In this document: piece by piece, positions 1 through 64,000 of the stretch
Position numbering within the stretch: position 1 is the first letter of the stretch
Layout of the letters: each line of letters begins with the position of its first letter
Source: Sanyastnella coralliicola
Lineage (GTDB): Bacteria; Bacteroidota; Bacteroidia; Flavobacteriales_D; Sanyastnellaceae
Direction: 5' to 3'
Assembly: GCF_030845195.1 (NCBI RefSeq)
Contig: NZ_CP132543.1
Location: 3,985,501-4,049,500, forward strand
Length of the DNA: 64,000 nt
Translations under genes and position numbers: made by a program
The notes under the pieces: model-generated
What the model saw: the letters and a program-made list of their open reading frames with translations, nothing else
Told to the model about the DNA's origin: nothing
Database searches by the model: none

Positions 1-1
1 A

Positions 2-643
2 ACATGCATTCTCGAAGCTTTTCCAGAAACGGAACTCTATGTAATGGAGATCGACCAAGAGTCGATTGTTTACCTGGAGCAAGAGAAGATCCTGCCTTCA
101 GGACGGATCTTGCCAGTAGATTTCTTACGTGCCGATCTGAACGAACTTCTGGGCGATAACTTCGGACTGATTGGGAACTTCCCCTATAACATCAGCTCGC
201 AGATTCTATTCCGCGTCTTCGACCACAGAGATGACATTCCAGAAATTGTGGGGATGTTCCAAAAAGAAGTCGCCGAACGCGTGGCAAGTGGACCAGGGAA
301 CAAGAACTACGGTATTCTCTCTGTGCTTCTTCAGCTCTTCTACGATATCGAATATCTCTTCACTGTAGATGCTCAGGAGTTTGATCCTCCACCGAAGGTA
401 CAGTCAGGGGTTATTCGCTTGCGTCGAAATGAGGTGACTGAATTGGAATGCGATGTAAAGAAGCTGAAACGCGTGGTTAAAGCAGGATTCAACCAACGAC
501 GAAAAATGCTGCGTGGTTCGTTGAAGTCAATCCTTCCAAAAGGAACCATGCTACCTGATGAATACGAAAGCAAACGTCCGGAGCAATTGTCTCCTGATGA
601 TTTTATTCGCTTGACCCTTGCCTTGGAGCAGCACTTGACTTAA
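2..643 (+). CDS. rsmA: 16S rRNA dimethyladenosine transferase, 5' partial
   Basis: RsmA/KsgA dimethylates two adjacent adenines near the 3' end of 16S rRNA during small-subunit maturation, using S-adenosylmethionine. The reading frame is open to the left window edge, so the N-terminus with the first SAM-binding motif is missing. What remains begins at the acidic loop (ELYVMEID) that contacts SAM. It then has the diagnostic motif NFPYNISS, the family's N-[LF]-PY-[NQ]-[IV] signature, at about residue 57 of the visible part, followed by the C-terminal helical domain with FNQRRKMLRGSL. The gene ends with TAA. The next gene, fbp, starts about 120 bases downstream with its own promoter, so the two are probably not one transcript. 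Confidence 0.95.
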   Translation, partial: TCILEAFPETELYVMEIDQESIVYLEQEKILPSGRILPVDFLRADLNELLGDNFGLIGNFPYNISSQILFRVFDHRDDIPEIVGMFQKEVAERVASGPGNKNYGILSVLLQLFYDIEYLFTVDAQEFDPPPKVQSGVIRLRRNEVTELECDVKKLKRVVKAGFNQRRKMLRGSLKSILPKGTMLPDEYESKRPEQLSPDDFIRLTLALEQHLT

Positions 644-742
644 GCGATACATCAATCGGAGGTGTTGATACGTGTACATAACACACTTACTCGAAGCCCC
701 GAAAATCAGATTCCACCTACCTTCTAGGCCCTCTCGTTTTTC

Positions 743-750
743 TATCTTTG
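743..750 (+). promoter_or_regulatory. -7 promoter box of fbp
   Basis: TATCTTTG matches the Bacteroidota -7 consensus TAnnTTTG. It lies 15 bases before the ATG at 766 and decides the start, because a TTG in frame at 748 lies inside the box. Confidence 0.65.
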
Positions 751-765
751 GCCCAATTCCTTACG

Positions 766-1785
766 ATGCGAAAGATCATTACACTCAGCGAGTACATCAT
801 CGATCGCCAGGCCGACTTCCCGTACGCTTCTGGTGACCTGTCAAGATTATTAAGTGACATCGGGATCGCGGCTAAGATCGTGAACAAGCAGGTGAACAAA
901 GCCGGACTTGGAGATATCCTGGGTGCGCATGGGACAGAGAATATTCAAGGGGAAACTCAACAAAAGCTAGATGTCATTGCAGATGAGGTCTTCATCAATT
1001 CATTTAAGAATGGTGGGCAAGTCTGCGGAATCGCAAGTGAGGAGAATGATGGCTATCTGGCCTTTGAAAAGGACCTGTGTAAGAAAGGAAAGTATGTCGT
1101 GCTGTTTGATCCACTTGATGGATCATCCAATATCGATGTCAACGTTTCTATTGGAACCATCTTTAGCATTTACCGTCGTACTTCGTCTATTGGTGATTTA
1201 GCTAATGTGAACGACTTCCTCCAAGTTGGATATGAGCAAGCTGCAGCAGGATATGTTGTGTACGGTTCGTCAACCATGTTGGTGTACAGCACCGGACATG
1301 GAGTGAATGGCTTTACGCTTGAACCTTCAATTGGTGAGTTCTGCTTAAGTCATCCGAACATGCAGATTCCGGAAGATGGCAAGATCTATAGCATCAACGA
1401 AGGAAACCTGGCGATGTGCGAAGAAGGAGTAAAATCATACATCGATTACTGCAAGGAAGTAGACAAGCAATCGAATCGTCCGTATTCAGCTCGTTACATT
1501 GGTTCTTTGGTAGCCGATTTCCATCGAAACTTGATTAAAGGTGGAATCTATATCTATCCAGCAACATCAAGTGCCCCCAATGGGAAGCTTCGTCTGTTGT
1601 ACGAATGCAATCCGCTCGCTTTCCTCGCGGAACAAGCAGGTGGTGTGGCTACTGACGGGAAGCAACGGATTCTTGATATCAAGCCTACGGAGCTTCATCA
1701 ACGTGTACCTTACTACGTAGGATCAAAGAACATGGTCGAGAAGGCCATGGAGTATCTAGCTGAACAAGAAGCGGTGACGAAGTAG
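766..1785 (+). CDS. fbp: Class I fructose-1,6-bisphosphatase
   Basis: FBPase hydrolyses fructose 1,6-bisphosphate to fructose 6-phosphate in gluconeogenesis. The metal-binding signature [10 protein letters not shown] is present in the first half. The C-terminal region has the substrate-binding stretch around [14 protein letters not shown], then [15 protein letters not shown]. The length of 339 residues is normal for the class I enzyme. I start it at the ATG ([10 protein letters not shown]) and not at the in-frame TTG 18 bases upstream, because the TTG overlaps the -7 promoter box. It converges on the T9SS protein gene next door with only one base between the two stop codons. Confidence 0.95.
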
Positions 1786-1786
1786 T

Positions 1787-3397
1787 CTATTGAACGACCA
1801 GTCGCTCCACTCCAACACTATTATCCCCTTCCAACCGTAAGATATAGGTGCCTTTAGCAAAAGCACTTACGTCAATTATGAATTGACTTTGAGGAAGTTG
1901 AGATTGGTATATGACTCTTCCTTGTGCGTCGATGAGATTGATTTGAACCGCTTCGTTGGTTCTGACATTCACGACATAACCAGCTGGGTTCGGATATACC
2001 GAAGCTTGTAGAATCTCAGGCGATTCCACGTTAGTGATGACATCGAACTCGCAATTACCAGGCATGTTGGCATCGAGCCACGCCACGCGCTGTGAAATCC
2101 AGTTTTGCATCACCTCCACTTCTTCTTGGTAGGTTTCTGGAAGCGGGTCTGGCTCGATCCAGATGTATTCACCAATCACATCATCCCAACGCATGTAGTT
2201 GCGCGTGAGCGCCTGAGAAATTAGCGTTGTGTCTTCAACGATCCAGTTATTGATGGCGTCTAGTGAGAGGAAGTCTTGGCGAAATTGACTCCATCGACAA
2301 GCTAAGTGGTTGGTGAAGATGCTGTCTTGCATCATCCGTTGCCACCACATCGGCATCGATTCCAAATCTTCACATCCGTCTTGTTCCTGCAGGTAAGTCC
2401 AACCCTCTGGAATATGCGTTGAACAGACTAACGAACTGCCGTAACTCTGGTCGAAATCCCAGATCGGACCAGCCACCAACTTTCCACCGTTACTGTCTTT
2501 GTCTTTGTGGATGTATGAACTCAATTTATAGCCATCGGCGTTCTTGGATAGTTCATTGATCAACAAGAAATCTGTAAATGAGCTCACGTTGATCAAATCG
2601 GTGTATCGTTCGCCTTGATCATTCATGTAATCGTTGCTGAAGGCCGCACTTTCAAAGCGATACATCCAATTCTCAATGTACTGCGCCTGTTCAGGTTGAA
2701 TGGCCTCTTCACGCGGATAGTACCACTGATAGATCATGTTATCGCCGCTTTGAGACTCAAACTGCGACTCGAAACCAGCTCCTTCGTAATCGTAGGTCCA
2801 ATCAATTCGCAAAATGTACCCACCAGTCACATCATCACCGGTGATTTCGTCTTCACTCAACTTGGCGATATCTACTCGATCATCATCCCGCTTGATACGC
2901 TCACAGAAGAGGTAAAGCCCGCGATAATCTCCATTGATAACGAGTTCCACATATTGCCAATCAGAGGCGTAATGCCCCATCTGTTGGAATACATAAAAGC
3001 TAAACGGGATACGAATTTGCGTCTTATCAATCACCATCGCGTGGAGGATCCAGTCTTCCTCCTTCCCCATGTTGAATAGGTTAATCGAGGTGTCTTGATT
3101 CGCTTCATTTCGAAGCTCTAACGAGTAGGTTTTCTTCTCAAAATCCTGCGTTGAATTCCCGCGTGTTTCGATACCAATGTTTCCGAAGTGATAATTGAAA
3201 GGGTCAGATAACGAATTGGTCATGCCATCACCATTGTTGATGATGCCCATCGTTCCATTGATTTTTGGTTCATCAGGAATTTCGTCTCCACCATCAGTGT
3301 TAATCACGATGATTGGCAAATTCGATTCCGTTAAAATTTGTGCAATAGCCCCATAGCTGACCAGAATGGCCAACATTGTTCCCAAAATCCTTCTCAT
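1787..3397 (-). CDS. CotH-kinase-family secreted protein with T9SS type A sorting domain
   Basis: The protein has 536 residues and an N-terminal Sec signal peptide (about residues 1-19, ending AIAQ). The middle, from about residue 75, resembles the CotH family: a conserved IETRGNSTQ segment, then KTYSLELRNE, the W-x-L-H-A segment with an R-x-P motif, and GDYRGLYLFCERI. CotH proteins are atypical secreted kinases in spore formers; many Bacteroidota carry unstudied homologues. The last 70 residues (VYPNPAGYVV to LVVQ) form a beta-rich type A sorting domain, so export through the Sec and type IX systems is expected. Kinase activity is not shown by this sequence alone. It is monocistronic, and a 728-base repeat-rich spacer lies upstream of it. 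Confidence 0.85.
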   Translation of the reverse strand: MRRILGTMLAILVSYGAIAQILTESNLPIIVINTDGGDEIPDEPKINGTMGIINNGDGMTNSLSDPFNYHFGNIGIETRGNSTQDFEKKTYSLELRNEANQDTSINLFNMGKEEDWILHAMVIDKTQIRIPFSFYVFQQMGHYASDWQYVELVINGDYRGLYLFCERIKRDDDRVDIAKLSEDEITGDDVTGGYILRIDWTYDYEGAGFESQFESQSGDNMIYQWYYPREEAIQPEQAQYIENWMYRFESAAFSNDYMNDQGERYTDLINVSSFTDFLLINELSKNADGYKLSSYIHKDKDSNGGKLVAGPIWDFDQSYGSSLVCSTHIPEGWTYLQEQDGCEDLESMPMWWQRMMQDSIFTNHLACRWSQFRQDFLSLDAINNWIVEDTTLISQALTRNYMRWDDVIGEYIWIEPDPLPETYQEEVEVMQNWISQRVAWLDANMPGNCEFDVITNVESPEILQASVYPNPAGYVVNVRTNEAVQINLIDAQGRVIYQSQLPQSQFIIDVSAFAKGTYILRLEGDNSVGVERLVVQ

Positions 3398-3473
3398 GTT
3401 ATTTGCAGGTTTCTCTTAAATATACGGAGAAATCACAGGGATTGTTGCTTGAAGGTGGGCGCAACGCGGGTTC

Positions 3474-3501
3474 AGTATGCGGTATGCAGTAAGCCGTATG
3501 C
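3474..3501 (+). repeat. Degenerate heptamer array (4 units)
   Basis: Four consecutive 7-base units: AGTATGC, GGTATGC, AGTAAGC, CGTATGC. The period is exact although the sequence drifts. Confidence 0.7.
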
Positions 3502-3510
3502 TGTTCTTTT

Positions 3511-3607
3511 CTCATCATCATCCTAGCAATCCTCCAAAGGCATTAACAAGAGAAGACTTGGTTCTTTATTTATAGTTCAATTTCATTATTTATTCTTCCC
3601 ACGAACC
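3511..3607 (+). repeat. Diverged direct repeat, copy A
   Basis: It shares the order CTCATC, CCTAGC, CCTCCAAAGGCATT, GAAGACTT, GTTC and CACGAACC with a second copy about 420 bases downstream. Identity is high in the first 34 bases and patchy later. Function unknown; it could be a decayed mobile or structural element. Confidence 0.7.
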
Positions 3608-3621
3608 ACGAACCACGAACC
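3601..3621 (+). repeat. Heptamer array ACGAACC x3
   Basis: Three perfect tandem copies of ACGAACC. A single copy recurs at 4036, at the end of the second long direct repeat. Confidence 0.85.
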
Positions 3622-3730
3622 ACTTTCACTTCATCCCTAAAACGAATGCCAACACACGCAAAGTTGTGCTGAGATAAACGTTTAAAATGCTTTAAATCAG
3701 ATGGTATGGGCTTATTTTGTGCGTGCGTCT

Positions 3731-3776
3731 GGGGGTGGGTGGGCCCGCGGCAGCGCTGGGTTCAAGGTGGGTGGTG
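3731..3776 (+). other. G-rich island
   Basis: Runs of G at 3731-3735, 3737-3739, 3741-3743 and 3758-3760, with further GG/GGG runs to 3776, sit in otherwise AT-rich DNA. The spacing permits a G-quadruplex on this strand. No gene is associated. Confidence 0.5.
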
Positions 3777-3794
3777 GTTTTTTAATTTATGATC

Positions 3795-3834
3795 AGCTAC
3801 TGAGCTACTGAGCTACTGAGCTACTGAGCTACTG
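3795..3834 (+). repeat. Octamer array AGCTACTG x5
   Basis: Five perfect tandem copies of AGCTACTG. It is the only array here with period 8 and not 7. Confidence 0.9.
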
Positions 3835-3930
3835 AACTTGAAGGCAAAAATGGCAAAATGAGAATCGCGTAATTCTAATTCAAGTCTTCTTGTGACAGGT
3901 TTTCATAACACCATATGAGATTGCTCCTTT

Positions 3931-4042
3931 CTCATCGGAACCCTAGCTACCCTCCAAAGGCATTTCAACAACCGAAGACTTAGTTCATTATTCATTAATC
4001 ACATTCATTGTTTTTTCTTCTCGCCTTCCGTCCCCACGAACC
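3931..4042 (+). repeat. Diverged direct repeat, copy B
   Basis: Partner of the element starting at 3511. The conserved start is offset by exactly 420 bases; the copy is longer by several small insertions and also ends with CACGAACC. Confidence 0.7.
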
Positions 4043-4055
4043 AGATTTCAAGTCA

Positions 4056-4160
4056 TTAGCCCTTGGTTTTTAGTCCTTGGTTTTTAGTCTTTGGTCCCTA
4101 GTCCCTAGTCCCTAGTCCCTAGTCCCTAGACTCTCGACTCTTGTCCCTCGACCCTCCTCT
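4056..4160 (-). repeat. Heptamer array, telomere-like GGGACTA core
   Basis: Fifteen consecutive 7-base units. On the plus strand they begin TTAGCCC, TTGGTTT, TTAGTCC, TTGGTTT, then reach four perfect CTAGTCC units at 4098-4125, then drift to CTAGACT, CTCGACT, CTTGTCC, CTCGACC. On the minus strand the core reads GGGACTA with five GGG runs. The TAG stop codon of the SRPBCC gene lies inside the array, and the last codons of that gene are made of array units. Confidence 0.9.
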
Positions 4161-4605
4161 TCAAAGCAACATTCATAGCTTCGAATGAATCCCTGATTTC
4201 CGTGTCTAATTTCTTCTTCATTAGTCCTACCAAAATTCCTGAGAACTTTTCGCTGTGGTGCAATGTCGTCGAGCCGTCTGCATTTTCTACTAATTCGAAT
4301 CGATGTCGTCCGTCGAAGAGGCCTTTGATAAAGAGTTTGCCGAGCCATTCGAAGATGTGGTTCTCCTTGTAGATCTGGACAATGGGTTTGAATTTCATGT
4401 TGTCGATGTGAGCGAAAATCTGACCGCCTGGTTCGAAGCTAATTCCTCGTATTTCTTTGATGAAAGGGTTCCACTCCGGGTATTGTTCAAAGTCTGTCAA
4501 GACCTTCCAAACCGATTCCGCGCTAGCGTTAATAGTGATAGAAGTAAAGAGCTCAAACGCCACATTTTTAGACGAATCAGCGGTGATGTTGTGTGTTGTA
4601 TTCAT
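4126..4605 (-). CDS. SRPBCC (START/Bet v1-like) domain protein
   Basis: A 159-residue protein with no signal peptide. It has the SRPBCC N-terminal signature: a beta strand followed by SAESVWKVLTDFEQYPEWNPFI at about residues 30-50, then GGQIFAHI, the glycine-rich turn and a long C-terminal helix (LKKKLDTEIRDSFEAMNVAL). These folds bind hydrophobic ligands in a deep pocket; the ligand is unknown. It lies 59 bases downstream of a Crp-type regulator on the same strand and is probably co-transcribed with it. One copy of the dispersed 13-base word encodes its Ala-Ser-Ala-Glu near residue 28. The last ten residues are encoded by a tandem heptamer array, so the C-terminus looks like an extension into repeat DNA. 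Confidence 0.85.
   Translation of the reverse strand: MNTTHNITADSSKNVAFELFTSITINASAESVWKVLTDFEQYPEWNPFIKEIRGISFEPGGQIFAHIDNMKFKPIVQIYKENHIFEWLGKLFIKGLFDGRHRFELVENADGSTTLHHSEKFSGILVGLMKKKLDTEIRDSFEAMNVALKRRVEGQESRV
4516..4528 (+). repeat. Dispersed 13-mer TTCCGCGCTAGCG, copy 1
   Basis: Exact copy inside the SRPBCC gene; in the gene sense it encodes N-A-S-A-E-S. Confidence 0.95.
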
Positions 4606-4664
4606 ATCGATGTCTTTGTTGGTACAAAGCTCATCGATGGACTACTGCGATGCCTTGATATTTG

Positions 4665-5231
4665 TCAAGAAAGCGTCTTCTTGCGCACCCGACTGAAGGT
4701 TTCTGGCGTCATACCCAGCATTGATGCGAGGTATTGAAGTGGGATGTGTTGGAACAGTTCCCGTTTGTGTTCGAACAGTTGCAAATAGCGCTCTTCTGCC
4801 GATAAGGCTATGAATGATGAAACACGGTCTTCAATGGTCATGAAACACTTTGCCAAGAAGAGTTTCTCGAGCTGTTGCCACTCCGGAATGTGTTGGCTGA
4901 GCGATTGATAATCCGATTGCGATATAGAATACATGACCACTGGAGTCAGGGCTTCAATATTTCTTCGTGCCGCTTGTCCGAAGACCAAACTACCTAGGTC
5001 CGTCGTAAATTCAGTTGGTGAGGAAATCCACTGGGTCACGTCTTTCTCATTCTGAATACTGTGAATTCGCAAATAGCCAGAAGTGATAAACGAAAGACGC
5101 CCATGACGATCGCCTTGTTTGGTGTGGAATTCACCTTTCTCCAACCTTTCTTCCTTGAACAGCGATTCAAGTTGGGGTAGATGTGCTTGGCTAACGCCGA
5201 AATACTGTTCTATGTAGGTGGAGATTAACAT
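4665..5231 (-). CDS. Crp/Fnr-family transcriptional regulator
   Basis: A 188-residue protein. Residues 20-110 form a cyclic-nucleotide-binding-type beta barrel (KGEFHTKQGD, then FITSGYLRI). A long dimer helix and a compact C-terminal helix-turn-helix follow (IPLQYLASMLGMTPETFSRVRKK). This layout is typical of the short Bacteroidota Crp/Fnr proteins, whose effector is generally unknown; I see no cysteine cluster for an iron-sulfur sensor. It precedes the SRPBCC gene and may regulate it. A perfect heptamer array separates it from the metallopeptidase-like gene upstream. Confidence 0.88.
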   Translation of the reverse strand: MLISTYIEQYFGVSQAHLPQLESLFKEERLEKGEFHTKQGDRHGRLSFITSGYLRIHSIQNEKDVTQWISSPTEFTTDLGSLVFGQAARRNIEALTPVVMYSISQSDYQSLSQHIPEWQQLEKLFLAKCFMTIEDRVSSFIALSAEERYLQLFEHKRELFQHIPLQYLASMLGMTPETFSRVRKKTLS

Positions 5232-5259
5232 GAGGGAGTGCCCGGAATCAATAACTTAT

Positions 5260-5287
5260 AACCAATAACCAATAACCAATAACCAAT
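5260..5287 (+). repeat. Heptamer array AACCAAT x4
   Basis: Four perfect AACCAAT units whose last base is the last base of the TAA stop codon of the minus-strand gene that ends here. On the mRNA strand the unit reads ATTGGTT. Confidence 0.92.
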
Positions 5288-6477
5288 TACTCCTCAAGAT
5301 ACCCCAATACCAGTGCTTCCCAAGCAATCTTCAGTTCTCTTTCTTTTACATTCAGGATTTGGCAAACGGATGAGATGATTTCGGGACCGTCGATGGTGTT
5401 GGCATGAATAAGGTCTTTCAGTCCTTGATCACCTTTTCTTTCGTACACTAATTCACATAGCGCGGCACCCGCTGGGTAGGCGGTTGGATAACCGTTGAAC
5501 TGGACCGATTGTGAAATAACAGATTGAAAGTTGATTTCAGAATTGTTGTCACGAATATCATAGGCTAGCGATTTCATGCGCTCTGCGTATTCATTTGGAT
5601 CTTCTTTTGTACCAAGGAATTCAGCTAATCCTTCTTCAATGATATAGCCGCGATTATCGTTTGCGGGTAGAAGTTTGTGGACAAATTCGTGGGGATAAAA
5701 CTCATTCCCGTTGGCGGTTAAGATCATGCCTTCACGCGCTTTTCCAGTAGTTATCCCAACGAAATAGTAGTCGAAATTCTCGAGGAGCCCCATATCGTCT
5801 ATACTACTGGTGACATAGTAGTTAAATGGCTCCGCTCCGCGCGAATCGAAGCGTTCAATAAACCGCTCACAGAAGGCTTGCGCTTGCTTTGCCTCGATAA
5901 GGTCAAATGAATGATTCTCAGGATAGAAATAGTGAATCAAACCATAGGATTGAGACTTCCACTCTTTTGTCAATTCAACGATAAGATTCTGAAAAACCCA
6001 TCGACCGTTTTCCTTGAGTACGTTGAGCTTGTGAATGCACCAAACTTTGGAGCCGATGTACTTTGGATCCGTGGTGTCGGATGAATATAACACTCTGATT
6101 TGATACTTCTCACCAATAGGTTCCACCGAAAGTACAAATGGGGAGAAATATTGAAATAACGTTTCGGCGGTCATATCTCCTTGGAATAAACTGGCTCTGC
6201 TGAAATCAAAGTCTTCATAAAGGTCAGTCTCCGATGCGTTCCAGTAATTTGAATCTCCTTCCACCTCAGAAGAGGAACGGAAATAAGCCTCATAATTCGC
6301 GATGATCGATCTCACGTCTTCCGAAGATGTGTCCACTCGCGAACTCAATTGCAATTGAATCGCACTGTCGTCACTCTCTTGACCATGCACGCTTGCTATC
6401 AAGAAAGAAGCCCCGGCCACTAGGAGTAGAATACGTAGTTGAGTGGTTACTTTTCTTGATCCAGGCGTGTTAGTCAT
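5287..6477 (-). CDS. Secreted gluzincin-like protein with HExxH motif
   Basis: A 396-residue protein with an N-terminal hydrophobic segment (about residues 14-32) ending in VHGQ, so it is exported. The decisive feature is HEFVH at residues 263-267, followed at 281-288 by EEGLAEFL. That is the arrangement of a zinc metallopeptidase of the gluzincin type, in which two histidines and a downstream glutamate bind zinc. The N-terminal 200 residues look like a separate NTF2/SnoaL-like or substrate-binding region, which I cannot assign. No C-terminal sorting domain is visible, so it is probably periplasmic. I infer hydrolase activity; the substrate is unknown. Confidence 0.7.
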   Translation of the reverse strand: MTNTPGSRKVTTQLRILLLVAGASFLIASVHGQESDDSAIQLQLSSRVDTSSEDVRSIIANYEAYFRSSSEVEGDSNYWNASETDLYEDFDFSRASLFQGDMTAETLFQYFSPFVLSVEPIGEKYQIRVLYSSDTTDPKYIGSKVWCIHKLNVLKENGRWVFQNLIVELTKEWKSQSYGLIHYFYPENHSFDLIEAKQAQAFCERFIERFDSRGAEPFNYYVTSSIDDMGLLENFDYYFVGITTGKAREGMILTANGNEFYPHEFVHKLLPANDNRGYIIEEGLAEFLGTKEDPNEYAERMKSLAYDIRDNNSEINFQSVISQSVQFNGYPTAYPAGAALCELVYERKGDQGLKDLIHANTIDGPEIISSVCQILNVKERELKIAWEALVLGYLEE

Positions 6478-6503
6478 TTGTGTTAGTTCTTGGTTATTGG
6501 TTT

Positions 6504-6552
6504 TTAGTCCCTAGTCCCTAGTCCCTAGACTCTCGTCTCTCGTCTTTCGTCT
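6504..6552 (-). repeat. Heptamer array, 7 units, abutting a stop codon
   Basis: Plus-strand units TTAGTCC, CTAGTCC x2, CTAGACT, CTCGTCT x2, TTCGTCT. It belongs to the same sequence family as the array at 4056 and likewise runs into the TAG stop codon of a minus-strand gene. Confidence 0.9.
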
Positions 6553-7627
6553 AACCTTTCTGCGTAAAGTCTTTGAGTTCTGAGCCATCATACCTCCAGA
6601 GAATCCCATACCTCCCGCCAAACCAGATGTTTCCATTTCTGTCTTCCCCAATGCATTTGATGTCGACAAGTTTGTCGCTGTTTTTGATTTCTAGCGAGGT
6701 GAATTCTCCATTTTCATACCAACAGACACCACTTCGGGCGTAACTCGCCATCCAAAGTCGACCCTTGCTGTCTTCGAATAAGGTAGCCATGTTGTTGTGG
6801 CACTCTCCTTCAGGACGATATACCGTTTGGAACCCTTCACCATCAACGTAGCTCATGCCACCATCTTGGGTTCCGAACCAGATTCTTCCATCGCGTTGAA
6901 CGTAGGCTGATGCGATCATATCATCTCCGAGGCCATCTGTGGTGTCGTAGTGCGTGAAGGTGCTACCATCGTATCTGCTCACCCCTCCGTGAGAAAAGGA
7001 AGTGAACCAAATGTTTCCTTCATGATCTTGAATGATGTCGCTCACTACGTTGTGATGTAGACTATCCGGCATCAAAGCGCATTGTTCAGTCAGGTATGAT
7101 TCGAATGACTCACCATCATAGCGATATGCCCCAGCTCCGTTAGAGCCAATCCAAAACACACCTGTGGAATCAACGAATAAACTCGACACTCCATTTGGGT
7201 TCACAACTGGGTAGCAATCACGCAACCACTTGGTGTTAATCTCTTGCTGCGGTAATGGAATCAACACGGAGAAGCTCTCGTCAAACCCACAAATCCCCTT
7301 ATCTGTAGCGAACCACAATTGTCCTTGCGCATCTTCAACCACTTGGGAAATGTCATTGCTGCACAAACCGTTTTCCGTCGTATACTGTGTAAATGACTCT
7401 CCGTCGTATTTAAATACTCCCTCATTACTCGTACAAAACCAGAGGTCGCCACGAGAATCTTGAAAGGCATCAAAAATGACATCTCCAGAGGTATACCTCT
7501 TCACTGGTTCAACAAGCACTTCATCAGAACCTGCTTCAGGTGCCGTAGCACTCATCTCATCAGAACATCCAAAGAACATCACAGCAGTCAAAATCAATAA
7601 AGTGCCAAATAAAATTCCAGTCTTCAT
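6551..7627 (-). CDS. Beta-propeller (Reg_prop) lipoprotein
   Basis: About 358 residues. The N-terminus is a lipoprotein signal with lipobox-like MFFGC, so it is likely anchored to a membrane. The rest consists of repeated blades of the two-component-regulator propeller type, seen as recurrent D-x-x-G-x-[LI]-WF phrases: DSRGDLWFCT, DAQGQLWFAT, DSTGVFWIGS, DHEGNIWFTS, QRDGRIWFGT, DSKGRLWMAS, DRNGNIWFGG. In large sensor kinases such propellers form the periplasmic sensing part; here there is no kinase domain, so it may be a stand-alone binding protein. I start at the ATG rather than a GTG two codons upstream. Confidence 0.82.
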   Translation of the reverse strand: MKTGILFGTLLILTAVMFFGCSDEMSATAPEAGSDEVLVEPVKRYTSGDVIFDAFQDSRGDLWFCTSNEGVFKYDGESFTQYTTENGLCSNDISQVVEDAQGQLWFATDKGICGFDESFSVLIPLPQQEINTKWLRDCYPVVNPNGVSSLFVDSTGVFWIGSNGAGAYRYDGESFESYLTEQCALMPDSLHHNVVSDIIQDHEGNIWFTSFSHGGVSRYDGSTFTHYDTTDGLGDDMIASAYVQRDGRIWFGTQDGGMSYVDGEGFQTVYRPEGECHNNMATLFEDSKGRLWMASYARSGVCWYENGEFTSLEIKNSDKLVDIKCIGEDRNGNIWFGGRYGILWRYDGSELKDFTQKG

Positions 7628-7661
7628 AACCACATTATCAGTGTTTTCATCAGCAAAATCC

Positions 7662-7689
7662 CTACGCCTTATGCCCTAAGCCTTACGCC
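7662..7689 (-). repeat. Degenerate heptamer array (4 units) at a stop codon
   Basis: Units CTACGCC, TTATGCC, CTAAGCC, TTACGCC on the plus strand. The TAG stop of the GNAT gene is the start of the third unit. Confidence 0.75.
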
Positions 7690-8137
7690 TAAAAAGAGAG
7701 TATTCCCAAACCTCAACGCCATCCTCATCCACCACATCTCGCACATGACGAAAGCCATTTTTCTCGAGGATTCGGGTTGAATAACTCGGCTCTTTCAAGG
7801 TTCTTGCCGTGACTTCAATTTCAGGATGCTCGGAGGCAATTTCACATAGGAGTCGACACATTTCAGTTCCTACCCCATTTCCGCGGTAGGGATCAAAAGT
7901 GACATAGGCGATTTCAGTAATGCCATTCCTCATGCCTTTAAAACCACATGAACCTACCGCTTCTCCATTCTGAACGGCCAAATAACCTACCCATGGTTGA
8001 TTATAGCCAATGCGCTGATAATAGTCGACGTTTGCTTGAACGATCGTGCGCGTAGACTCATTCAGCGGTTGGATATCTTCATGTTGGAAGCCAGTTTCTT
8101 CTATAATGCGAAGCTCGATCATGCTCGGTTTTGACAT
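7676..8137 (-). CDS. GNAT-family N-acetyltransferase
   Basis: A 153-residue single-domain protein. The acetyl-CoA-binding motif A is at about residues 88-105 (YVTFDPYRGNGVGTEM, i.e. R-G-x-G-x-G/A with the preceding beta strand). A typical C-terminal strand with NGFRHVR follows. Such enzymes transfer acetyl groups to amines; nothing here identifies the substrate. The last four codons are embedded in a heptamer array. It is divergent from mfd. Confidence 0.85.
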   Translation of the reverse strand: MSKPSMIELRIIEETGFQHEDIQPLNESTRTIVQANVDYYQRIGYNQPWVGYLAVQNGEAVGSCGFKGMRNGITEIAYVTFDPYRGNGVGTEMCRLLCEIASEHPEIEVTARTLKEPSYSTRILEKNGFRHVRDVVDEDGVEVWEYSLFRRKA

Positions 8138-8240
8138 TGTGGACCACAGGTTACAGAATTTTCATGGAAGAGTGAATGCCGAGAAGAGAACGTTTAAGGA
8201 CTTTTAGGGTTTAAACAGTCAGGATTACAGGACGTAAACC

Positions 8241-8261
8241 GCAATCTGCAATCCGCATTCC
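8241..8261 (+). repeat. Degenerate heptamer array (3 units)
   Basis: GCAATCT, GCAATCC, GCATTCC, located between the divergent GNAT and mfd genes, just upstream of the mfd promoter. Confidence 0.6.
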
Positions 8262-8284
8262 ACGTACCAACCCCCAAGATACCG

Positions 8285-8292
8285 TAACTTTG
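8285..8292 (+). promoter_or_regulatory. -7 promoter box of mfd
   Basis: TAACTTTG, a full match to TAnnTTTG, followed by GCACC, 17 bases before the ATG. Confidence 0.7.
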
Positions 8293-8309
8293 CACCCCGA
8301 AAGTCAGCC

Positions 8310-11300
8310 ATGACACTTCAAGAGTTCCAACAGATATACACGTCAGACCCCGTCAGTAAGCATATTGGCGATCTTTTGTCACATCCAGAATCAAAGGTGA
8401 TGATTAAAGGGGCTGTGGGCTCATCGCGAGCCATGATTGCAGCAGCCGTCATCGAGGATATCAAAGGAGATCATCTGTTCATCTTGAACGATAAAGAGTC
8501 AGCGGCTTATTTCTTCAATGACCTGGAGCATCTGCTTCCAGACCGCAAAATCTTATTCTACCCGCGTTCAGCGCGTGTGCCTTATCAGTCTGAAAGTACT
8601 GAGAACGCGAACATCGCGATGCGAGCGGAGGTGTTGAATGAGATCCGCAAGTTCAAGGGGAGAACCATCACTGTTTCTTTCCCTGAAGCGTTGGCTGAGC
8701 AAGTGGTCACGAAGAAGAACCTTTCAGAACATACCTTCGATATTCATCTCGAAGAAAGCTACTCAATGGAGTTCATCGATGAGGTGATGCAAGAGTACGC
8801 TTTCGAGAAAGTTGATTACGTCTACGAACCCGGACAGTACTCCATCCGCGGAGGAATCGTTGACATATTTTCTTACAGCTTTGATCAGCCATACCGTATT
8901 GAATTCTTCGGTGACGATGTGGATTCAATTCGAAAGTTCGACCCAACAACTCAGCTGAGTACAGGGAAGATGACGAAGGCAACGATTGTCCCGAATGTGG
9001 GCAAACAACTGTTGCAAGAGTCGCGTGAGTCATTCTTCGAATTCTTCGGAAATGATGGGGTAGTTTGGGCTGATAATTTCGCCAAGTGCGAAGATGAACT
9101 CAAGAAGACCCTCGAAAAGGCACACCACCATTACGAGAAGTTGGAATCGCTGCTCAACCATTTGAAACCTGAAGATCTATTCACCGATCCGTCGGTGTTC
9201 AAAAAGTTGGTTAGTTCGCTGAAAACCGCGGAATTCGGAGGAGCGAATTACTTCGCAGAGAGCGTGATGCTCGAGTATGACATGACGCCGCAACCGAGCT
9301 TCAATAAGAACTTTGAGCTACTAGGAAAAAACCTACGTCAGAACCATGCCTCAGGGTACATCAATGTGGTTACTGCCGGTCAGCCAAAACAGATTGAGCG
9401 TCTTTACGACATCTTCGAAGACCGTCAAGAAGAGGTAGAATTCAAGCCGATTTCCATCGAACTGAGCGAAGGCTTCATTGATAAGGGGCGTAAGATTCTT
9501 TGTTACACGGATCACCAAATCTTTGAGCGATACCATCGTTTCAGATTGAAGGAAGGTTTCCGCAAGAACAAGGAGGCACTTACGCTGAAAGAGCTTTCAA
9601 ACCTAGAGCCTGGGGATTATGTGGTACACATAGATCACGGGGTAGGTGAGTTTAGCGGACTTCAGAAAGTAGACGTCAACGGGAAGGAGCAAGAGGCGAT
9701 TCGTTTGACCTATAAGGGAGGAGATATTCTCTACGTTTCGATTCACTCTCTTCACCGCATTTCCAAGTATTCTGGTAAGGAAGGAACTGTGCCGAAGATT
9801 GATAAACTCGGCTCTCCTGCTTGGCAGAATAAGAAGAACAAGACAAAGAAGCGCGTCAAGGAATTGGCTTTTGACCTGCTGAAACTATACGCGAAACGTA
9901 AGGCAAGCAAGGGCTTTGCGTATTCGCCAGATGGCTATCTCCAAAACGAATTGGAAGCCTCTTTTATGTACGAAGACACACCTGATCAACTTGCCGCAAC
10001 AACTGCCGTGAAGGAAGACATGCAAGGTGAGTACCCAATGGATCGCCTCGTGTGTGGTGATGTTGGCTTTGGTAAGACGGAAGTGGCTATTCGTGCCGCT
10101 TTCAAGGCAGCTTGTGATGGGAAACAAGTAGCCGTTTTGGTTCCTACCACCATCCTTTCCCTGCAACACTACAAGAGCTTTAAGGCGCGTCTGAAAGAGT
10201 TCCCGGTAACCGTTGATTATCTCAACCGATTCAAGACCGGGAAGAAGCTTCGTGAGACGCTGGATAATATTGAAAGCGGTAAAGTGGATATAGTTGTCGG
10301 TACCCACAAGATCGTTGGGAAACAAGTGAAGTTTAAAGACCTCGGACTTCTTGTCATTGACGAAGAACAGAAGTTTGGGGTGTCTGTGAAAGACAAGCTG
10401 AAGACGATGCGTGCCAATGTTGATACCTTGACTTTGACCGCGACACCGATCCCTCGAACGCTTCAATTCTCATTACTCGGGGCACGTGACTTATCAATCA
10501 TTAATACACCACCGCCAAACCGTCATCCGGTAGAAACGGTGTTGCATGGATTTAATGAAGAGATCATTCGAGATGCCATCAGCTATGAAATTCAGCGCGG
10601 AGGACAGGCCTACTTCGTCCATAATCGCGTGAGCAACATCAAGGAAGTAGCAGGTATGATCCAGCGCCTCGTTCCTGACGCTCGCGTTGGCATTGGCCAT
10701 GGTCAGATGAACGGTGATGAGCTAGAAGAGGTCATGACCAACTTCATTGATGGTACTTTCGATGTCTTGGTTGCTACCACTATCGTGGAATCGGGTATCG
10801 ATATTTCGAACGCGAACACGATGATCATTAATGAAGCGCAGAACTTCGGATTAAGTGATCTACACCAGCTTCGTGGACGTGTAGGACGTTCAAACAAAAA
10901 GGCATTCTGTTACCTGCTAGCCCCTCCGCTCCATGCGTTGCCTGATGAATCACGCAAGCGATTGCAGGCGATTGAACAGTTCTCTGATCTTGGGTCGGGA
11001 ATGAATATCGCCATGCGAGATCTAGATATCCGCGGGGCTGGAAATATGCTTGGAGGAGAGCAGTCAGGATTTATCAGCGACATCGGTTTCGATATGTATC
11101 AGAAGATCCTGGATGAGGCTGTTCGTGAGCTGAAAGAAGAAGAGTTCAAAGATCTTTTCGATGAAGAGCAGATGAAAACGCAAAAGTTTGTCGCTGAGAC
11201 AGCCTTAGAGACAGACTTTGAGCTTCTCATTCCAGATGATTACGTTACTGGAATTGCCGAGCGTATTCAGCTCTATCGTGAACTTGACGAGACACCGAAC

Positions 11301-11657
11301 GATGACGAGCTAGACCGTTTCAAGAAGGAATTGGTTGACCGTTTCGGTCCAATTCCTAAAGAGACTGAAGACCTCTTAGAATCAATTAAGGTGCGTCGAA
11401 TGGCCAATGACATTGGCTTTGAGAAATTGATCCTGAAATCAGGAAAAATGATTGGGCATTTTGTCTCAAACCAAGAGTCTGCTTACTACCAGAGTAACAA
11501 GTTCTCTAATGTGCTGGAGTTCCTAAAACATCACCCAAACAGAGGGAAGATGTACGAGAAGAACGGTGTCCTGCGCATGAGTTTCATGAACGTGGAACGC
11601 ATTGATCAAGCCATGGAGATTCTTCGCCTGCTTGACGGACAAAAAGTGGGAGCTTAA
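8310..11657 (+). CDS. mfd: Transcription-repair coupling factor
   Basis: Mfd removes RNA polymerase stalled at DNA lesions and recruits the UvrA excision machinery. The 1115 residues contain, in order: a UvrB-like N-terminal region with the GGIVDIFSY element, the CarD-like RNA-polymerase-interacting domain (GDYVVHIDHGVGEFSGL, about residues 435-500), and an SF2 translocase. The translocase has Walker A GDVGFGKTE at about 583-591 and a DEEQ box at about 684. The helicase C domain has VATTIVESGIDI and QLRGRVGRS, and the C-terminal TRCF domain closes the protein. Length and order are standard. Its stop codon overlaps that of a convergent lipoprotein gene by four bases. Confidence 0.97.
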   Translation: MTLQEFQQIYTSDPVSKHIGDLLSHPESKVMIKGAVGSSRAMIAAAVIEDIKGDHLFILNDKESAAYFFNDLEHLLPDRKILFYPRSARVPYQSESTENANIAMRAEVLNEIRKFKGRTITVSFPEALAEQVVTKKNLSEHTFDIHLEESYSMEFIDEVMQEYAFEKVDYVYEPGQYSIRGGIVDIFSYSFDQPYRIEFFGDDVDSIRKFDPTTQLSTGKMTKATIVPNVGKQLLQESRESFFEFFGNDGVVWADNFAKCEDELKKTLEKAHHHYEKLESLLNHLKPEDLFTDPSVFKKLVSSLKTAEFGGANYFAESVMLEYDMTPQPSFNKNFELLGKNLRQNHASGYINVVTAGQPKQIERLYDIFEDRQEEVEFKPISIELSEGFIDKGRKILCYTDHQIFERYHRFRLKEGFRKNKEALTLKELSNLEPGDYVVHIDHGVGEFSGLQKVDVNGKEQEAIRLTYKGGDILYVSIHSLHRISKYSGKEGTVPKIDKLGSPAWQNKKNKTKKRVKELAFDLLKLYAKRKASKGFAYSPDGYLQNELEASFMYEDTPDQLAATTAVKEDMQGEYPMDRLVCGDVGFGKTEVAIRAAFKAACDGKQVAVLVPTTILSLQHYKSFKARLKEFPVTVDYLNRFKTGKKLRETLDNIESGKVDIVVGTHKIVGKQVKFKDLGLLVIDEEQKFGVSVKDKLKTMRANVDTLTLTATPIPRTLQFSLLGARDLSIINTPPPNRHPVETVLHGFNEEIIRDAISYEIQRGGQAYFVHNRVSNIKEVAGMIQRLVPDARVGIGHGQMNGDELEEVMTNFIDGTFDVLVATTIVESGIDISNANTMIINEAQNFGLSDLHQLRGRVGRSNKKAFCYLLAPPLHALPDESRKRLQAIEQFSDLGSGMNIAMRDLDIRGAGNMLGGEQSGFISDIGFDMYQKILDEAVRELKEEEFKDLFDEEQMKTQKFVAETALETDFELLIPDDYVTGIAERIQLYRELDETPNDDELDRFKKELVDRFGPIPKETEDLLESIKVRRMANDIGFEKLILKSGKMIGHFVSNQESAYYQSNKFSNVLEFLKHHPNRGKMYEKNGVLRMSFMNVERIDQAMEILRLLDGQKVGA

Positions 11658-12151
11658 TTCTCTTCGAAAATCACATTGTACTTCACACCGAAAGTCGCCT
11701 GCTTCTTCGTGAAGCTGTTGTGCAGATTTTCTACTCCGTTGATGATGTCATCCTCTACTTCAAAGGCACGAAGCTGTTTGCTAGGAGTGAACATACTGTC
11801 TGGAAGAGAAATCAAATCGATCAATTCGGCATAGGGGCCATCGACAATCCCCTCGTATCCTTGAATTAATTCTCTGGTAGCGTTGTACAGAGATTCGTCT
11901 TTGTTGAACGCACCAATTTCGTCTACGGCGCGCAAACTCTCCACAATACGTCCTTGTAGAATCTGGTAAGCTTCGTCGATGTGCGTGGTGTCGATTTTAT
12001 TCAAAGAGCTATCCAATTCATTCAACGCAGAGAGCACATAGGCTTGCTGTTCGATCAATGAATCGTTGTAGGCAGCGGCTTTTTCTGAGCGTGATTCACA
12101 CGAAGTAAGAATAACCGCAAAGGCGCAGAAGAGTAGCGTTTTCTTAAGCAT
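11654..12151 (-). CDS. Small lipoprotein of unknown function
   Basis: A 165-residue protein with a lipoprotein signal peptide ending in LTSC. The mature part is almost entirely helical and rich in charged residues, with heptad-like spacing (for example SALNELDSSLNKIDTTHIDEAYQILQG), suggesting a coiled-coil bundle. I do not recognise the family. It follows the kelch protein gene by nine bases on the same strand and is probably its operon partner. The 3' ends of this gene and mfd overlap by four bases. Confidence 0.75.
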   Translation of the reverse strand: MLKKTLLFCAFAVILTSCESRSEKAAAYNDSLIEQQAYVLSALNELDSSLNKIDTTHIDEAYQILQGRIVESLRAVDEIGAFNKDESLYNATRELIQGYEGIVDGPYAELIDLISLPDSMFTPSKQLRAFEVEDDIINGVENLHNSFTKKQATFGVKYNVIFEEN

Positions 12152-12160
12152 AGTAAGGTT

Positions 12161-13504
12161 CTAGTGAATCACCTGAACCGACAAACGGAATGGGTTTTCA
12201 TTGTCTGTCGATGTCAACTGGTAATTTCCAGCAGGCAAGGTAGTCACATCTACCACATTTCCTTGTCCTTCCAGTGCAATTCGACCATTCATATCGATCA
12301 TCTGCCAGAAGTAGTTTCCATTTCCTGAGATGACAAATCGGTCAACACATGGGTTGGGGAAGGCGATAACTGAAGGGGCAGTAATGTCTTCTACAGCGCT
12401 TGGTTCCATCCAGAGTTCAGCGGTTCCGTTTCCTGCATCGTCAGCTCCAGCTACGATCCACATGTCCGGTGAAAGTTGAGCAGAGGCACTTCTGAATCGT
12501 TGATCACCATCCTCAGCAGCATCAATCGTTTCCACGGTAGTGCTAATTCCTAGGCTGAAAGACATAGAAGGAGCGTAAGTAGTAGTCACACCATCTCCTG
12601 TTTGATCTGTTCCTGAAACGGAATAAATCGCTCCGTTTCCGAATTGCAGCATGTGGTTGTAACAATGCTTTTGTGGTAGGCTAACGGTGATCCAAGTACC
12701 GTTGAATGGCTCATAAATTTCCGCGCTAGCGAGACCTTCGAAAAGATTTTCATTACCATTGAATACACGACCACCAACAATCGCGCAGATGCCGCTATCG
12801 TTTACAACACCTTCCATGTTGTCACGGCCTACGTTGAGGCTTCCAGTGACAGTCCATTCATCTAGGAATGGATCATAAATCTCGGCTTCATCCATTTGGA
12901 AATCAAGGGAAGGATTAAATCCTCCAGCCACAAGAACTCTACCGTCAGGAAGCAATACCGTAGCATGTGAATTACGCGCAAAGTTCATCGGAGCTGCTGC
13001 AGTAATCGTGTTAACTACCGGGTCATAGATGTCGCAAGTGGCCATCGTATTGTTTCCGTCGAAACCACCAGTAAAGAGGATGCGTCCGTCAAGAAGCTTT
13101 GTTGATTCAACATAAGAACGTCCAACCGTCAAATCAGGTCCGGCCATCCAGGTATCATTGTCGAAATCGTAAATCTCAGTAGAAGCTAAGCTTGCTGGAT
13201 CTTCGCCATCCCATCCTCCGGCTGCAATCACATAGCCGTTGTTGAGGTCACACATGGCAAAATTGGTGCGAGCCGTTCCCATAGGAGCTACTTCTAACCA
13301 CATTTCTGTTTCTACATCGTAATACTCAGCAGAAGCGCTGATCTCTGTTCCATTCCATCCACCGGCGGCAAGAGCCTTGGTGTCGTCAATCTTTGCAAGC
13401 TGATGTGAGCTGCGCGCTTCAAGCATCGGTTCAATAGAAATGGCTTGCTGGGCTTGAATTGAGACTGCAGCTACGAGGCAGAGAAAGAGTAGTATTGATC
13501 GCAT
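12161..13504 (-). CDS. Kelch-repeat secreted protein with T9SS sorting domain
   Basis: A 447-residue protein with a signal peptide (about residues 1-18). Several kelch blades follow, recognisable by the repeated pattern of a strand, GG and then Y/W: ALAAGGWNG, VIAAGGWDG, ILFTGGFDG, VLVAGGFNP, AIVGGRVF. They should fold into a beta propeller. The last 70 residues (VIAFPNPCVDRF onward, ending in LSVQVIH) match a type A sorting domain, implying type IX secretion. One copy of the dispersed 13-base word encodes L-A-S-A-E-I within the fifth blade. The short downstream gene encodes a lipoprotein, probably co-transcribed. Confidence 0.87.
   Translation of the reverse strand: MRSILLFLCLVAAVSIQAQQAISIEPMLEARSSHQLAKIDDTKALAAGGWNGTEISASAEYYDVETEMWLEVAPMGTARTNFAMCDLNNGYVIAAGGWDGEDPASLASTEIYDFDNDTWMAGPDLTVGRSYVESTKLLDGRILFTGGFDGNNTMATCDIYDPVVNTITAAAPMNFARNSHATVLLPDGRVLVAGGFNPSLDFQMDEAEIYDPFLDEWTVTGSLNVGRDNMEGVVNDSGICAIVGGRVFNGNENLFEGLASAEIYEPFNGTWITVSLPQKHCYNHMLQFGNGAIYSVSGTDQTGDGVTTTYAPSMSFSLGISTTVETIDAAEDGDQRFRSASAQLSPDMWIVAGADDAGNGTAELWMEPSAVEDITAPSVIAFPNPCVDRFVISGNGNYFWQMIDMNGRIALEGQGNVVDVTTLPAGNYQLTSTDNENPFRLSVQVIH
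12719..12731 (+). repeat. Dispersed 13-mer TTCCGCGCTAGCG, copy 2
   Basis: Exact copy inside the kelch gene; in the gene sense it encodes L-A-S-A-E-I. Confidence 0.95.
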
Positions 13505-13558
13505 GGTAAAGTTGTTTGAAGCGAATTTAAATGTTTTCGGTCATACCCGATTCATTCA

Positions 13559-13566
13559 GTAATTTG
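13559..13566 (+). promoter_or_regulatory. Possible -7 box of truB
   Basis: GTAATTTG followed by CGCC resembles TAnnTTTG with one base out of register; it is seven bases before the ATG. Confidence 0.4.
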
Positions 13567-13573
13567 CGCCTCT

Positions 13574-14320
13574 ATGATTCCGAAGCCCAATCATTTTACT
13601 CAACCACAGGATTTCAAAGACGGAGTTTTGCTCCTCATCGATAAGCCACTAGACTGGACGTCTTTCGACGTGGTCAATAAGGTCCGTGGGATGATCCGAA
13701 GAAAGTTGGGAGTGAGGAAGATCAAGGTGGGTCATGCTGGGACCTTGGATCCAAAAGCCACTGGCCTCCTGGTGATTTGTACTGGAAAGATGACCAAACA
13801 AATTACCGCCATGATCGAGGAAGACAAAGGCTATACTGGGACTATGAAATTCGGTGCGATTACGCCCACGTATGATTTGGAATCAGAAGAGACCGATACC
13901 TTTCCTATAGACGACTTAAGTGCTGACAATCTTGCAAAGGCAGCTCAAGAATTTGTTCCTGGCTATTCGCAACAAGCCCCGATTTTTTCTGCCAAGAAAA
14001 TCGATGGGAAGCCAGCCTATCTGCATGCGAGAAAGGGGCGCGAGGTGGAGATTCCAAAGCGTTACGTCATGATCCATGAATTCAATCTTACGCGCGTGGA
14101 ATTGCCTGAGGTGGATTTCGATGTTTGCTGCAGTAAAGGGACCTACATTCGTTCGCTCGCTTATGACTTAGGTAGGCAAATGAATAATGGAGCGTACTTG
14201 ATCGCCCTCCGTCGATATAAAAGCGGAAAGTTCCACGTAAACGACGCAATTACAGTGGATACATTCTCGGAACGACTTGCCGCGATACCAGATCCCGCGC
14301 CAGATGCGGCGAATGGCTAA
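13574..14320 (+). CDS. truB: tRNA pseudouridine-55 synthase
   Basis: TruB isomerises U55 in the T-arm of most tRNAs. The catalytic aspartate is D59 in the motif HAGTLDPKATG. KPLDWTSFDVVNKVR precedes it, and the second conserved block CSKGTYIRSLAYDLG lies at about 185-200. The length of 248 residues matches the short form lacking a large C-terminal PUA domain. It is followed after 59 bases by queA, another tRNA-modification gene, but queA has its own promoter. Confidence 0.95.
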   Translation: MIPKPNHFTQPQDFKDGVLLLIDKPLDWTSFDVVNKVRGMIRRKLGVRKIKVGHAGTLDPKATGLLVICTGKMTKQITAMIEEDKGYTGTMKFGAITPTYDLESEETDTFPIDDLSADNLAKAAQEFVPGYSQQAPIFSAKKIDGKPAYLHARKGREVEIPKRYVMIHEFNLTRVELPEVDFDVCCSKGTYIRSLAYDLGRQMNNGAYLIALRRYKSGKFHVNDAITVDTFSERLAAIPDPAPDAANG

Positions 14321-14326
14321 AAGTAC

Positions 14327-14357
14327 TTGACAAACAGGGTGTTTTGTACTACTTTTG
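14327..14357 (+). promoter_or_regulatory. queA promoter (-33 TTG and -7 TACTTTTG)
   Basis: TTG at 14327-14329 and TACTTTTG at 14350-14357 are separated by 20 bases, matching the Bacteroidota -33/-7 arrangement. The ATG is 22 bases further on. Confidence 0.75.
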
Positions 14358-14379
14358 CACCCCTTTTTAAAGACGCGCT

Positions 14380-15438
14380 ATGAGACCAATGAAGCTTTCT
14401 CAGTTCAAGTTCGAACTTCCTGAAAAATTGATCGCACAACACCCAACAGACAATCGCGACGAATCGCGTTTGATGGTGATCGATCGAGCATCTGGAACAA
14501 TTGAGCACAAGATGTTCAAGGACGTACTTGATTACTTCGATGAAGGTGACGTAATGGTGTTGAACAACACGAAGGTTTTCCCAGCACGTCTGTACGGAAA
14601 CAAAGAGAAGACTGGAGCAACAATCGAGGTGTTCCTTCTCCGTGAGTTGAACCGTGATAGCTTGCTATGGGATGTGTTGGTAGACCCAGCACGTAAGATC
14701 CGTATCGGTAACAAGCTTTACTTCGGTGAAAACGACGAGTTAGTTGCAGAAGTAATCGACAACACCACTTCTCGCGGACGTACACTTCGTTTCCTTTTCG
14801 ATGGAACGCACGAAGAGTTCAAGCAGACAGTCTACAAATTGGGGCAGACGCCACTTCCGAAATACATTCAGCGTGAAGTTGAGCCGGAAGATGCTGATCG
14901 TTTCCAAACGATTTATGCGAAGCACGAAGGAGCAGTAGCTGTTCCAACGGCAGGGTTGCACTTCTCTCGTCAGCTGCTGAAGCGTCTTGAGCTGAAAGGA
15001 ATCGATTTCGCTGAAATCACACTCCACGTCGGACTCGGAACTTTCCGTCCGGTAGAGGTAGAAGATTTGACGAAGCACAAAGTAGATTCAGAGCAGGTTT
15101 ACATCACACAAGAATCAGCTGACTTGGTGAACAGTGCCAAAGACAAGAAAACGAAAGTATGTGCTGTAGGTACTACGGTAATGCGAGCGATTGAGTCTTC
15201 AGTAAGCACGTATCAGCGTCTGAATACTTTTGACGGGTGGACAAACAAATTCATCTTCCCTCCATACGAGTTTAAGATTGCAGATCGCATGATCACGAAC
15301 TTCCACACTCCTGAATCAACACTGTTGATGATGGCTGCGGCGTTCGGAGGATACGATTTGATCATGGAAGCGTACCAAACAGCGATCAAAGAAGAATACC
15401 GCTTCTACGCTTACGGTGACGCGATGTTGATCTTGTAA
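14380..15438 (+). CDS. queA: S-adenosylmethionine:tRNA ribosyltransferase-isomerase
   Basis: QueA transfers and isomerises the ribosyl group of SAM onto 7-aminomethyl-7-deazaguanine in tRNA, giving epoxyqueuosine. The N-terminus ([17 protein letters not shown]) and [15 protein letters not shown] are characteristic. So are [23 protein letters not shown] and the C-terminal [18 protein letters not shown]. The length of 352 residues is normal. Codons are strongly biased compared with truB, suggesting higher expression. Its downstream neighbour is a small TM2 protein on the same strand. Confidence 0.96.
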
Positions 15439-15475
15439 ATTCAATCTTTGTCGACATCTTGCGTTATCGAAAGGT

Positions 15476-15904
15476 ATGCGCATGAAACAGGCATTGGCCT
15501 CATTCCTTTTTTTCTTTCTTGCTTTTAGCCTCACGGCTGGAACGCTTCGCTTTGAAGAATCTCCTGTACTTGAAGGAATTCCAAAGGCGAAAGAACGTGT
15601 GCACCTAAGACAGTTTATTAAAGAAGTAAGGGCGCTAAAAGACGCCACTGAGGAAGAACGCCTAGCCTTCTTTGAACGTCAAGAAAATCCACGGTTGATT
15701 GCCATTGCATTGACCATTCTCTTGGGTCCTTTCGGGGCACATCGAATCTATCTAGGTACCAGTGATAAGGTACCCGTTATTTACGCCCTTACAATTGGAG
15801 GAGGGCTAGGAGTGATACCGCTCATTGATCTCTTTCACTTAATCTTCGCAAAAGACATCGGTCGGTTTATCAATAATCCGAAGGTAATTATGTGGGGAGA
15901 CTAA
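15476..15904 (+). CDS. TM2-domain membrane protein
   Basis: A 142-residue protein with an N-terminal signal-like hydrophobic stretch and a charged helical linker. The C-terminal TM2 domain, from about residue 72, has NPRLIAIALTILLGPFGAH, then RIYLG, then GVIPLIDLFHLIF. That gives two membrane helices joined by a conserved short loop. TM2 domains occur in many bacteria with no settled function. A second possible start lies two codons downstream (MKQALASF). The stop codon overlaps the end of the convergent TPR gene by four bases. Confidence 0.85.
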   Translation: MRMKQALASFLFFFLAFSLTAGTLRFEESPVLEGIPKAKERVHLRQFIKEVRALKDATEEERLAFFERQENPRLIAIALTILLGPFGAHRIYLGTSDKVPVIYALTIGGGLGVIPLIDLFHLIFAKDIGRFINNPKVIMWGD

Positions 15905-17721
15905 GAGGGGTCCCCTCTCAATGCACGGAAGCGTTTTCTCGCTTCAACCACATACAAGCTGCCTGGGTAATCTACCAAAAGGCGCTGGTAAAGCTCTTGA
16001 GCTTTGGCCTCGTCGAAGTAAATCAGCTCATACATCTCAGCTAGGTTGTACAAGGCATCATCTGCAAGAATATCTGCAAAGTGGTATTCAAGTACTTCGT
16101 TCAATTGTGCTTCTGCGGCCTCGTATTCACCTCGTGACATGTGCATCTTGTACTTCATCATCAAGATCTCATCTTTGAGGGTGTGCATAGGCCACTCTGC
16201 TAGGAGTGAATCTACTTTCACCATGGCTTCATCCCAACGGTTCTGGTAGCCCAGAAGGTCTGCCTGTGCGAACATGCGCATCGGAACCGTGGTGGTGTCC
16301 ATGTTGTAGTTATCTGTGATCAAAAGACTCAAGTCAATGGCGTCATTTGAAATCAACTTGGAAGTAGAGGCTTTCAGGACATCAAGTTGCGCTTGAGCCC
16401 ACTCGAAGTCTCCTGTGAAGTAGGAAATACGTGCGTTTCTGAACTTAGCATCAGCTCCCAGGACGTCTTCTTTGAAGGCAAGCTCTACTTGAGAATAAAG
16501 CAATGAGGCTTCCCAGATATCACCATCAAGGAGCAAGATGTCAGCCAATTCTAGCTTACACATCGCTTGTGCACGATCATAAATACCAGGTGTTTCAATA
16601 GCCTCTTCTAGAATGGTAATCGCGCTTTCACTGTTGTTCAGGTAGAAGGCATTGATGTGCGCGTAGTCGCGCATGATGTCAATGGTATTTACATCTCTTC
16701 CAATGCGGTCGAGGGTAGCGCCATATTCATTCGCAAGCTCCGCGTAGGCTGTGCGGTCAGGCGTAGGTTGTGATTCTAGCTGAGCCAGCTTTGATTCAAG
16801 CATGGCGCCGTGGGCAGGGACGAAGTAATCGAACTGTGCTCCTTTCTCAACCACATAGCTGAATGCATTCGCGGCAGTGGCGTAGTCTTCATTTCTTCGG
16901 GCCATCTGGCCAATCTCCATGATCCGAATACCATTTTCACCCAAGCGCTTATCAATTGCCTTGGCTTGAATCAAAGAAGCAGCAAATTCCTTCTTTTGAT
17001 TAAAAAGCCAGATAAGCATCTCTGAGTAGATCAATTCATCTGGGTAACGCTGTGTGCGCTTGATCAACTTTGAACGCAGCATTTCGGCGTTCTTTTCGTT
17101 CTCAAGCACATTCAGATTACGATTGATGGAGTTCTGAACGGTTTGGATGTAATTCGGACTTGTCAGAAGTAGATCCATAAATGACTCTACCATCTCTTCA
17201 TGCTTGCCCATCATCCCATTGACATTCGCAATCTCATAGTGGAATGGGTATCCATCTTTCGAGATACGCTGACCTTTTTCATAGGTGCGCAATGCTAGAT
17301 CGTGCCTGTTGAGTTTGATAAAGGAATTAGCCAGTCGAATAGCCGGACTTCGCCCGGGTTCCAGGCTCTTCAGGGCTTCTTCAAACTGTTGATTGGCTTT
17401 ATCGTCTTGTCCGAATTGAAGGTACAGCGATCCCAAATCCACATAAGCAGTGGCATTGTTGTTTCGGCTTCTAATCTTCTTTTTGACAAGCTTTTCAGCG
17501 TTCTCGAGATCTTCTAACGCAATCAGAGTGGCGAGGTAGTTCTCGTAAACTCGATTCGTCCGATTCGTCTTCCAAATCTTCTCGTAGTAAAGCTTAGCCG
17601 AAGCATACTGTCCATTCTGGAAGTAGTATTCCGCCAACTCAATATCGCTTTCTTGCGCAGAGACAGCTAGGCTCATCAATAAGCCAAAGACCATCATTAC
17701 TATGTATCGTGCGCTTTTCAT
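15901..17721 (-). CDS. Secreted tetratricopeptide-repeat protein
   Basis: About 606 residues, with a signal peptide (MKSARYIVMMVFGLLMSLAVSAQ) and then helical repeats. Clear TPR units are visible, for example ELAEYYFQNGQYASAKLYYEK near the N-terminus, AYVDLGSLYLQFGQDDKANQQFEEAL, and ALYNLAEMYELIYFDEAKAQELYQRLL near the C-terminus. I begin it at the ATG whose first base overlaps the TGA stop of the upstream lipoprotein gene (ATGA). This implies translational coupling, and a longer in-frame start 15 bases upstream would precede the signal peptide with five extra residues. It is likely a periplasmic scaffold working with that lipoprotein; the pathway is unknown. Confidence 0.85.
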   Translation of the reverse strand: MKSARYIVMMVFGLLMSLAVSAQESDIELAEYYFQNGQYASAKLYYEKIWKTNRTNRVYENYLATLIALEDLENAEKLVKKKIRSRNNNATAYVDLGSLYLQFGQDDKANQQFEEALKSLEPGRSPAIRLANSFIKLNRHDLALRTYEKGQRISKDGYPFHYEIANVNGMMGKHEEMVESFMDLLLTSPNYIQTVQNSINRNLNVLENEKNAEMLRSKLIKRTQRYPDELIYSEMLIWLFNQKKEFAASLIQAKAIDKRLGENGIRIMEIGQMARRNEDYATAANAFSYVVEKGAQFDYFVPAHGAMLESKLAQLESQPTPDRTAYAELANEYGATLDRIGRDVNTIDIMRDYAHINAFYLNNSESAITILEEAIETPGIYDRAQAMCKLELADILLLDGDIWEASLLYSQVELAFKEDVLGADAKFRNARISYFTGDFEWAQAQLDVLKASTSKLISNDAIDLSLLITDNYNMDTTTVPMRMFAQADLLGYQNRWDEAMVKVDSLLAEWPMHTLKDEILMMKYKMHMSRGEYEAAEAQLNEVLEYHFADILADDALYNLAEMYELIYFDEAKAQELYQRLLVDYPGSLYVVEARKRFRALRGDPS

Positions 17722-18299
17722 TCTTCGTTCTTCCATTGTTCAAGCAAGGCGTCAACCTGTGGCTTCATTTCATTGTAGGTAGCTAACCCACGTGTGGCAA
17801 AGTCAATGGTGTTATTGGCCTCTTCAATCAACGAACTCGCTACGCGAGATTCGATGTCGTAGTTCTTCTTAACGTATTCCGGCGTGATCTTGTTTCCTTG
17901 CGCGTCTTGAGTTGCACCAGAACGCAAGGCGTCAGAGAGCCCGGTCAGCTGCGAAAGCGTCCGTTCGCACTCTTCAGAAATCCGACGATGACGTTGAGGG
18001 AAGTCTTTGATGAGTCGCTTCGCTCGATTGTATTCAGAGAATACTTCGGCCTCAGCTTCGGTTATGGCTCCATGGCTTAATAGGTTCATAGAAGCCATGT
18101 CGCTTTTGATGGTTTTCAGCGCTCCGCTGATGGCAGAGGCATCCAGTTCATCAAAACGTTCTTGTGCACTAGCTACTTCCGACTTCAATGAGTCTAACGA
18201 ACTCAATTGAGACGAAAAGTCGTGCTTTGGTCCACCACAAGAGAAAATGAGGGCTGAAAGAGCCACTCCAAGAGTAAGAATGTAAACGCGTTTCGGCAT
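17718..18299 (-). CDS. Helical lipoprotein, partner of the TPR protein
   Basis: A 193-residue lipoprotein with lipobox-like IFSC at about residues 18-21 of the signal. The mature chain is a predicted helical bundle, with long Ala/Glu/Lys-rich segments and no known motif. I do not recognise the family. The ATGA overlap with the TPR gene indicates a two-gene operon whose products probably act together at the membrane. Confidence 0.8.
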   Translation of the reverse strand: MPKRVYILTLGVALSALIFSCGGPKHDFSSQLSSLDSLKSEVASAQERFDELDASAISGALKTIKSDMASMNLLSHGAITEAEAEVFSEYNRAKRLIKDFPQRHRRISEECERTLSQLTGLSDALRSGATQDAQGNKITPEYVKKNYDIESRVASSLIEEANNTIDFATRGLATYNEMKPQVDALLEQWKNEE

Positions 18300-18349
18300 G
18301 GCATGAAGTTACTCAATTGGCCTCAACGTTCATGCCAAAAAAGTTCAAC

Positions 18350-19621
18350 TTAATCGATGCGGTCAAAGCCTGTGTACTTATGGAGTACAGCAGGAACCTT
18401 GATTCCATTCTCGTCTTGGTTGTTTTCAAGAAGCGCAGCTACGATACGTGGCAATGCCAACGCACTACCGTTCAAGGTGTGCGCAAGATGGGTTTTACCA
18501 TCGCCGCCTTTGTAACGACACTTCAAACGATTCGTCTGGAAAGTCTTGAAGTTTGAGATAGAACTTACCTCCAACCAACGTTCTTGAGCAGCAGACCACA
18601 CTTCCATGTCGTAAGTGATGGCAGAGGCAAAGCTCAAATCACCACCGCAAAGACGCAGCGTACGGAAAGGAAGCTCTAGTTTCTTAAGCAGGCCAACTAC
18701 GTGCGCAACCATCTCATCGAGAATAGCCGCAGAGTTATCTGGGTGCACCACTTGAACGATCTCTACTTTTTCAAACTGGTGCAGACGGTTCAAACCGCGC
18801 ACGTCTTTACCGTATGATCCAGCTTCACGACGGAAACAAGGGCTGTATCCACATAGTTTCTGTGGGAGCTCTGCCTCTTTCAGGATCACATCACGGAAGA
18901 TATTCGTCAACGGCACCTCCGCAGTTGGGATCAAGTAAAGGTCATCCGCTGTGGCGTGGTACATTTGTCCTTCTTTGTCAGGAAGCTGTCCTGTACCAAT
19001 ACCAGACGCTTCGTTCACTACGAATGGCGGGATGTATTCGGTATACCCAGCTTCATTGGCTTCATCCAAGAAGAATTGGATCAATGCGCGTTGAAGGCGA
19101 GCACCTTTTCCTTTGTAGAATGGGAATCCAGCTCCAGAGACTTTAGATCCAAGGTCAAAGTCGATCAGGTCGTATTTATCTGCAAGATCCCAGTGAGGGG
19201 CGGCTCCCTCATGAAGGTTGGGTTTATCACCCAGCTCATTGACAACTTCGTTATCATTTTCAGTCAACCCAGCAGGCACCAATTCATCCGGACTATTCGG
19301 AAGTTGGTAAAGCAATTGTGTCAATGCTTCCTCAATGTTTGCTTGTTGATCTTTCAACTCTTGTGAACGCTCCTTCAATTCTCCAGTGCGTGACTTCATC
19401 ACTTCGGCTTCATCTCGCTTCCCTTGCTTGTAGAGGTTACCAATCTCTTTGGATAGGCTATTGCTCTCAGCTAGGGTGTTGTCAAGTTCAGCTTGTGTGG
19501 CACGACGTTTCTCATCCTCAGCCAAGATTTGGTCAAGGGTGTCACCGGCTTCTAGTCCTCGTTTGGTGAGGGCCTTTTCAATCTCATCGCGGTTCGCGCG
19601 AATGTCAGTTAGCGTTAACAT
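18350..19621 (-). CDS. serS: Seryl-tRNA synthetase
   Basis: SerS charges tRNA-Ser. The protein has the N-terminal antiparallel coiled coil that grips the long variable arm (about residues 25-105). The class II catalytic core follows: motif 2 is FRREAGSYGKDVRGLNRLHQFEKVE and motif 3 is LNGSALALPRIVAALLENNQ. The TAEVPL serine-binding segment is also present. I start at the ATG giving MLTLTDIRAN (423 residues). An in-frame start 33 bases upstream would lie upstream of the -7 promoter box and add hydrophobic residues that SerS does not have. Confidence 0.96.
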   Translation of the reverse strand: MLTLTDIRANRDEIEKALTKRGLEAGDTLDQILAEDEKRRATQAELDNTLAESNSLSKEIGNLYKQGKRDEAEVMKSRTGELKERSQELKDQQANIEEALTQLLYQLPNSPDELVPAGLTENDNEVVNELGDKPNLHEGAAPHWDLADKYDLIDFDLGSKVSGAGFPFYKGKGARLQRALIQFFLDEANEAGYTEYIPPFVVNEASGIGTGQLPDKEGQMYHATADDLYLIPTAEVPLTNIFRDVILKEAELPQKLCGYSPCFRREAGSYGKDVRGLNRLHQFEKVEIVQVVHPDNSAAILDEMVAHVVGLLKKLELPFRTLRLCGGDLSFASAITYDMEVWSAAQERWLEVSSISNFKTFQTNRLKCRYKGGDGKTHLAHTLNGSALALPRIVAALLENNQDENGIKVPAVLHKYTGFDRID

Positions 19622-19642
19622 GATGTGTTGTTTGAGCAGGGG

Positions 19643-19650
19643 CAAAAATA
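19643..19650 (-). promoter_or_regulatory. -7 promoter box of serS
   Basis: On the minus strand TATTTTTG, 21 bases before the serS ATG. It directly abuts the terminator hairpin of the ribosomal-protein operon upstream. Confidence 0.6.
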
Positions 19651-19682
19651 ACAAACTCCCAACCGAAAGGAAGGGAGTTTGT
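19651..19682 (-). terminator. Terminator of the rplU-rpmA operon
   Basis: Perfect 10-base stem ACAAACTCCC / GGGAGTTTGT with a 12-base loop, followed on the minus strand by TTATTTTTG-like sequence. It lies 23 bases after the rpmA stop codon. Confidence 0.75.
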
Positions 19683-19705
19683 AAGCTTATTAAGATGCTT
19701 TAGAA

Positions 19706-19966
19706 TCAGGCTTCGAAAGGACGAACTGATACGTAGCTTCTGTTGTTTCTTTTCTTACGGAATTCAACCACTCCGTCTTCCAATGCGTAGATTGTGTGGT
19801 CTTTACCCATTCCTACGTTCTCACCTGGGTGGTGTTGTGTACCACGTTGGCGAACGATAATATTTCCAGCAAGACATGCTTGCCCACCGAAGATCTTAAC
19901 CCCGAGTCGTTTCGACTCCGATTCACGACCGTTTTTAGAACTACCGACTCCTTTTTTATGTGCCAT
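19706..19966 (-). CDS. rpmA: 50S ribosomal protein L27
   Basis: L27 sits near the peptidyl-transferase centre of the ribosome. The 86-residue sequence has the hallmark N-terminus [14 protein letters not shown] and the segments [22 protein letters not shown] and [16 protein letters not shown]. There is no N-terminal cleavable extension of the Firmicutes type. It is the second gene of the rplU-rpmA pair, 12 bases downstream of rplU. Confidence 0.98.
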
Positions 19967-19978
19967 GGTTTCTAAGGT

Positions 19979-20653
19979 TTAGTTAGCCCGTCCTCCGTCG
20001 AGATTGTCCTGAAGTTCTTTCAGTTCATCCCATTTACCGTCAGCAGCTAGTGCAGCTTGCTGTGGCCAAGTGGTTGGGTCAAATGCTTTATAACGATTTC
20101 CTGCTTCCGCTAGAATCTCTTTCAATTTTTCTACGTCAGCAGCAGCAAGATCTGCAAAAGTTGCTACACCTGCGTTAGTGAGGATCTCAGAGATCTTAGG
20201 TCCGATACCTTCAATCTTCGTGAGGTTGTCTCCACCTGCTGCCTTCTTAGGAGCTTCCGCCTTTGGAGCTTCTTTCTTAGGTGCTTCAGCTTTAGGAGCC
20301 TCTTCCTTCTTAGGAGCGGCTTTCTTAGCTGGCTTTGCACCCGAAGCAACAATGCTTTCAATACGAAGCTCTGTCAAGTACGCACGGAATCCGTTCTTCT
20401 TACGGTAACCCTTACGGCGCTTCTTCTTGAATACAATTACTTTATCTCCTTTCAGGTGCTTTTCTACTTTAGCGGTCACCTGAGCTCCGCCGATAGCTGG
20501 GGCGCCAATTGAAACGCTTCCGTTGTCGTCAAGTAGAAGAACGCGGTCAAATGACACTTTTGCGCCTTCGTCTTCCTTCAAACGGTTAACGTAGATCAAT
20601 TGATCTTTCTCAACTTTGTATTGATGCCCTGCTATTTCTACGATAGCGTACAT
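19979..20653 (-). CDS. rplU: 50S ribosomal protein L21 with C-terminal helix-hairpin-helix extension
   Basis: Residues 1-103 are a normal L21 ([14 protein letters not shown], the [15 protein letters not shown] rRNA-binding basic stretch, [11 protein letters not shown]). A linker of Ala/Lys/Pro/Glu repeats (about 104-140) follows. Residues 142-224 hold a helix-hairpin-helix-like domain starting with [20 protein letters not shown] and ending in a Trp-containing tail. Typical L21 stops near residue 103, so the protein is more than twice the usual size. HhH modules bind nucleic acid without sequence preference; on the ribosome this tail could contact rRNA or other factors (inference). rpmA follows in the same operon. 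Confidence 0.95.
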
Positions 20654-20674
20654 AACTTTAATTTATTGGGGCGG

Positions 20675-20706
20675 CAAAGATACGAAAGTTTTCAACAGAA
20701 TCACAA
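20675..20706 (-). promoter_or_regulatory. rplU-rpmA promoter
   Basis: On the minus strand TATCTTTG (20682 to 20675) is preceded at a 21-base spacing by TTG (20706 to 20704). It lies 21 bases before the rplU ATG. Confidence 0.7.
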
Positions 20707-20724
20707 GATGCTCGACAATAAAGT

Positions 20725-21648
20725 CTAAGATGCTTTCGAGCGTGAAACTGGCTTGCTGCGATTTACCAAATATACACCGATCAGAATGACCATGGCAAAT
20801 GCTAAGTGCATGAGTGTCAAATGCTCCTCGTCTAAGTATCCCCACATCGCAGCAACGATCGGAATCAAATAGGTCACCGAACTCGCGAAGAGAGCCGATG
20901 TATCCTTAATAAGACCGTTAAAAAACACCAGAGCCATGGCAGTTCCGACCGCTGCCAGAACGAAGGTGGCGAGGAAGCTGTTCACTCCTTCAGGGTGCTC
21001 CGTAATCACCGTTCCCACGTTAGTGGTAGCTAACCAAATAAGATTAGGAATAGCCATAGTACCCAAGGCTACAGCTGCAATCAACATGGAAGATACCCCG
21101 GCCAATTTATTTCGAATGATGTTTACCGAGAAGGCATAACAAACGGTAGCAATCACAATCAATCCCATCGACAGAAGATGCGTTTCTCCGTTGCTGTCTT
21201 TCAAGGTGATCATACCTACAGCTCCGGCAAATCCGAGGAGCAATCCAATGATTTGTCGACTAGTGAAACGATTGCCAAAAACAATCATGGCAACAACCAA
21301 AGTGAAGAGTGGAGTCAATGAATTCAAAATGCCGGCGATACTGCTGGCAAGTTTGAGCTGAGCAGAAGTAAAGAGAAATGCCGGGATGGTATTTCCGATC
21401 ATTCCGACGGCCATCATCCACAACAGATCTTGGCGTTGAATCTGCTTCCATTTGCGAATGATAATGGGTGAAAGCACTAAACCCGCGATACCAATCCTCA
21501 TGGCTGCAATCTGATAGCTCGAAAACACCTCGCCATCGCCGTCTAGTCCAAACAGTCCGATCTTCATCAAAATGAACGAGCTTCCCCAGATCAAGGCCAA
21601 AAAGCCAAGCAGCAAAAAGTGTTCTATGGACGGTTTTTGATCAGTCAT
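20725..21648 (-). CDS. EamA/DMT-family transporter
   Basis: A 307-residue integral membrane protein with about ten hydrophobic helices arranged as two EamA repeats. The first repeat begins LALIWGSSFILMKIGL and the second LIVIATVCYAFSVNIIRNKL, each ending in a conserved Pro-containing helix (SLTPLFTLVVAMI; SVTYLIPIVAAMWGYL). The family exports metabolites such as amino acids or nucleosides; the substrate is not deducible. It stands alone, 71 bases upstream of the ribosomal-protein operon start. A second EamA paralogue is present at 60542. Confidence 0.9.
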   Translation of the reverse strand: MTDQKPSIEHFLLLGFLALIWGSSFILMKIGLFGLDGDGEVFSSYQIAAMRIGIAGLVLSPIIIRKWKQIQRQDLLWMMAVGMIGNTIPAFLFTSAQLKLASSIAGILNSLTPLFTLVVAMIVFGNRFTSRQIIGLLLGFAGAVGMITLKDSNGETHLLSMGLIVIATVCYAFSVNIIRNKLAGVSSMLIAAVALGTMAIPNLIWLATTNVGTVITEHPEGVNSFLATFVLAAVGTAMALVFFNGLIKDTSALFASSVTYLIPIVAAMWGYLDEEHLTLMHLAFAMVILIGVYLVNRSKPVSRSKAS

Positions 21649-21703
21649 GCCAACGAGGTGGCTAAATTAACATTCCTTGATTCGGGAATTGATCACGAGT
21701 AGT

Positions 21704-21711
21704 TAACTTTG
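21704..21711 (+). promoter_or_regulatory. -7 box upstream of the HMA lipoprotein gene
   Basis: TAACTTTG, a full consensus match, 35 bases before the ATG. Confidence 0.6.
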
Positions 21712-21746
21712 TATATGCGGCGAGTATCCGCAGTAAAGAAATCAGT

Positions 21747-22226
21747 ATGCGTAAGTATTTGTTCATCTTATTGTCTGCCTTTGTGCTCATCTACGCATGT
21801 AGCTCGGAGCCACCGATTGATGTAGTGTACACAGAAAGTGTTGCTGACGTTGAGAAAACGGTTGCTACGATTGGAGTAGAAGGGATGATGTGTGAAATCG
21901 CTTGTGGTGGAAAGATCCGCAAAGAACTCTCTGAAATTCCGGGAGTGGCGAACGCTTCTATTGAATATAACGAAGGAGAAAACGTAAACTACGCCGTGGT
22001 TGAATACAACCCAGCGAAAGTGAACGAAACAGAACTTATCCGTTGTATCAATACCATTAGTGACGGGAAGCTTTACGCTGTGAAAGACATGGAAGTAACA
22101 CGCTACGCACCTGCAGCAAGCTCTTCAACAGAGCAAGATGACGCAGTGAGCATGGATGCTTCAGATTTCAAAACACCTGGCATCTCTGATTTAGTGTCGG
22201 GTATCTTAAGAATGATCACAGGATAA
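21747..22226 (+). CDS. Heavy-metal-associated (HMA) domain lipoprotein
   Basis: A 159-residue lipoprotein (lipobox IYAC, then SSEPP). Residues 40-115 form an HMA-like ferredoxin fold with the metal loop GMMCEIACGGKI, i.e. two cysteines spaced C-x3-C instead of the classical C-x2-C. The second strand (GVANASIEYNEGENVNYAVVEYNP) and the closing helix are typical. The C-terminal 50 residues are low-complexity and acidic. Copper or another soft metal is the likely ligand (family knowledge). Location outside the cytoplasm fits delivery of copper to respiratory enzymes; the next gene, ctaA, makes heme A for cytochrome oxidase, but it has its own promoter. Confidence 0.82.
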   Translation: MRKYLFILLSAFVLIYACSSEPPIDVVYTESVADVEKTVATIGVEGMMCEIACGGKIRKELSEIPGVANASIEYNEGENVNYAVVEYNPAKVNETELIRCINTISDGKLYAVKDMEVTRYAPAASSSTEQDDAVSMDASDFKTPGISDLVSGILRMITG

Positions 22227-22247
22227 CACCTGTTCCCATATATCAAG

Positions 22248-22274
22248 AAAGGAGGCCTCGAGCCTCCTTTTTTT
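22248..22274 (+). terminator. Terminator after the HMA lipoprotein gene
   Basis: Stem AAAGGAGGC / GCCTCCTTT with loop CTCGA, followed by a T run; 22 bases after the stop codon. Confidence 0.9.
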
Positions 22275-22336
22275 GTTTCTGACGAAGATCAGTCACCTTT
22301 TTCGATGGTTTGAGAGCCTTTCACGCATCTGAAGAT

Positions 22337-22344
22337 TACTTTTG
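22337..22344 (+). promoter_or_regulatory. -7 promoter box of ctaA
   Basis: TACTTTTG ending five bases before the ATG, which places the predicted transcription start at or next to the start codon. Confidence 0.65.
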
Positions 22345-22349
22345 TGCAC

Positions 22350-23411
22350 ATGAACCGTCTAGAGTCTTTGATCCGTCGTTTGGCTTGGGTGAGCCTCATC
22401 TTTGTTTACCTCGTTATCGTTGCTGGGTCTGTTGTTCGAATGACAGGGTCTGGAATGGGATGCCCCGACTGGCCTAAGTGCTTTGGCTACACCATTCCAC
22501 CGACGAGTGTCGATGATGTGACCTGGGAAAGTGGACGTCAATACAACAAAGGCCAAATGATCGTTCATGAATTCTTCAACGGGGAGACCTATGAAGACCG
22601 AATGCTCACAGCCAAAGAAGATTTCACCGCAGGCACAGATTACAACGCCGCGAACTGGGAACTCTATGACAAGCATGACTACGCCATTTTCAACCCAACC
22701 CATACTTGGATCGAATTCATCAATCGATTGATAGGAGCTTTAACCGGTCTTCCCGTGCTGGCGCTCTTTGGGGCAAGTTTCTTGTTCGCGATTCGCCATA
22801 AGAAATGGGCTTACTTCTTCTTAGCTGGAGGGGTGTTGTTTATGCTCGGATTCGAGGCGTGGCTCGGGAAACTAGTGGTTGACGGTAACCTCATTCCAGG
22901 CTCCATTACCATCCATATGCTGGGCTCCATTGTGCTCTTTGTATTGCTACTCTTCATCATTCGAAGAGGTCAGGTACGTCGTTTTACGCTATCGCGGAAC
23001 GTCTCGCTCCTCTTGATGGCAGGAATGGTCATTACGCTGGCACAAATCCTTCTTGGAACGCAAGTACGTGAAGAAGTCGACCACCTCGTACATGCAGGTA
23101 TTACGGACCGTTCGTTATGGATTGAGAATCTAGAAAACCCTACGATGTATCTCATCCACCGCAGCTTCTCTTGGGTGGTGTTGATTGTGATTGGGGCGTG
23201 GTACTACCTCCAGCAAAAAGCAAAACAAGTGGTCCCAGAAATGCATCTCGCATTGGGCTTATTATTGCTTCAATTGATCGTAGGGATTTCTCTCGCCTAC
23301 GGCGGAATGCCAGCGTCGTTACAGCCCGTTCACTTGGTGGCAGGAATGATCATGCTAGGAGCACTGTGGAGTGCACTCTTAAGAGGAAAGGGGAAGTCTA
23401 CTTCTGCTTAA
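22350..23411 (+). CDS. ctaA: Heme A synthase (COX15/CtaA family)
   Basis: The enzyme oxidises the C8 methyl of heme O to give heme A for cytochrome c oxidase. The 353 residues contain about eight membrane helices and the family's paired histidines: TH in FNPTHTWIEFINRLIG, IHMLGS, MYLIHRSFSW and QPVHLVAGM. The first external loop after GSGMGCPDWPKCFGY is enlarged by about 60 residues. I start at ATG 22350 because an in-frame GTG two codons upstream coincides with the last base of the promoter box. It contains one copy of the dispersed 13-base word, read in an unusual frame (L-S-R-N). The 3' end overlaps the convergent barrel gene by 14 bases. Confidence 0.94.
   Translation: MNRLESLIRRLAWVSLIFVYLVIVAGSVVRMTGSGMGCPDWPKCFGYTIPPTSVDDVTWESGRQYNKGQMIVHEFFNGETYEDRMLTAKEDFTAGTDYNAANWELYDKHDYAIFNPTHTWIEFINRLIGALTGLPVLALFGASFLFAIRHKKWAYFFLAGGVLFMLGFEAWLGKLVVDGNLIPGSITIHMLGSIVLFVLLLFIIRRGQVRRFTLSRNVSLLLMAGMVITLAQILLGTQVREEVDHLVHAGITDRSLWIENLENPTMYLIHRSFSWVVLIVIGAWYYLQQKAKQVVPEMHLALGLLLLQLIVGISLAYGGMPASLQPVHLVAGMIMLGALWSALLRGKGKSTSA
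22987..22999 (-). repeat. Dispersed 13-mer TTCCGCGATAGCG, copy 3
   Basis: Exact copy on the minus strand, inside ctaA; it encodes T-L-S-R-N in the gene. Confidence 0.95.
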
Positions 23412-24507
23412 CCAAGTCTAGCCTCAGCGAGAAGATATTTGAGTACAAGGCTGTACTCTGATCACCAATGTCAGTCAAGGCGTAATCAATGTATACGCGC
23501 TTGATGCGAAGCCCAATTCCAATATTCGGTTGGAAGGTCAATGATCGCTCATCAGTAATATCAGTGATGTACTGAAGGTTACCTAAACCTGCACGGAAGA
23601 ACAGCGTTTGTTCGTAATCGAATTCGAGTCCTACTGCTGGATCTACACTAATAGGGTTGCTACTGATAATGGTGTTTCGCTGACCATCGGTTGTCACGGT
23701 CAAATCCAAGGCAGCGAGCATTCCAAATTTCTGTGAGAAACGGAAGTCACGAGCAGCACCCAAAATAACACGAGGAAGTGTCAACTCCAGCGAGTTTTCG
23801 GGAATTTCATTCCCTGTGAGTGTGAAAGTCTCAATGGTTGACTCGTCAAGCGTGAAGTTCCACGCATTGAAGGTGCTGGTGATGTCTCGTCCAACAGCTG
23901 CAAAGCGCCATTTACCTGTGCGGTAGCTAACACTTGCGTCCAAACCAAAGCCCCAGCTGCTTGCGAAGTCGCCTACCTTTCGATAGATGATCTTGGCATT
24001 TCCTCCAATGATGAGTCCTGGAGTCTTCATCTTGCGCGCATAGCTGAAGATGAAAGCGTAATCTGCCGCTGAGAAACTGGTGATGCGATCGTAGTTGATG
24101 TTCCCATCAGCATCGATCAATTCAGTAGTGTTCGGGATATTATCTACACCAAAACGGATTACAGAGAATCCGACAGCCGAAAGGCTATCAAGACGTTTTC
24201 CAACTCCAGCGTAATCGTATTGTGCGATGTTCGCGAAGTAGTTCGCGTGCATCGCTGAAATCTGAAGGTCACTTTCAATGCCCATTAACCCAGTCGGGTT
24301 CCAGTATCCTGCAGTAACGTCGTTCACCACAGCTACCTGGGCGTTCGACATACCTAAGGCACGTGCTCCAACTCCAATCGAAAGGAACTCGTTACTATAC
24401 TTGGGAGCTACCGTTGATTCTACCGGCTCACTTGTACCCGTTGATTGACCTGCGGCAAAGAGTGCCGGCAAGACAAATACAAAACAGATCAGGATCTTTC
24501 TCAACAT
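23398..24507 (-). CDS. PorV/PorQ-family outer-membrane beta-barrel protein
   Basis: A 369-residue protein with signal peptide (about residues 1-20, ending AAGQ). The family signature SIGVGARALGMSNAQVAVVNDVTAGYWNPTGL at about 42-75 marks PorV/PorQ/FadL-like barrels. It is followed by alternating amphipathic strands and a C-terminal strand ending in LRLDLVKQK. In T9SS, PorV shuttles cargo with sorting domains from the translocon to the attachment complex; several paralogues usually coexist and I cannot tell which this is. The many cargo-like proteins in this window fit a functional T9SS in the organism. Confidence 0.82.
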   Translation of the reverse strand: MLRKILICFVFVLPALFAAGQSTGTSEPVESTVAPKYSNEFLSIGVGARALGMSNAQVAVVNDVTAGYWNPTGLMGIESDLQISAMHANYFANIAQYDYAGVGKRLDSLSAVGFSVIRFGVDNIPNTTELIDADGNINYDRITSFSAADYAFIFSYARKMKTPGLIIGGNAKIIYRKVGDFASSWGFGLDASVSYRTGKWRFAAVGRDITSTFNAWNFTLDESTIETFTLTGNEIPENSLELTLPRVILGAARDFRFSQKFGMLAALDLTVTTDGQRNTIISSNPISVDPAVGLEFDYEQTLFFRAGLGNLQYITDITDERSLTFQPNIGIGLRIKRVYIDYALTDIGDQSTALYSNIFSLRLDLVKQK

Positions 24508-24579
24508 ACAGTTTCGGTCGCTTTGGTCTTCGAAGATCGTGTCATTTATTCAAAGATTGAATATCGACCCTCGGAATTC

Positions 24580-25236
24580 CTAACTGTGAAGCACGGAAAA
24601 AATTGTATTCCAGCTTCCTGAGGACGAATAATTCAGGGCCACGATTGCATTCTTAGTGTGCTTATTCAGGGCCTGCAGCGTACTTTTCCCTTTCGCAATG
24701 ACCTTCGCTCCTTCAGGAAGTTGCTGCTGCGAAAAGAATGACTCCACGTTACTCGGACTCGTAAAGAAATACGCATCACTCTTCGGAATGTTCACCGGAT
24801 GCAGAGAAGTAGTGTAAATCGTTTGTTCTAAGGCTTGACCTTCAGCCAGTTGTTCTTGGACCGTTCGAATCGATCGATCGCTTGTTGGGAAAAGTACCTT
24901 GTTATCCCCAATCAGCGATTTGAATTGTAACGCCACTTGCTGGGTGTCTCCCTGCCCGATAAAGTCAATTGAAATGTGAGGAGGTGCCGCTTCCGCGCTA
25001 GCGTTGCCTATGACTCCTACCTTCAAATCAGTTTTGGGATGTTGTTCAAAGAAGTACCGCGTTGCTCGAGGCGAAGAAAGGAACACCCACTTTGCGTCAT
25101 TAGGAATAGCGATGGACCTTGGTTCACTCGAAATCAGCGATTGTTGAATCAGTTCGATTCCCCAGGCAGTGGCGTACCTGCTTAAGGTCTGATTCTCTTC
25201 AGAACTAATGAAGACGGTCTGGCCTAGGCTTTTTTT
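24580..25236 (-). CDS. hemD: Uroporphyrinogen-III synthase, start codon absent
   Basis: HemD closes and flips ring D of hydroxymethylbilane to uroporphyrinogen III. The frame gives 218 residues: QTVFISSEENQTLSRYA at the N-terminus, WVFLSSPRATRYFF, KVGVIGNASAEAA, KVLFPTSDRS and DAYFFTSPSNVESFF, all in family order. No ATG, GTG or TTG occurs before a GTG at 25086, which would remove the first 50 residues including the first strand of domain 1. The open frame begins inside the run of nine A at the end of hemC. I therefore annotate the whole frame from after its upstream stop. Expression as a HemC-HemD fusion by slippage, or an ATT start, are the candidates. A copy of the 13-base word encodes N-A-S-A-E-A. 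Confidence 0.85.
   Translation of the reverse strand, partial: KKSLGQTVFISSEENQTLSRYATAWGIELIQQSLISSEPRSIAIPNDAKWVFLSSPRATRYFFEQHPKTDLKVGVIGNASAEAAPPHISIDFIGQGDTQQVALQFKSLIGDNKVLFPTSDRSIRTVQEQLAEGQALEQTIYTTSLHPVNIPKSDAYFFTSPSNVESFFSQQQLPEGAKVIAKGKSTLQALNKHTKNAIVALNYSSSGSWNTIFSVLHS
24991..25003 (+). repeat. Dispersed 13-mer TTCCGCGCTAGCG, copy 4
   Basis: Exact copy inside hemD; in the gene sense it encodes N-A-S-A-E-A. Confidence 0.95.
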
Positions 25237-26117
25237 TTAAGCATCATCAACATGTCTTCCACAAGGGAAACGGGGTCAGTTCCTTGGAGCGAAGCATAGC
25301 GTGATGGAGCCTCTGCCGATTCCGCGATAGCGCAAAACAAATGATACTGATCACCTTCTTTAGTACAATGTGCACCAAAAGGGAGCTGGCAACCGCCGTC
25401 TAACTCGCGAAGCAGGGTGCGTTCAATGCGAACATTGGCGGCATCACTGGTATTCGTAAGCTGCTTCAATTGATCAAGTCTCGGATCATTGTCGCGCATT
25501 TGAAACGCCAAGGCACCTTGTGCTGGAGCGGGGATGAATTCGGTAGGCTCTAGGTCTACCACTTCGAATTCAGAAAGGTCAAGTTCAAGGCGCTTAATGC
25601 CCGCCTTTGCCAGAACGATTGCGTCGTATTGACCCTGACGAAGCTTGTCGATACGAGTAGGAACATTCCCGCGAAGATCATTCGTAGTGCACTGCGGAAG
25701 GTGGAACTTCAGCTGCGACTTGCGACGAGCAGAAGAAGTGCCAATCACTGCGTCTTCGGCCACTTTGAATTTGGCGTTCTGAACTGCTTTTTCTTTTCGG
25801 ATCAACAAGACATCTTCTACGAAGCTTCTGTTTGGAACAGCTGCAATGCAAAGACCTTCGGGCTGACGCGTTTCCAGGTCTTTGTGTGAGTGAACGGCGA
25901 GATCTACGGCGCCAGATAGAAGCGCCTCTTCAATCTCCTTGGTGAAGAATCCCTTTCCCTCCATCTTGTCAAAGCTCAGGTGTTGGATTTTATCTCCTTG
26001 GGTCTTGATGATCGTAATCTCACTTTCAATTCCGATCGAAGAAAGTAGTTCTTGGGTATGGTTAGCTTGCCAGAGAGCAAGATCGCTTCCTCTGGTACCA
26101 ATGATGATCTTCGACAT
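25224..26117 (-). CDS. hemC: Hydroxymethylbilane synthase (porphobilinogen deaminase)
   Basis: HemC polymerises four porphobilinogens to hydroxymethylbilane. The 297 residues show IIIGTRGSDLALWQA, the HSHKDLE motif, GTSSARRKSQL, LRGNVPTRIDKL and the dipyrromethane-cofactor cysteine C243 in LDGGCQLPFGAHC. It is preceded by hemA with a TAATG stop/start overlap. It ends ATG-CTT-AAA-AAA-AAA-GCC-TAG, whose nine-A run lies exactly where the hemD frame opens in the -1 register. One 13-base word encodes C-A-I-A-E-S. Confidence 0.96.
   Translation of the reverse strand: MSKIIIGTRGSDLALWQANHTQELLSSIGIESEITIIKTQGDKIQHLSFDKMEGKGFFTKEIEEALLSGAVDLAVHSHKDLETRQPEGLCIAAVPNRSFVEDVLLIRKEKAVQNAKFKVAEDAVIGTSSARRKSQLKFHLPQCTTNDLRGNVPTRIDKLRQGQYDAIVLAKAGIKRLELDLSEFEVVDLEPTEFIPAPAQGALAFQMRDNDPRLDQLKQLTNTSDAANVRIERTLLRELDGGCQLPFGAHCTKEGDQYHLFCAIAESAEAPSRYASLQGTDPVSLVEDMLMMLKKKA
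25230..25238 (-). other. Nine-A homopolymer at the hemC-hemD junction
   Basis: A run of nine A on the coding strand, five bases before the end of hemC. A shift to the -1 frame here joins HemC directly to the complete HemD. Runs of this length are known to promote transcriptional slippage and ribosomal frameshifting. Confidence 0.7.
25320..25332 (+). repeat. Dispersed 13-mer TTCCGCGATAGCG, copy 5
   Basis: Exact copy inside hemC; in the gene sense it encodes C-A-I-A-E-S. It is only 329 bases from copy 4. Confidence 0.95.
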
Positions 26118-27334
26118 TAGTTGCGGTTGGCATTTTCAAGCATCACTTCACGAGCGAGCTTCATCGGGACACTAATGTATTTCTTTTCCATGTATCCCAG
26201 GATCTTGTGGAGGAGCTCGATTGATGCTTCATCCATCTGATCTAGTTCTTTAGAGAAGACTTCTCCGAGGGCTGTTTCCTTGATCTGTTTAATCAGATCA
26301 GGAATCTCACGCATTGCGAGTTCAATCTCACGTTGACGAAGGATTACTCGGAAATCTTCCATCGCCTCATCCAAAATCTCCTTACAACGATCAAGCTCTC
26401 CTTTACGGACTTCAATGTTGCGCTCGGCTTCGGCTTGCAGTTCAGTCATGCCTAGGTAGCTCACACGATCATCTTCTTTCACTTCGTCAGCAACATCAGC
26501 TGGAAGGGCCATGTCAATGATAAAGAGTTGGTCAGACCAAAGCCCTGAAAGAAAATCGGTAGTTACAATTGGCTCTTCGCTACCGGTACATGTAACCACT
26601 GCGCGGTACTGCTTGTCGGTAGGAATGTGGTAGAGTTGTACTGCTTCCCAGTTGTTCGCCTTAGCAACAGTGGTAGCACGTTCGAGTGTACGGTTGGCTA
26701 CAGTCACGTTGCGGTAACCCTCTTTTGAAAGGAAACGGGCAAAATTGCCGTTGGTCTGTCCAGCCCCGATTAACAGGATGGCCTCGTCCTTGGCAATATT
26801 TTGGGCTTTGAAGTTTTTCCACGCTAGTGAAACCACAGAAACAGGTTTCGTTGCAATGGCTGTGTCAGTGTAGATGCGCTTCGATGTTTCGATGACTTTC
26901 TTCGAAACCAGACGCAATAAATCTCCTGAAATCATCCACTTGCGCGAGTCTTCGAATGACTTGCGTACTTGAGTGATAATCTCACGTTCACCAATAACCA
27001 TTGAATCAAGAGAGGCACCCACTTCGAGTAGGTGGCGCATAGCCTCTTCTCCGCGGTAGCTTTGAAAGCTGGCTAGCATTTGTCCTTTCTCTTTTCCTTC
27101 TACTCCGAAGAAATCAAGCAATTGGTTCTCGCGTCCTTTACAGAAGTAGCTGCTGCTAGAGAAGATGAACTCCACACGGTTACACGTGCTGAGGAAGGTC
27201 AATTCCTGCACCTGAAGGTGCTCCTTAAGGTCGTTGAGGAAGTGCGCACGCTTGTCTTCATCGACATGTAATTTACCGATGAGTTCAAGCGGGGCATGCT
27301 TGTGAGTTATGGCAATGATCTGAAGATTCTCCAC
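26117..27334 (-). CDS. hemA: Glutamyl-tRNA reductase
   Basis: HemA reduces glutamyl-tRNA-Glu to glutamate-1-semialdehyde, the first committed step of the C5 tetrapyrrole route. The catalytic cysteine is C51 in FLSTCNRVEF. The SLDSMVIGEREIITQVR segment and the NADPH-binding GAGQTNGNFARFL region follow, then the helical dimerisation domain at the C-terminus. The length of 405 residues is typical. The start codon is GTG. The stop codon overlaps the hemC start (TAATG), so hemA, hemC and hemD form one operon. The partner enzyme HemL is encoded elsewhere, at 43757. Confidence 0.95.
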   Translation of the reverse strand: MENLQIIAITHKHAPLELIGKLHVDEDKRAHFLNDLKEHLQVQELTFLSTCNRVEFIFSSSSYFCKGRENQLLDFFGVEGKEKGQMLASFQSYRGEEAMRHLLEVGASLDSMVIGEREIITQVRKSFEDSRKWMISGDLLRLVSKKVIETSKRIYTDTAIATKPVSVVSLAWKNFKAQNIAKDEAILLIGAGQTNGNFARFLSKEGYRNVTVANRTLERATTVAKANNWEAVQLYHIPTDKQYRAVVTCTGSEEPIVTTDFLSGLWSDQLFIIDMALPADVADEVKEDDRVSYLGMTELQAEAERNIEVRKGELDRCKEILDEAMEDFRVILRQREIELAMREIPDLIKQIKETALGEVFSKELDQMDEASIELLHKILGYMEKKYISVPMKLAREVMLENANRN

Positions 27335-27424
27335 GTAGATCTTTATAACGTTACAAAGATCGGTAGAGAAGGGGTTTCAAACTGTCATGGTTTTGTCATC
27401 TGATCAAAACCTGACGCAAATCAT

Positions 27425-28285
27425 TTAGTACGGACATGTAGTCCCAAACTCTCCTAGAAGTAGGAGTAGATCAGCCACAGCGACAATATCGTCACCTGAA
27501 ACATCTAGGTTACAGTCTGCTAGGCATCCAAACTCTCCAATAAGAAGTAGAAGGTCAGCTGTATCTACACCACCTGATGTGTTAAAGTCAGTAAGGCAGG
27601 AGGGTGACACAAAATACTCCTCACATAAAGAAGTAAACTGATATGTCTGGAACAATAACGGGCCTGGTCCGTCTGGATCGAAGATGGTTCCATCTGGATT
27701 TAGCTGACGCACTTGAATGTTGAAGCATGGTGCAAATCCACCTCCACCAAAGGTAAACTGTCCGAGTAGAACACGTCCGTTTTCATCAGGTGAGTTTTGC
27801 GGGATCTGGATAACTGTGGTCACATATATTCCTCCTCCTAGCGGGCCTTCCACTAACCATGTGTCATCTCCTGCTTCGAATCCGTCAAAGATGCTTTCGT
27901 CTGGCAGCACGAAGAGTTGATTGCCATCGAATTCTTCTGCTCCAATGGTGAACCATGAATCGTAAGCGAGTTCTGGGAAGGTTGGAATGATGTCACTATC
28001 GACAGATAGCGAAGTTGGTCCACCTTGAGGGTGCTGGTAGAAGCCGTAAGGCGAAGTAATAGACCAGATATCGTCTTCTACACCATAAATGTACTGTAGC
28101 TCGTAATTCTCCTCTAATTCAAGGTAAACGCGCACAGTGCGAGGTGCAAAACCCAAGTCGTTTTCGATGTTTGTTCGCTCTGGTTCAGGGATATCAATCT
28201 CTTCAAAGTAGAGTCCGATCTGAGGTTCTTGAGCTTGAATAGAAAGCGCAAATGCGCAACACAATAGTAAGAGTAAGCTTCTCAT
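27425..28285 (-). CDS. Secreted protein with duplicated dockerin-like C-terminus
   Basis: About 286 residues; signal peptide MRSLLLLLCCAFALSIQAQ. The body has no recognised domain. The last 60 residues hold two copies of a calcium-loop-like unit: DFNTSGGVDTADLLLLIGEFG and NLDVSGDDIVAVADLLLLLGEFG. This resembles type I dockerin repeats (D-x-[DN]-x-S-G followed by D-LLLL-G-FG) and is found at the ends of secreted Bacteroidota proteins. No classical T9SS domain is present. I prefer the second of two close ATG codons, because it starts the signal peptide cleanly. A calcium-binding anchoring role is inference. Confidence 0.75.
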   Translation of the reverse strand: MRSLLLLLCCAFALSIQAQEPQIGLYFEEIDIPEPERTNIENDLGFAPRTVRVYLELEENYELQYIYGVEDDIWSITSPYGFYQHPQGGPTSLSVDSDIIPTFPELAYDSWFTIGAEEFDGNQLFVLPDESIFDGFEAGDDTWLVEGPLGGGIYVTTVIQIPQNSPDENGRVLLGQFTFGGGGFAPCFNIQVRQLNPDGTIFDPDGPGPLLFQTYQFTSLCEEYFVSPSCLTDFNTSGGVDTADLLLLIGEFGCLADCNLDVSGDDIVAVADLLLLLGEFGTTCPY

Positions 28286-28334
28286 GGTCATAGGGTTATC
28301 TAGTCTAAGGTAACAAAGTTCATCTGCATTCGTT

Positions 28335-28347
28335 CGCTAACGCGGAA
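28335..28347 (-). repeat. Dispersed 13-mer TTCCGCGTTAGCG, copy 6
   Basis: Exact copy in the spacer between nrdB and the dockerin-like gene, about 33 bases after the premature-looking nrdB stop. Confidence 0.95.
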
Positions 28348-28379
28348 TGAGTTGCACCTAGAATAGAAATCCTGACCCC

Positions 28380-29267
28380 CTAGTTCATGAATTTGAACGG
28401 GTTGGCCGTGTTGTATTTCTTGTCGTTCCCCAGCTCAACGAGCAAACGATCGGCTACGAATTCTATGTAACTCGACATGAGGTCGGCATTCATTCCAATC
28501 AACTGGACGGGAAGCGCTTCAAGAATGAATTCCTTTTCGATAGCCACTGCTTCCAAGATGATTTTCTCCACGCGTTCTTTCGGGAGCTTGTTCACTAAGT
28601 GACGTGTGTACAACAAGCAGGCGAAGTCACAGTGAATCCCCTCATCACGCGAGATGAGGGTGTTTGAGAAGCTTAGTCCTGGCATCAATCCACGCGTACT
28701 CAGCCAAAACAAAGAGCAGAAACTACCCGAGAAGAAGATTCCTTCCACCGCGGCAAAAGCGACGAGTCGTTCAGCGAATGACCCGTTTTCGATCCAGTTT
28801 AATGCCCATTGCGCCTTCTTTTTGACACAGTCAAGGGTCTCAATCGCGTTGAAGAGGCGATTCTTTTCTTCTTCCTCCTTTATATAGGTATCGATCAGCA
28901 TGGAATAGGTCTGCGAATGGATGTTTTCCATCATGATCTGGTAACCGTAAAAGAACTTGGCTTCGGTGTATTGCACCTCGGCAACGAAATTCTCTGCCAA
29001 GTTTTCATTCACAATTCCATCGCTCGCAGCGAAGAAAGCGAGGATATGTTTGATGAAATAACGTTCGTCGTCATTTAGCTTGCTGTTCCAATCCACAAGG
29101 TCTTGATCCATCTCGATAGCCTCCGCTGTCCAGAAACTAGCTTCCGACTTTTTGTAGAGCGTCCAAATATCCTTGTGTTCTATAGGGTAGAGCACGAATC
29201 GCTTGGGATTCTCTGTCAAGATTGGTTCTTCCAAAACCGTGTTTTCTGTGGTTGTTTCGCTTTGCAT
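28380..29267 (-). CDS. nrdB: Ribonucleotide reductase small subunit, C-terminal tail missing
   Basis: NrdB supplies the tyrosyl radical for reduction of ribonucleotides. The diiron/tyrosyl core is intact: [57 protein letters not shown] with the probable radical tyrosine, and [14 protein letters not shown]. The 295-residue protein ends [11 protein letters not shown] and stops. Family members normally continue for about 30 residues (a KTNFFEKR-type stretch and the conserved tail) that dock into the large subunit and carry a radical-transfer tyrosine. None of the three frames downstream of the stop encodes such a tail. nrdA is not adjacent. It may be a truncated paralogue, or the gene may be broken. 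Confidence 0.9.
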
Positions 29268-29415
29268 ATTGAGAACGAATTGTACGCAATTTGCCTTCAG
29301 AAAGGCGAAGCAAAGTTCAACGTTTTAAGAGACAAATCAATGCTCCGATTCAAAATGTGATGAAGGTCAAATGTGATTTCGACCAGAATGAAAAACCCGA
29401 CAAGGTGTCAGCTTT

Positions 29416-29460
29416 TTGGGCTTGGCATTATTTTCGTCGAGGAAAAAACCGCAAGCCCAA
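29416..29460 (+). promoter_or_regulatory. Inverted repeat upstream of the secA promoter
   Basis: Arms TTGGGCTTG (29416-29424) and CAAGCCCAA (29452-29460) are perfect complements separated by 27 bases, ending 11 bases before the -7 box. An operator or RNA hairpin is possible. Confidence 0.45.
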
Positions 29461-29471
29461 GGCGAAGATTG

Positions 29472-29479
29472 TATTTTTG
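29472..29479 (+). promoter_or_regulatory. -7 promoter box of secA
   Basis: TATTTTTG, 46 bases before the ATG. Confidence 0.6.
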
Positions 29480-29525
29480 TCGTCCTGGTCAGCAACTGAT
29501 TTGACCATTTGAAGCAATTGAAGCG

Positions 29526-32500
29526 ATGTTAGGAACAGTAAATAAGATCCTGAAGAAGATTCTCGGAGACAAGGCCGAGAAAGATATACAGGAGGTAAGG
29601 CCGGTTGTAGAGGAAATCAATAAGATCTACGCAACCTTAAAGAATGAATCGGCCAATGACCTTCGCCGAAGAAGTGATGATCTGAAGAAGAAGATTCAAG
29701 ACAGCATCGCCGGACTCAACGAAGAGATCAATCAACTCAAGGTGCAAACCGAGACCAATGTCGATATGGATATCGATGCGAAGGAAGCGGTGTACGAGCA
29801 GATTGACAGACTCCAAAAAGAAACAGACACGAAGATCGAAGAGGTCTTGGAAGAGATTCTTCCTGAGGCATTCGCGATCGTGAAAGATACCGCTCGCCGA
29901 TTCACTGAGGAAGCGCCTATACGTGTTCGTGCGAATGATTTCGATAAGCAACTCGCTACTGAGCGTAACTCAGTTGAAATTGACGGAGAGGATGCCCTAT
30001 GGCATAACACTTGGTTAGCTGCAGGAGCAGAAATCAAGTGGGAGATGGTACACTACGACGTACAGCTCGTGGGTGGTATCGCACTACACCGGGGTAAAGT
30101 CGCGGAGATGCAAACAGGGGAAGGAAAGACCTTGGTGGCGACGCTTCCAGTCTTCTTGAACGCACTCGCTGGACGAGGAGTTCACCTCGTAACAGTAAAC
30201 GATTACCTCGCTCGCCGTGACTCGGAATGGATGGGTCCATTGTTTGAGTTCCACGGAATGACCATCGATTGTATTGATAAGCACCAGCCGAACTCTGAAG
30301 CTCGTCGTAATGCTTACCGTGCTTCCATTACTTATGGAACGAACAACGAATTTGGTTTTGACTACCTCCGTGATAACATGGCTTCTGATCCAACTCACTT
30401 GGTTCAGCGCAAGCACCACTTCGCGATTGTCGATGAGGTAGATTCAGTATTGATTGATGAGGCGCGTACGCCATTGATCATCTCTGGTCCAACTCCTAAA
30501 GGAGATCAACACGAGTTTGATGACCTGAAGCCTAAAGTGCAGCTATTGGTAAACGCTCAAAAGAAGGTTGTTACTGGGTTCATTGCTGAGGCGAAGACGT
30601 TGCTTTCTAAAGATGATGCGAGCAAAGAAGAGTTGAACGACGGAGGTCTGGCACTCTACCGTGCTTACCGAGGTCTTCCAAAGACGAAATCATTGATTAA
30701 GTTCCTTTCTGAGGAAGGAATGAAGCAGACACTTCTGAAGACTGAAGGCTACTACCTTCAGGATAATCAGCGTGAGATGCATAAGGCTGACGCCGAATTG
30801 TTCTTCGTTATTGACGAAAAGAACAACCAGGTTGAGCTCACTGAAAAAGGAATTCAACTCGTCACCAAGAACATGGATGACGACAACTTCTTCACGATGC
30901 CAGATGTAGCCACGGAGTTGGTGAACATCGATACCTCTTCGGCATCAGACGAGGAGAAGTTGGCAAGCAAAGAACAGTTGATCAGCGACTTCGGGGTGAA
31001 GTCAGCTCGTATTCACACAATGAATCAGCTGTTGAAAGCATACGCTCTGTTCGAGAAAGACATCGACTACGTTGTCATGGACAACAAAGTGAAGATCGTT
31101 GATGAGCAGACAGGTCGTATCATGGATGGACGTCGATACTCAGACGGACTTCACCAAGCGATCGAGGCGAAAGAGAATGTGAAGATTGAAGCGGCTACGC
31201 AGACCTATGCGACCGTGACGCTTCAGAATTACTTCCGTATGTACCACAAGCTGGCCGGGATGACCGGTACAGCGGAGACGGAAGCAGGGGAGCTATGGGA
31301 CATCTACGAGTTGGATGTGATGATCATCCCTACCAACCGACCTATTGCACGTGATGACCGTCAAGATCTCGTTTTCCGCACCAAGCGTGAGAAATACAAC
31401 GCGGTGATTGATGAGGTAGTGAAGCTAAGTGCAGCTGGTCGTCCGGTACTTGTAGGTACGACAACGGTAGAAGTATCTGAGCTACTTTCGAAGATGTTGA
31501 GCATCCGCAAAGTGGAGCACCAAGTACTGAATGCGAAGATGCACCAACGTGAAGCCGAAGTTGTTGCACAAGCCGGTGGAGCCGGAGTCGTGACCATCGC
31601 AACGAACATGGCCGGTCGTGGTACCGACATCAAGCTTTCGAAAGAAGTGAAGGATGCTGGAGGTTTGGCCATCATTGGTACAGAACGCCACGATTCACGT
31701 CGAGTAGACCGCCAGCTCCGAGGACGTTCAGGACGTCAAGGAGATCCGGGTTCTAGCCAGTTCTACGTGTCATTGGAAGATGATCTCATGCGCCTATTCG
31801 GTTCTGACCGAATTGCGAAGATGATGGACCGTCTAGGAATCGAAGAAGGTGAAGTGATCCAACACAACATGATCACGAAGTCTATCGAGCGCGCTCAAAA
31901 GAAAGTAGAGGAGAACAACTTCGGTATTCGTAAGCGTCTGCTTGAGTATGATGACGTGATGAACTCGCAGCGTGAGGTGATCTACAAGCGTCGTCGTCAC
32001 GCACTTCACGGAGAGCGTTTGAAGCTGGATATCTCGAACATGTTCTACGAATTGGCAGAGAGCATTGTGCTTCTTTACCATGCAGAGAAAGACTTCGGAA
32101 ACTTCTCATTGGAAGTGTTGAAGAATTTCGGAATGGAATCACCATTCACAGAAGAGCAGTTCGCTACTGGAAATCCAGAAACGCTAGCCTACGATCTATA
32201 CCGAGCGAGTGAAGACAATTACCGTCGCAAGTTGGCTCGTCTTTCAGAAGAGGCACTTCCGGTAATCGAGCGTGTTTACCTCGATGAGAACAACAGCTAC
32301 ACCAACATGGCTGTTCCATTCTCAGATGGTACACGAAACCTCAACATTGTTGCGAACATCGAACGATGCTATGAGACGCGCGGAAAGGAACTCATCACCG
32401 CACTTGAGAAGAGTGTAGTTCTCTCATTGCTTGACAATTCATGGAAAGAACACCTCCGTGGAATGGATGATCTCCGTAACAACGTGCAGCACGCCCGTTT

Positions 32501-32861
32501 TGAGCAGAAGGATCCACTCTTGATTTACAAGTTCGAATCATACGAGCTCTTCAAGGGAATGGTCAACAGACTCAATGGAGATGTTGCTGGATTCTTGATG
32601 AAAGCGCAATTACCTGCACGTCAGGAAAGCGTTCAAGAAGCACGCACTCCACGTCGTGATGAAATGAAGAACCTGCAGACGAATAAAGCAGGCGTAGAGA
32701 ATACAGCTCAGCGAGCATCTACAATGCGAGCGCAACAAGCTGGAGCTCCTGCACAACGTCAACAAGCAGTTCAGCCAAGAAAGGCCGAAAAGCAAATCGG
32801 ACGAAACGATCCTTGTCCTTGTGGATCAGGTAAGAAATACAAGCAGTGTCACGGGAAGTAA
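29526..32861 (+). CDS. secA: Preprotein translocase ATPase SecA
   Basis: SecA drives unfolded preproteins through SecYEG. The 1111 residues are longer than the 901 of E. coli, as usual in Bacteroidota. An extended N-terminal helical region precedes Walker A MQTGEGKTLVA at about 195. The DEVD box is at about 303 (FAIVDEVDSVL), followed by an insertion in the first nucleotide-binding domain. VTIATNMAGRGTDIKL and LRGRSGRQGDPG belong to the second nucleotide-binding domain. The C-terminus is the zinc-binding SEC-C motif DPCPCGSGKKYKQCHGK, used to bind SecB/lipid in other bacteria. It serves the first export step for the many signal-peptide proteins of this window. Confidence 0.98.
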   Translation: MLGTVNKILKKILGDKAEKDIQEVRPVVEEINKIYATLKNESANDLRRRSDDLKKKIQDSIAGLNEEINQLKVQTETNVDMDIDAKEAVYEQIDRLQKETDTKIEEVLEEILPEAFAIVKDTARRFTEEAPIRVRANDFDKQLATERNSVEIDGEDALWHNTWLAAGAEIKWEMVHYDVQLVGGIALHRGKVAEMQTGEGKTLVATLPVFLNALAGRGVHLVTVNDYLARRDSEWMGPLFEFHGMTIDCIDKHQPNSEARRNAYRASITYGTNNEFGFDYLRDNMASDPTHLVQRKHHFAIVDEVDSVLIDEARTPLIISGPTPKGDQHEFDDLKPKVQLLVNAQKKVVTGFIAEAKTLLSKDDASKEELNDGGLALYRAYRGLPKTKSLIKFLSEEGMKQTLLKTEGYYLQDNQREMHKADAELFFVIDEKNNQVELTEKGIQLVTKNMDDDNFFTMPDVATELVNIDTSSASDEEKLASKEQLISDFGVKSARIHTMNQLLKAYALFEKDIDYVVMDNKVKIVDEQTGRIMDGRRYSDGLHQAIEAKENVKIEAATQTYATVTLQNYFRMYHKLAGMTGTAETEAGELWDIYELDVMIIPTNRPIARDDRQDLVFRTKREKYNAVIDEVVKLSAAGRPVLVGTTTVEVSELLSKMLSIRKVEHQVLNAKMHQREAEVVAQAGGAGVVTIATNMAGRGTDIKLSKEVKDAGGLAIIGTERHDSRRVDRQLRGRSGRQGDPGSSQFYVSLEDDLMRLFGSDRIAKMMDRLGIEEGEVIQHNMITKSIERAQKKVEENNFGIRKRLLEYDDVMNSQREVIYKRRRHALHGERLKLDISNMFYELAESIVLLYHAEKDFGNFSLEVLKNFGMESPFTEEQFATGNPETLAYDLYRASEDNYRRKLARLSEEALPVIERVYLDENNSYTNMAVPFSDGTRNLNIVANIERCYETRGKELITALEKSVVLSLLDNSWKEHLRGMDDLRNNVQHARFEQKDPLLIYKFESYELFKGMVNRLNGDVAGFLMKAQLPARQESVQEARTPRRDEMKNLQTNKAGVENTAQRASTMRAQQAGAPAQRQQAVQPRKAEKQIGRNDPCPCGSGKKYKQCHGK

Positions 32862-32877
32862 TCCCGCACTGAATGAT

Positions 32878-33774
32878 TTAGAAAAGAGTCGCGCCTTTGA
32901 TGAGGTGCGGCTTTTTTATTTCTACCCCAAATCGTTCTTCGGCCCGAAGGGCAAAATCAATGCACGACTCAGGAGTCAGGATGCTATCAGGTTGGTGCAT
33001 TAATAGATGTACCTCTCGAAGGCCTAGAGCTTTCCATTGTTCAATGCGATCCATCCACTGATTGAAGCGAAGCTCATCGGAGGGGTGACCTTCATAGCCT
33101 CCAAAACGTAAGAGCAGCCAAGGAGCTGTGCTTCGCATATGCATCGCATCTCGACGTCCGGCGGTGTCGCAGATCACAGCACCAATTCCATGTTCTTGCA
33201 TGGCTGCCCAAACTTCTTCCGCCTGCTCTTCACCTTCGAACCAACGAGGGTGGCGAAATTCAATCGAAAGAGGCAATTCTCTTGGCCACGTTTTGAAGAA
33301 GGTGATGAGCTTGTGTCCTTCATTGGGGGTGAAATTCGGCGGTAGCTGAATAAAGGAAGGGGAGAGCTTCTGTTCAAAGGCCAATAAAGACTGAATGAAT
33401 TCATCTACGAGTCCTTCGCAATTATTGAAACGACGGTAATGCGTGATCAGCTGTGGGAACTTCGGACAAAACTTGAAGTCAGCAGGAGATCCGTCGTGCC
33501 ATTTGCGAATGGTAGTCGGAGGGTGAATGCGGTAATGAGTTGCGTTCAATTCGATTGTTCCGAACTGTTCGCAGTAACGCTCCATCATTTGATTCGCCGG
33601 AGTCTTCTCAGGATAAATCTTCCCTTTCCATTTTGGAATATTCCACATGGTTCCGCCAACGAAGATGTCTAACTTTTCAGCGGGTTTCCCTGGCATGGCC
33701 AGGGTTGTTTGGGGGTGATCAGGAGGCATGATGAACTCCACACCATCGATATTATCTAGCTTTCCGTACTTCAC
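32878..33774 (-). CDS. DUF72 TIM-barrel protein
   Basis: A 298-residue protein of the DUF72 (YecE-like) family, recognised by FVGGTMWNIPKWKGKIYP, the strand ELNATHYRIHPPTTIRKWHDGSP, PKFPQLITHYRR and LPLSIEFRHPRWF. The fold is a TIM barrel of unknown activity, thought to be a hydrolase or isomerase. The start is GTG; a later ATG at residue 16 is possible but would shorten the N-terminus. Its last codons contain the secA terminator. No signal peptide. Confidence 0.88.
   Translation of the reverse strand: MKYGKLDNIDGVEFIMPPDHPQTTLAMPGKPAEKLDIFVGGTMWNIPKWKGKIYPEKTPANQMMERYCEQFGTIELNATHYRIHPPTTIRKWHDGSPADFKFCPKFPQLITHYRRFNNCEGLVDEFIQSLLAFEQKLSPSFIQLPPNFTPNEGHKLITFFKTWPRELPLSIEFRHPRWFEGEEQAEEVWAAMQEHGIGAVICDTAGRRDAMHMRSTAPWLLLRFGGYEGHPSDELRFNQWMDRIEQWKALGLREVHLLMHQPDSILTPESCIDFALRAEERFGVEIKKPHLIKGATLF
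32882..32917. terminator. Terminator of secA, inside the 3' end of the convergent gene
   Basis: A 15-base-pair stem (three G-T wobbles) with loop TTGATG, then T's. It lies 20 bases after the secA stop but within the coding region of the DUF72 gene, and because it has A and T tracts on both sides it could serve both directions. Confidence 0.85.
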
Positions 33775-33845
33775 GACAGCAATTTCGTAGATTCAAACAA
33801 CAGAATAGACAGTTGAACTGTTTAATAGTGAACAAACCCTAGGAA

Positions 33846-34229
33846 ATGGAGCAAGAGGAAGACGATATTCTGGACATGCCCGAAGCTCCTCGAGATAAAT
33901 CGAAGGAGTATTTCAATCTGCGAATGATCAGCACGATTGCGATCGCAGTTGGCTTGGTTTTTCGATTGCAGCATTGGCCATACTCGAGTACTATTCTGAT
34001 TTTCGGTGCTGCCGGCTGGACGATTTGGAATTTCTTAGATCTATTCGCTCAGAAAAAGCCAAAGCTCTGGCGATATGCTTATTTCGTTGGTCGACTGGCG
34101 CTCGTGTCGTCAATTTTTTTGTTGTTCTTGACTAGACTGGAGTACATGAAGTACTTTCTAGCCGTAGCGGGTGTCGCTTTCTTGGTCGGTTTCGCTACCG
34201 CTCCGAAGAGTGCACGACGGATGCCGTAA
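33846..34229 (+). CDS. Small four-helix membrane protein
   Basis: A 127-residue protein: a charged acidic N-terminus (residues 1-22), then about four membrane helices. The first contains FRLQHWPYSSTILIFGAAGW. The HWP motif between a polar and a hydrophobic half is shared by GldL and by many small membrane proteins of Bacteroidota that have no known role. It is too short for GldL itself. It sits 63 bases upstream of comF on the same strand and could share a transcript. Confidence 0.75.
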   Translation: MEQEEDDILDMPEAPRDKSKEYFNLRMISTIAIAVGLVFRLQHWPYSSTILIFGAAGWTIWNFLDLFAQKKPKLWRYAYFVGRLALVSSIFLLFLTRLEYMKYFLAVAGVAFLVGFATAPKSARRMP

Positions 34230-34291
34230 AGAATAGGTCAACACCTATAAAGTTCTTGTTGTAGCGGTCGAATTCCTTTTCATCTTCGAGT

Positions 34292-34972
34292 GTGTTTCAC
34301 GCGCTCTACGAACTTCTTTTTCCCCCAACATGTCCTGTTTGTCAGCGGGCCAAACCTGCGTTTGATGGTTTTTTGTGCTTAGGCTGTTTGGCTGATCTTT
34401 CTCTTTCACTTCGACCGAAAGGCATTCAGCCAGTTGAAAAGGCATTTTGGGGTCGAGTGCCCGTTCACAGTGCTTATAGTTGGCTGCGTTTTAACCCGCA
34501 GAACAGAACCCGAGACTTGTTGCACGCCATAAAGTATGATCAAGATGAGCGGCTTGGACAAGCGATGGGACGTCGATTTGGACGTGACTTGTTATCAGTT
34601 ATTCATGATCCTCCCGATTTGATTCTACCCGTTCCGCTTCATGCGAAAAAGATGAAACGAAGAGGCTTCAACCAAGCAGAAGCCATTGCCAAGGGAATGT
34701 CAGAGGTGTTAAAAATCCCAATAAATTCAACCTTGCTTTCGCGAACGGAACATCAAGCTTCACTCACAAAATTAAGTCGGATTGACCGTTGGGAGAGGAT
34801 TAGAAGTGCTTACCAATGTCAGTCGGAGTTGCGCACAGATCTGCATTACATGGTGGTTGATGATGTGATCACTACTGGAGCTACAATAGAGGCTTGCGTC
34901 AACGCGTTGCTAGAGGCGGGAGCGGAAAAGGTCTCAGTTGCATCGCTTGCATACGCTGAACGCCAGTTCTGA
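34292..34972 (+). CDS. comF: ComF-family amidophosphoribosyltransferase-like protein
   Basis: A 226-residue protein with the N-terminal zinc-ribbon-like cysteines (PPTCPVCQRA and CLGCLADL) and a phosphoribosyltransferase domain. The domain has RDLLHAIKYDQDERLG, LILPVPLHAKKMKRRGFNQAEAIAK, and the PRPP-binding loop MVVDDVITTGATIEAC. In naturally transformable bacteria, ComF-type proteins are needed for uptake of DNA into the cytoplasm; homologues exist in many bacteria not known to be competent. The start is GTG. The gene matters here because of the dispersed 13-base word discussed in the findings. Confidence 0.92.
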   Translation: MFHALYELLFPPTCPVCQRAKPAFDGFLCLGCLADLSLSLRPKGIQPVEKAFWGRVPVHSAYSWLRFNPQNRTRDLLHAIKYDQDERLGQAMGRRFGRDLLSVIHDPPDLILPVPLHAKKMKRRGFNQAEAIAKGMSEVLKIPINSTLLSRTEHQASLTKLSRIDRWERIRSAYQCQSELRTDLHYMVVDDVITTGATIEACVNALLEAGAEKVSVASLAYAERQF

Positions 34973-34984
34973 GCTCCGAAGCAT

Positions 34985-34992
34985 TATCTTTG
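34985..34992 (+). promoter_or_regulatory. -7 promoter box of msrC
   Basis: TATCTTTG ending four bases before the ATG (predicted leaderless). Confidence 0.65.
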
Positions 34993-34996
34993 TCGC

Positions 34997-35482
34997 ATGG
35001 CTTCAACATTGACCATTGATCCTGCCCTATCAAAGGCAGAAAAATACACTACAATCTTGCCTCAAATGGCATCTTTAATTCAAGGTGAATCAAACGCTGT
35101 AGCGAACATGGCGAACTTCTCTGCGGTGATTAAGGAGGTTTGGGGGCATCACTGGGTTGGATTCTACACGGTAGAAGATGACCAATTGGTGCTTGGTCCT
35201 TTTCAAGGGCCTATTGCATGCACGCGTCTTTTTAAAGGAAAAGGGGTGTGCGCCGCAGCTTGGGAAAGTGAAGAGACTGTGGTTGTTGAAGACGTTGACG
35301 CCTTTCCAGGTCATGTGGCTTGTAGTTCTTTGAGTCGTTCAGAGATTGTTGTTCCAGTCAAGAATGCCAACAATGAAGTGGTCGCTGTGCTCGACATCGA
35401 TAGCGATCAGCTAGCTGCTTTTGACCAAGAAGACAAAGCCGGTTTGGAAGCCTTGGTAGAATTGCTAAAACCGTGCATGTGA
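34997..35482 (+). CDS. msrC: Free methionine-(R)-sulfoxide reductase (GAF domain)
   Basis: It reduces free methionine-R-sulfoxide in the cytosol. The 161-residue protein is a single GAF domain. Three cysteines sit in the family positions, C75 in GPIACTRL, C85 in GKGVCAAAW and C109 in FPGHVACSS, spaced 10 and 24 residues apart as in the E. coli enzyme. SRSEIVVPV and AVLDIDSDQL complete the signature. Its last codons overlap the next gene by ten bases. Confidence 0.93.
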   Translation: MASTLTIDPALSKAEKYTTILPQMASLIQGESNAVANMANFSAVIKEVWGHHWVGFYTVEDDQLVLGPFQGPIACTRLFKGKGVCAAAWESEETVVVEDVDAFPGHVACSSLSRSEIVVPVKNANNEVVAVLDIDSDQLAAFDQEDKAGLEALVELLKPCM

Positions 35483-37059
35483 TTAGATGTCTACTGCTCG
35501 TAGTATTGGCTGTTGCCATGTTTTCTTGTGCGAAAATCGTTCCGATTGATGGAGGCGATAGAGACACGGAAGCCCCACGTGATACCTTGATGGTTCCACG
35601 AAATTTGAGCACGAACTTTCAGGGTACGCGTATCTACATTGAGTTCAATGAGTACGTGACTTTGAACGATATCTACAATCAATTGGTGGTGTCTCCTCCG
35701 CTCGAGACTCAACCTGAGATTCGAATTCGAAAGAAGGCGGTCATCATTAACCTCCAGGAAGACTTGCTACCCAATGTGACTTACACCATGAATTTCGGTA
35801 CGGGTGTCGTAGACGTCAATGAGGGCAATCCCGCGGAGAATTTGATGTACGTCTTCTCTACTGGCCCTGAACTAGATAGTTTGACCTTGGCCGGAGAAGT
35901 GCGAGACGCGTTCACCGGACAACCTGTTCAGGGGGCCAAAGTCATGCTGTATGAATCACTTGAGGATAGCATGCCCCGGACGAGTCGTCCGTATTACTTC
36001 ACCCGAACGGATGAAGAAGGTAAATACCAGTTCAGCTACTTGAAAGAAGGTGAGTTTCAGTTGTTCGCTATCGCGGAAGAGGCTCAGAACTATATCTACG
36101 ATCTGCCTGAAGAGCGGATTGCTTTCCTTGATTCCACGGTTTTCCCGGGACGACCTTCAGAAGCAAAGACGCTTCCTACCTTGCGATTGAGTCAAGAAAT
36201 TGACACGACTCAATACGTGGAAAGTGCTGTTTCAGATAGTTCTGGATTCTTGCGCGTGAAGATGTACAACCCGTTTGCTAACGGTGTACCGGTATCGATA
36301 GCAACTGTGCCGCCACAAGCAATTAATGTTTGGTACGAAGGCCAAGACTCGCTCTTTGCTTGGACCGATGCATCCTATGTAGGTGAAAGAGACTGGGTAG
36401 TAAATGCTGGAGAGAGTTCAGATACCTTGCGTGAAGAAGGGTTCGAGTACGTTGCTCGAAACCTTGCCTTGCGCTCTGGAATGCCTGGAGCTGTACCTGC
36501 AGACGATACACTGAGCTTACGCTTTGATTTGCCCGTAGAAAGGCTTTCGCCGTTCCGCGTTAGCGCAAAAAGAGACTCCATTGATATTCCTGTGGAGATG
36601 AGTGAGAGTGAAGATCCCTTCGCGGTGAATTTCGATCTCGACTTAGAACCGGGGAATTCTTATGAACTGATGTTGCTTCCAGAAGCAGTCATTGGTTTTG
36701 ATGGAGCCAAGACTGATACCTTGATTTGGGCATTTGATACCCATGACCAAGAGCACTACGGTTTGTTACGTTTAGATTACGTTTCACAGGGCAATCGAGA
36801 AGGAATTATCGAGCTCACAGATAAAGGAGGAAGCGTGGTTCGAGTGGTGAAAGTTGTTGGAAGCCAACAGCTTGAGTTTGCAGGTCTGTTGCCCGGTGTG
36901 TATCGATTACGTATCTTCTTTGATGAAAATGCCAACGGCTTGTGGGATCCAGCAGATTTCGCTTCGAAAACCCAGCCGGAAATGATGCTAAATATGCCTG
37001 GTGAAATTTCAGTTCGTTCCAATTGGGAAGTTGATCTGGAATGGATCATGGAAAATTAG
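35473..37059 (+). CDS. Ig-like/carboxypeptidase-regulatory domain lipoprotein
   Basis: A 528-residue lipoprotein with lipobox-like AMFSC at the end of the signal. Residues 33-130 form a bacterial Ig-like (SbsA-type) domain: IYIEFNEYVTL, PPLETQPEIR, LLPNVTYTMNFGTGVVDVNEGNP. A CarboxypepD-regulatory-like unit follows (AGEVRDAFTGQPVQGAKVMLYESLE and DEEGKYQFSYLKEGEFQLFAI). The remaining beta-rich part is unassigned. This architecture is common in Bacteroidota; the role is unknown. The start is GTG and overlaps msrC, so they are probably co-transcribed. Two copies of the 13-base word lie in it, on opposite strands. Confidence 0.8.
   Translation: MHVIRCLLLVVLAVAMFSCAKIVPIDGGDRDTEAPRDTLMVPRNLSTNFQGTRIYIEFNEYVTLNDIYNQLVVSPPLETQPEIRIRKKAVIINLQEDLLPNVTYTMNFGTGVVDVNEGNPAENLMYVFSTGPELDSLTLAGEVRDAFTGQPVQGAKVMLYESLEDSMPRTSRPYYFTRTDEEGKYQFSYLKEGEFQLFAIAEEAQNYIYDLPEERIAFLDSTVFPGRPSEAKTLPTLRLSQEIDTTQYVESAVSDSSGFLRVKMYNPFANGVPVSIATVPPQAINVWYEGQDSLFAWTDASYVGERDWVVNAGESSDTLREEGFEYVARNLALRSGMPGAVPADDTLSLRFDLPVERLSPFRVSAKRDSIDIPVEMSESEDPFAVNFDLDLEPGNSYELMLLPEAVIGFDGAKTDTLIWAFDTHDQEHYGLLRLDYVSQGNREGIIELTDKGGSVVRVVKVVGSQQLEFAGLLPGVYRLRIFFDENANGLWDPADFASKTQPEMMLNMPGEISVRSNWEVDLEWIMEN
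36066..36078 (-). repeat. Dispersed 13-mer TTCCGCGATAGCG, copy 7
   Basis: Exact minus-strand copy in the Ig-like lipoprotein gene; encodes F-A-I-A-E-E. Confidence 0.95.
36553..36565 (+). repeat. Dispersed 13-mer TTCCGCGTTAGCG, copy 8
   Basis: Exact plus-strand copy in the same gene; encodes F-R-V-S-A, so here the opposite strand of the word is read. Confidence 0.95.
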
Positions 37060-37130
37060 CGGAAACAAGCAACCATCTAGGTTGTTAAGGTGTCTTAGCT
37101 ATGACCCTTGAATTACTGATGCTTAACAAG

Positions 37131-40100
37131 ATGTCTAAAATGCGTTTGCTTCTCACCCTACTATGCTCTCTCTTCATAGGTTCGGCGGTTGCTCAGGATG
37201 TTATCCCTACCAAGGGAAAAGAGTTCTGGGTAGGCTTCATGCAGAACTACGAAGTTGAAGAGTGGCAAGAAGAATTGAATATCTTCATTACCTCTGATCA
37301 AAGTACAGTTGGTACGATCCAGATTCCAGGACAAGGTTTCTCTCAAGCCTTTAGCGTTACTGCGAATCAGACGACCACCGTTACCCTTGATAACCCCATT
37401 GCAGAGCACTTCACCAATCAGGTGATTGAAAATAAAGGTATCTACATTGAAACAGTGGATACCGTTTCTGTTTTTGCGATCAACTTCAACGGATACACGG
37501 CTGACGGAACGAAGATTCTTCCAACGCCCTCTTTGGGAACAGAATACCGAATCAGTTCTTACCAAGGATTGTCGAGCTGGGGTTCTGAGTTCTTGATCGT
37601 AGCCACAGAAGACGATACAGAGATTGAAATTATCCCGAGTGCATCAACCCTAGGTGGTGACCCTGCAGGAGTGCCTTTCATTGTTGAAATGGACGCTGGT
37701 GAAAGTTACCAGGTAAAGGTGGGTAACAGCTCCGAAGATTTTATGGGAACCGTCATACGGGGAACCGAGGCCAACGGAGATTGTAGGCCTTTTGCCGTTT
37801 TCTCCGGTTCAGGTTGTACTAACATTTATACAGGTTGTGGTGCCTGTGACCACATTTATGAGCAGAATTTCCCGGTAGATACTTGGGGAACAGACTTCTA
37901 TGTGGTTCCATTCAGTTTTGCTACATCGTACACTTACCGTGTACTCGCGAACGAAGACAATACAAGCATTTCTGTGAACGGAGGAGCACCGTTTACCTTG
38001 AACGCAGGTGAATTCACAGAATACAATGACATTCCAGATGTACAATGTGTAAGCGCTGACAAAGGGATTAGCGTAACGCAATACATGGAAGGGATTACTT
38101 GTGGTGGAGCAGGTGACCCTGCGATGTGCATCATGAACGACGAATCCCAGAAGATTGATAATATCACCTTTGCAACCGTGAATTCCACGGTGATCAATCA
38201 GCACGGTCTGAACATCATCATGAATACTGCGGATGTGGGAACCTTGACACTTGATGGTGTCACGGTCCCTTCAGGAGATTTTACACCTTTCCCTGATTGT
38301 CCGAGCCACTCTTATGCTCAGATCACCATTGCAGAAGGTAGCCACACACTTGACGCACCGAACGGTTTCACAGCCTATGTATACGGTACAGGTGATGCAG
38401 AGAGCTACGCATACTCTGTAGGTTCATTTACACCAGCTCCTCCACTGATTGTGGATGACGTATTGTGTTCAAGTGATACGATCAACATTGCTGTTGAAAC
38501 AGGACTTTTGGACGTATACTGGTATGCAGAAACAAACCCTGAGGATACGATTGCTGAAGGACCTCAGTTGACATTGATTCCACCAATCGTGAGTGACATC
38601 TACGTAGCCGTAGGTAACCAATTCCAAAGTGGATGTGTGGAAGAAGAGTTCTTCTCAGTAGAAGTTCCTGACCCACCAACCTTGGAGATGTTCCAAGCAG
38701 ATGAAGAAGTTTGTGAATTCCAAAGCACGCAGCTTGGAGTTACCGTAACACCAAACTCTGGGGCGTACAACTATACGTGGACCCCGGCCATAGGTCTGGA
38801 TGATCCAAACAGCCCAAATCCGGTCGCCACGCCGTTAGAAACCACGACTTATTCCGTCTTGGTGAGTACCGCCACCGGCTGTGGTTCGAACATTGACTCT
38901 TTGACCATTGAAGTCATCGATGGTAACATTGCCAACTTTGAGGCCACATCAACCGACCTAGATTTCTGTACCGGAGAACAAGCCGAGTTTACCATAGACA
39001 TTCAAGAAAGTGTCTTTGAAGATAATTTCGACCCAGGCATATCCTGGGGACTTTGGGATGACATTCAAAATGGAACCGAAGATGTGGGTTGTGGTAGTGC
39101 CACAGGTAACGCACTTTGGTTTAACGGAACGGGACAACGCTCTGCAGAGTCTATCGATATCGATGTGGCGAATGGAGGTTCTGTGCAATTCAGTTTGCGC
39201 ATCGGATCTACGTCATTCCCATGTGATAACGTGGATGTCGGTGAAGACATCGTACTTGAGTACTCTACCGGTGGTGGAGGCGGTCCATGGACTGTCATGC
39301 AGACCTTCTTTGAATCAGGTTATGCCACATTCACGGACGTATCAGTAGAGATTCCAATTGGCGCTCAAACAGCGAGCACTCGTTTCCGCTGGCGTCAGCT
39401 TGCCAATAGCGGAGGTAATGAAGACAACTGGTCGATTGACAACATTTACATCGGGGCAACGAATACGGATGATTACGTATTTGAGTGGGCACCGGCATAC
39501 GAGTTGAGTGCTACGGATATCGCAAATCCTATTGCGACACCGTTGGTAGATACAACGTACTACGTTACCATGACGGATCAGGTGACTGGGTGTGTCTACA
39601 GCGATTCATTGACTGTAGATATCGGTCAAGGTTTCGTTCTTGAAATGACACCGGATACTGCACTTTGTGATGTTCAAGGGATTCCGATTAGTGCGACACC
39701 AGACATTGAAGGTGACTATGAGTGGGATTGGGTTGGAGACGACTTGAATAACCCATGGATTGAAACACCAACAGCATCTCCAACTTCAACAACGACCTAC
39801 AACGTGACCGTAACATCTGTTCAAGGTTGTGAAGCGACTGGAGAAGTAACCGTAACTGTGAACCAGTTGCTCGATCTTACAGTAGCCACTACTGATGACG
39901 AATTCTGTGCGGGTGAGAGTGTAGACTTGAGTGCCGACGTAGGAGGAGTCTCCGGACTAGAATATGCGTGGAGTCCGGCTGAAGGTCTTGATGACGCGAC
40001 GGCTCAAAACCCAGTGGCTAGTCCGACTGTCGACGTGATTTACGAGGTCATTGTAACTGATCCTCAATCAGGTTGTGTCTTGAGTGATGAAATTGCGTTG

Positions 40101-41711
40101 GAAGTATTTGATGCCTTCACGATTGACGCAGGGGAAGACCAAGAGTTATGTACTGTGGCAGGCTTCCAACTTGACGCTACCGATGATACGGATGATCTCT
40201 TGTCATGGCAGTGGACAAACGGAAATGTCCTAGATAACGCCAATGTCCCTAACCCTACCATTTCTACAGACGGTACTTACACTTTCTCAGTCACGGCTGA
40301 AAGCCCAGCGGGATGTGCAAGTACTGATGAAGTAACCATCACGCTCCTCTTCGAATCCTTTGATTTAGGGCCGAACTTAGATATTTGTGCCGGTGATGTC
40401 GCTACACTAGATACAGGCTACGGTGCGGAATTCGACCATGATTGGAGTACTGATGAAACAACACCAACGGTTGACGTGAATGCTACGGGAACTTACTCAG
40501 TAACGGTGACCAGTCCAGAAGGGTGTGAAGAAATAGACAATATCGATGTCATTGTACATGACCTTCCTGTAGTAGATCTAGGAGTTGATCCGGGTCTGTG
40601 TGAAGGAGAAACGTGGGATCTGGACGCTGGAAACGCAGGTGCTGATTTCGATTGGAGTACCGATCAATCAACCCAGGTGATCACAGTGAATGAAACAGAT
40701 ACTTATTCGGTGACTGTGACAGACGAATTCAACTGTGCGACTGAAGTATCGATTGACCTTGTGTTCCACTTGAATCCAGTTCTTGAGCTTCCAGATGAAC
40801 ACACCATGTGTGAAGATGAGATGCTCGTATTGGATGCAGCGAACCCTGGTTCTACTTATGATTGGAGTACGGATGAGGTAACTCAAACGATCTCCGTGAA
40901 CCAAGAAGGATTATACACCGTGGTTGTAACGAATGAATTCAACTGTACTTCTCAAGATCAGACCTTCTTGTTTGTGGAGACCTATCCAGTTGTTGACCTC
41001 GGTGAAGACAGCCAGCATTGTGTAGGAGAAGTCGTGACCATTGACGCCGGGAACCCTGGATTGAACTACACATGGTCTACAGATGAAACAACGCAATCGA
41101 TTGATGTAGATAATACTGGAACTTACGTGGTGACGGTAGATAACGGATACTGTTTCACAACGGATGACGTTGATCTACTCTTCAACCCACTTCCGGTGAA
41201 TAATCTATTCGAAGATTCATTGTTCTGTTTCAGCTTGCCACCATACCAGGTGCATTTGGATGCAGGTAACAATGGTTCAACTTACGTATGGAGCAACGGT
41301 AGCGATAATCAAAGCATCAACGTTGGATCTGAAGGGTTGTACACAGTTCAAGTAACCACTGAGTTCGGTTGTAGCTTGACCTTCGATACCTTCATCCACG
41401 AAGTGTGCTATGGTGACAATCTTTACCTGCCTAACGCCTTTACTCCGAACAACGACGGTGTCAACGATATCTTCCAAGCAGTGGGAGATGCTGTGACAGA
41501 GTTCGAGCTAGAAGTATGGAACCGCTGGGGTGAGAAGATCTGGGAGACAGATGATATCACACAGTACTGGGTTGGTAATGTCAACGGAGGTGAGTACTAC
41601 GCGGAAACAGACGTATACGTATACGTCGTGCGCTACAAGTACATCACAAACGTTGAAGGCGAAGAATCAGAATGGGTAGAGAAGACGGGACACGTCTCTC
41701 TTATCCGTTAA
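37131..41711 (+). CDS. Giant adhesin-like protein with IgGFc-binding-like N-terminus and gliding-motility C-terminal domain
   Basis: About 1526 residues with signal peptide (MRLLLTLLCSLFIGSAVAQ). Residues ~20-400 resemble the IgGFc-binding-protein N-terminal region (GKEFWVGFMQNY, GTEYRISSYQG, EFLIVATEDDTEIEI, HIYEQNFPVDTWGTDFYVVPF). The middle is a string of about ten Ig/PKD-like units of roughly 75-80 residues. These start with a Cys in [FILV]C-x-G-E/D and carry YxWSPAxGLD or DWSTDExTQ cores. One unit contains a longer jelly-roll-like insertion. The C-terminus (LYLPNAFTPNNDGVNDIF to VSLIR) is the gliding-motility-associated type B sorting domain. It is a T9SS surface or secreted protein, probably adhesive. 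I chose an ATG ten codons in from the longest frame; one more ATG follows three codons later. Confidence 0.88.
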   Translation: MSKMRLLLTLLCSLFIGSAVAQDVIPTKGKEFWVGFMQNYEVEEWQEELNIFITSDQSTVGTIQIPGQGFSQAFSVTANQTTTVTLDNPIAEHFTNQVIENKGIYIETVDTVSVFAINFNGYTADGTKILPTPSLGTEYRISSYQGLSSWGSEFLIVATEDDTEIEIIPSASTLGGDPAGVPFIVEMDAGESYQVKVGNSSEDFMGTVIRGTEANGDCRPFAVFSGSGCTNIYTGCGACDHIYEQNFPVDTWGTDFYVVPFSFATSYTYRVLANEDNTSISVNGGAPFTLNAGEFTEYNDIPDVQCVSADKGISVTQYMEGITCGGAGDPAMCIMNDESQKIDNITFATVNSTVINQHGLNIIMNTADVGTLTLDGVTVPSGDFTPFPDCPSHSYAQITIAEGSHTLDAPNGFTAYVYGTGDAESYAYSVGSFTPAPPLIVDDVLCSSDTINIAVETGLLDVYWYAETNPEDTIAEGPQLTLIPPIVSDIYVAVGNQFQSGCVEEEFFSVEVPDPPTLEMFQADEEVCEFQSTQLGVTVTPNSGAYNYTWTPAIGLDDPNSPNPVATPLETTTYSVLVSTATGCGSNIDSLTIEVIDGNIANFEATSTDLDFCTGEQAEFTIDIQESVFEDNFDPGISWGLWDDIQNGTEDVGCGSATGNALWFNGTGQRSAESIDIDVANGGSVQFSLRIGSTSFPCDNVDVGEDIVLEYSTGGGGGPWTVMQTFFESGYATFTDVSVEIPIGAQTASTRFRWRQLANSGGNEDNWSIDNIYIGATNTDDYVFEWAPAYELSATDIANPIATPLVDTTYYVTMTDQVTGCVYSDSLTVDIGQGFVLEMTPDTALCDVQGIPISATPDIEGDYEWDWVGDDLNNPWIETPTASPTSTTTYNVTVTSVQGCEATGEVTVTVNQLLDLTVATTDDEFCAGESVDLSADVGGVSGLEYAWSPAEGLDDATAQNPVASPTVDVIYEVIVTDPQSGCVLSDEIALEVFDAFTIDAGEDQELCTVAGFQLDATDDTDDLLSWQWTNGNVLDNANVPNPTISTDGTYTFSVTAESPAGCASTDEVTITLLFESFDLGPNLDICAGDVATLDTGYGAEFDHDWSTDETTPTVDVNATGTYSVTVTSPEGCEEIDNIDVIVHDLPVVDLGVDPGLCEGETWDLDAGNAGADFDWSTDQSTQVITVNETDTYSVTVTDEFNCATEVSIDLVFHLNPVLELPDEHTMCEDEMLVLDAANPGSTYDWSTDEVTQTISVNQEGLYTVVVTNEFNCTSQDQTFLFVETYPVVDLGEDSQHCVGEVVTIDAGNPGLNYTWSTDETTQSIDVDNTGTYVVTVDNGYCFTTDDVDLLFNPLPVNNLFEDSLFCFSLPPYQVHLDAGNNGSTYVWSNGSDNQSINVGSEGLYTVQVTTEFGCSLTFDTFIHEVCYGDNLYLPNAFTPNNDGVNDIFQAVGDAVTEFELEVWNRWGEKIWETDDITQYWVGNVNGGEYYAETDVYVYVVRYKYITNVEGEESEWVEKTGHVSLIR

Positions 41712-42396
41712 TCTCGAGGAAGCGCTTTACATTGTCAAGTGTGCCAAAGACGATCAGTGTGTCTGTTGTATAGACCACTGTTTCGGCACGTGGCACACCT
41801 AGAATGTGTTCTTCACGTACTACTTCGCCATTCTTTTCTTCTTCGTAGCAACGCTTGATGGTAATCAAGGTTAGATTGTACTTGTTGACAAGATCAATGT
41901 CTTCAAGCGATCGATTAGCAATTCCTCGTGGTGCTTTGATTTCGGCAACCTCGTAGTTGTCTGGAAGCTGGAGGAAGGCCGTAATGTTCGGGTTAATCAA
42001 TTGCTCAGCAACTAAACTCGCGAACTCTTCTTCCGGTGCTAGAATCTCTTCGATTCCAAGGCTCTTCAAGATGCGTTTCTGATTTTCCCCGCTGGCACGT
42101 ACGATGACACGAGGTACCTTGAAATCAAGCAGGTTCATAACGGTCAAGATCGTCGCTTCGAAGTTCTCTCCAATGGCTACTACTGCAGCGTCCATTTCAT
42201 TGATCTTCTGAGAAAGCATGGCTTTTTGATCGGTTGTATCGAGCTGAACTGCGAGGGCTACATTTTCTTTGATATTCTCAATGCGGTCGAGGTTGTTGTC
42301 AAAAGCAAAAACCTCTGCTCCTTTAGCTGATAACTTATTGGCGATTTGGGTTCCATAGCGCCCCACACCAATCACGGCGAATCGATTTCTTGACAT
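41701..42396 (-). CDS. TrkA/KtrA-type RCK potassium-uptake regulator
   Basis: A 231-residue cytosolic protein. The RCK-N nucleotide-binding domain has VIGVGRYGTQIANKL at residues 8-22, FAFDNNLDRIENI and AVVAIGENFEATILTVMNLL. The RCK-C domain has FLQLPDNYEVAEI and NKYNLTLITIKR. Such subunits gate Trk/Ktr potassium channels in response to nucleotides. The membrane partner is not adjacent. Its 3' end overlaps that of the adhesin gene by 11 bases. It lies six bases downstream of kynU on the same strand. Confidence 0.9.
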   Translation of the reverse strand: MSRNRFAVIGVGRYGTQIANKLSAKGAEVFAFDNNLDRIENIKENVALAVQLDTTDQKAMLSQKINEMDAAVVAIGENFEATILTVMNLLDFKVPRVIVRASGENQKRILKSLGIEEILAPEEEFASLVAEQLINPNITAFLQLPDNYEVAEIKAPRGIANRSLEDIDLVNKYNLTLITIKRCYEEEKNGEVVREEHILGVPRAETVVYTTDTLIVFGTLDNVKRFLEING

Positions 42397-42402
42397 AGTT
42401 TC

Positions 42403-43677
42403 TTACTGAATGGCCTCGTTCAACAACTGACCGAAGCGGTAAATGTCTTCATATGAGTTGTACAAAGGTACGGGAGCCATTCGGATAACGTTGGGTTCTC
42501 GCCAATCTACAATCACTCCTGCTTCAGTGAGCTTGTCAAATAGCGCCTTTCCTTGTCCGTGAGCCAGTATAGAAAGTTGACAGCCCCGCTCATCGTGAGA
42601 GCTTGGCGTAATGATCTCAAATTCGGCCTTGTCATTCTTATTTGAAATTTCATTGATCACAAATTCAAGGAAGTCTGTCAGCTGACGACTTTTTGCGCGG
42701 AGGTTGGCAAATCCAGCTGCCTTAAAGAGGTCAAGTGAAGCACGGTGTGCCGCCATATTGAAGACAGGTGCGTTACTCAATTGCCATCCTTCAGCTCCTG
42801 GAATAGGCTTGAAACCTGCCTCCATCTGGAATCGAGATGACTTGTCGTATCCCCACCATCCAGCGAAACGAGGGAGTTCTGGTGAGTTTGCATGACGCTC
42901 GTGTACGAAGATGCCAGAGACAGATCCCGGACCACTATTCAAGTACTTATAAGTACACCAACAAGCGAAATCTACTCCCCAATCATGCAGCTGAAGGTCG
43001 ATGTTGCCTGCGCCGTGAGCCAAGTCGAAACCAACGGTAGCTCCAACGGCATGTCCGGCTTCTGTGATTTCGCGCATGCGGAATACTTGGCCAGAATAGT
43101 AATTCACCCCACCGATCATGATCAACGCAATTTCGTCGCCATGATCATTGATGGCTTGAAGAATGTCTTCATGCTGAATCAGGTGCTCACCATCACGCGG
43201 AGCAATTTCAATCAGGTGTTCTGAAGGATCTAATCCGTGAAAGCGCAACTGAGATTCGATCGCGTATTGATCGCTCGGGAAAGCCTTGGCTTCGCATAAA
43301 ATCTTCGTTCGTTTCCCTTGTGGACGAAAAAAGGAAACCATCATCAAGTGCAGGTTCACGGTCAAACCATTCATCAACACGACCTCTTCTGGCTTAGCGC
43401 CAACAATCATCGCCTCGTCTTCGGCGAAGATCTCGTGGTAAGCGTACCATGGGTTTTTAGCGTGAAAATGTCCTTCCACACCCCAGTTTGCCCAGTCTTC
43501 GAGCTCTTGGTTAATGATGTCTTTCGCCTTCTTTGGTTGAAGGCCTAGTGAGTTGCCAGTGAAGTAAACTACTTCTTTCCCGTTAATGACAGGAAAATGG
43601 AACTCATTCCTGAATCCAGACAGCTCGTCCTGCTGGTCAAGTGCTTTTGCGAAGTCAAGTGTATTATCAAATTGCAT
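42403..43677 (-). CDS. kynU: Kynureninase
   Basis: KynU, a PLP enzyme, cleaves kynurenine or 3-hydroxykynurenine to anthranilate or 3-hydroxyanthranilate plus alanine. The 424 residues show YFTGNSLGLQPKK, the phosphate-binding AFPSDQYAIESQL, GFDLAHGAGNIDLQLHDW and the PLP lysine K244 in CTYKYLNSGPG. Together with the 3-hydroxyanthranilate dioxygenase at 61489 it supports a kynurenine route to NAD. The downstream trkA-like gene is only six bases away. Confidence 0.95.
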   Translation of the reverse strand: MQFDNTLDFAKALDQQDELSGFRNEFHFPVINGKEVVYFTGNSLGLQPKKAKDIINQELEDWANWGVEGHFHAKNPWYAYHEIFAEDEAMIVGAKPEEVVLMNGLTVNLHLMMVSFFRPQGKRTKILCEAKAFPSDQYAIESQLRFHGLDPSEHLIEIAPRDGEHLIQHEDILQAINDHGDEIALIMIGGVNYYSGQVFRMREITEAGHAVGATVGFDLAHGAGNIDLQLHDWGVDFACWCTYKYLNSGPGSVSGIFVHERHANSPELPRFAGWWGYDKSSRFQMEAGFKPIPGAEGWQLSNAPVFNMAAHRASLDLFKAAGFANLRAKSRQLTDFLEFVINEISNKNDKAEFEIITPSSHDERGCQLSILAHGQGKALFDKLTEAGVIVDWREPNVIRMAPVPLYNSYEDIYRFGQLLNEAIQ

Positions 43678-43696
43678 GAGGGGCGATTGAAAGTCC

Positions 43697-43704
43697 TACT
43701 TTTG
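43697..43704 (+). promoter_or_regulatory. -7 promoter box of hemL
   Basis: TACTTTTG followed by GCACCCC, with a TTG at 43672-43674 (22-base spacer). It is 52 bases before the ATG. Confidence 0.65.
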
Positions 43705-43756
43705 CACCCCAAAGAAGGCCGAATTATATCAATATTCAAAAGGCATACGCAATCAT

Positions 43757-45058
43757 ATGATCAGTCGAGATAAATCAGCATCCCTTTTTGAGACCGCAAA
43801 TCAGTACTTCCCTGGTGGAGTTAACAGTCCGGTACGTGCATTTCGTTCAGTTGGTGGAACACCTTTGTTCATTGAAAAAGGTGACGGTCCTTATATCTGG
43901 GATGCCGATGGGAATAAGTTCATCGATTTCTGTTGTTCGTGGGGTCCGCTGATCCTGGGGCACAACAATCCTAAGGTTCGCAAGAACATCATTGGAGCAG
44001 TCGAAAATGGAACTTCCTTTGGTGCGCCAACTGTTTGGGAGAATAAATTGGCTGAGACGATTATTTCAAATCACCGCTACCTAGAGAAGATTCGCTTCGT
44101 GAGCTCTGGAACAGAGGCGGCGATGAGTGCCATTCGCTTGGCTCGTGGGGTGACTGGAAGAAGCAAGATCATCAAGTTCGAAGGATGCTACCACGGACAC
44201 GTGGATGCACTTTTGGTAAAAGCAGGCAGTGGCTTGGCTACACTTGGAACCAGCACAAGCGCTGGTGTGCCTGAGGCTTATGCTCGTGAAACCATCGTAT
44301 TGCCGTTGAATGATAGAGCGGCGGTTGAACAAGCCATCGAAGACTACAAAGACGATATTGCTTGTGTCGCGATCGAGCCGATTCCTGCGAATAACGGCTT
44401 GTTGATTCAAGACATTGAATTCTTGCGTTTCCTTCGTGAGATCACCAAGCGTGAAGGCATCATCCTATTGTTTGATGAGGTCATCTCTGGTTTCCGCGTT
44501 GGTTTTGAAGGAGCTGCCGGTCTGTATGATATTCAGCCCGACGTTTTGGCTTTCGGTAAAATTATAGGCGGTGGAATGCCTGTGGGTGCCTACGCTTCTA
44601 GCGCTGAAATTATGGCTCACGTAGCTCCTGAGGGTGACGTTTACCAAGCGGGTACCTTGTCTGGAAACCCAGTAGCAATGGCTGCAGGTACGGCGCAGTT
44701 AGAGGCATGTTTGGAAGAAGGATTCTACGAAGAACTTGAGCGCAAGACGAAGTTGTTGATCGATACCATCTTGACACACACAAAGGCCAAAGGTTACCAG
44801 TTTAACATGTTCCATCGTGGGTCCGTGTTCTGGTTGGCATTTAGCGATAAAATCGCCATTCGTAAGTCGTCAGAGATTGATCCTGACAGCATGAAATACT
44901 TCACAGTGCTTCACAAAGAGTTGCTTGATCGTGGTGTTTACATTGGACCTAGTGGCTATGAAGTAGGTTTCGTTTCTGCGGCGCATTCAGATGAAGATAT
45001 TCTCGCTAGCGCGGAAGCGTTTAAAGCCGCTTTAGATGTGGCATTCTCAGCTGAGTAA
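43757..45058 (+). CDS. hemL: Glutamate-1-semialdehyde 2,1-aminomutase
   Basis: HemL converts glutamate-1-semialdehyde, the product of HemA, to 5-aminolevulinate. The 433 residues contain PGGVNSPVRAFRSVGG, WGPLILGHNNP, SSGTEAAMSAIRLARG, CYHGHVDALLVKAGSG and the PLP lysine K268 in FGKIIGGGMPVGAY. The 3' end overlaps the convergent membrane-protein gene by 12 bases. One copy of the 13-base word near the end encodes L-A-S-A-E-A. Confidence 0.96.
   Translation: MISRDKSASLFETANQYFPGGVNSPVRAFRSVGGTPLFIEKGDGPYIWDADGNKFIDFCCSWGPLILGHNNPKVRKNIIGAVENGTSFGAPTVWENKLAETIISNHRYLEKIRFVSSGTEAAMSAIRLARGVTGRSKIIKFEGCYHGHVDALLVKAGSGLATLGTSTSAGVPEAYARETIVLPLNDRAAVEQAIEDYKDDIACVAIEPIPANNGLLIQDIEFLRFLREITKREGIILLFDEVISGFRVGFEGAAGLYDIQPDVLAFGKIIGGGMPVGAYASSAEIMAHVAPEGDVYQAGTLSGNPVAMAAGTAQLEACLEEGFYEELERKTKLLIDTILTHTKAKGYQFNMFHRGSVFWLAFSDKIAIRKSSEIDPDSMKYFTVLHKELLDRGVYIGPSGYEVGFVSAAHSDEDILASAEAFKAALDVAFSAE
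45004..45016 (-). repeat. Dispersed 13-mer TTCCGCGCTAGCG, copy 9
   Basis: Exact minus-strand copy in hemL; in the gene sense it encodes L-A-S-A-E-A. Confidence 0.95.
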
Positions 45059-45907
45059 GTAAAAGGCCACAGCTTGGATGATGATGGTTCCGTCCACCCA
45101 TCCAGTGAAGTACATTTCATCGCGTTCAGGATTTGAAGCAGCGATAAGAACTGCTGAAAGAATCAGCGAGAACCACAGGGCTATCAACTGATATGAGGTG
45201 TAAACCCCATCGCTGAAGTTGAGTGTGATTACGGTTCCTGCGACCACAATCCAGAAAAGTCCGTAGAGTTTCGCACCGTTGATCCCGAACAACTGGGCAG
45301 GCGTCTTCATGTTCGGACGATCCAGGTTCATGTCTCTGATTTCAAAGGGAACGGTGATGGCGATGATGAAGGCAAAGCGCTCGATAATCAGAAACAAACG
45401 ATCTACTTGCCAGAGTTCATTATCCTGTTCGATGATAGGTAAGATCACCGTGGCCATGGCCCAAACCAGGCCAATAAGGTAGATCTTAATGAATGGAAGA
45501 TCACGCAGTGCCTTCTTCGATTTTGAGTCACTGAATAGTCGCACTACATAAGCAAGCGACAGCGTTCCGCCGATGGCGAGCCAAAGAAAAGTAAGCGGAG
45601 ACAAGGTCCATACTAAGCCTAGCAAGATCAAAGCGCACAGTGCCGTAATGACGCGAAGCGTAACACGGTTTCGGAATAGCCAGTTATTTCTTCCTGCCGT
45701 GATGTACTCTGGCCGATCGTTCAGTTTGACCAGACGTTGAAAGTTGTAAGTGAAGAGGGTAGAGATGCCTACGAACCAAGGTAGATAGGAATCTGAAAGG
45801 CCGATAATCGCGGTCGTCTGCCATGTGGCAAGACCAGCCCCTAATGCGATCCAAACATTACTGTAGACCGTGTTTCTCCAGTGTTTTTTAATCCAGAGAA
45901 ACCGCAT
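45047..45907 (-). CDS. UbiA-superfamily-like membrane protein
   Basis: A 286-residue protein with about eight to nine membrane helices. The segment FEIRDMNLDRPNMKTPAQLFG at about residues 195-215 resembles the second aspartate-rich motif of UbiA prenyltransferases (D-x3-D, then Thr-Pro and Gly). The place of the first motif, normally N-D-x2-D-x3-D, reads TYNFQRLVKLNDRPEY and lacks the spaced aspartates. Either it is a divergent prenyltransferase or an inactive relative. It begins two bases after the stop of the upstream gene, so the two form an operon. Confidence 0.65.
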   Translation of the reverse strand: MRFLWIKKHWRNTVYSNVWIALGAGLATWQTTAIIGLSDSYLPWFVGISTLFTYNFQRLVKLNDRPEYITAGRNNWLFRNRVTLRVITALCALILLGLVWTLSPLTFLWLAIGGTLSLAYVVRLFSDSKSKKALRDLPFIKIYLIGLVWAMATVILPIIEQDNELWQVDRLFLIIERFAFIIAITVPFEIRDMNLDRPNMKTPAQLFGINGAKLYGLFWIVVAGTVITLNFSDGVYTSYQLIALWFSLILSAVLIAASNPERDEMYFTGWVDGTIIIQAVAFYLLS

Positions 45908-45909
45908 GT

Positions 45910-46929
45910 TTATCGGGTTAAGAAGTAGGCGGTCACTCCTAAAACACTCCCGAGGAAGCTTCCTTTGAGTCCGGCAAGCAGCTTCTTTGGTCGGGCTACT
46001 CGCTCATACCCCATGGCGTAGAGGTCATTGTACTTGTAATCTGGATTGCTAATGCTGTTGCCTTGAATCTTAATCACTGGAATGAGTTGAAGGATGGTGT
46101 ATCCAACAGGAGGAAGGATGGTCAGAATCAAGCCCCCGCCTGCAAAGAATGCCGTAGCACCCCCGGTCAACACGCCAACGATAAAGGTTGGTCCGGTCTT
46201 GAATCCATCGCGAGCATCTTGCTCTCCGGCAATGTAGATACGCATTTCATCTACGGTAAGATCGTCGCCAATCAATTCATCAGGTGAATAGAGTATCCAT
46301 TCACCGTCGTCAAAACTGATGGAGAATATTTCTGATTTGTGGATGGACTGCGTTCTCTTCTTTCCGTTTCGTTTTTCGGTTTCGATGACTACATCAATGC
46401 CATCCACAGAGAGGATGGTTCCCTCTACCACGTGACCAGACATACGAAGCACCCTTCCTTTCGCTGGCATGCTTGGTACTTGAAAGAACGACAGGTTGAA
46501 GACATCAAGTGAGTCTTCTACATTCGGGAGCTGGTCTGCTTCTGGAAGGAAGAATACTGCCGCCCAATCTGTTTCGTTCGTTGTATTGGCTGCGTCTAGT
46601 GATACTTTAACCGACGATTCCGCGCTAGCGAGATCACCAGAAATCAGAATAGACCCATCCTTGCAATCACGAAGGACTTCTACGCCTGGTTGATCAATCA
46701 AAAGATGGTGCACAAACCAGTCTTCAATGCCTTTTCGAATGCTGTCAGGAACTTCAGCTCCTTGAAATTCGGAGACACAAACGCTGTCTGCGACTTGAAG
46801 TCGAAGTGTCTGAACAAGGTCATCGGTCGTGTTAGATAAGGTTCGATCCCACGGATGCTGGGCATGAAGCGTACTAACGAGTGTAAGCCCCACCAGCAAG
46901 AACAAAGTGCGCAATAGCATGGTTTGCAT
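45910..46929 (-). CDS. Secreted/membrane protein of unknown function
   Basis: About 339 residues. Signal peptide (MLLRTLFLLVGLTLVSTLHAQ) and a soluble region with a beta-rich stretch around GRVLRMSGHVVEGTILSVDGIDVVIETEKRNGKK. Near the C-terminus two or three hydrophobic segments (TFIVGVLTGGATAFFAGGGLILTILPPVGYTIL; GSFLGSVLGVTAYFL) suggest membrane anchoring. Not recognised. I use the ATG six bases after the -7 box; a TTG three codons upstream lies within the box, and an ATG nine bases further in is also possible. One 13-base word encodes L-A-S-A-E-S. Confidence 0.72.
   Translation of the reverse strand: MQTMLLRTLFLLVGLTLVSTLHAQHPWDRTLSNTTDDLVQTLRLQVADSVCVSEFQGAEVPDSIRKGIEDWFVHHLLIDQPGVEVLRDCKDGSILISGDLASAESSVKVSLDAANTTNETDWAAVFFLPEADQLPNVEDSLDVFNLSFFQVPSMPAKGRVLRMSGHVVEGTILSVDGIDVVIETEKRNGKKRTQSIHKSEIFSISFDDGEWILYSPDELIGDDLTVDEMRIYIAGEQDARDGFKTGPTFIVGVLTGGATAFFAGGGLILTILPPVGYTILQLIPVIKIQGNSISNPDYKYNDLYAMGYERVARPKKLLAGLKGSFLGSVLGVTAYFLTR
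46618..46630 (+). repeat. Dispersed 13-mer TTCCGCGCTAGCG, copy 10
   Basis: Exact copy; in the sense of the minus-strand gene it encodes L-A-S-A-E-S. Confidence 0.95.
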
Positions 46930-46935
46930 TTTGAT

Positions 46936-46943
46936 CAAAGTTA
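46936..46943 (-). promoter_or_regulatory. -7 promoter box of the 45910-46929 operon
   Basis: TAACTTTG on the minus strand, six bases before the ATG at 46929. Confidence 0.65.
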
Positions 46944-47065
46944 GTCGTGGAAATCAAGCCACCTATCAAAGCGAAGGGATTGTTCCCACAAGGCTGCTGT
47001 TGATTGTTGGAAAGAAGTTGACGAATAGCAATCTGATACAGTGAGGAATCACATATCCGAAGCTG

Positions 47066-47096
47066 TATATTTGCACTCGCTAAGAACCTAGATTTG
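47066..47096 (+). promoter_or_regulatory. gcvP promoter, two candidate -7 boxes
   Basis: TATATTTG at 47066-47073 and TAGATTTG at 47089-47096. Both fit TAnnTTTG and are followed by GC; the second ends five bases before the ATG. Confidence 0.6.
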
Positions 47097-47101
47097 CGCC
47101 C

Positions 47102-49948
47102 ATGAAAACAGGCACCTTTGCATCGCGGCACATTGGACCGCGTGAATCAGAGATCGAGCATATGCTCGAGGTAACAGGACATGCTTCTGTTGATGAATTG
47201 GTTTCTAAGACAGTGCCGGAGAGAATCCGCCTGCAAAATGAACTTGACCTTCCAGCTCCGATGACGGAGCACGCTTATCTCAAGCACTTAAAAGGTCTGG
47301 CTTCTAAGAACAAGATTTACAATACCTACATCGGAATGGGATACTACCCAACGGTAGTTCCTTCAGTGATTCAGCGTAACGTATTGGAGAATCCAGGATG
47401 GTACACGGCGTACACGCCTTACCAAGCTGAGATCGCTCAAGGGCGTTTGGAAGCACTGCTGAATTTCCAGACGATGGTAAGTGATTTGACGGGTCTCCCG
47501 ATTGCAAATGCGTCACTTCTCGATGAAGGAACCGCTGCTGCTGAGGCGATGTTGATGTTGCTTCACGCTCGTCCAAGACCGAAAGTAAAAGCAGGAGCTC
47601 TTCGCTTCTTGGTGGATGAACACATGTTCCCACAGACTTTGGATGTCTTGAAGATGCGTGCGAAGCATTTGAACATTCAGCTTGAAGTGAAGCCATGGCG
47701 TGAATTCGATCTTAATGAAGACGTTTTCGGATGCATGCTTCAATACCCGAACGGAATTGGAGGCGTAGAAGACTACACTGCATTCACTGAGGCTGCGCAA
47801 GAGAACGGTGTGCCAGTGGCGGTGGCTACAGACCTTGCTGCATTGGCACTGCTTACACCTCCTGGAGAATGGGGTGCAGAAGTGGTGTTCGGTAACTCAC
47901 AGCGCTTCGGTGTGCCAATGGGTTACGGTGGACCACACGCAGCGTTCTTCGCAACAACTGAAAATTACAAGCGTCAGATCCCAGGGCGAATCATTGGTGT
48001 TTCTACTGGTCGTCTTGGTGAGCAAGGACTGCGTATGGCGCTACAAACACGCGAACAGCACATTCGTCGTGATAAGGCTACAAGTAATATCTGTACTGCA
48101 CAGGCCCTCCTGGCTGTAATGGCATCGATGTACGCTGTTTACCATGGACAAGATGGTATCAAGCGTATTTCTCAGGAGATTCACCAGAAGGCTCGTTTGG
48201 TTGAAGCAAGCATGAAAGCGAAGGGAATGGAGCAAGTAAATGCTCACTACTTCGATACACTATGTTTCAAAGTGCCAAGTGCAGATGCGATTAAATCAAA
48301 AGCAGAAGCGGCTGGTGTGAACCTTCGCTACATCAATGAAAACCACATTGGCATTTCATTGTGTGAGGTTGATGATCAAGAAAGCATTGATCTTTTGCTT
48401 TCGATTTTTGACGCTAGCGCGGAAGGGGATATGAGTGCTCAGCCAACGGCAGTTGAATTGATGGATCGCTCCAGCGAATACCTTTCGCATCCGGTGTTCA
48501 ATAGCTACCATTCTGAAACAGACATGATGCGCTACTTGAAGCGCCTCGAGAATAAAGACCTTTCATTGACGCATGCGATGATTCCATTGGGGTCGTGCAC
48601 AATGAAATTGAATGCTGCGAGTGAACTGTTGCCATTGACTTGGCCAGAGTTTGCTCAGCTTCACCCATTTGCACCAGTTGATCAAGCAGTGGGTTACCAC
48701 GAAATGATCGAAGAGCTGCGTGTCAACCTGAATGAGATCACTGGATTCGCAGATACAAGTCTGCAACCAAATTCAGGAGCTTCAGGAGAATACACAGGAC
48801 TATTGGTGATTCGCGCTTACCACGAGTCACGCGGTGAAGCACACCGTGATATCTGTTTGATTCCATCAAGCGCCCACGGCACGAACCCAGCTTCAGCAGT
48901 AATGGCTGGAATGAAGGTTGTCGTAACCAAGTGTGATGAAAACGGAAACGTTGACATCGAAGACTTGCGTGCACGTGCTGAAGAGTATTCTGATCGCCTA
49001 GGTGCATTGATGATTACATACCCATCAACGCACGGTGTTTACGAAGAAGACGTGTTGGAGATTAACGCGTTGATCCATGAGCACGGCGGTCAAGTATATA
49101 TGGATGGTGCCAACATGAACGCTCAAGTAGGCTTGACGAACCCTGGAAACATCGGGGCTGATGTATGTCACTTGAACTTGCACAAGACCTTCGCGATTCC
49201 TCACGGAGGTGGCGGCCCGGGTATGGGACCTATCTGTGTGGCTTCGCACCTTGCACCATTCCTTCCAGGAAACCCAGTGATTGAAACAGGAGGTGAGCAC
49301 GCGATTAGCGCAGTAGCTTCAGCTCCTTACGGAAGTGCATTGATCTTGTTGATCTCTTACGGTTACATCAAGATGCTCGGTTCAGAAGGACTACGTCAAA
49401 GTACAGAAATGGCGATCCTGAATGCGAACTACATCAAGGCAAAAATCCGTGGAGCGTACGATGTATTGTACCAAGGAAAGAACAACACTGTAGCGCACGA
49501 GATGATCATTGATTGTCGTGACTTCAAGAAGGTAGGCATCGAAGTAGCTGATATCGCCAAGCGATTGATCGATTACGGATTCCACGCACCGACGGTATCA
49601 TTCCCTGTAGCAGGTACGTTGATGATCGAGCCAACGGAGAGCGAAGGAGTAGAAGAGCTAGATCGTTTCTGTGAAGCGATGTTGGCGATTCGCGAAGAGA
49701 TCGCAGAGATCGAGCGAGGAGAGGCAGACCAAGAAGACAATGTATTGAAGATGGCTCCTCACACGGCTACTGAGTTGATCAGCAGCGTTTGGGCCCATTC
49801 TTACTCTCGTGAAAAAGCGGCGTATCCAGTAGCGTCATTGAAAGATGCCAAGTTCTGGGTAAGCGTAAGCCGAGTAGATAATGCAAGCGGAGATCGCAAC
49901 TTGATCTGTACTTGTCCACCACTTGAAGACTACATGGAAACGGTATAA
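47102..49948 (+). CDS. gcvP: Glycine dehydrogenase (decarboxylating), P-protein
   Basis: The P-protein of the glycine cleavage system decarboxylates glycine and loads the aminomethyl group on GcvH. The single-chain 948-residue form has both halves fused: N-terminal [49 protein letters not shown] and the catalytic C-terminal half. The PLP lysine is K695 in [35 protein letters not shown]-type residues near the end read [16 protein letters not shown]. Codon bias is strong, suggesting high expression. A copy of the 13-base word encodes D-A-S-A-E-G at the junction of the two halves. Confidence 0.97.
48412..48424 (-). repeat. Dispersed 13-mer TTCCGCGCTAGCG, copy 11
   Basis: Exact minus-strand copy in gcvP, in the linker between the two halves of the enzyme; encodes D-A-S-A-E-G. 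Confidence 0.95.
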
Positions 49949-49968
49949 ATACTGTTTTGTGAAAGCAA

Positions 49969-50016
49969 TAAAAGCCCGGGTGTATATGACGTTTACGCCC
50001 GGGTTTCTTTTTGTTT
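49969..50016 (+). terminator. Terminator of gcvP
   Basis: Stem built on AAAGCCCGGGTGTA and TACGCCCGGGTTT (one bulged G, one G-T pair) followed by CTTTTTG. A copy of the dispersed 13-base word begins immediately after it. Confidence 0.85.
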
Positions 50017-50029
50017 CGCTAGCGCGGAA
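50017..50029 (-). repeat. Dispersed 13-mer TTCCGCGCTAGCG, copy 12
   Basis: Exact copy in non-coding DNA, directly after the gcvP terminator. Confidence 0.95.
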
Positions 50030-50165
50030 AGGGCTTGTGGCACGGGGATTCTATGAATCCTGTAGGTGGTTGAAAACGGCCTCCACGCTTCATTTACAGA
50101 AGTGACCGTTTATCAGGTTCGCAAGCCTGCTGAAAATCTCTTAATAACTCAAGGTTAAAGATTTC

Positions 50166-50173
50166 TATATTTG
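50166..50173 (+). promoter_or_regulatory. -7 promoter box of the first tandem T9SS gene
   Basis: TATATTTG followed by CTGCG, 44 bases before the ATG of the MKK start. Confidence 0.6.
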
Positions 50174-50217
50174 CTGCGCTTGATTAGTTTACGAATCCTA
50201 TTTAAATCTAAATGATT

Positions 50218-52155
50218 ATGAAGAAAGTTTACGCGATGTTGTTCGTGTCACTTTTTGCTATCGGTGCGAGTGCACAGCACGTAATGTCACCTTACGCTAA
50301 GGGCAAGGACAAAGAAATGAAGCGTGCGAATAACAGCCAGACGCAAGTAAATACTGATCGTGAAGTGTTCTACACGAACGATTTCTCTGATTGCTCTGAC
50401 TTTGTTATCGACAACGCTTATGACAATGGTTACACACAATTCGTTTCAGACCTGAACTTCGAATGTGGTGATGTACTACCAGAAGGACCTGCTGCAATTG
50501 ATCCTGTAGCTTCTACAACTGCTGACAACGGTTTTATGATGATCGACTCTGATGAGTACGGTGGTGAAGAAGGTTTTGACGGAATTGAAAACAGCTGGTT
50601 CCAAACAGTAGACCCAATTAACTGTGCGGATCACCCATTCGTATCTCTTAGCTTTGAGACGTTCTACCGCATGTGGGACAACGGATCATCTGATGGTAAC
50701 GAGTACTGTCTAGTAGAGGTTTCTCGTGACGGTGTTACTTGGCCAGACGTTGAAACGTTTGAAGTATCAGAAGGTATGGTTGACTTCGGTGACGGAGACG
50801 GTATGGTACAAGCTCGTTGGGAGCTTTGGCCAGAGATGCAGACTCAAGACCCAGTAGACAACCCAACTCTTTTCGTGTTTGACATTACATCTGCTGCAGG
50901 TGGTCAAGACGAAGTATGGATCCGTTTCCGTTGGAAAGGAACTTGGGGTTACGCTTGGATGGTTGACGACATGGAGCTTTTCGATACTCCTGAAAACGAT
51001 ATCCGTTTCGATAGCTACGCTACTTACACTGATTACAACGGTACGTTCATGTACGAAGTTGATACATGGCACCCAACTCAGGCAACTGAAGTACAGATGG
51101 CTGCGAAAGTTCGTAACATCGGTTCTTTGGACCAGACGAACGTTACATTGAACGCCTCTATCAACGGAAACGACGCTGGAACTTCTGATGCGATCGATCT
51201 TCCTTACCTAGCTTCAGATACACTGCGTATCACTGGGTACACTGTGCCAACTGACCCAGGTCAGTACGATATCGAGTTCACGGTTTCTGCGGACGCGGAA
51301 GATGAGAACCCTGGTGACAACGTGACTACGCAGTCATTCCAGGTTGCCCCAGTTTCTTATGACGAGAACAACTCTCTTGGTGGACAGTACGGACGTGATG
51401 ACCGTAACTTCTCTGGTCTATTCCCAGCAGCAACTTACAACGATGAGTTCCAGGCGGCGACGCCAATGCAGTTCTTCGGTGACGGTACTATCTACTCTAT
51501 CCAGGTAGCTGTTACTGCTGGTGACGAAGGTGCACCAATGATCTGCCACGTTCTTGACTTCGAAAACCTAGAGATTCAAGCTTCTACTGCAGAGTTGGAG
51601 TTGAACCCAGCGTTGTTGAACGACGGTACAGAGTCTGGTGACGATATCATCTGGTACAACTTCATCCTTGAAGATCCATGGCCAGTAGCTGAAGGTGAAG
51701 GATGGGTTGCATCTTTCGAAAGCTACGGTGGTTCTGGTATCCGTATTGGTGAGTCTAAGTTCGCTCCAGACCAAACTTGTTTTGTATTCGGTGACTTCGG
51801 TACTGCTGGATTCGACTGGTACTTCACAAACGAAACTCCAATGATCCGTTTCAACATGGACGAAGGAGCAGCAGTTGAGAACATGGAGCAGTTTGATACA
51901 TTCGCTATCTCACAGAACGCGCCAAACCCAGCTTCTGATTTCACTCGCATCACTTACAACTTGGAAGTTGCTGCTGAGGTTGCAATCGAAGTACGTGACA
52001 TCACAGGTAAGTTGATGATGACTCGTGATCTTGGAACTGTAGGAGCAGGATCTTACGCTTACGACCTAAGCGTTGCTGATTACGCTGCAGGTATGTACAG
52101 CTACACATTCACTGTGAATGGTAAGACTGTTACTCGCAAGATGATCGTGAAGTAA
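50218..52155 (+). CDS. Secreted T9SS cargo protein, tandem paralogue 1
   Basis: About 645 residues, signal peptide MKKVYAMLFVSLFAIGASAQ. An N-terminal choice-of-anchor-J/jelly-roll-like domain begins with VFYTNDFSDC, contains ASTTADNGFMMIDSDEYG and ends with WMVDDMELFD. CARDB-like units follow (NVTLNASINGNDAG, then DENPGDNVTTQSFQV). The last 75 residues (ISQNAPNPASDF to KTVTRKMIVK) are a type A sorting domain. Asn, Asp, Tyr and Phe are encoded almost only by C-ending codons, which suggests an abundant product. The next two genes encode relatives. An ATG two codons upstream is an alternative start. Confidence 0.87.
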   Translation: MKKVYAMLFVSLFAIGASAQHVMSPYAKGKDKEMKRANNSQTQVNTDREVFYTNDFSDCSDFVIDNAYDNGYTQFVSDLNFECGDVLPEGPAAIDPVASTTADNGFMMIDSDEYGGEEGFDGIENSWFQTVDPINCADHPFVSLSFETFYRMWDNGSSDGNEYCLVEVSRDGVTWPDVETFEVSEGMVDFGDGDGMVQARWELWPEMQTQDPVDNPTLFVFDITSAAGGQDEVWIRFRWKGTWGYAWMVDDMELFDTPENDIRFDSYATYTDYNGTFMYEVDTWHPTQATEVQMAAKVRNIGSLDQTNVTLNASINGNDAGTSDAIDLPYLASDTLRITGYTVPTDPGQYDIEFTVSADAEDENPGDNVTTQSFQVAPVSYDENNSLGGQYGRDDRNFSGLFPAATYNDEFQAATPMQFFGDGTIYSIQVAVTAGDEGAPMICHVLDFENLEIQASTAELELNPALLNDGTESGDDIIWYNFILEDPWPVAEGEGWVASFESYGGSGIRIGESKFAPDQTCFVFGDFGTAGFDWYFTNETPMIRFNMDEGAAVENMEQFDTFAISQNAPNPASDFTRITYNLEVAAEVAIEVRDITGKLMMTRDLGTVGAGSYAYDLSVADYAAGMYSYTFTVNGKTVTRKMIVK

Positions 52156-52179
52156 GCATTACTTCATCTCAATATTGAA

Positions 52180-52210
52180 AGAGAGGTTTCCTTCGGGAAG
52201 CCTCTTTTTT
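52180..52210 (+). terminator. Terminator after tandem paralogue 1
   Basis: Stem AGAGGTTTCC / GGAAGCCTCT (one G-T pair) with a TTCG tetraloop and a T run. Confidence 0.93.
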
Positions 52211-52382
52211 ATTTGTATTACTTCTGGTAAACGAATGGCTTTACAAGAGGTTAAGGCCAGATCAAGCTATTTGGAATTGTATAATCCGGAGAATTTAGTC
52301 TGCAGATTCTCACGAATCATTCGCTGTATTGTTTGGTTCGAGAGAGGTTTTGCGTAATTTCCCCGATTCAAAAGTGTAAGAC

Positions 52383-54395
52383 ATGAAGAAAATCTACTTG
52401 CTATTAACAACAATGATGCTCGTTTCAGTTTTGAACGCACAGCGCATTCAAGATGTAAACGAGTTCAACTCACTCACTCCAGTAACGCAACAGGAGGCTG
52501 AAAATGCACGTCGTGCAGGAACACAGCTGAAAGCAGAAGCTGGTGAGCGTGGAGGAACTATCTTCTTCTACGAAGATTTCGCTAACGGATTCGACGGAAA
52601 CAACGGCCTAGGTGGCTGGACTGTTGAAGATACAGGCGGCAACAACATCTGGATGGTAGCTGACGATAACAGCCCTGCAGGTGAATTCTCAACGAACATC
52701 GGTCCTTTGGCTTCTACTACAGCTGACAACGGATGGGTGATCTTTGATTGTGACTTCTACAACACTCCGATCTCAGAAGGATTCGAGGATACTGAAGGAT
52801 GGATCATTTCACCAGAAATGGATATGTCTGCGTTGAACTCTGTAGTTGTACAGTGGGAGCAGTACTTCCGTTACTGCTGTTTCCCATTTGCACCGGTTTT
52901 CCTAGAAGTATCTAACGACGGTGGTAACAGCTGGATCTCTTTCCCAGGACACGGTGACTTCATCGAGTCTGCGAACGTTGCTTCTGCAAACCCACTTCCT
53001 ACTTCAGTAGATATTTCTTGTGCTGCTGCAGGACAAGAGTCTGTATTCATTCGTTTCGCTTACCTACAGAACCCAATCGTAGGAAACGGATACTCTCACT
53101 ACTACTGGGGAATCGATGACGTAACAATCGTTGAAAACGAAACGGAATTCGATATCCAGATGACTCAGTTGGCTACAGGTGACATCTTCAACTACTTCGA
53201 GTACCGTGATATTCCTCTAGAGCAGGCAATCACTGAAGCTGATGGTGGTCTTGTTGCTGGTGTTCTTTACCGTAACGGTGGATTCGCTGATGCAACGAAC
53301 ACTACAATCACAGTTGAGATCCTTGACGATGCTGACAACGTATTGAGCACAACAGTTACTGATCCTTTCACAGTTCAGTCTGCTGCGAACTCTGAACTTT
53401 GTCCACAGAACACAAACGATACACTTTACATCTCTACAGGATGGGCTCCTGCTGCAACTGGTGATTACTCAGTTCGCGCAACGATCACTTCTGACGAGAT
53501 GGATTCAAACGAAGACAACAACGTGATCACTCGCCCTGTGACTTACACAGACGATGAGTACTCTCACGATAACGAAGAGTCTTGGGACGTAGAGTTCGCA
53601 CCACGTGAGAACGATAACGGTGACGCATTCGAACCAACAGGTTACGGTAACTTCTACCTAGCTCCTAACAGCGGAACTATGGCATACGGAGTTCTTGTAG
53701 CATTCGGTCCTTCTACGGCAGGATTCATGGAGTTTGAAGCTCGCCTATACGAAGTACAGCCAGACGAGGCGTTGAACGATGCGAACTTTGAAACATCATT
53801 CCACGTGATCGCTCCTGAGTACATCCCGAACACTATCGCTGACGCGGAACTACACTACTACCCATTCGAAGATCCAATCGAAATGTCAGTAGCTAACCCG
53901 AACGATACTGATGGTGACGTATTCTACTTCGCTGGTGTAATCAACGATTTCGAAACAGAAGATCAGTTCACAGTTGTTGGTAACGGTGATTCAGATACTG
54001 ACAACTCAACTGGAGTTTACGAGCTTTCAGGTGGTGGTGACTTCATCTGGTTCACATCTCAAACAGCTTCTCCTGCAGTTCGCTTGATCACTTCACAGCG
54101 TGTTGCTGTTGATGAACTAGCAAACCAGAACGGTGTTGAGTTGATGCAGAACGTTCCTAACCCTGCAAACAACACTACATTGATCCAGTGGTACCAAGTA
54201 GCTGGTAAAGAAGTAACATTCGAAGTGATGGACGCACAAGGACGTGTGATCGAAGTTCGCGACCTAGGAACTCTTCCTGGTGGTGAGCACCGCATCAACT
54301 ACGATGTTAACGAGCTAAGCTCAGGTATCTACTACTACACATTGACATTTGACGGTGTACGTCTAACGAAGAAAATGGTCGTTAGCGCTAAGTAA
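52383..54395 (+). CDS. Secreted T9SS cargo protein, tandem paralogue 2
   Basis: A 670-residue protein with signal peptide (MKKIYLLLTTMMLVSVLNAQ). Same order as its neighbours: jelly-roll-like domain from IFFYEDFANGFDG through LASTTADNGWVIFDCDFY to YYWGIDDVTIVE. CARDB-like repeats follow (TNTTITVEILDDADNV and DSNEDNNVITRPVTY). The sorting domain (LMQNVPNPANNTTLIQWYQ to RLTKKMVVSAK) is about 80 residues long. Codon bias is as strong as in paralogue 1. No consensus -7 box is obvious upstream. Likely a surface or secreted structural or adhesive protein; function unknown. Confidence 0.87.
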   Translation: MKKIYLLLTTMMLVSVLNAQRIQDVNEFNSLTPVTQQEAENARRAGTQLKAEAGERGGTIFFYEDFANGFDGNNGLGGWTVEDTGGNNIWMVADDNSPAGEFSTNIGPLASTTADNGWVIFDCDFYNTPISEGFEDTEGWIISPEMDMSALNSVVVQWEQYFRYCCFPFAPVFLEVSNDGGNSWISFPGHGDFIESANVASANPLPTSVDISCAAAGQESVFIRFAYLQNPIVGNGYSHYYWGIDDVTIVENETEFDIQMTQLATGDIFNYFEYRDIPLEQAITEADGGLVAGVLYRNGGFADATNTTITVEILDDADNVLSTTVTDPFTVQSAANSELCPQNTNDTLYISTGWAPAATGDYSVRATITSDEMDSNEDNNVITRPVTYTDDEYSHDNEESWDVEFAPRENDNGDAFEPTGYGNFYLAPNSGTMAYGVLVAFGPSTAGFMEFEARLYEVQPDEALNDANFETSFHVIAPEYIPNTIADAELHYYPFEDPIEMSVANPNDTDGDVFYFAGVINDFETEDQFTVVGNGDSDTDNSTGVYELSGGGDFIWFTSQTASPAVRLITSQRVAVDELANQNGVELMQNVPNPANNTTLIQWYQVAGKEVTFEVMDAQGRVIEVRDLGTLPGGEHRINYDVNELSSGIYYYTLTFDGVRLTKKMVVSAK

Positions 54396-54398
54396 TAT

Positions 54399-54416
54399 TT
54401 GACAGAATTCTGTCAA
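54399..54416. repeat. Perfect 18-base palindrome after a stop codon
   Basis: TTGACAGAATTCTGTCAA is its own reverse complement, starts three bases after the TAA of paralogue 2 and is followed two bases later by the terminator hairpin. Confidence 0.9.
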
Positions 54417-54417
54417 G

Positions 54418-54448
54418 AAGCCCCAGGGGAAACCCTGGGGCTTTTTTT
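54418..54448 (+). terminator. Terminator after tandem paralogue 2
   Basis: Stem GCCCCAGGG / CCCTGGGGC with a GAAA tetraloop and seven T's; very stable. Confidence 0.96.
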
Positions 54449-54651
54449 GTCTTGTAAGTTTTGTCGGACGCCATATTCCAGCCGTTCAGCTCCACTAAAA
54501 CTTCAGGTATTCCGCCGAACTTACTCTGTTTCTGTCTATTACTAACATGTGGATGTAGGAAAGTTCTGACAGTATCTTCGGCACTTGACTGTAAGACATC
54601 GTAGTATTGAGTCGATAACTTCGCCACACAAACCATGTAAAAATTCTTTCC

Positions 54652-56553
54652 ATGAAAACAGCTTGCTCACTGTTATTGCTCATGGTGATAGGATCGCTGT
54701 CTCTATCCGCACAGCAGACCATCGTTGGTCCTGCCCCCGGTAGAATAGTCAACGGTCAATCACCTGAAGACGGCGCAGTCAACTTGCGCGAAGAGACCAT
54801 CTGGTCTGAAGATTTTGCTAACGGCATCCCCGCCACATGGATCAATACCGGTGACCCGGAGTTGGCAGTGTGGGAATACCGTGGACCGAACACCAACCCG
54901 AGTTCAGATGCGGGTACACGCGGTTCGTGTCTGCCTGATGACGTGACCTTCGGTGAACCGATCCAGTCACTGACCGCTGATAACGGCTTTATCATCTTTG
55001 ACTCTAACTACTGGGATGATAACGTTGGACCTTGCGGTAGCTTCGGTGAAGGACCTGCACCAGGGCCTCACTTCGGTACACTTGAAACGCCTTCCATTGA
55101 CCTCAGTGCCTACCCTTCAGTAGGTCTTCGATTCAACCAGTATTGCAAAAACTATCAAACAGAATCGAGAATCGACTTCAGCGTTGACGGAGGAGAATGG
55201 ATGCCACTATGGATCAATGACGTTCCCCTGAATAGTGGAGAAAGTAGTGAAGACCGTTTCGATCGAATCAACGTAACCGAGCAACTCGGCGGACAATCGG
55301 ATGTACGCCTGCGTTTCGTGTTCGATGGAAACTACTACTTCTGGATGCTCGATGATATCGAGTTATTCGAACTCCTTCAGAACAATATCTACGTTGAAAG
55401 CGCCACTTACGGTGACTTCAATATGGATGATCAAGGACACGAAACAGGATACGAGTACATGGAGTACAGCTTGTACCCTGCAGAAATGGCTCCTGATGTT
55501 CAATTCGGAACCAACGTGTACAACTACGGTGCAGAAGATCAAACGAACTGCGCGATGGAAGTATTCCTACGCAATGAGTTGACGATGGACACTGTATTCA
55601 CTGACGTGACTGTCGCGACAGATCTAGATACTGACGAGTTCTGGAACTTCCGCGCTGATGCACATCAGTTGGGTCCTGATATGGCGCCATACACAGCGCA
55701 CTTCAATTTGACTCAAAACGAAGAAGAAGATTCACCAGATGACAACCACGTTATTCGTGATTTTGAGGTGACAGACGTAGTTTACGCACGTGACCGACTG
55801 TCAACTGAAGGGATCTACATTCCGGATCAAGCATACGCTGGACAGACGTACGAGGTAGGAAACTTCTTCGTAATCACGTCGGATGATCAGGCCGTAGAAT
55901 CAGTTTCAATCGGTGTAGGTGTGGGTTCTGACCCAAATGCAACGGTTTATGCACGCATCTACTCGGTATCGATTGACAACTCAATCTCAGCTACTGAAAT
56001 CGCTTCTACAGATGAATTTGGAATCATTGCTGATTCATACAACAACGTAGGCGATAACAATGTCATGACCATCCCATTCCCAGAGCCAGTTGAACTCCAC
56101 CAGGATTCAGCTTACTTGGTGATGGCTGGAACGACGGCAGGTCCGTCTGAAGTATTCTTCCCGATTAGTGGAGATTCTCCAGCATTGACATCTATGGTAC
56201 GCTTCTTCCCGAACAGCTGGTTCTACCTTGTGCGTACGCCATTGGTACGTATGAATTTCGGACCTGTGAGCAACATCGAAGAAGCTACTGCTCAAGACAT
56301 CGAATTGAATGTATACCCGAACCCTGCTAATGCGCAGCTTAATGTCAGTTACGAGTTAGAAGGTTCGTCAAATGTCCAACTCATCGTCTACGATGAACTC
56401 GGACAGATCGTTGAAGAGAAGGCCCTTGGGAATCTTCCTGCAGGGACGCAACGCCACCAAGTCAGCACTGACGCATGGGCTGATGGTTGGTACGTGATTA
56501 CGATTCAAACAGATAAAACACGTGTGAACGAAATGGTGATCGTACGACACTAA
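54652..56553 (+). CDS. Secreted T9SS cargo protein, tandem paralogue 3
   Basis: A 633-residue protein with signal peptide (MKTACSLLLLMVIGSLSLSAQ). The jelly-roll-like domain runs from IWSEDFANGIPATWINTGDP through QSLTADNGFIIFDSNYW to FWMLDDIELFE. CARDB-like units end with EDSPDDNHVIRDFEV. The type A sorting domain (LNVYPNPANAQLNVSYELEG to VNEMVIVRH) closes it. The order matches paralogues 1 and 2, so the three arose by tandem duplication, but codon use is less biased here. The 256-base upstream spacer has no clear -7 box. Confidence 0.87.
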   Translation: MKTACSLLLLMVIGSLSLSAQQTIVGPAPGRIVNGQSPEDGAVNLREETIWSEDFANGIPATWINTGDPELAVWEYRGPNTNPSSDAGTRGSCLPDDVTFGEPIQSLTADNGFIIFDSNYWDDNVGPCGSFGEGPAPGPHFGTLETPSIDLSAYPSVGLRFNQYCKNYQTESRIDFSVDGGEWMPLWINDVPLNSGESSEDRFDRINVTEQLGGQSDVRLRFVFDGNYYFWMLDDIELFELLQNNIYVESATYGDFNMDDQGHETGYEYMEYSLYPAEMAPDVQFGTNVYNYGAEDQTNCAMEVFLRNELTMDTVFTDVTVATDLDTDEFWNFRADAHQLGPDMAPYTAHFNLTQNEEEDSPDDNHVIRDFEVTDVVYARDRLSTEGIYIPDQAYAGQTYEVGNFFVITSDDQAVESVSIGVGVGSDPNATVYARIYSVSIDNSISATEIASTDEFGIIADSYNNVGDNNVMTIPFPEPVELHQDSAYLVMAGTTAGPSEVFFPISGDSPALTSMVRFFPNSWFYLVRTPLVRMNFGPVSNIEEATAQDIELNVYPNPANAQLNVSYELEGSSNVQLIVYDELGQIVEEKALGNLPAGTQRHQVSTDAWADGWYVITIQTDKTRVNEMVIVRH

Positions 56554-56571
56554 CCGTTCATGACCGCTTTG

Positions 56572-56604
56572 AAAGCCGCTTACTTCCGAGTAAGCGGCTT
56601 TTTT
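56572..56604 (+). terminator. Terminator after tandem paralogue 3
   Basis: Stem AAAGCCGCTTACT / AGTAAGCGGCTTT with a four-base loop (TCCG), then TTT. The GH3 gene starts 18 bases later. Confidence 0.95.
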
Positions 56605-56607
56605 CTT

Positions 56608-56615
56608 CACCTTTG
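56608..56615 (+). promoter_or_regulatory. Possible -7 box of the GH3 gene
   Basis: CACCTTTG followed by CGCCCT, six bases before the ATG; it differs from TAnnTTTG at the first base only. Confidence 0.45.
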
Positions 56616-56621
56616 CGCCCT

Positions 56622-58124
56622 ATGGGGATCAAATCTGCATTAAGTAAGCCCTTTGCTCGTCAGGTAGCGGCCAAAGTGGCGCGTGAGTCGCGACGTGCTG
56701 TCTACTGGCAAGAGAAGCAATTTGAAATGCTTATTACCCAAGGACGCAAAACGGCCTTCGGAAAGGATCATCGCTTTGATCAGATCAATACCCCAGAAGA
56801 ATTCCGACAAGCTGTTCCTGTGCTCGATTATGAGGTGCTCAAAACATACGTTGATCGCGCAGTGAAAGGAGAAGACAGCGTACTTTGGCCTGGGAAGCCA
56901 TTGTACTTCTGCAAAACCAGCGGCACTACCTCAGGAACGAAGTATATTCCGCTTACTAAGGCGTCTATGCCTAACCACATCGGTTCAGCCCGAAATGCAT
57001 TGCTATCATACATCGCAGAGACGGGTAAGGCTGAATTTGTGAACGGTAAAATGATTTTCCTCCAGGGAAGTCCTGAACTACAGAAGTTAGAAAGCGGTAT
57101 TCCGTTTGGTCGTCTTTCAGGCATTGTAGCCCACCACGTGCCTGGCTACCTCCAGCGCAACCGTTTGCCTTCGATGGAAACGAACATGATTGAAGAGTGG
57201 GAGACGAAGTTAGAATCAGTGATAGATGAGACCATTGATCAGAACATGACTTTGATTTCGGGAATTCCTTCGTGGCTTCAGATGTATTTCGAACGTCTCG
57301 TAGAACGTTCAGGTAAGGCGAACATCAAAGAGATCTTCCCGAACTTTTCACTCATGGTATGGGGAGGGGTGAACTTTGAACCGTACAGAGCGCGTTTCCT
57401 AGAGCTGATAGGAGAAGAGATTCCTTCCATTGAGACTTACCCTGCCAGTGAAGGATTTATCGCCTACCAGAACTCCCAAGAAGAGGAAGGACTCTTGTTA
57501 ACCTTCGATTCAGGGATTTGGTATGAGTTTATTCCAGCAGATAAGTACTTCGATAACAATCCACCGCGACTTTCATTAGCGGAAGTTGAGATCGGGGTGA
57601 ATTACGCCGTGATTCTGAATACCAATGCCGGCATGTGGAGTTACAGCATCGGAGATACCGTGCGTTTTGTATCGCTTGATCCGCCAAAGATTAAGGTGAC
57701 CGGACGAATCAAGCATTTCACCTCTGCTTTTGGAGAACACGTAATTGCAGAAGAGGTAGAACGCGCCCTGACCTATGCAGTAGAGAAAATGCCAGCACAA
57801 GTACGTGAGTTCCACGTAGCGCCTGAAGTCAATCCATCAGAAGGTCTTCCGTTTCACGAATGGTTGATTGAGTTCGAAGAGGAGCCAGCTTCTCTTGAGC
57901 AGTTTGCAGCTCTTCTTGACGAAAACATGTGTGATCAGAATGTCTATTACAAAGATCTCATCACAGGAAGTGTACTTCGGACATGCAAAATTCGATCGGT
58001 GAAACGCGGCTCATTTGAAGGTATGATGCGTATGAGAGGCAAGCTAGGAGGACAGAATAAAGTTCCGCGATTAGCGAATGATAGAAGCATTGCTGACCTT
58101 GTTATCCAGTCCTCGGAACAGTAA
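56622..58124 (+). CDS. GH3-family acyl-acid-amido-synthetase-like protein
   Basis: A 500-residue cytosolic member of the GH3 family of the ANL adenylating superfamily. The nucleotide-binding motif TSGTTSGTKYIP is at residues 99-110. The middle motif YPASEGFIAYQNS and the downstream SYSIGDTVRFVS / VTGRIKHFTSAFGEHV are in family order. Plant GH3 proteins conjugate acids such as auxin or jasmonate to amino acids; the bacterial substrate is unknown. I start at the ATG (MGIKSALSKP), because a TTG nine bases upstream falls in the promoter box. Confidence 0.9.
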   Translation: MGIKSALSKPFARQVAAKVARESRRAVYWQEKQFEMLITQGRKTAFGKDHRFDQINTPEEFRQAVPVLDYEVLKTYVDRAVKGEDSVLWPGKPLYFCKTSGTTSGTKYIPLTKASMPNHIGSARNALLSYIAETGKAEFVNGKMIFLQGSPELQKLESGIPFGRLSGIVAHHVPGYLQRNRLPSMETNMIEEWETKLESVIDETIDQNMTLISGIPSWLQMYFERLVERSGKANIKEIFPNFSLMVWGGVNFEPYRARFLELIGEEIPSIETYPASEGFIAYQNSQEEEGLLLTFDSGIWYEFIPADKYFDNNPPRLSLAEVEIGVNYAVILNTNAGMWSYSIGDTVRFVSLDPPKIKVTGRIKHFTSAFGEHVIAEEVERALTYAVEKMPAQVREFHVAPEVNPSEGLPFHEWLIEFEEEPASLEQFAALLDENMCDQNVYYKDLITGSVLRTCKIRSVKRGSFEGMMRMRGKLGGQNKVPRLANDRSIADLVIQSSEQ

Positions 58125-58134
58125 TTGCATACCA

Positions 58135-58147
58135 TTCCGCGATAGCG
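58135..58147 (+). repeat. Dispersed 13-mer TTCCGCGATAGCG, copy 13
   Basis: Exact copy in the 37-base spacer between the GH3 and VWA genes. Confidence 0.95.
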
Positions 58148-58161
58148 AACGTTAAAACATC

Positions 58162-59556
58162 ATGCAAGGAAGACTGCTCATCTTCATATTTATCTTGCTT
58201 AGCCATTCCGCGCTAGCGCAAATAGAAGCCTCGATCCAAAAACACAATTTTGGAGAGGTTGAACGTACCACAGACCGCGTGGTGGATATTCAATTCACTA
58301 ACAACGGCAATGACGGTGCCTTCGTTTTGCGCACGAAAAGCGAGAATTATTACTCCACCCTTTGGTCACATCGACAGGTAGCGGCAGATAGTACTATTAC
58401 GCTGCGCGTGAAGTTTAACCCAAGAAATAAGGGAGCGTACAATGATGAGCTTGAGATCTATTTCTCGTCGATGCAAGAGCCAATAAAGATCAAGTTGCGG
58501 GCAGAAGTAAACTACGTTGATCGAGGGGATAATCCCGCTTGTCCGAGTTTCAGAGAACGTCCTGATGATTGTTGTGAGGATGATGCGTTCATGGTCAAAG
58601 TAATTGATCAAAAAACGCGAAAACCCATTAAGAATGCCCGCGTCAGATTGATTGAGCAAGGGGTGTTGCAACGTGATGTGCGCACTGATCGTGAAGGCGT
58701 GTATACTGAGCCGGTGCCTATTGGCTATTACTTTATGGTCGCTAGCGCGGAAGGGTACCTCAGCACGGATTCAACGAGTTATATCAACCGACGGAATAAC
58801 TACTTCGAGCTCGAGCTTGAAAAGGAAGAGAAAGAGGAAGAGTTAGAATTAGAGGAAGAATTAGAAGAAGAGTGGACTGTTGAAAGTGAGGAGACGATTG
58901 TGATTCGAATTGGTCCAGTAGATATGGAGCCGGTAGTGGTGGAGTCAGCGGAGGAGGAACCTATTCTCGTCACAAGCGCTGACCTTCCTGAAGATCAATA
59001 CCGTCCGAACAGCATTGTCTTCTTGGTTGACGTTTCGCAGTCAATGAATCAAAGTGGAAAGCTAGATCTGTTAAAGGCATCTATGCTGGAAATGATCGGT
59101 ATTCTTCGTCCGATTGATCAGGTAGCCTTAATCAGCTATGCCTCAAAAACCGAAGTGGTCTTTGATATGACTTCCGCAGATCGGAAAGGGGAGATGGAAT
59201 CAGCCATCAAAGCCCTCGAAGCTGGTGGAATGACTTCGGGAGCGAAGGGCTTCAGAGACGCCTATGAACTCGCAAACGAATACTTCATCGAAGGGGGAAA
59301 CAACGAAGTCATCGTAACCACCGATGGCGCCTTTACTAAACGCGACAGTCCGCAGATTCTGAAGATGGCTGACAAGAACCGCAAGAAGGATGTGAAGACA
59401 ACCGTGGTGGGGATTCGATCAAAATCTTATGCCATCGAAACCCTAGAGAAGGTGGCGGAAGAAGGCCATGGGTCCTTCATTTTGATTGAAGACTATGATG
59501 TGGCCCTGGAGTCTTTGGTCGACGAGATCAAAAAGCAATCACTACGTCGACAGTAA
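58162..59556 (+). CDS. Secreted von Willebrand factor type A domain protein
   Basis: A 464-residue protein with signal peptide ending SALAQ. Residues 25-115 form an Ig-like domain of the DUF1573/ASH type (HNFGEVERTTDRVVDIQFTN, KFNPRNKGAYNDELEIYF). Residues ~150-215 form a carboxypeptidase-regulatory-like unit (VIDQKTRKPIKNARVRL). A very acidic linker of Glu/Leu follows (about 217-240). The C-terminal VWA domain has an intact MIDAS start D290-V-S-Q-S. VWA domains bind ligands through a metal ion. No sorting domain is seen. Two copies of the 13-base word lie in the gene: one encodes the signal-peptidase site, the other V-A-S-A-E-G. Confidence 0.85.
   Translation: MQGRLLIFIFILLSHSALAQIEASIQKHNFGEVERTTDRVVDIQFTNNGNDGAFVLRTKSENYYSTLWSHRQVAADSTITLRVKFNPRNKGAYNDELEIYFSSMQEPIKIKLRAEVNYVDRGDNPACPSFRERPDDCCEDDAFMVKVIDQKTRKPIKNARVRLIEQGVLQRDVRTDREGVYTEPVPIGYYFMVASAEGYLSTDSTSYINRRNNYFELELEKEEKEEELELEEELEEEWTVESEETIVIRIGPVDMEPVVVESAEEEPILVTSADLPEDQYRPNSIVFLVDVSQSMNQSGKLDLLKASMLEMIGILRPIDQVALISYASKTEVVFDMTSADRKGEMESAIKALEAGGMTSGAKGFRDAYELANEYFIEGGNNEVIVTTDGAFTKRDSPQILKMADKNRKKDVKTTVVGIRSKSYAIETLEKVAEEGHGSFILIEDYDVALESLVDEIKKQSLRRQ
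58206..58218 (+). repeat. Dispersed 13-mer TTCCGCGCTAGCG, copy 14
   Basis: Exact copy that encodes S-A-L-A of the signal-peptide cleavage site; here the gene reads the TTCCGCG strand. Confidence 0.95.
58740..58752 (-). repeat. Dispersed 13-mer TTCCGCGCTAGCG, copy 15
   Basis: Exact minus-strand copy encoding V-A-S-A-E-G; the third copy within 620 bases. Confidence 0.95.
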
Positions 59557-59559
59557 GCT

Positions 59560-59567
59560 TATCTTTG
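59560..59567 (+). promoter_or_regulatory. -7 promoter box of udk
   Basis: TATCTTTG ending four bases before the GTG start; predicted leaderless transcript of the udk operon. Confidence 0.65.
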
Positions 59568-59571
59568 CGGC

Positions 59572-60189
59572 GTGAAAAAGCCGTATCTCATCGGAATCGT
59601 AGGTGGCAGCGCCAGTGGGAAAACATCCTTCCTGAATGCCTTGCTTGACAGCTTTGGTCAAGAAGAGCTTAGCCTCGTATCACAGGATAATTACTATCGT
59701 CCGGCCGAAGAACAACCCAAAGACGAAAATGGGTGGATGAATTTCGATCTTCCGGAATCGATCTATGGAGATGAATTCGTTCGAGACCTCGAAGTATTGA
59801 AATCAGGTCAAGCCATTGAACGCCTCGAATACACCTTCAATAATCCAGCAATTACCCCTGCCATGATTCGCGTGGAGCCCACTCCAGTAGTGATCAGCGA
59901 AGGCCTGTTTGTGCTTCATTATGCCGGAGTACGAGAGATGCTTGATTTCAAGGTGTATATCGATGCTGATGCTGACATTCGTCTGCAACGACGCATTGAT
60001 CGAGATGCAAAAGAGCGAGGTTACCCTGAAGATGAAGTGCGTTATCAATGGGCAAATCACGTAAGACCGGCCGATCAGAAGTACTTGGAGCCATACAAGG
60101 ATCAATGCGACCTTGTGGTGAATAATAATGAGAGCTTTGAACAAGGACTAGCAGCACTGGTTAGTCACATCAAGAGCAAATTGACATGA
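59572..60189 (+). CDS. udk: Uridine kinase
   Basis: Udk phosphorylates uridine and cytidine in pyrimidine salvage. The 205-residue protein has Walker A GIVGGSASGKTSF at residues 8-20, the SQDNYYRP nucleoside-binding segment, the VISEGLFVLHY strand and the IDADADIRLQRRIDRDAKERG lid region. The start is GTG, four bases after the -7 box. The stop TGA overlaps the ATG of the next gene (ATGA), so it heads a three-gene operon. Confidence 0.92.
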   Translation: MKKPYLIGIVGGSASGKTSFLNALLDSFGQEELSLVSQDNYYRPAEEQPKDENGWMNFDLPESIYGDEFVRDLEVLKSGQAIERLEYTFNNPAITPAMIRVEPTPVVISEGLFVLHYAGVREMLDFKVYIDADADIRLQRRIDRDAKERGYPEDEVRYQWANHVRPADQKYLEPYKDQCDLVVNNNESFEQGLAALVSHIKSKLT

Positions 60190-60542
60190 AAAAGATCTAT
60201 CACCTTTCTACTTGTAATACTAATCAGCGTATTATCAAGGAACTTGGTCTAAAAGACCGAAATGACATCGAAATGCAGGACATCAAGTTCGACAAGATGA
60301 CTCTTGAACAAGTAGATCACATGAAGTCGTTGGCAGGCTCATACGAAGCTTTGTTTTCACGTCGTTCAATGAAGTTCCGTTCCATGGGATTAGCAGATAA
60401 GACCTTGACTGAAGACGATTACCGTCAACTCATTATTGATGAGTACACTTTCCTGAAGCGACCAGTGATCGTAATTGACGACAAGATTTTTATCGGTAGT
60501 GCTAAGGCTCAGGTTCAAGGCGCCGCCGAAGCAATTGGCTAA
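60186..60542 (+). CDS. ArsC/Spx-family thioredoxin-fold protein
   Basis: A 118-residue cytosolic protein with the ArsC/Spx fold: STCNTNQRI with C10 in the active-site position, the alpha-helical middle (KSLAGSYEALFSRRSMKFR) and the C-terminal strand pair FLKRPVIVIDDKIFIGS. The C-x-x-x-x-R pattern fits arsenate-reductase-like thiol chemistry, but no other ars genes are near, so arsenate may not be the substrate. Coupled to udk (ATGA) and to the following transporter gene (TAATG). Confidence 0.85.
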   Translation: MKKIYHLSTCNTNQRIIKELGLKDRNDIEMQDIKFDKMTLEQVDHMKSLAGSYEALFSRRSMKFRSMGLADKTLTEDDYRQLIIDEYTFLKRPVIVIDDKIFIGSAKAQVQGAAEAIG

Positions 60543-61441
60543 TGTCAAAAAAGCTTGTAGCACACATACTGCTATTCTTCGTAGCCGTTATCTACGGTGC
60601 GAATTACTTGGTGGCTAAAGGTTTGATGCCTGACTTAATTGGTCCATCTGGCTTTATCTTCATCCGTGTTTCTGCAGCGACAGTTTTATTTTGGATTGTC
60701 TATCTCCTCAGTTACGAGAAGATCGATAAGAAAGACCTTGTCCGACTAGCCTTGTGTGGACTCACTGGCGTGGCGACCAATCAGTTGTTCTTTTTCAATG
60801 GGTTGAATGCGACCTCTCCGGTCAATGCGTCCATCATTATGACGAGTAACCCAATTCTGGTTCTGGTGGTGTCAGCGATCATACTGAAGACCCGAATCAC
60901 TTCGAGAAAACTAGCTGGAATCTTCCTAGGAGCAGCTGGAGCAATTGTGTTGCTCTTACTTCAAGGGAGCGCTAAAATCAGTTGGCAGGGAGATGTAATG
61001 ATCCTGATCAATGCGCTGTCATATGGTATCTACCTTGTGTTGGTCAAGCCGTTGATGGTTAAGTATAAACCCGTCACTGTCATTACATGGGTGTTTACCA
61101 TGGGACTCATCTTGGTGGCTCCTATTGGTTTCAATCAATTCATGGCAATTGACTGGAGTAGCTTTACCTCTTCACATTGGTTGGGTGTATTCTATGTGGT
61201 GATTTGTACTACGTTCTTGGTCTACTTGATGAATATCTACGCCTTGAAGACGGTTCAGCCAACGGTAGTGAGTGTGTACATCTACCTCCAACCATTGTTA
61301 GCAGGAATCTTCGCCTACATCTTCGCCAGCTTTGGTGGGGAAGACTATACAGGCGACATCAATTGGCAACGAATCTTGTGTGCGCTCGCAATCTTCGTCG
61401 GAGTTTATTTGGTCAGTGTGCCTGCCCGCAGGCAGCGGTAG
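60542..61441 (+). CDS. EamA/DMT-family transporter
   Basis: A 299-residue membrane protein with ten predicted helices in two EamA repeats: LLFFVAVIYGANYLVAKGLM with TSPVNASIIMTSNPILVLVVSAI, and VMILINALSYGIYLVLVKPLM with TVVSVYIYLQPLLAGIFAYIF. The substrate is unknown. Third gene of the udk operon. The last five residues (ARRQR) are encoded by an inverted repeat and look like a late addition to the usual hydrophobic end. Confidence 0.9.
   Translation: MSKKLVAHILLFFVAVIYGANYLVAKGLMPDLIGPSGFIFIRVSAATVLFWIVYLLSYEKIDKKDLVRLALCGLTGVATNQLFFFNGLNATSPVNASIIMTSNPILVLVVSAIILKTRITSRKLAGIFLGAAGAIVLLLLQGSAKISWQGDVMILINALSYGIYLVLVKPLMVKYKPVTVITWVFTMGLILVAPIGFNQFMAIDWSSFTSSHWLGVFYVVICTTFLVYLMNIYALKTVQPTVVSVYIYLQPLLAGIFAYIFASFGGEDYTGDINWQRILCALAIFVGVYLVSVPARRQR
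61419..61434. repeat. Short inverted repeat at the 3' end of the transporter gene
   Basis: TGCCTGC-CC-GCAGGCA forms a seven-base-pair stem with a two-base loop; it encodes the terminal PARRQ. Confidence 0.7.
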
Positions 61442-61488
61442 TTCCAAGTTCAAGCATTCCTTCTTACCTTACGGGAAAATCTCTAGTC

Positions 61489-62028
61489 ATGCCCATTAGA
61501 CGTCCGTTCAACCTCCTTCAGTGGATCGAAGAAAACAGAGAACTACTCAAGCCTCCGGTTGGAAATAAAAACATGTATGTAGAAAGCGGCGATTACATTG
61601 TAATGATCGTTGCCGGACCAAACGCGCGCAAGGATTACCACTACAACGAAACGGAAGAGCTCTTCTATCAAATTGAGGGGGAGATCAACGTACGCATCCA
61701 AGAAGATGGCAAGGCGGTAGATATTCCGTTGAAAGCAGGCGATATGTACCTACACCCAGCAAAGGTGCCGCATTCACCAATGCGTTCAGAGGGCTCTATC
61801 GGACTAGTGATTGAGCGTAAGCGTGCTTCTTACGAAGGGAAAGATGGACTCCTATGGTTCTGCGATAATTGTAATCACAAACTGCACGAAACCTACTTCC
61901 CTCTATCGAATATTGAGAAAGATTTCTTGCCTCGTTTCAATGAGTTTTATGCCTCAAAAGAGCTGAGAACATGCAACAATTGCGGGCATGTGATGGAGGT
62001 GGACGAACGCTTCGTTACGGAAGACTGA
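61489..62028 (+). CDS. nbaC: 3-hydroxyanthranilate 3,4-dioxygenase
   Basis: The enzyme opens 3-hydroxyanthranilate, leading to quinolinate and NAD. The 179-residue cupin has YVESGDYIVMIVAGPNARKDYHYNETEELFYQIEGE with the iron-binding H and E positions, then LHPAKVPHSP with the third ligand. The C-terminus has two C-x-x-C pairs (FCDNCNH and CNNCGH) of the rubredoxin-like iron site of bacterial homologues. The frame is open far upstream, but that part is the transporter gene in another frame. The real start is the ATG giving MPIRRPFNLLQWI. It complements the kynU gene at 42403. Confidence 0.94.
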   Translation: MPIRRPFNLLQWIEENRELLKPPVGNKNMYVESGDYIVMIVAGPNARKDYHYNETEELFYQIEGEINVRIQEDGKAVDIPLKAGDMYLHPAKVPHSPMRSEGSIGLVIERKRASYEGKDGLLWFCDNCNHKLHETYFPLSNIEKDFLPRFNEFYASKELRTCNNCGHVMEVDERFVTED

Positions 62029-62049
62029 AAATATTGAACTCCTTTTATT

Positions 62050-62076
62050 AAGCCGACAACTTTGTCGGCTTTTTTG
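62050..62076 (+). terminator. Terminator after the dioxygenase gene
   Basis: Stem AAGCCGACA / TGTCGGCTT with a short loop (ACT), followed by T's. Confidence 0.94.
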
Positions 62077-62142
62077 TGCAACGTTTTTTCGAAAGCTCAG
62101 GTCTTACAGGGGAACGGCGCAAGCTGAGCTAACAAAAAAACG

Positions 62143-64000
62143 ATGAAACGAACTATACTGTCTCTTGCATTGCTAATGCTTTGCTTTCCTGTCTTATCTC
62201 AGGATTGCTACAATGTTTACTTAGGTCTCGATAGCTACATCGCCCAAGGCGGGCCCGAAGCGGTTTTCTGGGAGTTAGTAGATAACGAGAATACCCTCAT
62301 CGAATCAGGGGTTGCCCAATATTCGATGAACGATCCGTACTACGATCAAGTGCTTTGCTTAGAACCGGGATGCTACACCTTAAACGCTGAGGTGAATGGC
62401 TTTTTCAATCCACTAGGTATCGAAGCTTACCTTGAATCAGACAACGGTGAAATCAATGATTTGATGATTTCAATGCTCGACCTAGGACTAGCCATTGAGT
62501 TCTGTGTTTCGGCACCGGCGGTTGATTGTCCTGAGACGATTAGCTTCGAACAAGTAGGAGAGGAGTGTGCTGTGTATATCGCTACCGTTGATGGCTATGA
62601 TGGACCTGTCATTTGGGATGCTACAGGTTTTGGAGCGTTTGACGGAGATGAATCATACATGTTCGACTTCTGGAACGAAGGTGTTTACGACGTATGTGCA
62701 ACGATCTTGACCGATGACTGTGAGACGACCATTTGTACTTCGATCACCATCGACTGTTTTGATAACTGTGAGCTGTACGTAGGTTTAGAACAAGAGACAG
62801 ATTGTGGTCCATTCCTGTTCTATGGCGAAAACGAAAATCCTGAACTCCCAATCTGGTGGTGGGTAGAAGGGTTGAACATTCAAAGCGAAGGCTCTTACTT
62901 CACTTTTATGCCTGAAGAAGCGGGGGTATACACTGTTTGTGCTTCCAACGAATCTGAACTATGCCCTTGGGGAGACGTTTCTTGTTTCACTATTGAAGTT
63001 CCTGAAGGCTGTTTTGCTCAGGAATGTCCGGAAACGATCAGCTTCCAACAAGTCGGTGAGGAGTGTGCGGTATACATCGCTGCAGTGGACGGTTATGAAG
63101 GTCCTGTTATCTGGGAGGCTACAGGCTTTGATACTTTCGAAGGCAATGAATCATACATGTTTGACTTCTGGAACGAAGGCGTTTACGAGGTGTGTGCAAC
63201 GATTATTTCAGATGATTGTGAGACAACCATTTGTAACACGATTACGATCGATTGCTTTAATGAATGTGAGGTTGATGTATTTGTATCTGAATTTGATTGC
63301 GGTATTGAATTCGACGTGGATTGGACCAATGCAGATTGGTTCGGATGGTACGTTGATGGATTACTTGTTTCAGAGATGGATCTAGGATTTAGCTTCTTTC
63401 CCGAGGTTTATGGAACTTATGATCTCTGCTTTGTCTACGAATCTATTGAATGTGGTGGACAAGAGTGGTGCTACAACTACACGCCTTCGGAAGAGTGCTT
63501 CGCTCAGAGCTGCGAGTTGTATGTGACTGTTGTCGAAGAAACAGACTGCGCCTTCGTCTTCTACGGCGAAAACGAGAATCCTGACCTGCCTATTTGGTGG
63601 TGGGTTGAAGGATTGAATATCCAAAACGAAGGACCTTTCTTCACGTTCAGTCCAGATGAGCCAGGTGAGTACACAATTTGTGCATCGAACGAATCTGAAC
63701 TTTGTCCTTGGGGAAATGTGACTTGCTACACGGTTGAAGTTCCTGAAGGCTGTTTCTCTGAAGAGTGCGAATTTGAAATTATCGTTGATCAGTTCGACTG
63801 TGGTTCTTTCTTCGTGAGTCTCGATGGAGATTACGACGAGAGCGGAGTGAATTGGTACCTCGATGAAGAACTTTACATGGAGAGCTCAGGGTTCACGAAC
63901 GTGAATCTTCCAAACAATGGAGCATACCAACTCTGCGTGACCTACGAGTCTGAAGATTGTTCAACCGAACAATGCGTGACGCTATACGCTGAAGGATGCG
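62143..64000 (+). CDS. Large Cys-rich modular secreted protein, 3' partial
   Basis: The frame is open from the ATG to the window edge, at least 619 codons. Signal peptide: MKRTILSLALLMLCFPVLSQ. The protein is acidic, rich in Cys, Trp and Tyr, and built from repeated modules. Module A (starting CPETISF) occurs at residues 129-207 and 295-373, with near-identical protein but many silent changes. Module B (starting CELYV, containing GENENP and PIWWWVEGLNIQ) occurs at 209-293 and 457-540. Other units begin C-E-[VF]-[DE]. These look like PKD/Ig-like modules stabilised by disulfides. A T9SS sorting domain is expected beyond the window (inference). No known family is certain. Confidence 0.82.
   Translation, partial: MKRTILSLALLMLCFPVLSQDCYNVYLGLDSYIAQGGPEAVFWELVDNENTLIESGVAQYSMNDPYYDQVLCLEPGCYTLNAEVNGFFNPLGIEAYLESDNGEINDLMISMLDLGLAIEFCVSAPAVDCPETISFEQVGEECAVYIATVDGYDGPVIWDATGFGAFDGDESYMFDFWNEGVYDVCATILTDDCETTICTSITIDCFDNCELYVGLEQETDCGPFLFYGENENPELPIWWWVEGLNIQSEGSYFTFMPEEAGVYTVCASNESELCPWGDVSCFTIEVPEGCFAQECPETISFQQVGEECAVYIAAVDGYEGPVIWEATGFDTFEGNESYMFDFWNEGVYEVCATIISDDCETTICNTITIDCFNECEVDVFVSEFDCGIEFDVDWTNADWFGWYVDGLLVSEMDLGFSFFPEVYGTYDLCFVYESIECGGQEWCYNYTPSEECFAQSCELYVTVVEETDCAFVFYGENENPDLPIWWWVEGLNIQNEGPFFTFSPDEPGEYTICASNESELCPWGNVTCYTVEVPEGCFSEECEFEIIVDQFDCGSFFVSLDGDYDESGVNWYLDEELYMESSGFTNVNLPNNGAYQLCVTYESEDCSTEQCVTLYAEGC

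Follow-up and report, generated by a model that had tools for sequence, protein, structure and literature searches.

A conserved NrdB core without docking tail and class Ia NrdA partner in Sanyastnella coralliicola and Cryomorpha ignava

Introduction

Beta subunits (NrdB, R2) of ribonucleotide reductases (RNRs) are usually seen as radical feeders of the alpha subunit. An R2 fold that works without R1 is known from R2lox, which lacks the R1-binding tail and is marked by a Mn/Fe centre, a Tyr-Val cross-link and a bound fatty acid. One R2lox member has been reported to be an alkane monooxygenase (PMC10867098). In E. coli NrdB the C-terminal tail comprises residues 341–375, carries Y356 and is described as essential for the alpha/beta interaction, and E52 as essential for activity (PMC9248007).

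Shortened NrdB proteins are on record for E. coli C600 (the truncated beta') and for Candidatus Liberibacter asiaticus. According to PMC5154197 these are forms that occur beside full-length ones: beta' is non-functional and accompanies full-length beta, and the short copies of Liberibacter, 3′ ends of 125 aa, lack the iron site and occur in a genome that has nrdA and a full-length nrdB. A further subclass is represented by the class Id NrdBi of Leeuwenhoekiella blandensis (PMC5794259, PMC6754362). Its Mn2(IV,III) cofactor forms from superoxide or H2O2, not from O2 (PMC6754362), and a 2018 paper states that every species with ATP-cone NrdBs also encodes other RNRs (PMC5794259).

Here we describe a NrdB of Sanyastnella coralliicola encoded in a 64,000-nucleotide stretch of its genome (the window). 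It shares fold, metal ligands, radical tyrosine and in-core transfer residues with the eukaryote-like class Ia NrdB/R2 proteins (human RRM2, mouse R2, full-length Flavobacteriales NrdB), but it has no tail, its genome has no class Ia nrdA, and the counterpart of E52 is Ala, as it is in a congener. Among the titles and abstract openings listed in searches of the open-access literature, none reported a tailless, NrdA-less, conserved NrdB.

Results

The NrdB of the window ends at the boundary of its folded core

The nrdB gene at 28380..29267 (minus strand) encodes a class Ia-type protein of 295 aa, which matched the PF00268 profile (Ribonuc_red_sm) with 370.7 bits (cut-off 33.6). An earlier note, made from the sequence alone, had described an early TAG after ANPFKFMN and the absence of the tail. 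Indeed, the protein terminates one residue past the core motif NPFKFM (end and stop codon at 28380..28403, minus strand), whereas 38–43 residues follow NPFxFM in 52 of the 55 NrdB proteins that were aligned, the window protein among them being one of the three that differ. These three are the window protein, the NrdB of a congener (G001) and that of Cryomorpha ignava QSSC 1-22 (G050). For this comparison 60 genomes were searched (the own genome included), and 53 of them gave a NrdB match. In an alignment with E. coli NrdB the end of the window protein falls near position 335, thus the entire tail (341–375) is missing.

A tail reached by frameshift or read-through was ruled out by translating all three frames beyond the stop; none gives tail-like sequence, as had been noted before. 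A search of the own genome with a tail peptide, run without a positive control, returned zero matches for a tail encoded in trans. The DNA of the congener G001 comes from a metagenome that was assembled separately (JAKVAX010000006, isolate ALOHA_ZT_13), and its NrdB is 98% identical to that of the window with the same short ending, which excludes an assembly error at the stop. The 13-base word that the earlier note had placed past the stop exists (CGCTAACGCGGAA at 28335–28347). A single inverted copy of it begins at 36553 of the window, and one base differs in G001; nothing that we saw links the word to the truncation.

The diiron core proved intact, as the earlier note had also claimed. Its six metal ligands are kept, together with Y121 (E. 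coli Y122; 28905..28907, minus strand), W46, R207 and D208, in all three tailless and all 52 full-length proteins. Among solved structures, R2 of human and of mouse come closest. The protein as modelled by AlphaFold2, with a mean pLDDT of 85, matched human RRM2 in Foldseek with an E-value of 4.7e-24 and a TM score of 0.90, at 66% identity in the fold alignment, and human RRM2 crystal constructs end at the same core boundary as both tailless NrdB endings. The longer full-length relatives matched are 71–84% identical. With the NCBIfam NrdB equivalog models, which may not cover this clade, the protein remained below the cut-offs (138.8 bits against 309 and 137.3 bits against 237 for the best models). 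Measured against class Ia NrdB, it has the R2 ferritin-like core with six ligands as well as the radical Tyr and the in-core transfer Trp and Asp, and it lacks the docking tail with the interfacial Tyr, a cognate NrdA in the genome and the glutamate at E52. Assignment to R2lox was rejected by profile score: the best R2lox model gave 39.9 bits (cut-off 194) and the others less. Unlike R2lox, the protein also keeps the RNR-type tyrosine, besides its identity to human RRM2.

nrdA and the tail codons are missing from a conserved locus

In a species of the same genus (G002) and one of the same family (G003) nrdB is followed by nrdA, further genes and a HemA-like gene, and is preceded by a divergent SecA-like gene. 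These anchors still flank nrdB in the window (SecA-like at 29526..32861, plus strand; HemA-like at 26117..27334, minus strand; both named by reading the sequence, without database search). The NrdB tail codons and nrdA are gone. The segment that in G002 and G003 holds these codons together with a complete nrdA (791 and 813 aa) is represented here by 88 bp (28292..28379, minus strand), and no remnant of tail or nrdA was detected in this junction. The next gene (27425..28291, minus strand) encodes a secreted-looking protein of 288 aa, whose orthologue directly follows nrdA in G003. G001 likewise has the anchor genes and lacks nrdA and the NrdB tail.

A tblastn search with the G003 NrdA (E up to 10) found no nrdA in the window or in the corresponding loci of G001 (L037) and C. 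ignava (L038), and gave a strong match in that of G002 (L036). The earlier observation that no nrdA lies beside nrdB was therefore correct, and the full-length loci of G002 and G003 do have it next door.

Some further features of the locus were recorded. The 288-aa protein is fast-evolving, carries two C-terminal dockerin-like repeats (by reading the sequence) and gave no match in an NCBIfam search; similar proteins lie near nrdB/nrdA in G001, G002, G003 and G007. In C. ignava the tailless nrdB is separated from the HemA-like gene by about 2.7 kb of AT-rich DNA containing small ORFs (L038, 1513–4231), in which no nrdA remnant was detected. The intergenic region between nrdB and secA (29268–29525), which probably holds the promoters of both genes, is 93% identical between the window genome (G000) and G001; synonymous sites of both genes differ by about 0.2–0.4.

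A class Id-type pair is the only reductase found in the genome

The earlier note had proposed to look elsewhere in the genome for nrdA, a second full-length nrdB or other reductase classes. The genome is a single contig of 4.10 Mb (99.87% complete), in which PF02867 matched one locus, at 3.51 Mb, and PF00268 matched two. The NRDD profile for class III gave no match in the window genome, G001 or C. ignava, whereas the controls matched. A hidden nrdA and a class III reductase were rejected on these results.

The locus at 3.51 Mb (C1:3512029-3515100; L005, L001) encodes a NrdBi of 424 aa and a NrdAi of 597 aa, a pair that is named from homology and appears to be of class Id type. NrdBi has an N-terminal ATP-cone-like part and its own complete tail, and its best PDB match was 5OLK (E 2.9e-205), which we take to be the Leeuwenhoekiella blandensis protein. 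NrdAi has a CVSC cysteine pair near its end and scored 764 bits with TIGR02510 of NCBIfam (NrdE-prime; cut-off 602). The only NrdA-type protein found is hence NrdAi, and the second NrdB is NrdBi with its tail. NrdBi, the present small subunit of the genome beside NrdAi, belongs to a different subclass, from which the tailless NrdB is not derived; the latter could not be classed as NrdBi itself, the NrdBi gene being a separate locus.

NrdAi is the sole strong PF02867 match in the window genome, G001 and C. ignava. The complete NrdAi/NrdBi pair was read in the window genome, while in the other two NrdAi was seen as the replacement large subunit. One weak PF02867 match was observed in C. ignava (G050:C17:33552-34265; 24.8 bits, cut-off 23.9; another frame, 676 aa). 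Contrary to the statement in PMC5794259, NrdAi/NrdBi with its ATP-cone is the only RNR found in the window genome, and G001 and C. ignava have no clear large subunit other than NrdAi.

A second tailless NrdB occurs in Cryomorpha ignava and the form is rare

The NrdB of C. ignava has 294 aa and ends with NPFDFMVK-stop, two residues past the motif, so that the positions of its ending and that of the window protein differ by no more than one residue; in each case the folded core ends there. NrdAi is present in this genome and class Ia NrdA is absent. In a tree of core proteins the C. ignava NrdB is nested among full-length NrdB of its own family, apart from the window clade, and thus looks independent. 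The nodes enclosing it have ultrafast bootstrap values of 96 and 98, its pairing with G039 has 61, and deeper nodes are weak.

We scanned a genome collection, which by its description holds 84,980 species and from which the window's own record may be absent, with a pattern that combined the C-terminal core with a TAA or TAG no more than two codons later. Of 59 stretches, 57 were out of frame; the two in frame were C. ignava and G001. The core part of the pattern alone matched 59 of 79 loci, several of which have no NrdB, which indicates good sensitivity in this clade, the only one for which it was gauged. Viral contigs gave 79 stretches with the core-plus-stop pattern, none in frame, and a TGA version gave no match in 395 genomes of the phylum, among which no genome known to match served as control.

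A NrdB match at 1e-40 was obtained for 310 of the 349 genomes of the order, counting the own genome. Among the matches listed, only those of the window, G001 and C. ignava are tailless; roughly half of the 310 were judged by E-value, except for seven that were read directly and are all tailed. Fifteen further low scorers were re-examined and turned out to be partial matches, most at contig edges or with a tail.

Tailless NrdB occurs where class Ia NrdA is missing beside NrdAi

NrdAi at an identity of at least 73% is encoded by 20 of the 349 genomes of the order. A tailless NrdB is present in three of the seven that lack class Ia NrdA and in none of the 13 that have it (G039 and twelve others, one partial). 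Eleven of these 13 have a tailed NrdB: the match extends to the query end in G039, G079, G240 and G256, and the tail was read directly in G066, G086, G112, G114, G189, G191 and G345. The other two, G288 and G298 (L245, L246), encode NrdAi and a NrdA of 69–70% identity, yet gave no NrdB match, either at 1e-40 or upstream of that NrdA. The remaining genomes without NrdA (G068, G097, G118, G136) are drafts, 74–94% complete, with close NrdAi and no NrdB match. No tailed NrdB without NrdA, and no tailless NrdB with NrdA, was thus found in this set. Fisher's test of tailless NrdB against NrdA loss gave 0.03, a value that takes the window genome and G001 for two independent cases although they are related; the 20 genomes represent two evolutionary events, not 20 independent cases.

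A more distant NrdAi (50–53%) occurs in 12 genomes, of which seven had no NrdB match and five had one with an E-value of the full-length type; two matches at 39–40% were excluded as another type. Since four genomes with close NrdAi and seven of the 12 with distant NrdAi gave no NrdB match, the retained function would be dispensable in other lineages.

The tailless core changed in a burst and is now constrained

The nrdB genes of the window genome and G001 differ at 7, 2 and 57 first, second and third codon positions, respectively. Within the core there are 4 amino-acid differences in 282 codons, and the YN00 omega was 0.025 for the core and 0.034 for the whole gene. Full-length NrdB gave 0.009–0.052 in the 8 computable pairs, and the neighbouring genes of the two genomes gave, by dividing YN00 values, about 0.06 (HemA-like), 0.05 (HemC-like), 0.10 (secreted 288-aa protein) and 0.02 (SecA). 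As its omega lies within these ranges, NrdB is constrained like working genes in this lineage, to which the dN/dS evidence refers; C. ignava lacks a close relative for such a comparison. For 13 of 22 pairs, including those of the window genome with G002 and G003, no dN/dS value was obtained (likely saturation), so that the stem has no omega.

Branch lengths point to an earlier phase of rapid change. The stem of the tailless clade measures 0.23–0.27 substitutions per site against 0.05–0.07 for G002, and no such excess was seen on the stem in SecA (0.138 vs 0.151) or HemA (0.190 vs 0.285). The C. ignava branch (0.165) is about three times those of G039 and G080. Rapid change at first and constraint later would be expected of a protein that took on another job. 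Nevertheless, some relaxation persists, since tailless NrdB still changed faster than full-length NrdB, relative to SecA, after the split of the window genome and G001, and since the full-length pair G007–G026 with matching dS (0.271) has a lower omega (0.009) than they have.

Of 144 core sites invariant in full-length NrdB, 11 are changed in the window protein, 12 in G001 and 6 in C. ignava. In a leave-one-out control at most 5 such sites were changed in any full-length NrdB, and none in 40 of 52. Several changes lie in the segment W46–M53 (29109..29132, minus strand), in which the radical-path Trp is kept and E50A (E. coli E52), D52E and L53M affect sites invariant in the 52. C. ignava has A48V and L53M just past this Trp; L53M and I186L are common to both tailless lineages. 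The docking glutamate itself is Ala in the window and G001 and Glu in C. ignava. Between W46 and L53, three of seven invariant sites are changed in the window and two of seven in C. ignava (Fisher 0.010 and 0.028, descriptive values for a cluster noticed before it was tested). This distribution suggests that part of the docking face was released while the radical generator was kept.

The earlier note had left the choice between a recent truncation and a new use. Recent decay does not agree with an ending common to the congener and an omega of 0.025; a new use fits better and is strengthened by the separate tailless NrdB of C. ignava. The note had also reckoned with relatives in which the same short ending belongs to the only functional NrdB. 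Two relatives do share the ending, but a second reductase is present.

Discussion

The data demonstrate loss of the tail and nrdA, a replacement reductase, purifying selection, intact cofactor residues and two occurrences in separate families. We consider the following course of events fairly likely. An ancestor with an ordinary class Ia nrdB-nrdA operon would have gained, presumably by transfer, a class Id-type reductase (NrdAi and ATP-cone NrdBi), which took over ribonucleotide reduction. Then nrdA and the NrdB tail would have been lost, most simply by one deletion, and the folded core would have been retained by selection and adapted to a job without NrdA, as a putative stand-alone diiron-tyrosyl oxidase on a path parallel to the origin of R2lox. 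Having lost its tail and, in the window, E52 as well, the protein is not expected to supply any NrdA with radicals. Judged by its residues, what is left can coordinate two metals, activate O2 and store or pass an oxidising equivalent, which favours a stand-alone oxidase. From its sequence, the role outside RNR is probably an O2-activating oxidation.

The main rival holds that the tailless NrdB aids the class Id enzyme, as a source of superoxide or peroxide for the Mn2(IV,III) cofactor of NrdBi or as a helper for its metal site, much as NrdI helps class Ib. All three tailless proteins do occur in genomes with NrdAi, and the class Id cofactor is made from just these oxidants and not from O2. The co-occurrence would, however, arise in any case, since a genome that has lost one reductase needs another in its place; 17 of the 20 genomes with close NrdAi manage without a tailless NrdB, and we know of no R2 protein that releases superoxide. 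We therefore regard such a helper as unlikely. The retained ferritin-like core with its six metal ligands would also suit a passive sink that binds metal or scavenges O2 or peroxide and leaves the tyrosyl radical unused. For a sink, the radical Tyr and the Trp and Asp of the transfer chain, which all three tailless proteins keep, would be needless, a point softened by the fact that the Trp may be required for cofactor assembly; on balance this role seems rather more doubtful.

A relict on its way out after deletion of nrdA would explain why sites that are otherwise invariant, among them the alpha-docking glutamate, changed in a burst, and why change relative to SecA was still faster after the split. 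It agrees poorly with the differences between the window genome and G001, of which 57 fall on third and 9 on first and second codon positions, with an omega of 0.025–0.034 in that lineage and with a frame that stayed open in both congeners and separately in C. ignava, and we hold it to be improbable. The intact in-core transfer residues would allow a true class I beta subunit that docks NrdAi without a tail, but in E. coli the tail with Y356 and E52 are both described as essential, the E52 counterpart is Ala in the window (though Glu in C. ignava), and NrdAi already has a complete NrdBi; a working beta subunit is very improbable. An assembly error or an overlooked nrdA can practically be dismissed, given the same ending in the separately assembled G001 and the single NrdA-type locus of a nearly complete one-contig genome.

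For the RNR family, the stand-alone oxidase would have wider meaning. In two lineages, one of them demonstrably under selection, the beta core outlives alpha. It is conceivable, and we suggest it tentatively from sequence comparison, that an RNR beta subunit was freed from RNR at least twice by loss of the tail and nrdA and now activates O2 on its own as a Fe2-tyrosyl (or Mn/Fe) enzyme, an early and still near-complete R2lox-like step with the parent state kept in related genomes. The analysis further points to genomes that apparently live on a class Id-type NrdAi/NrdBi alone. Because the ancestral arrangement persists in relatives of the same genus and family, the emergence of an R2 protein with a role outside RNR would be directly testable here.
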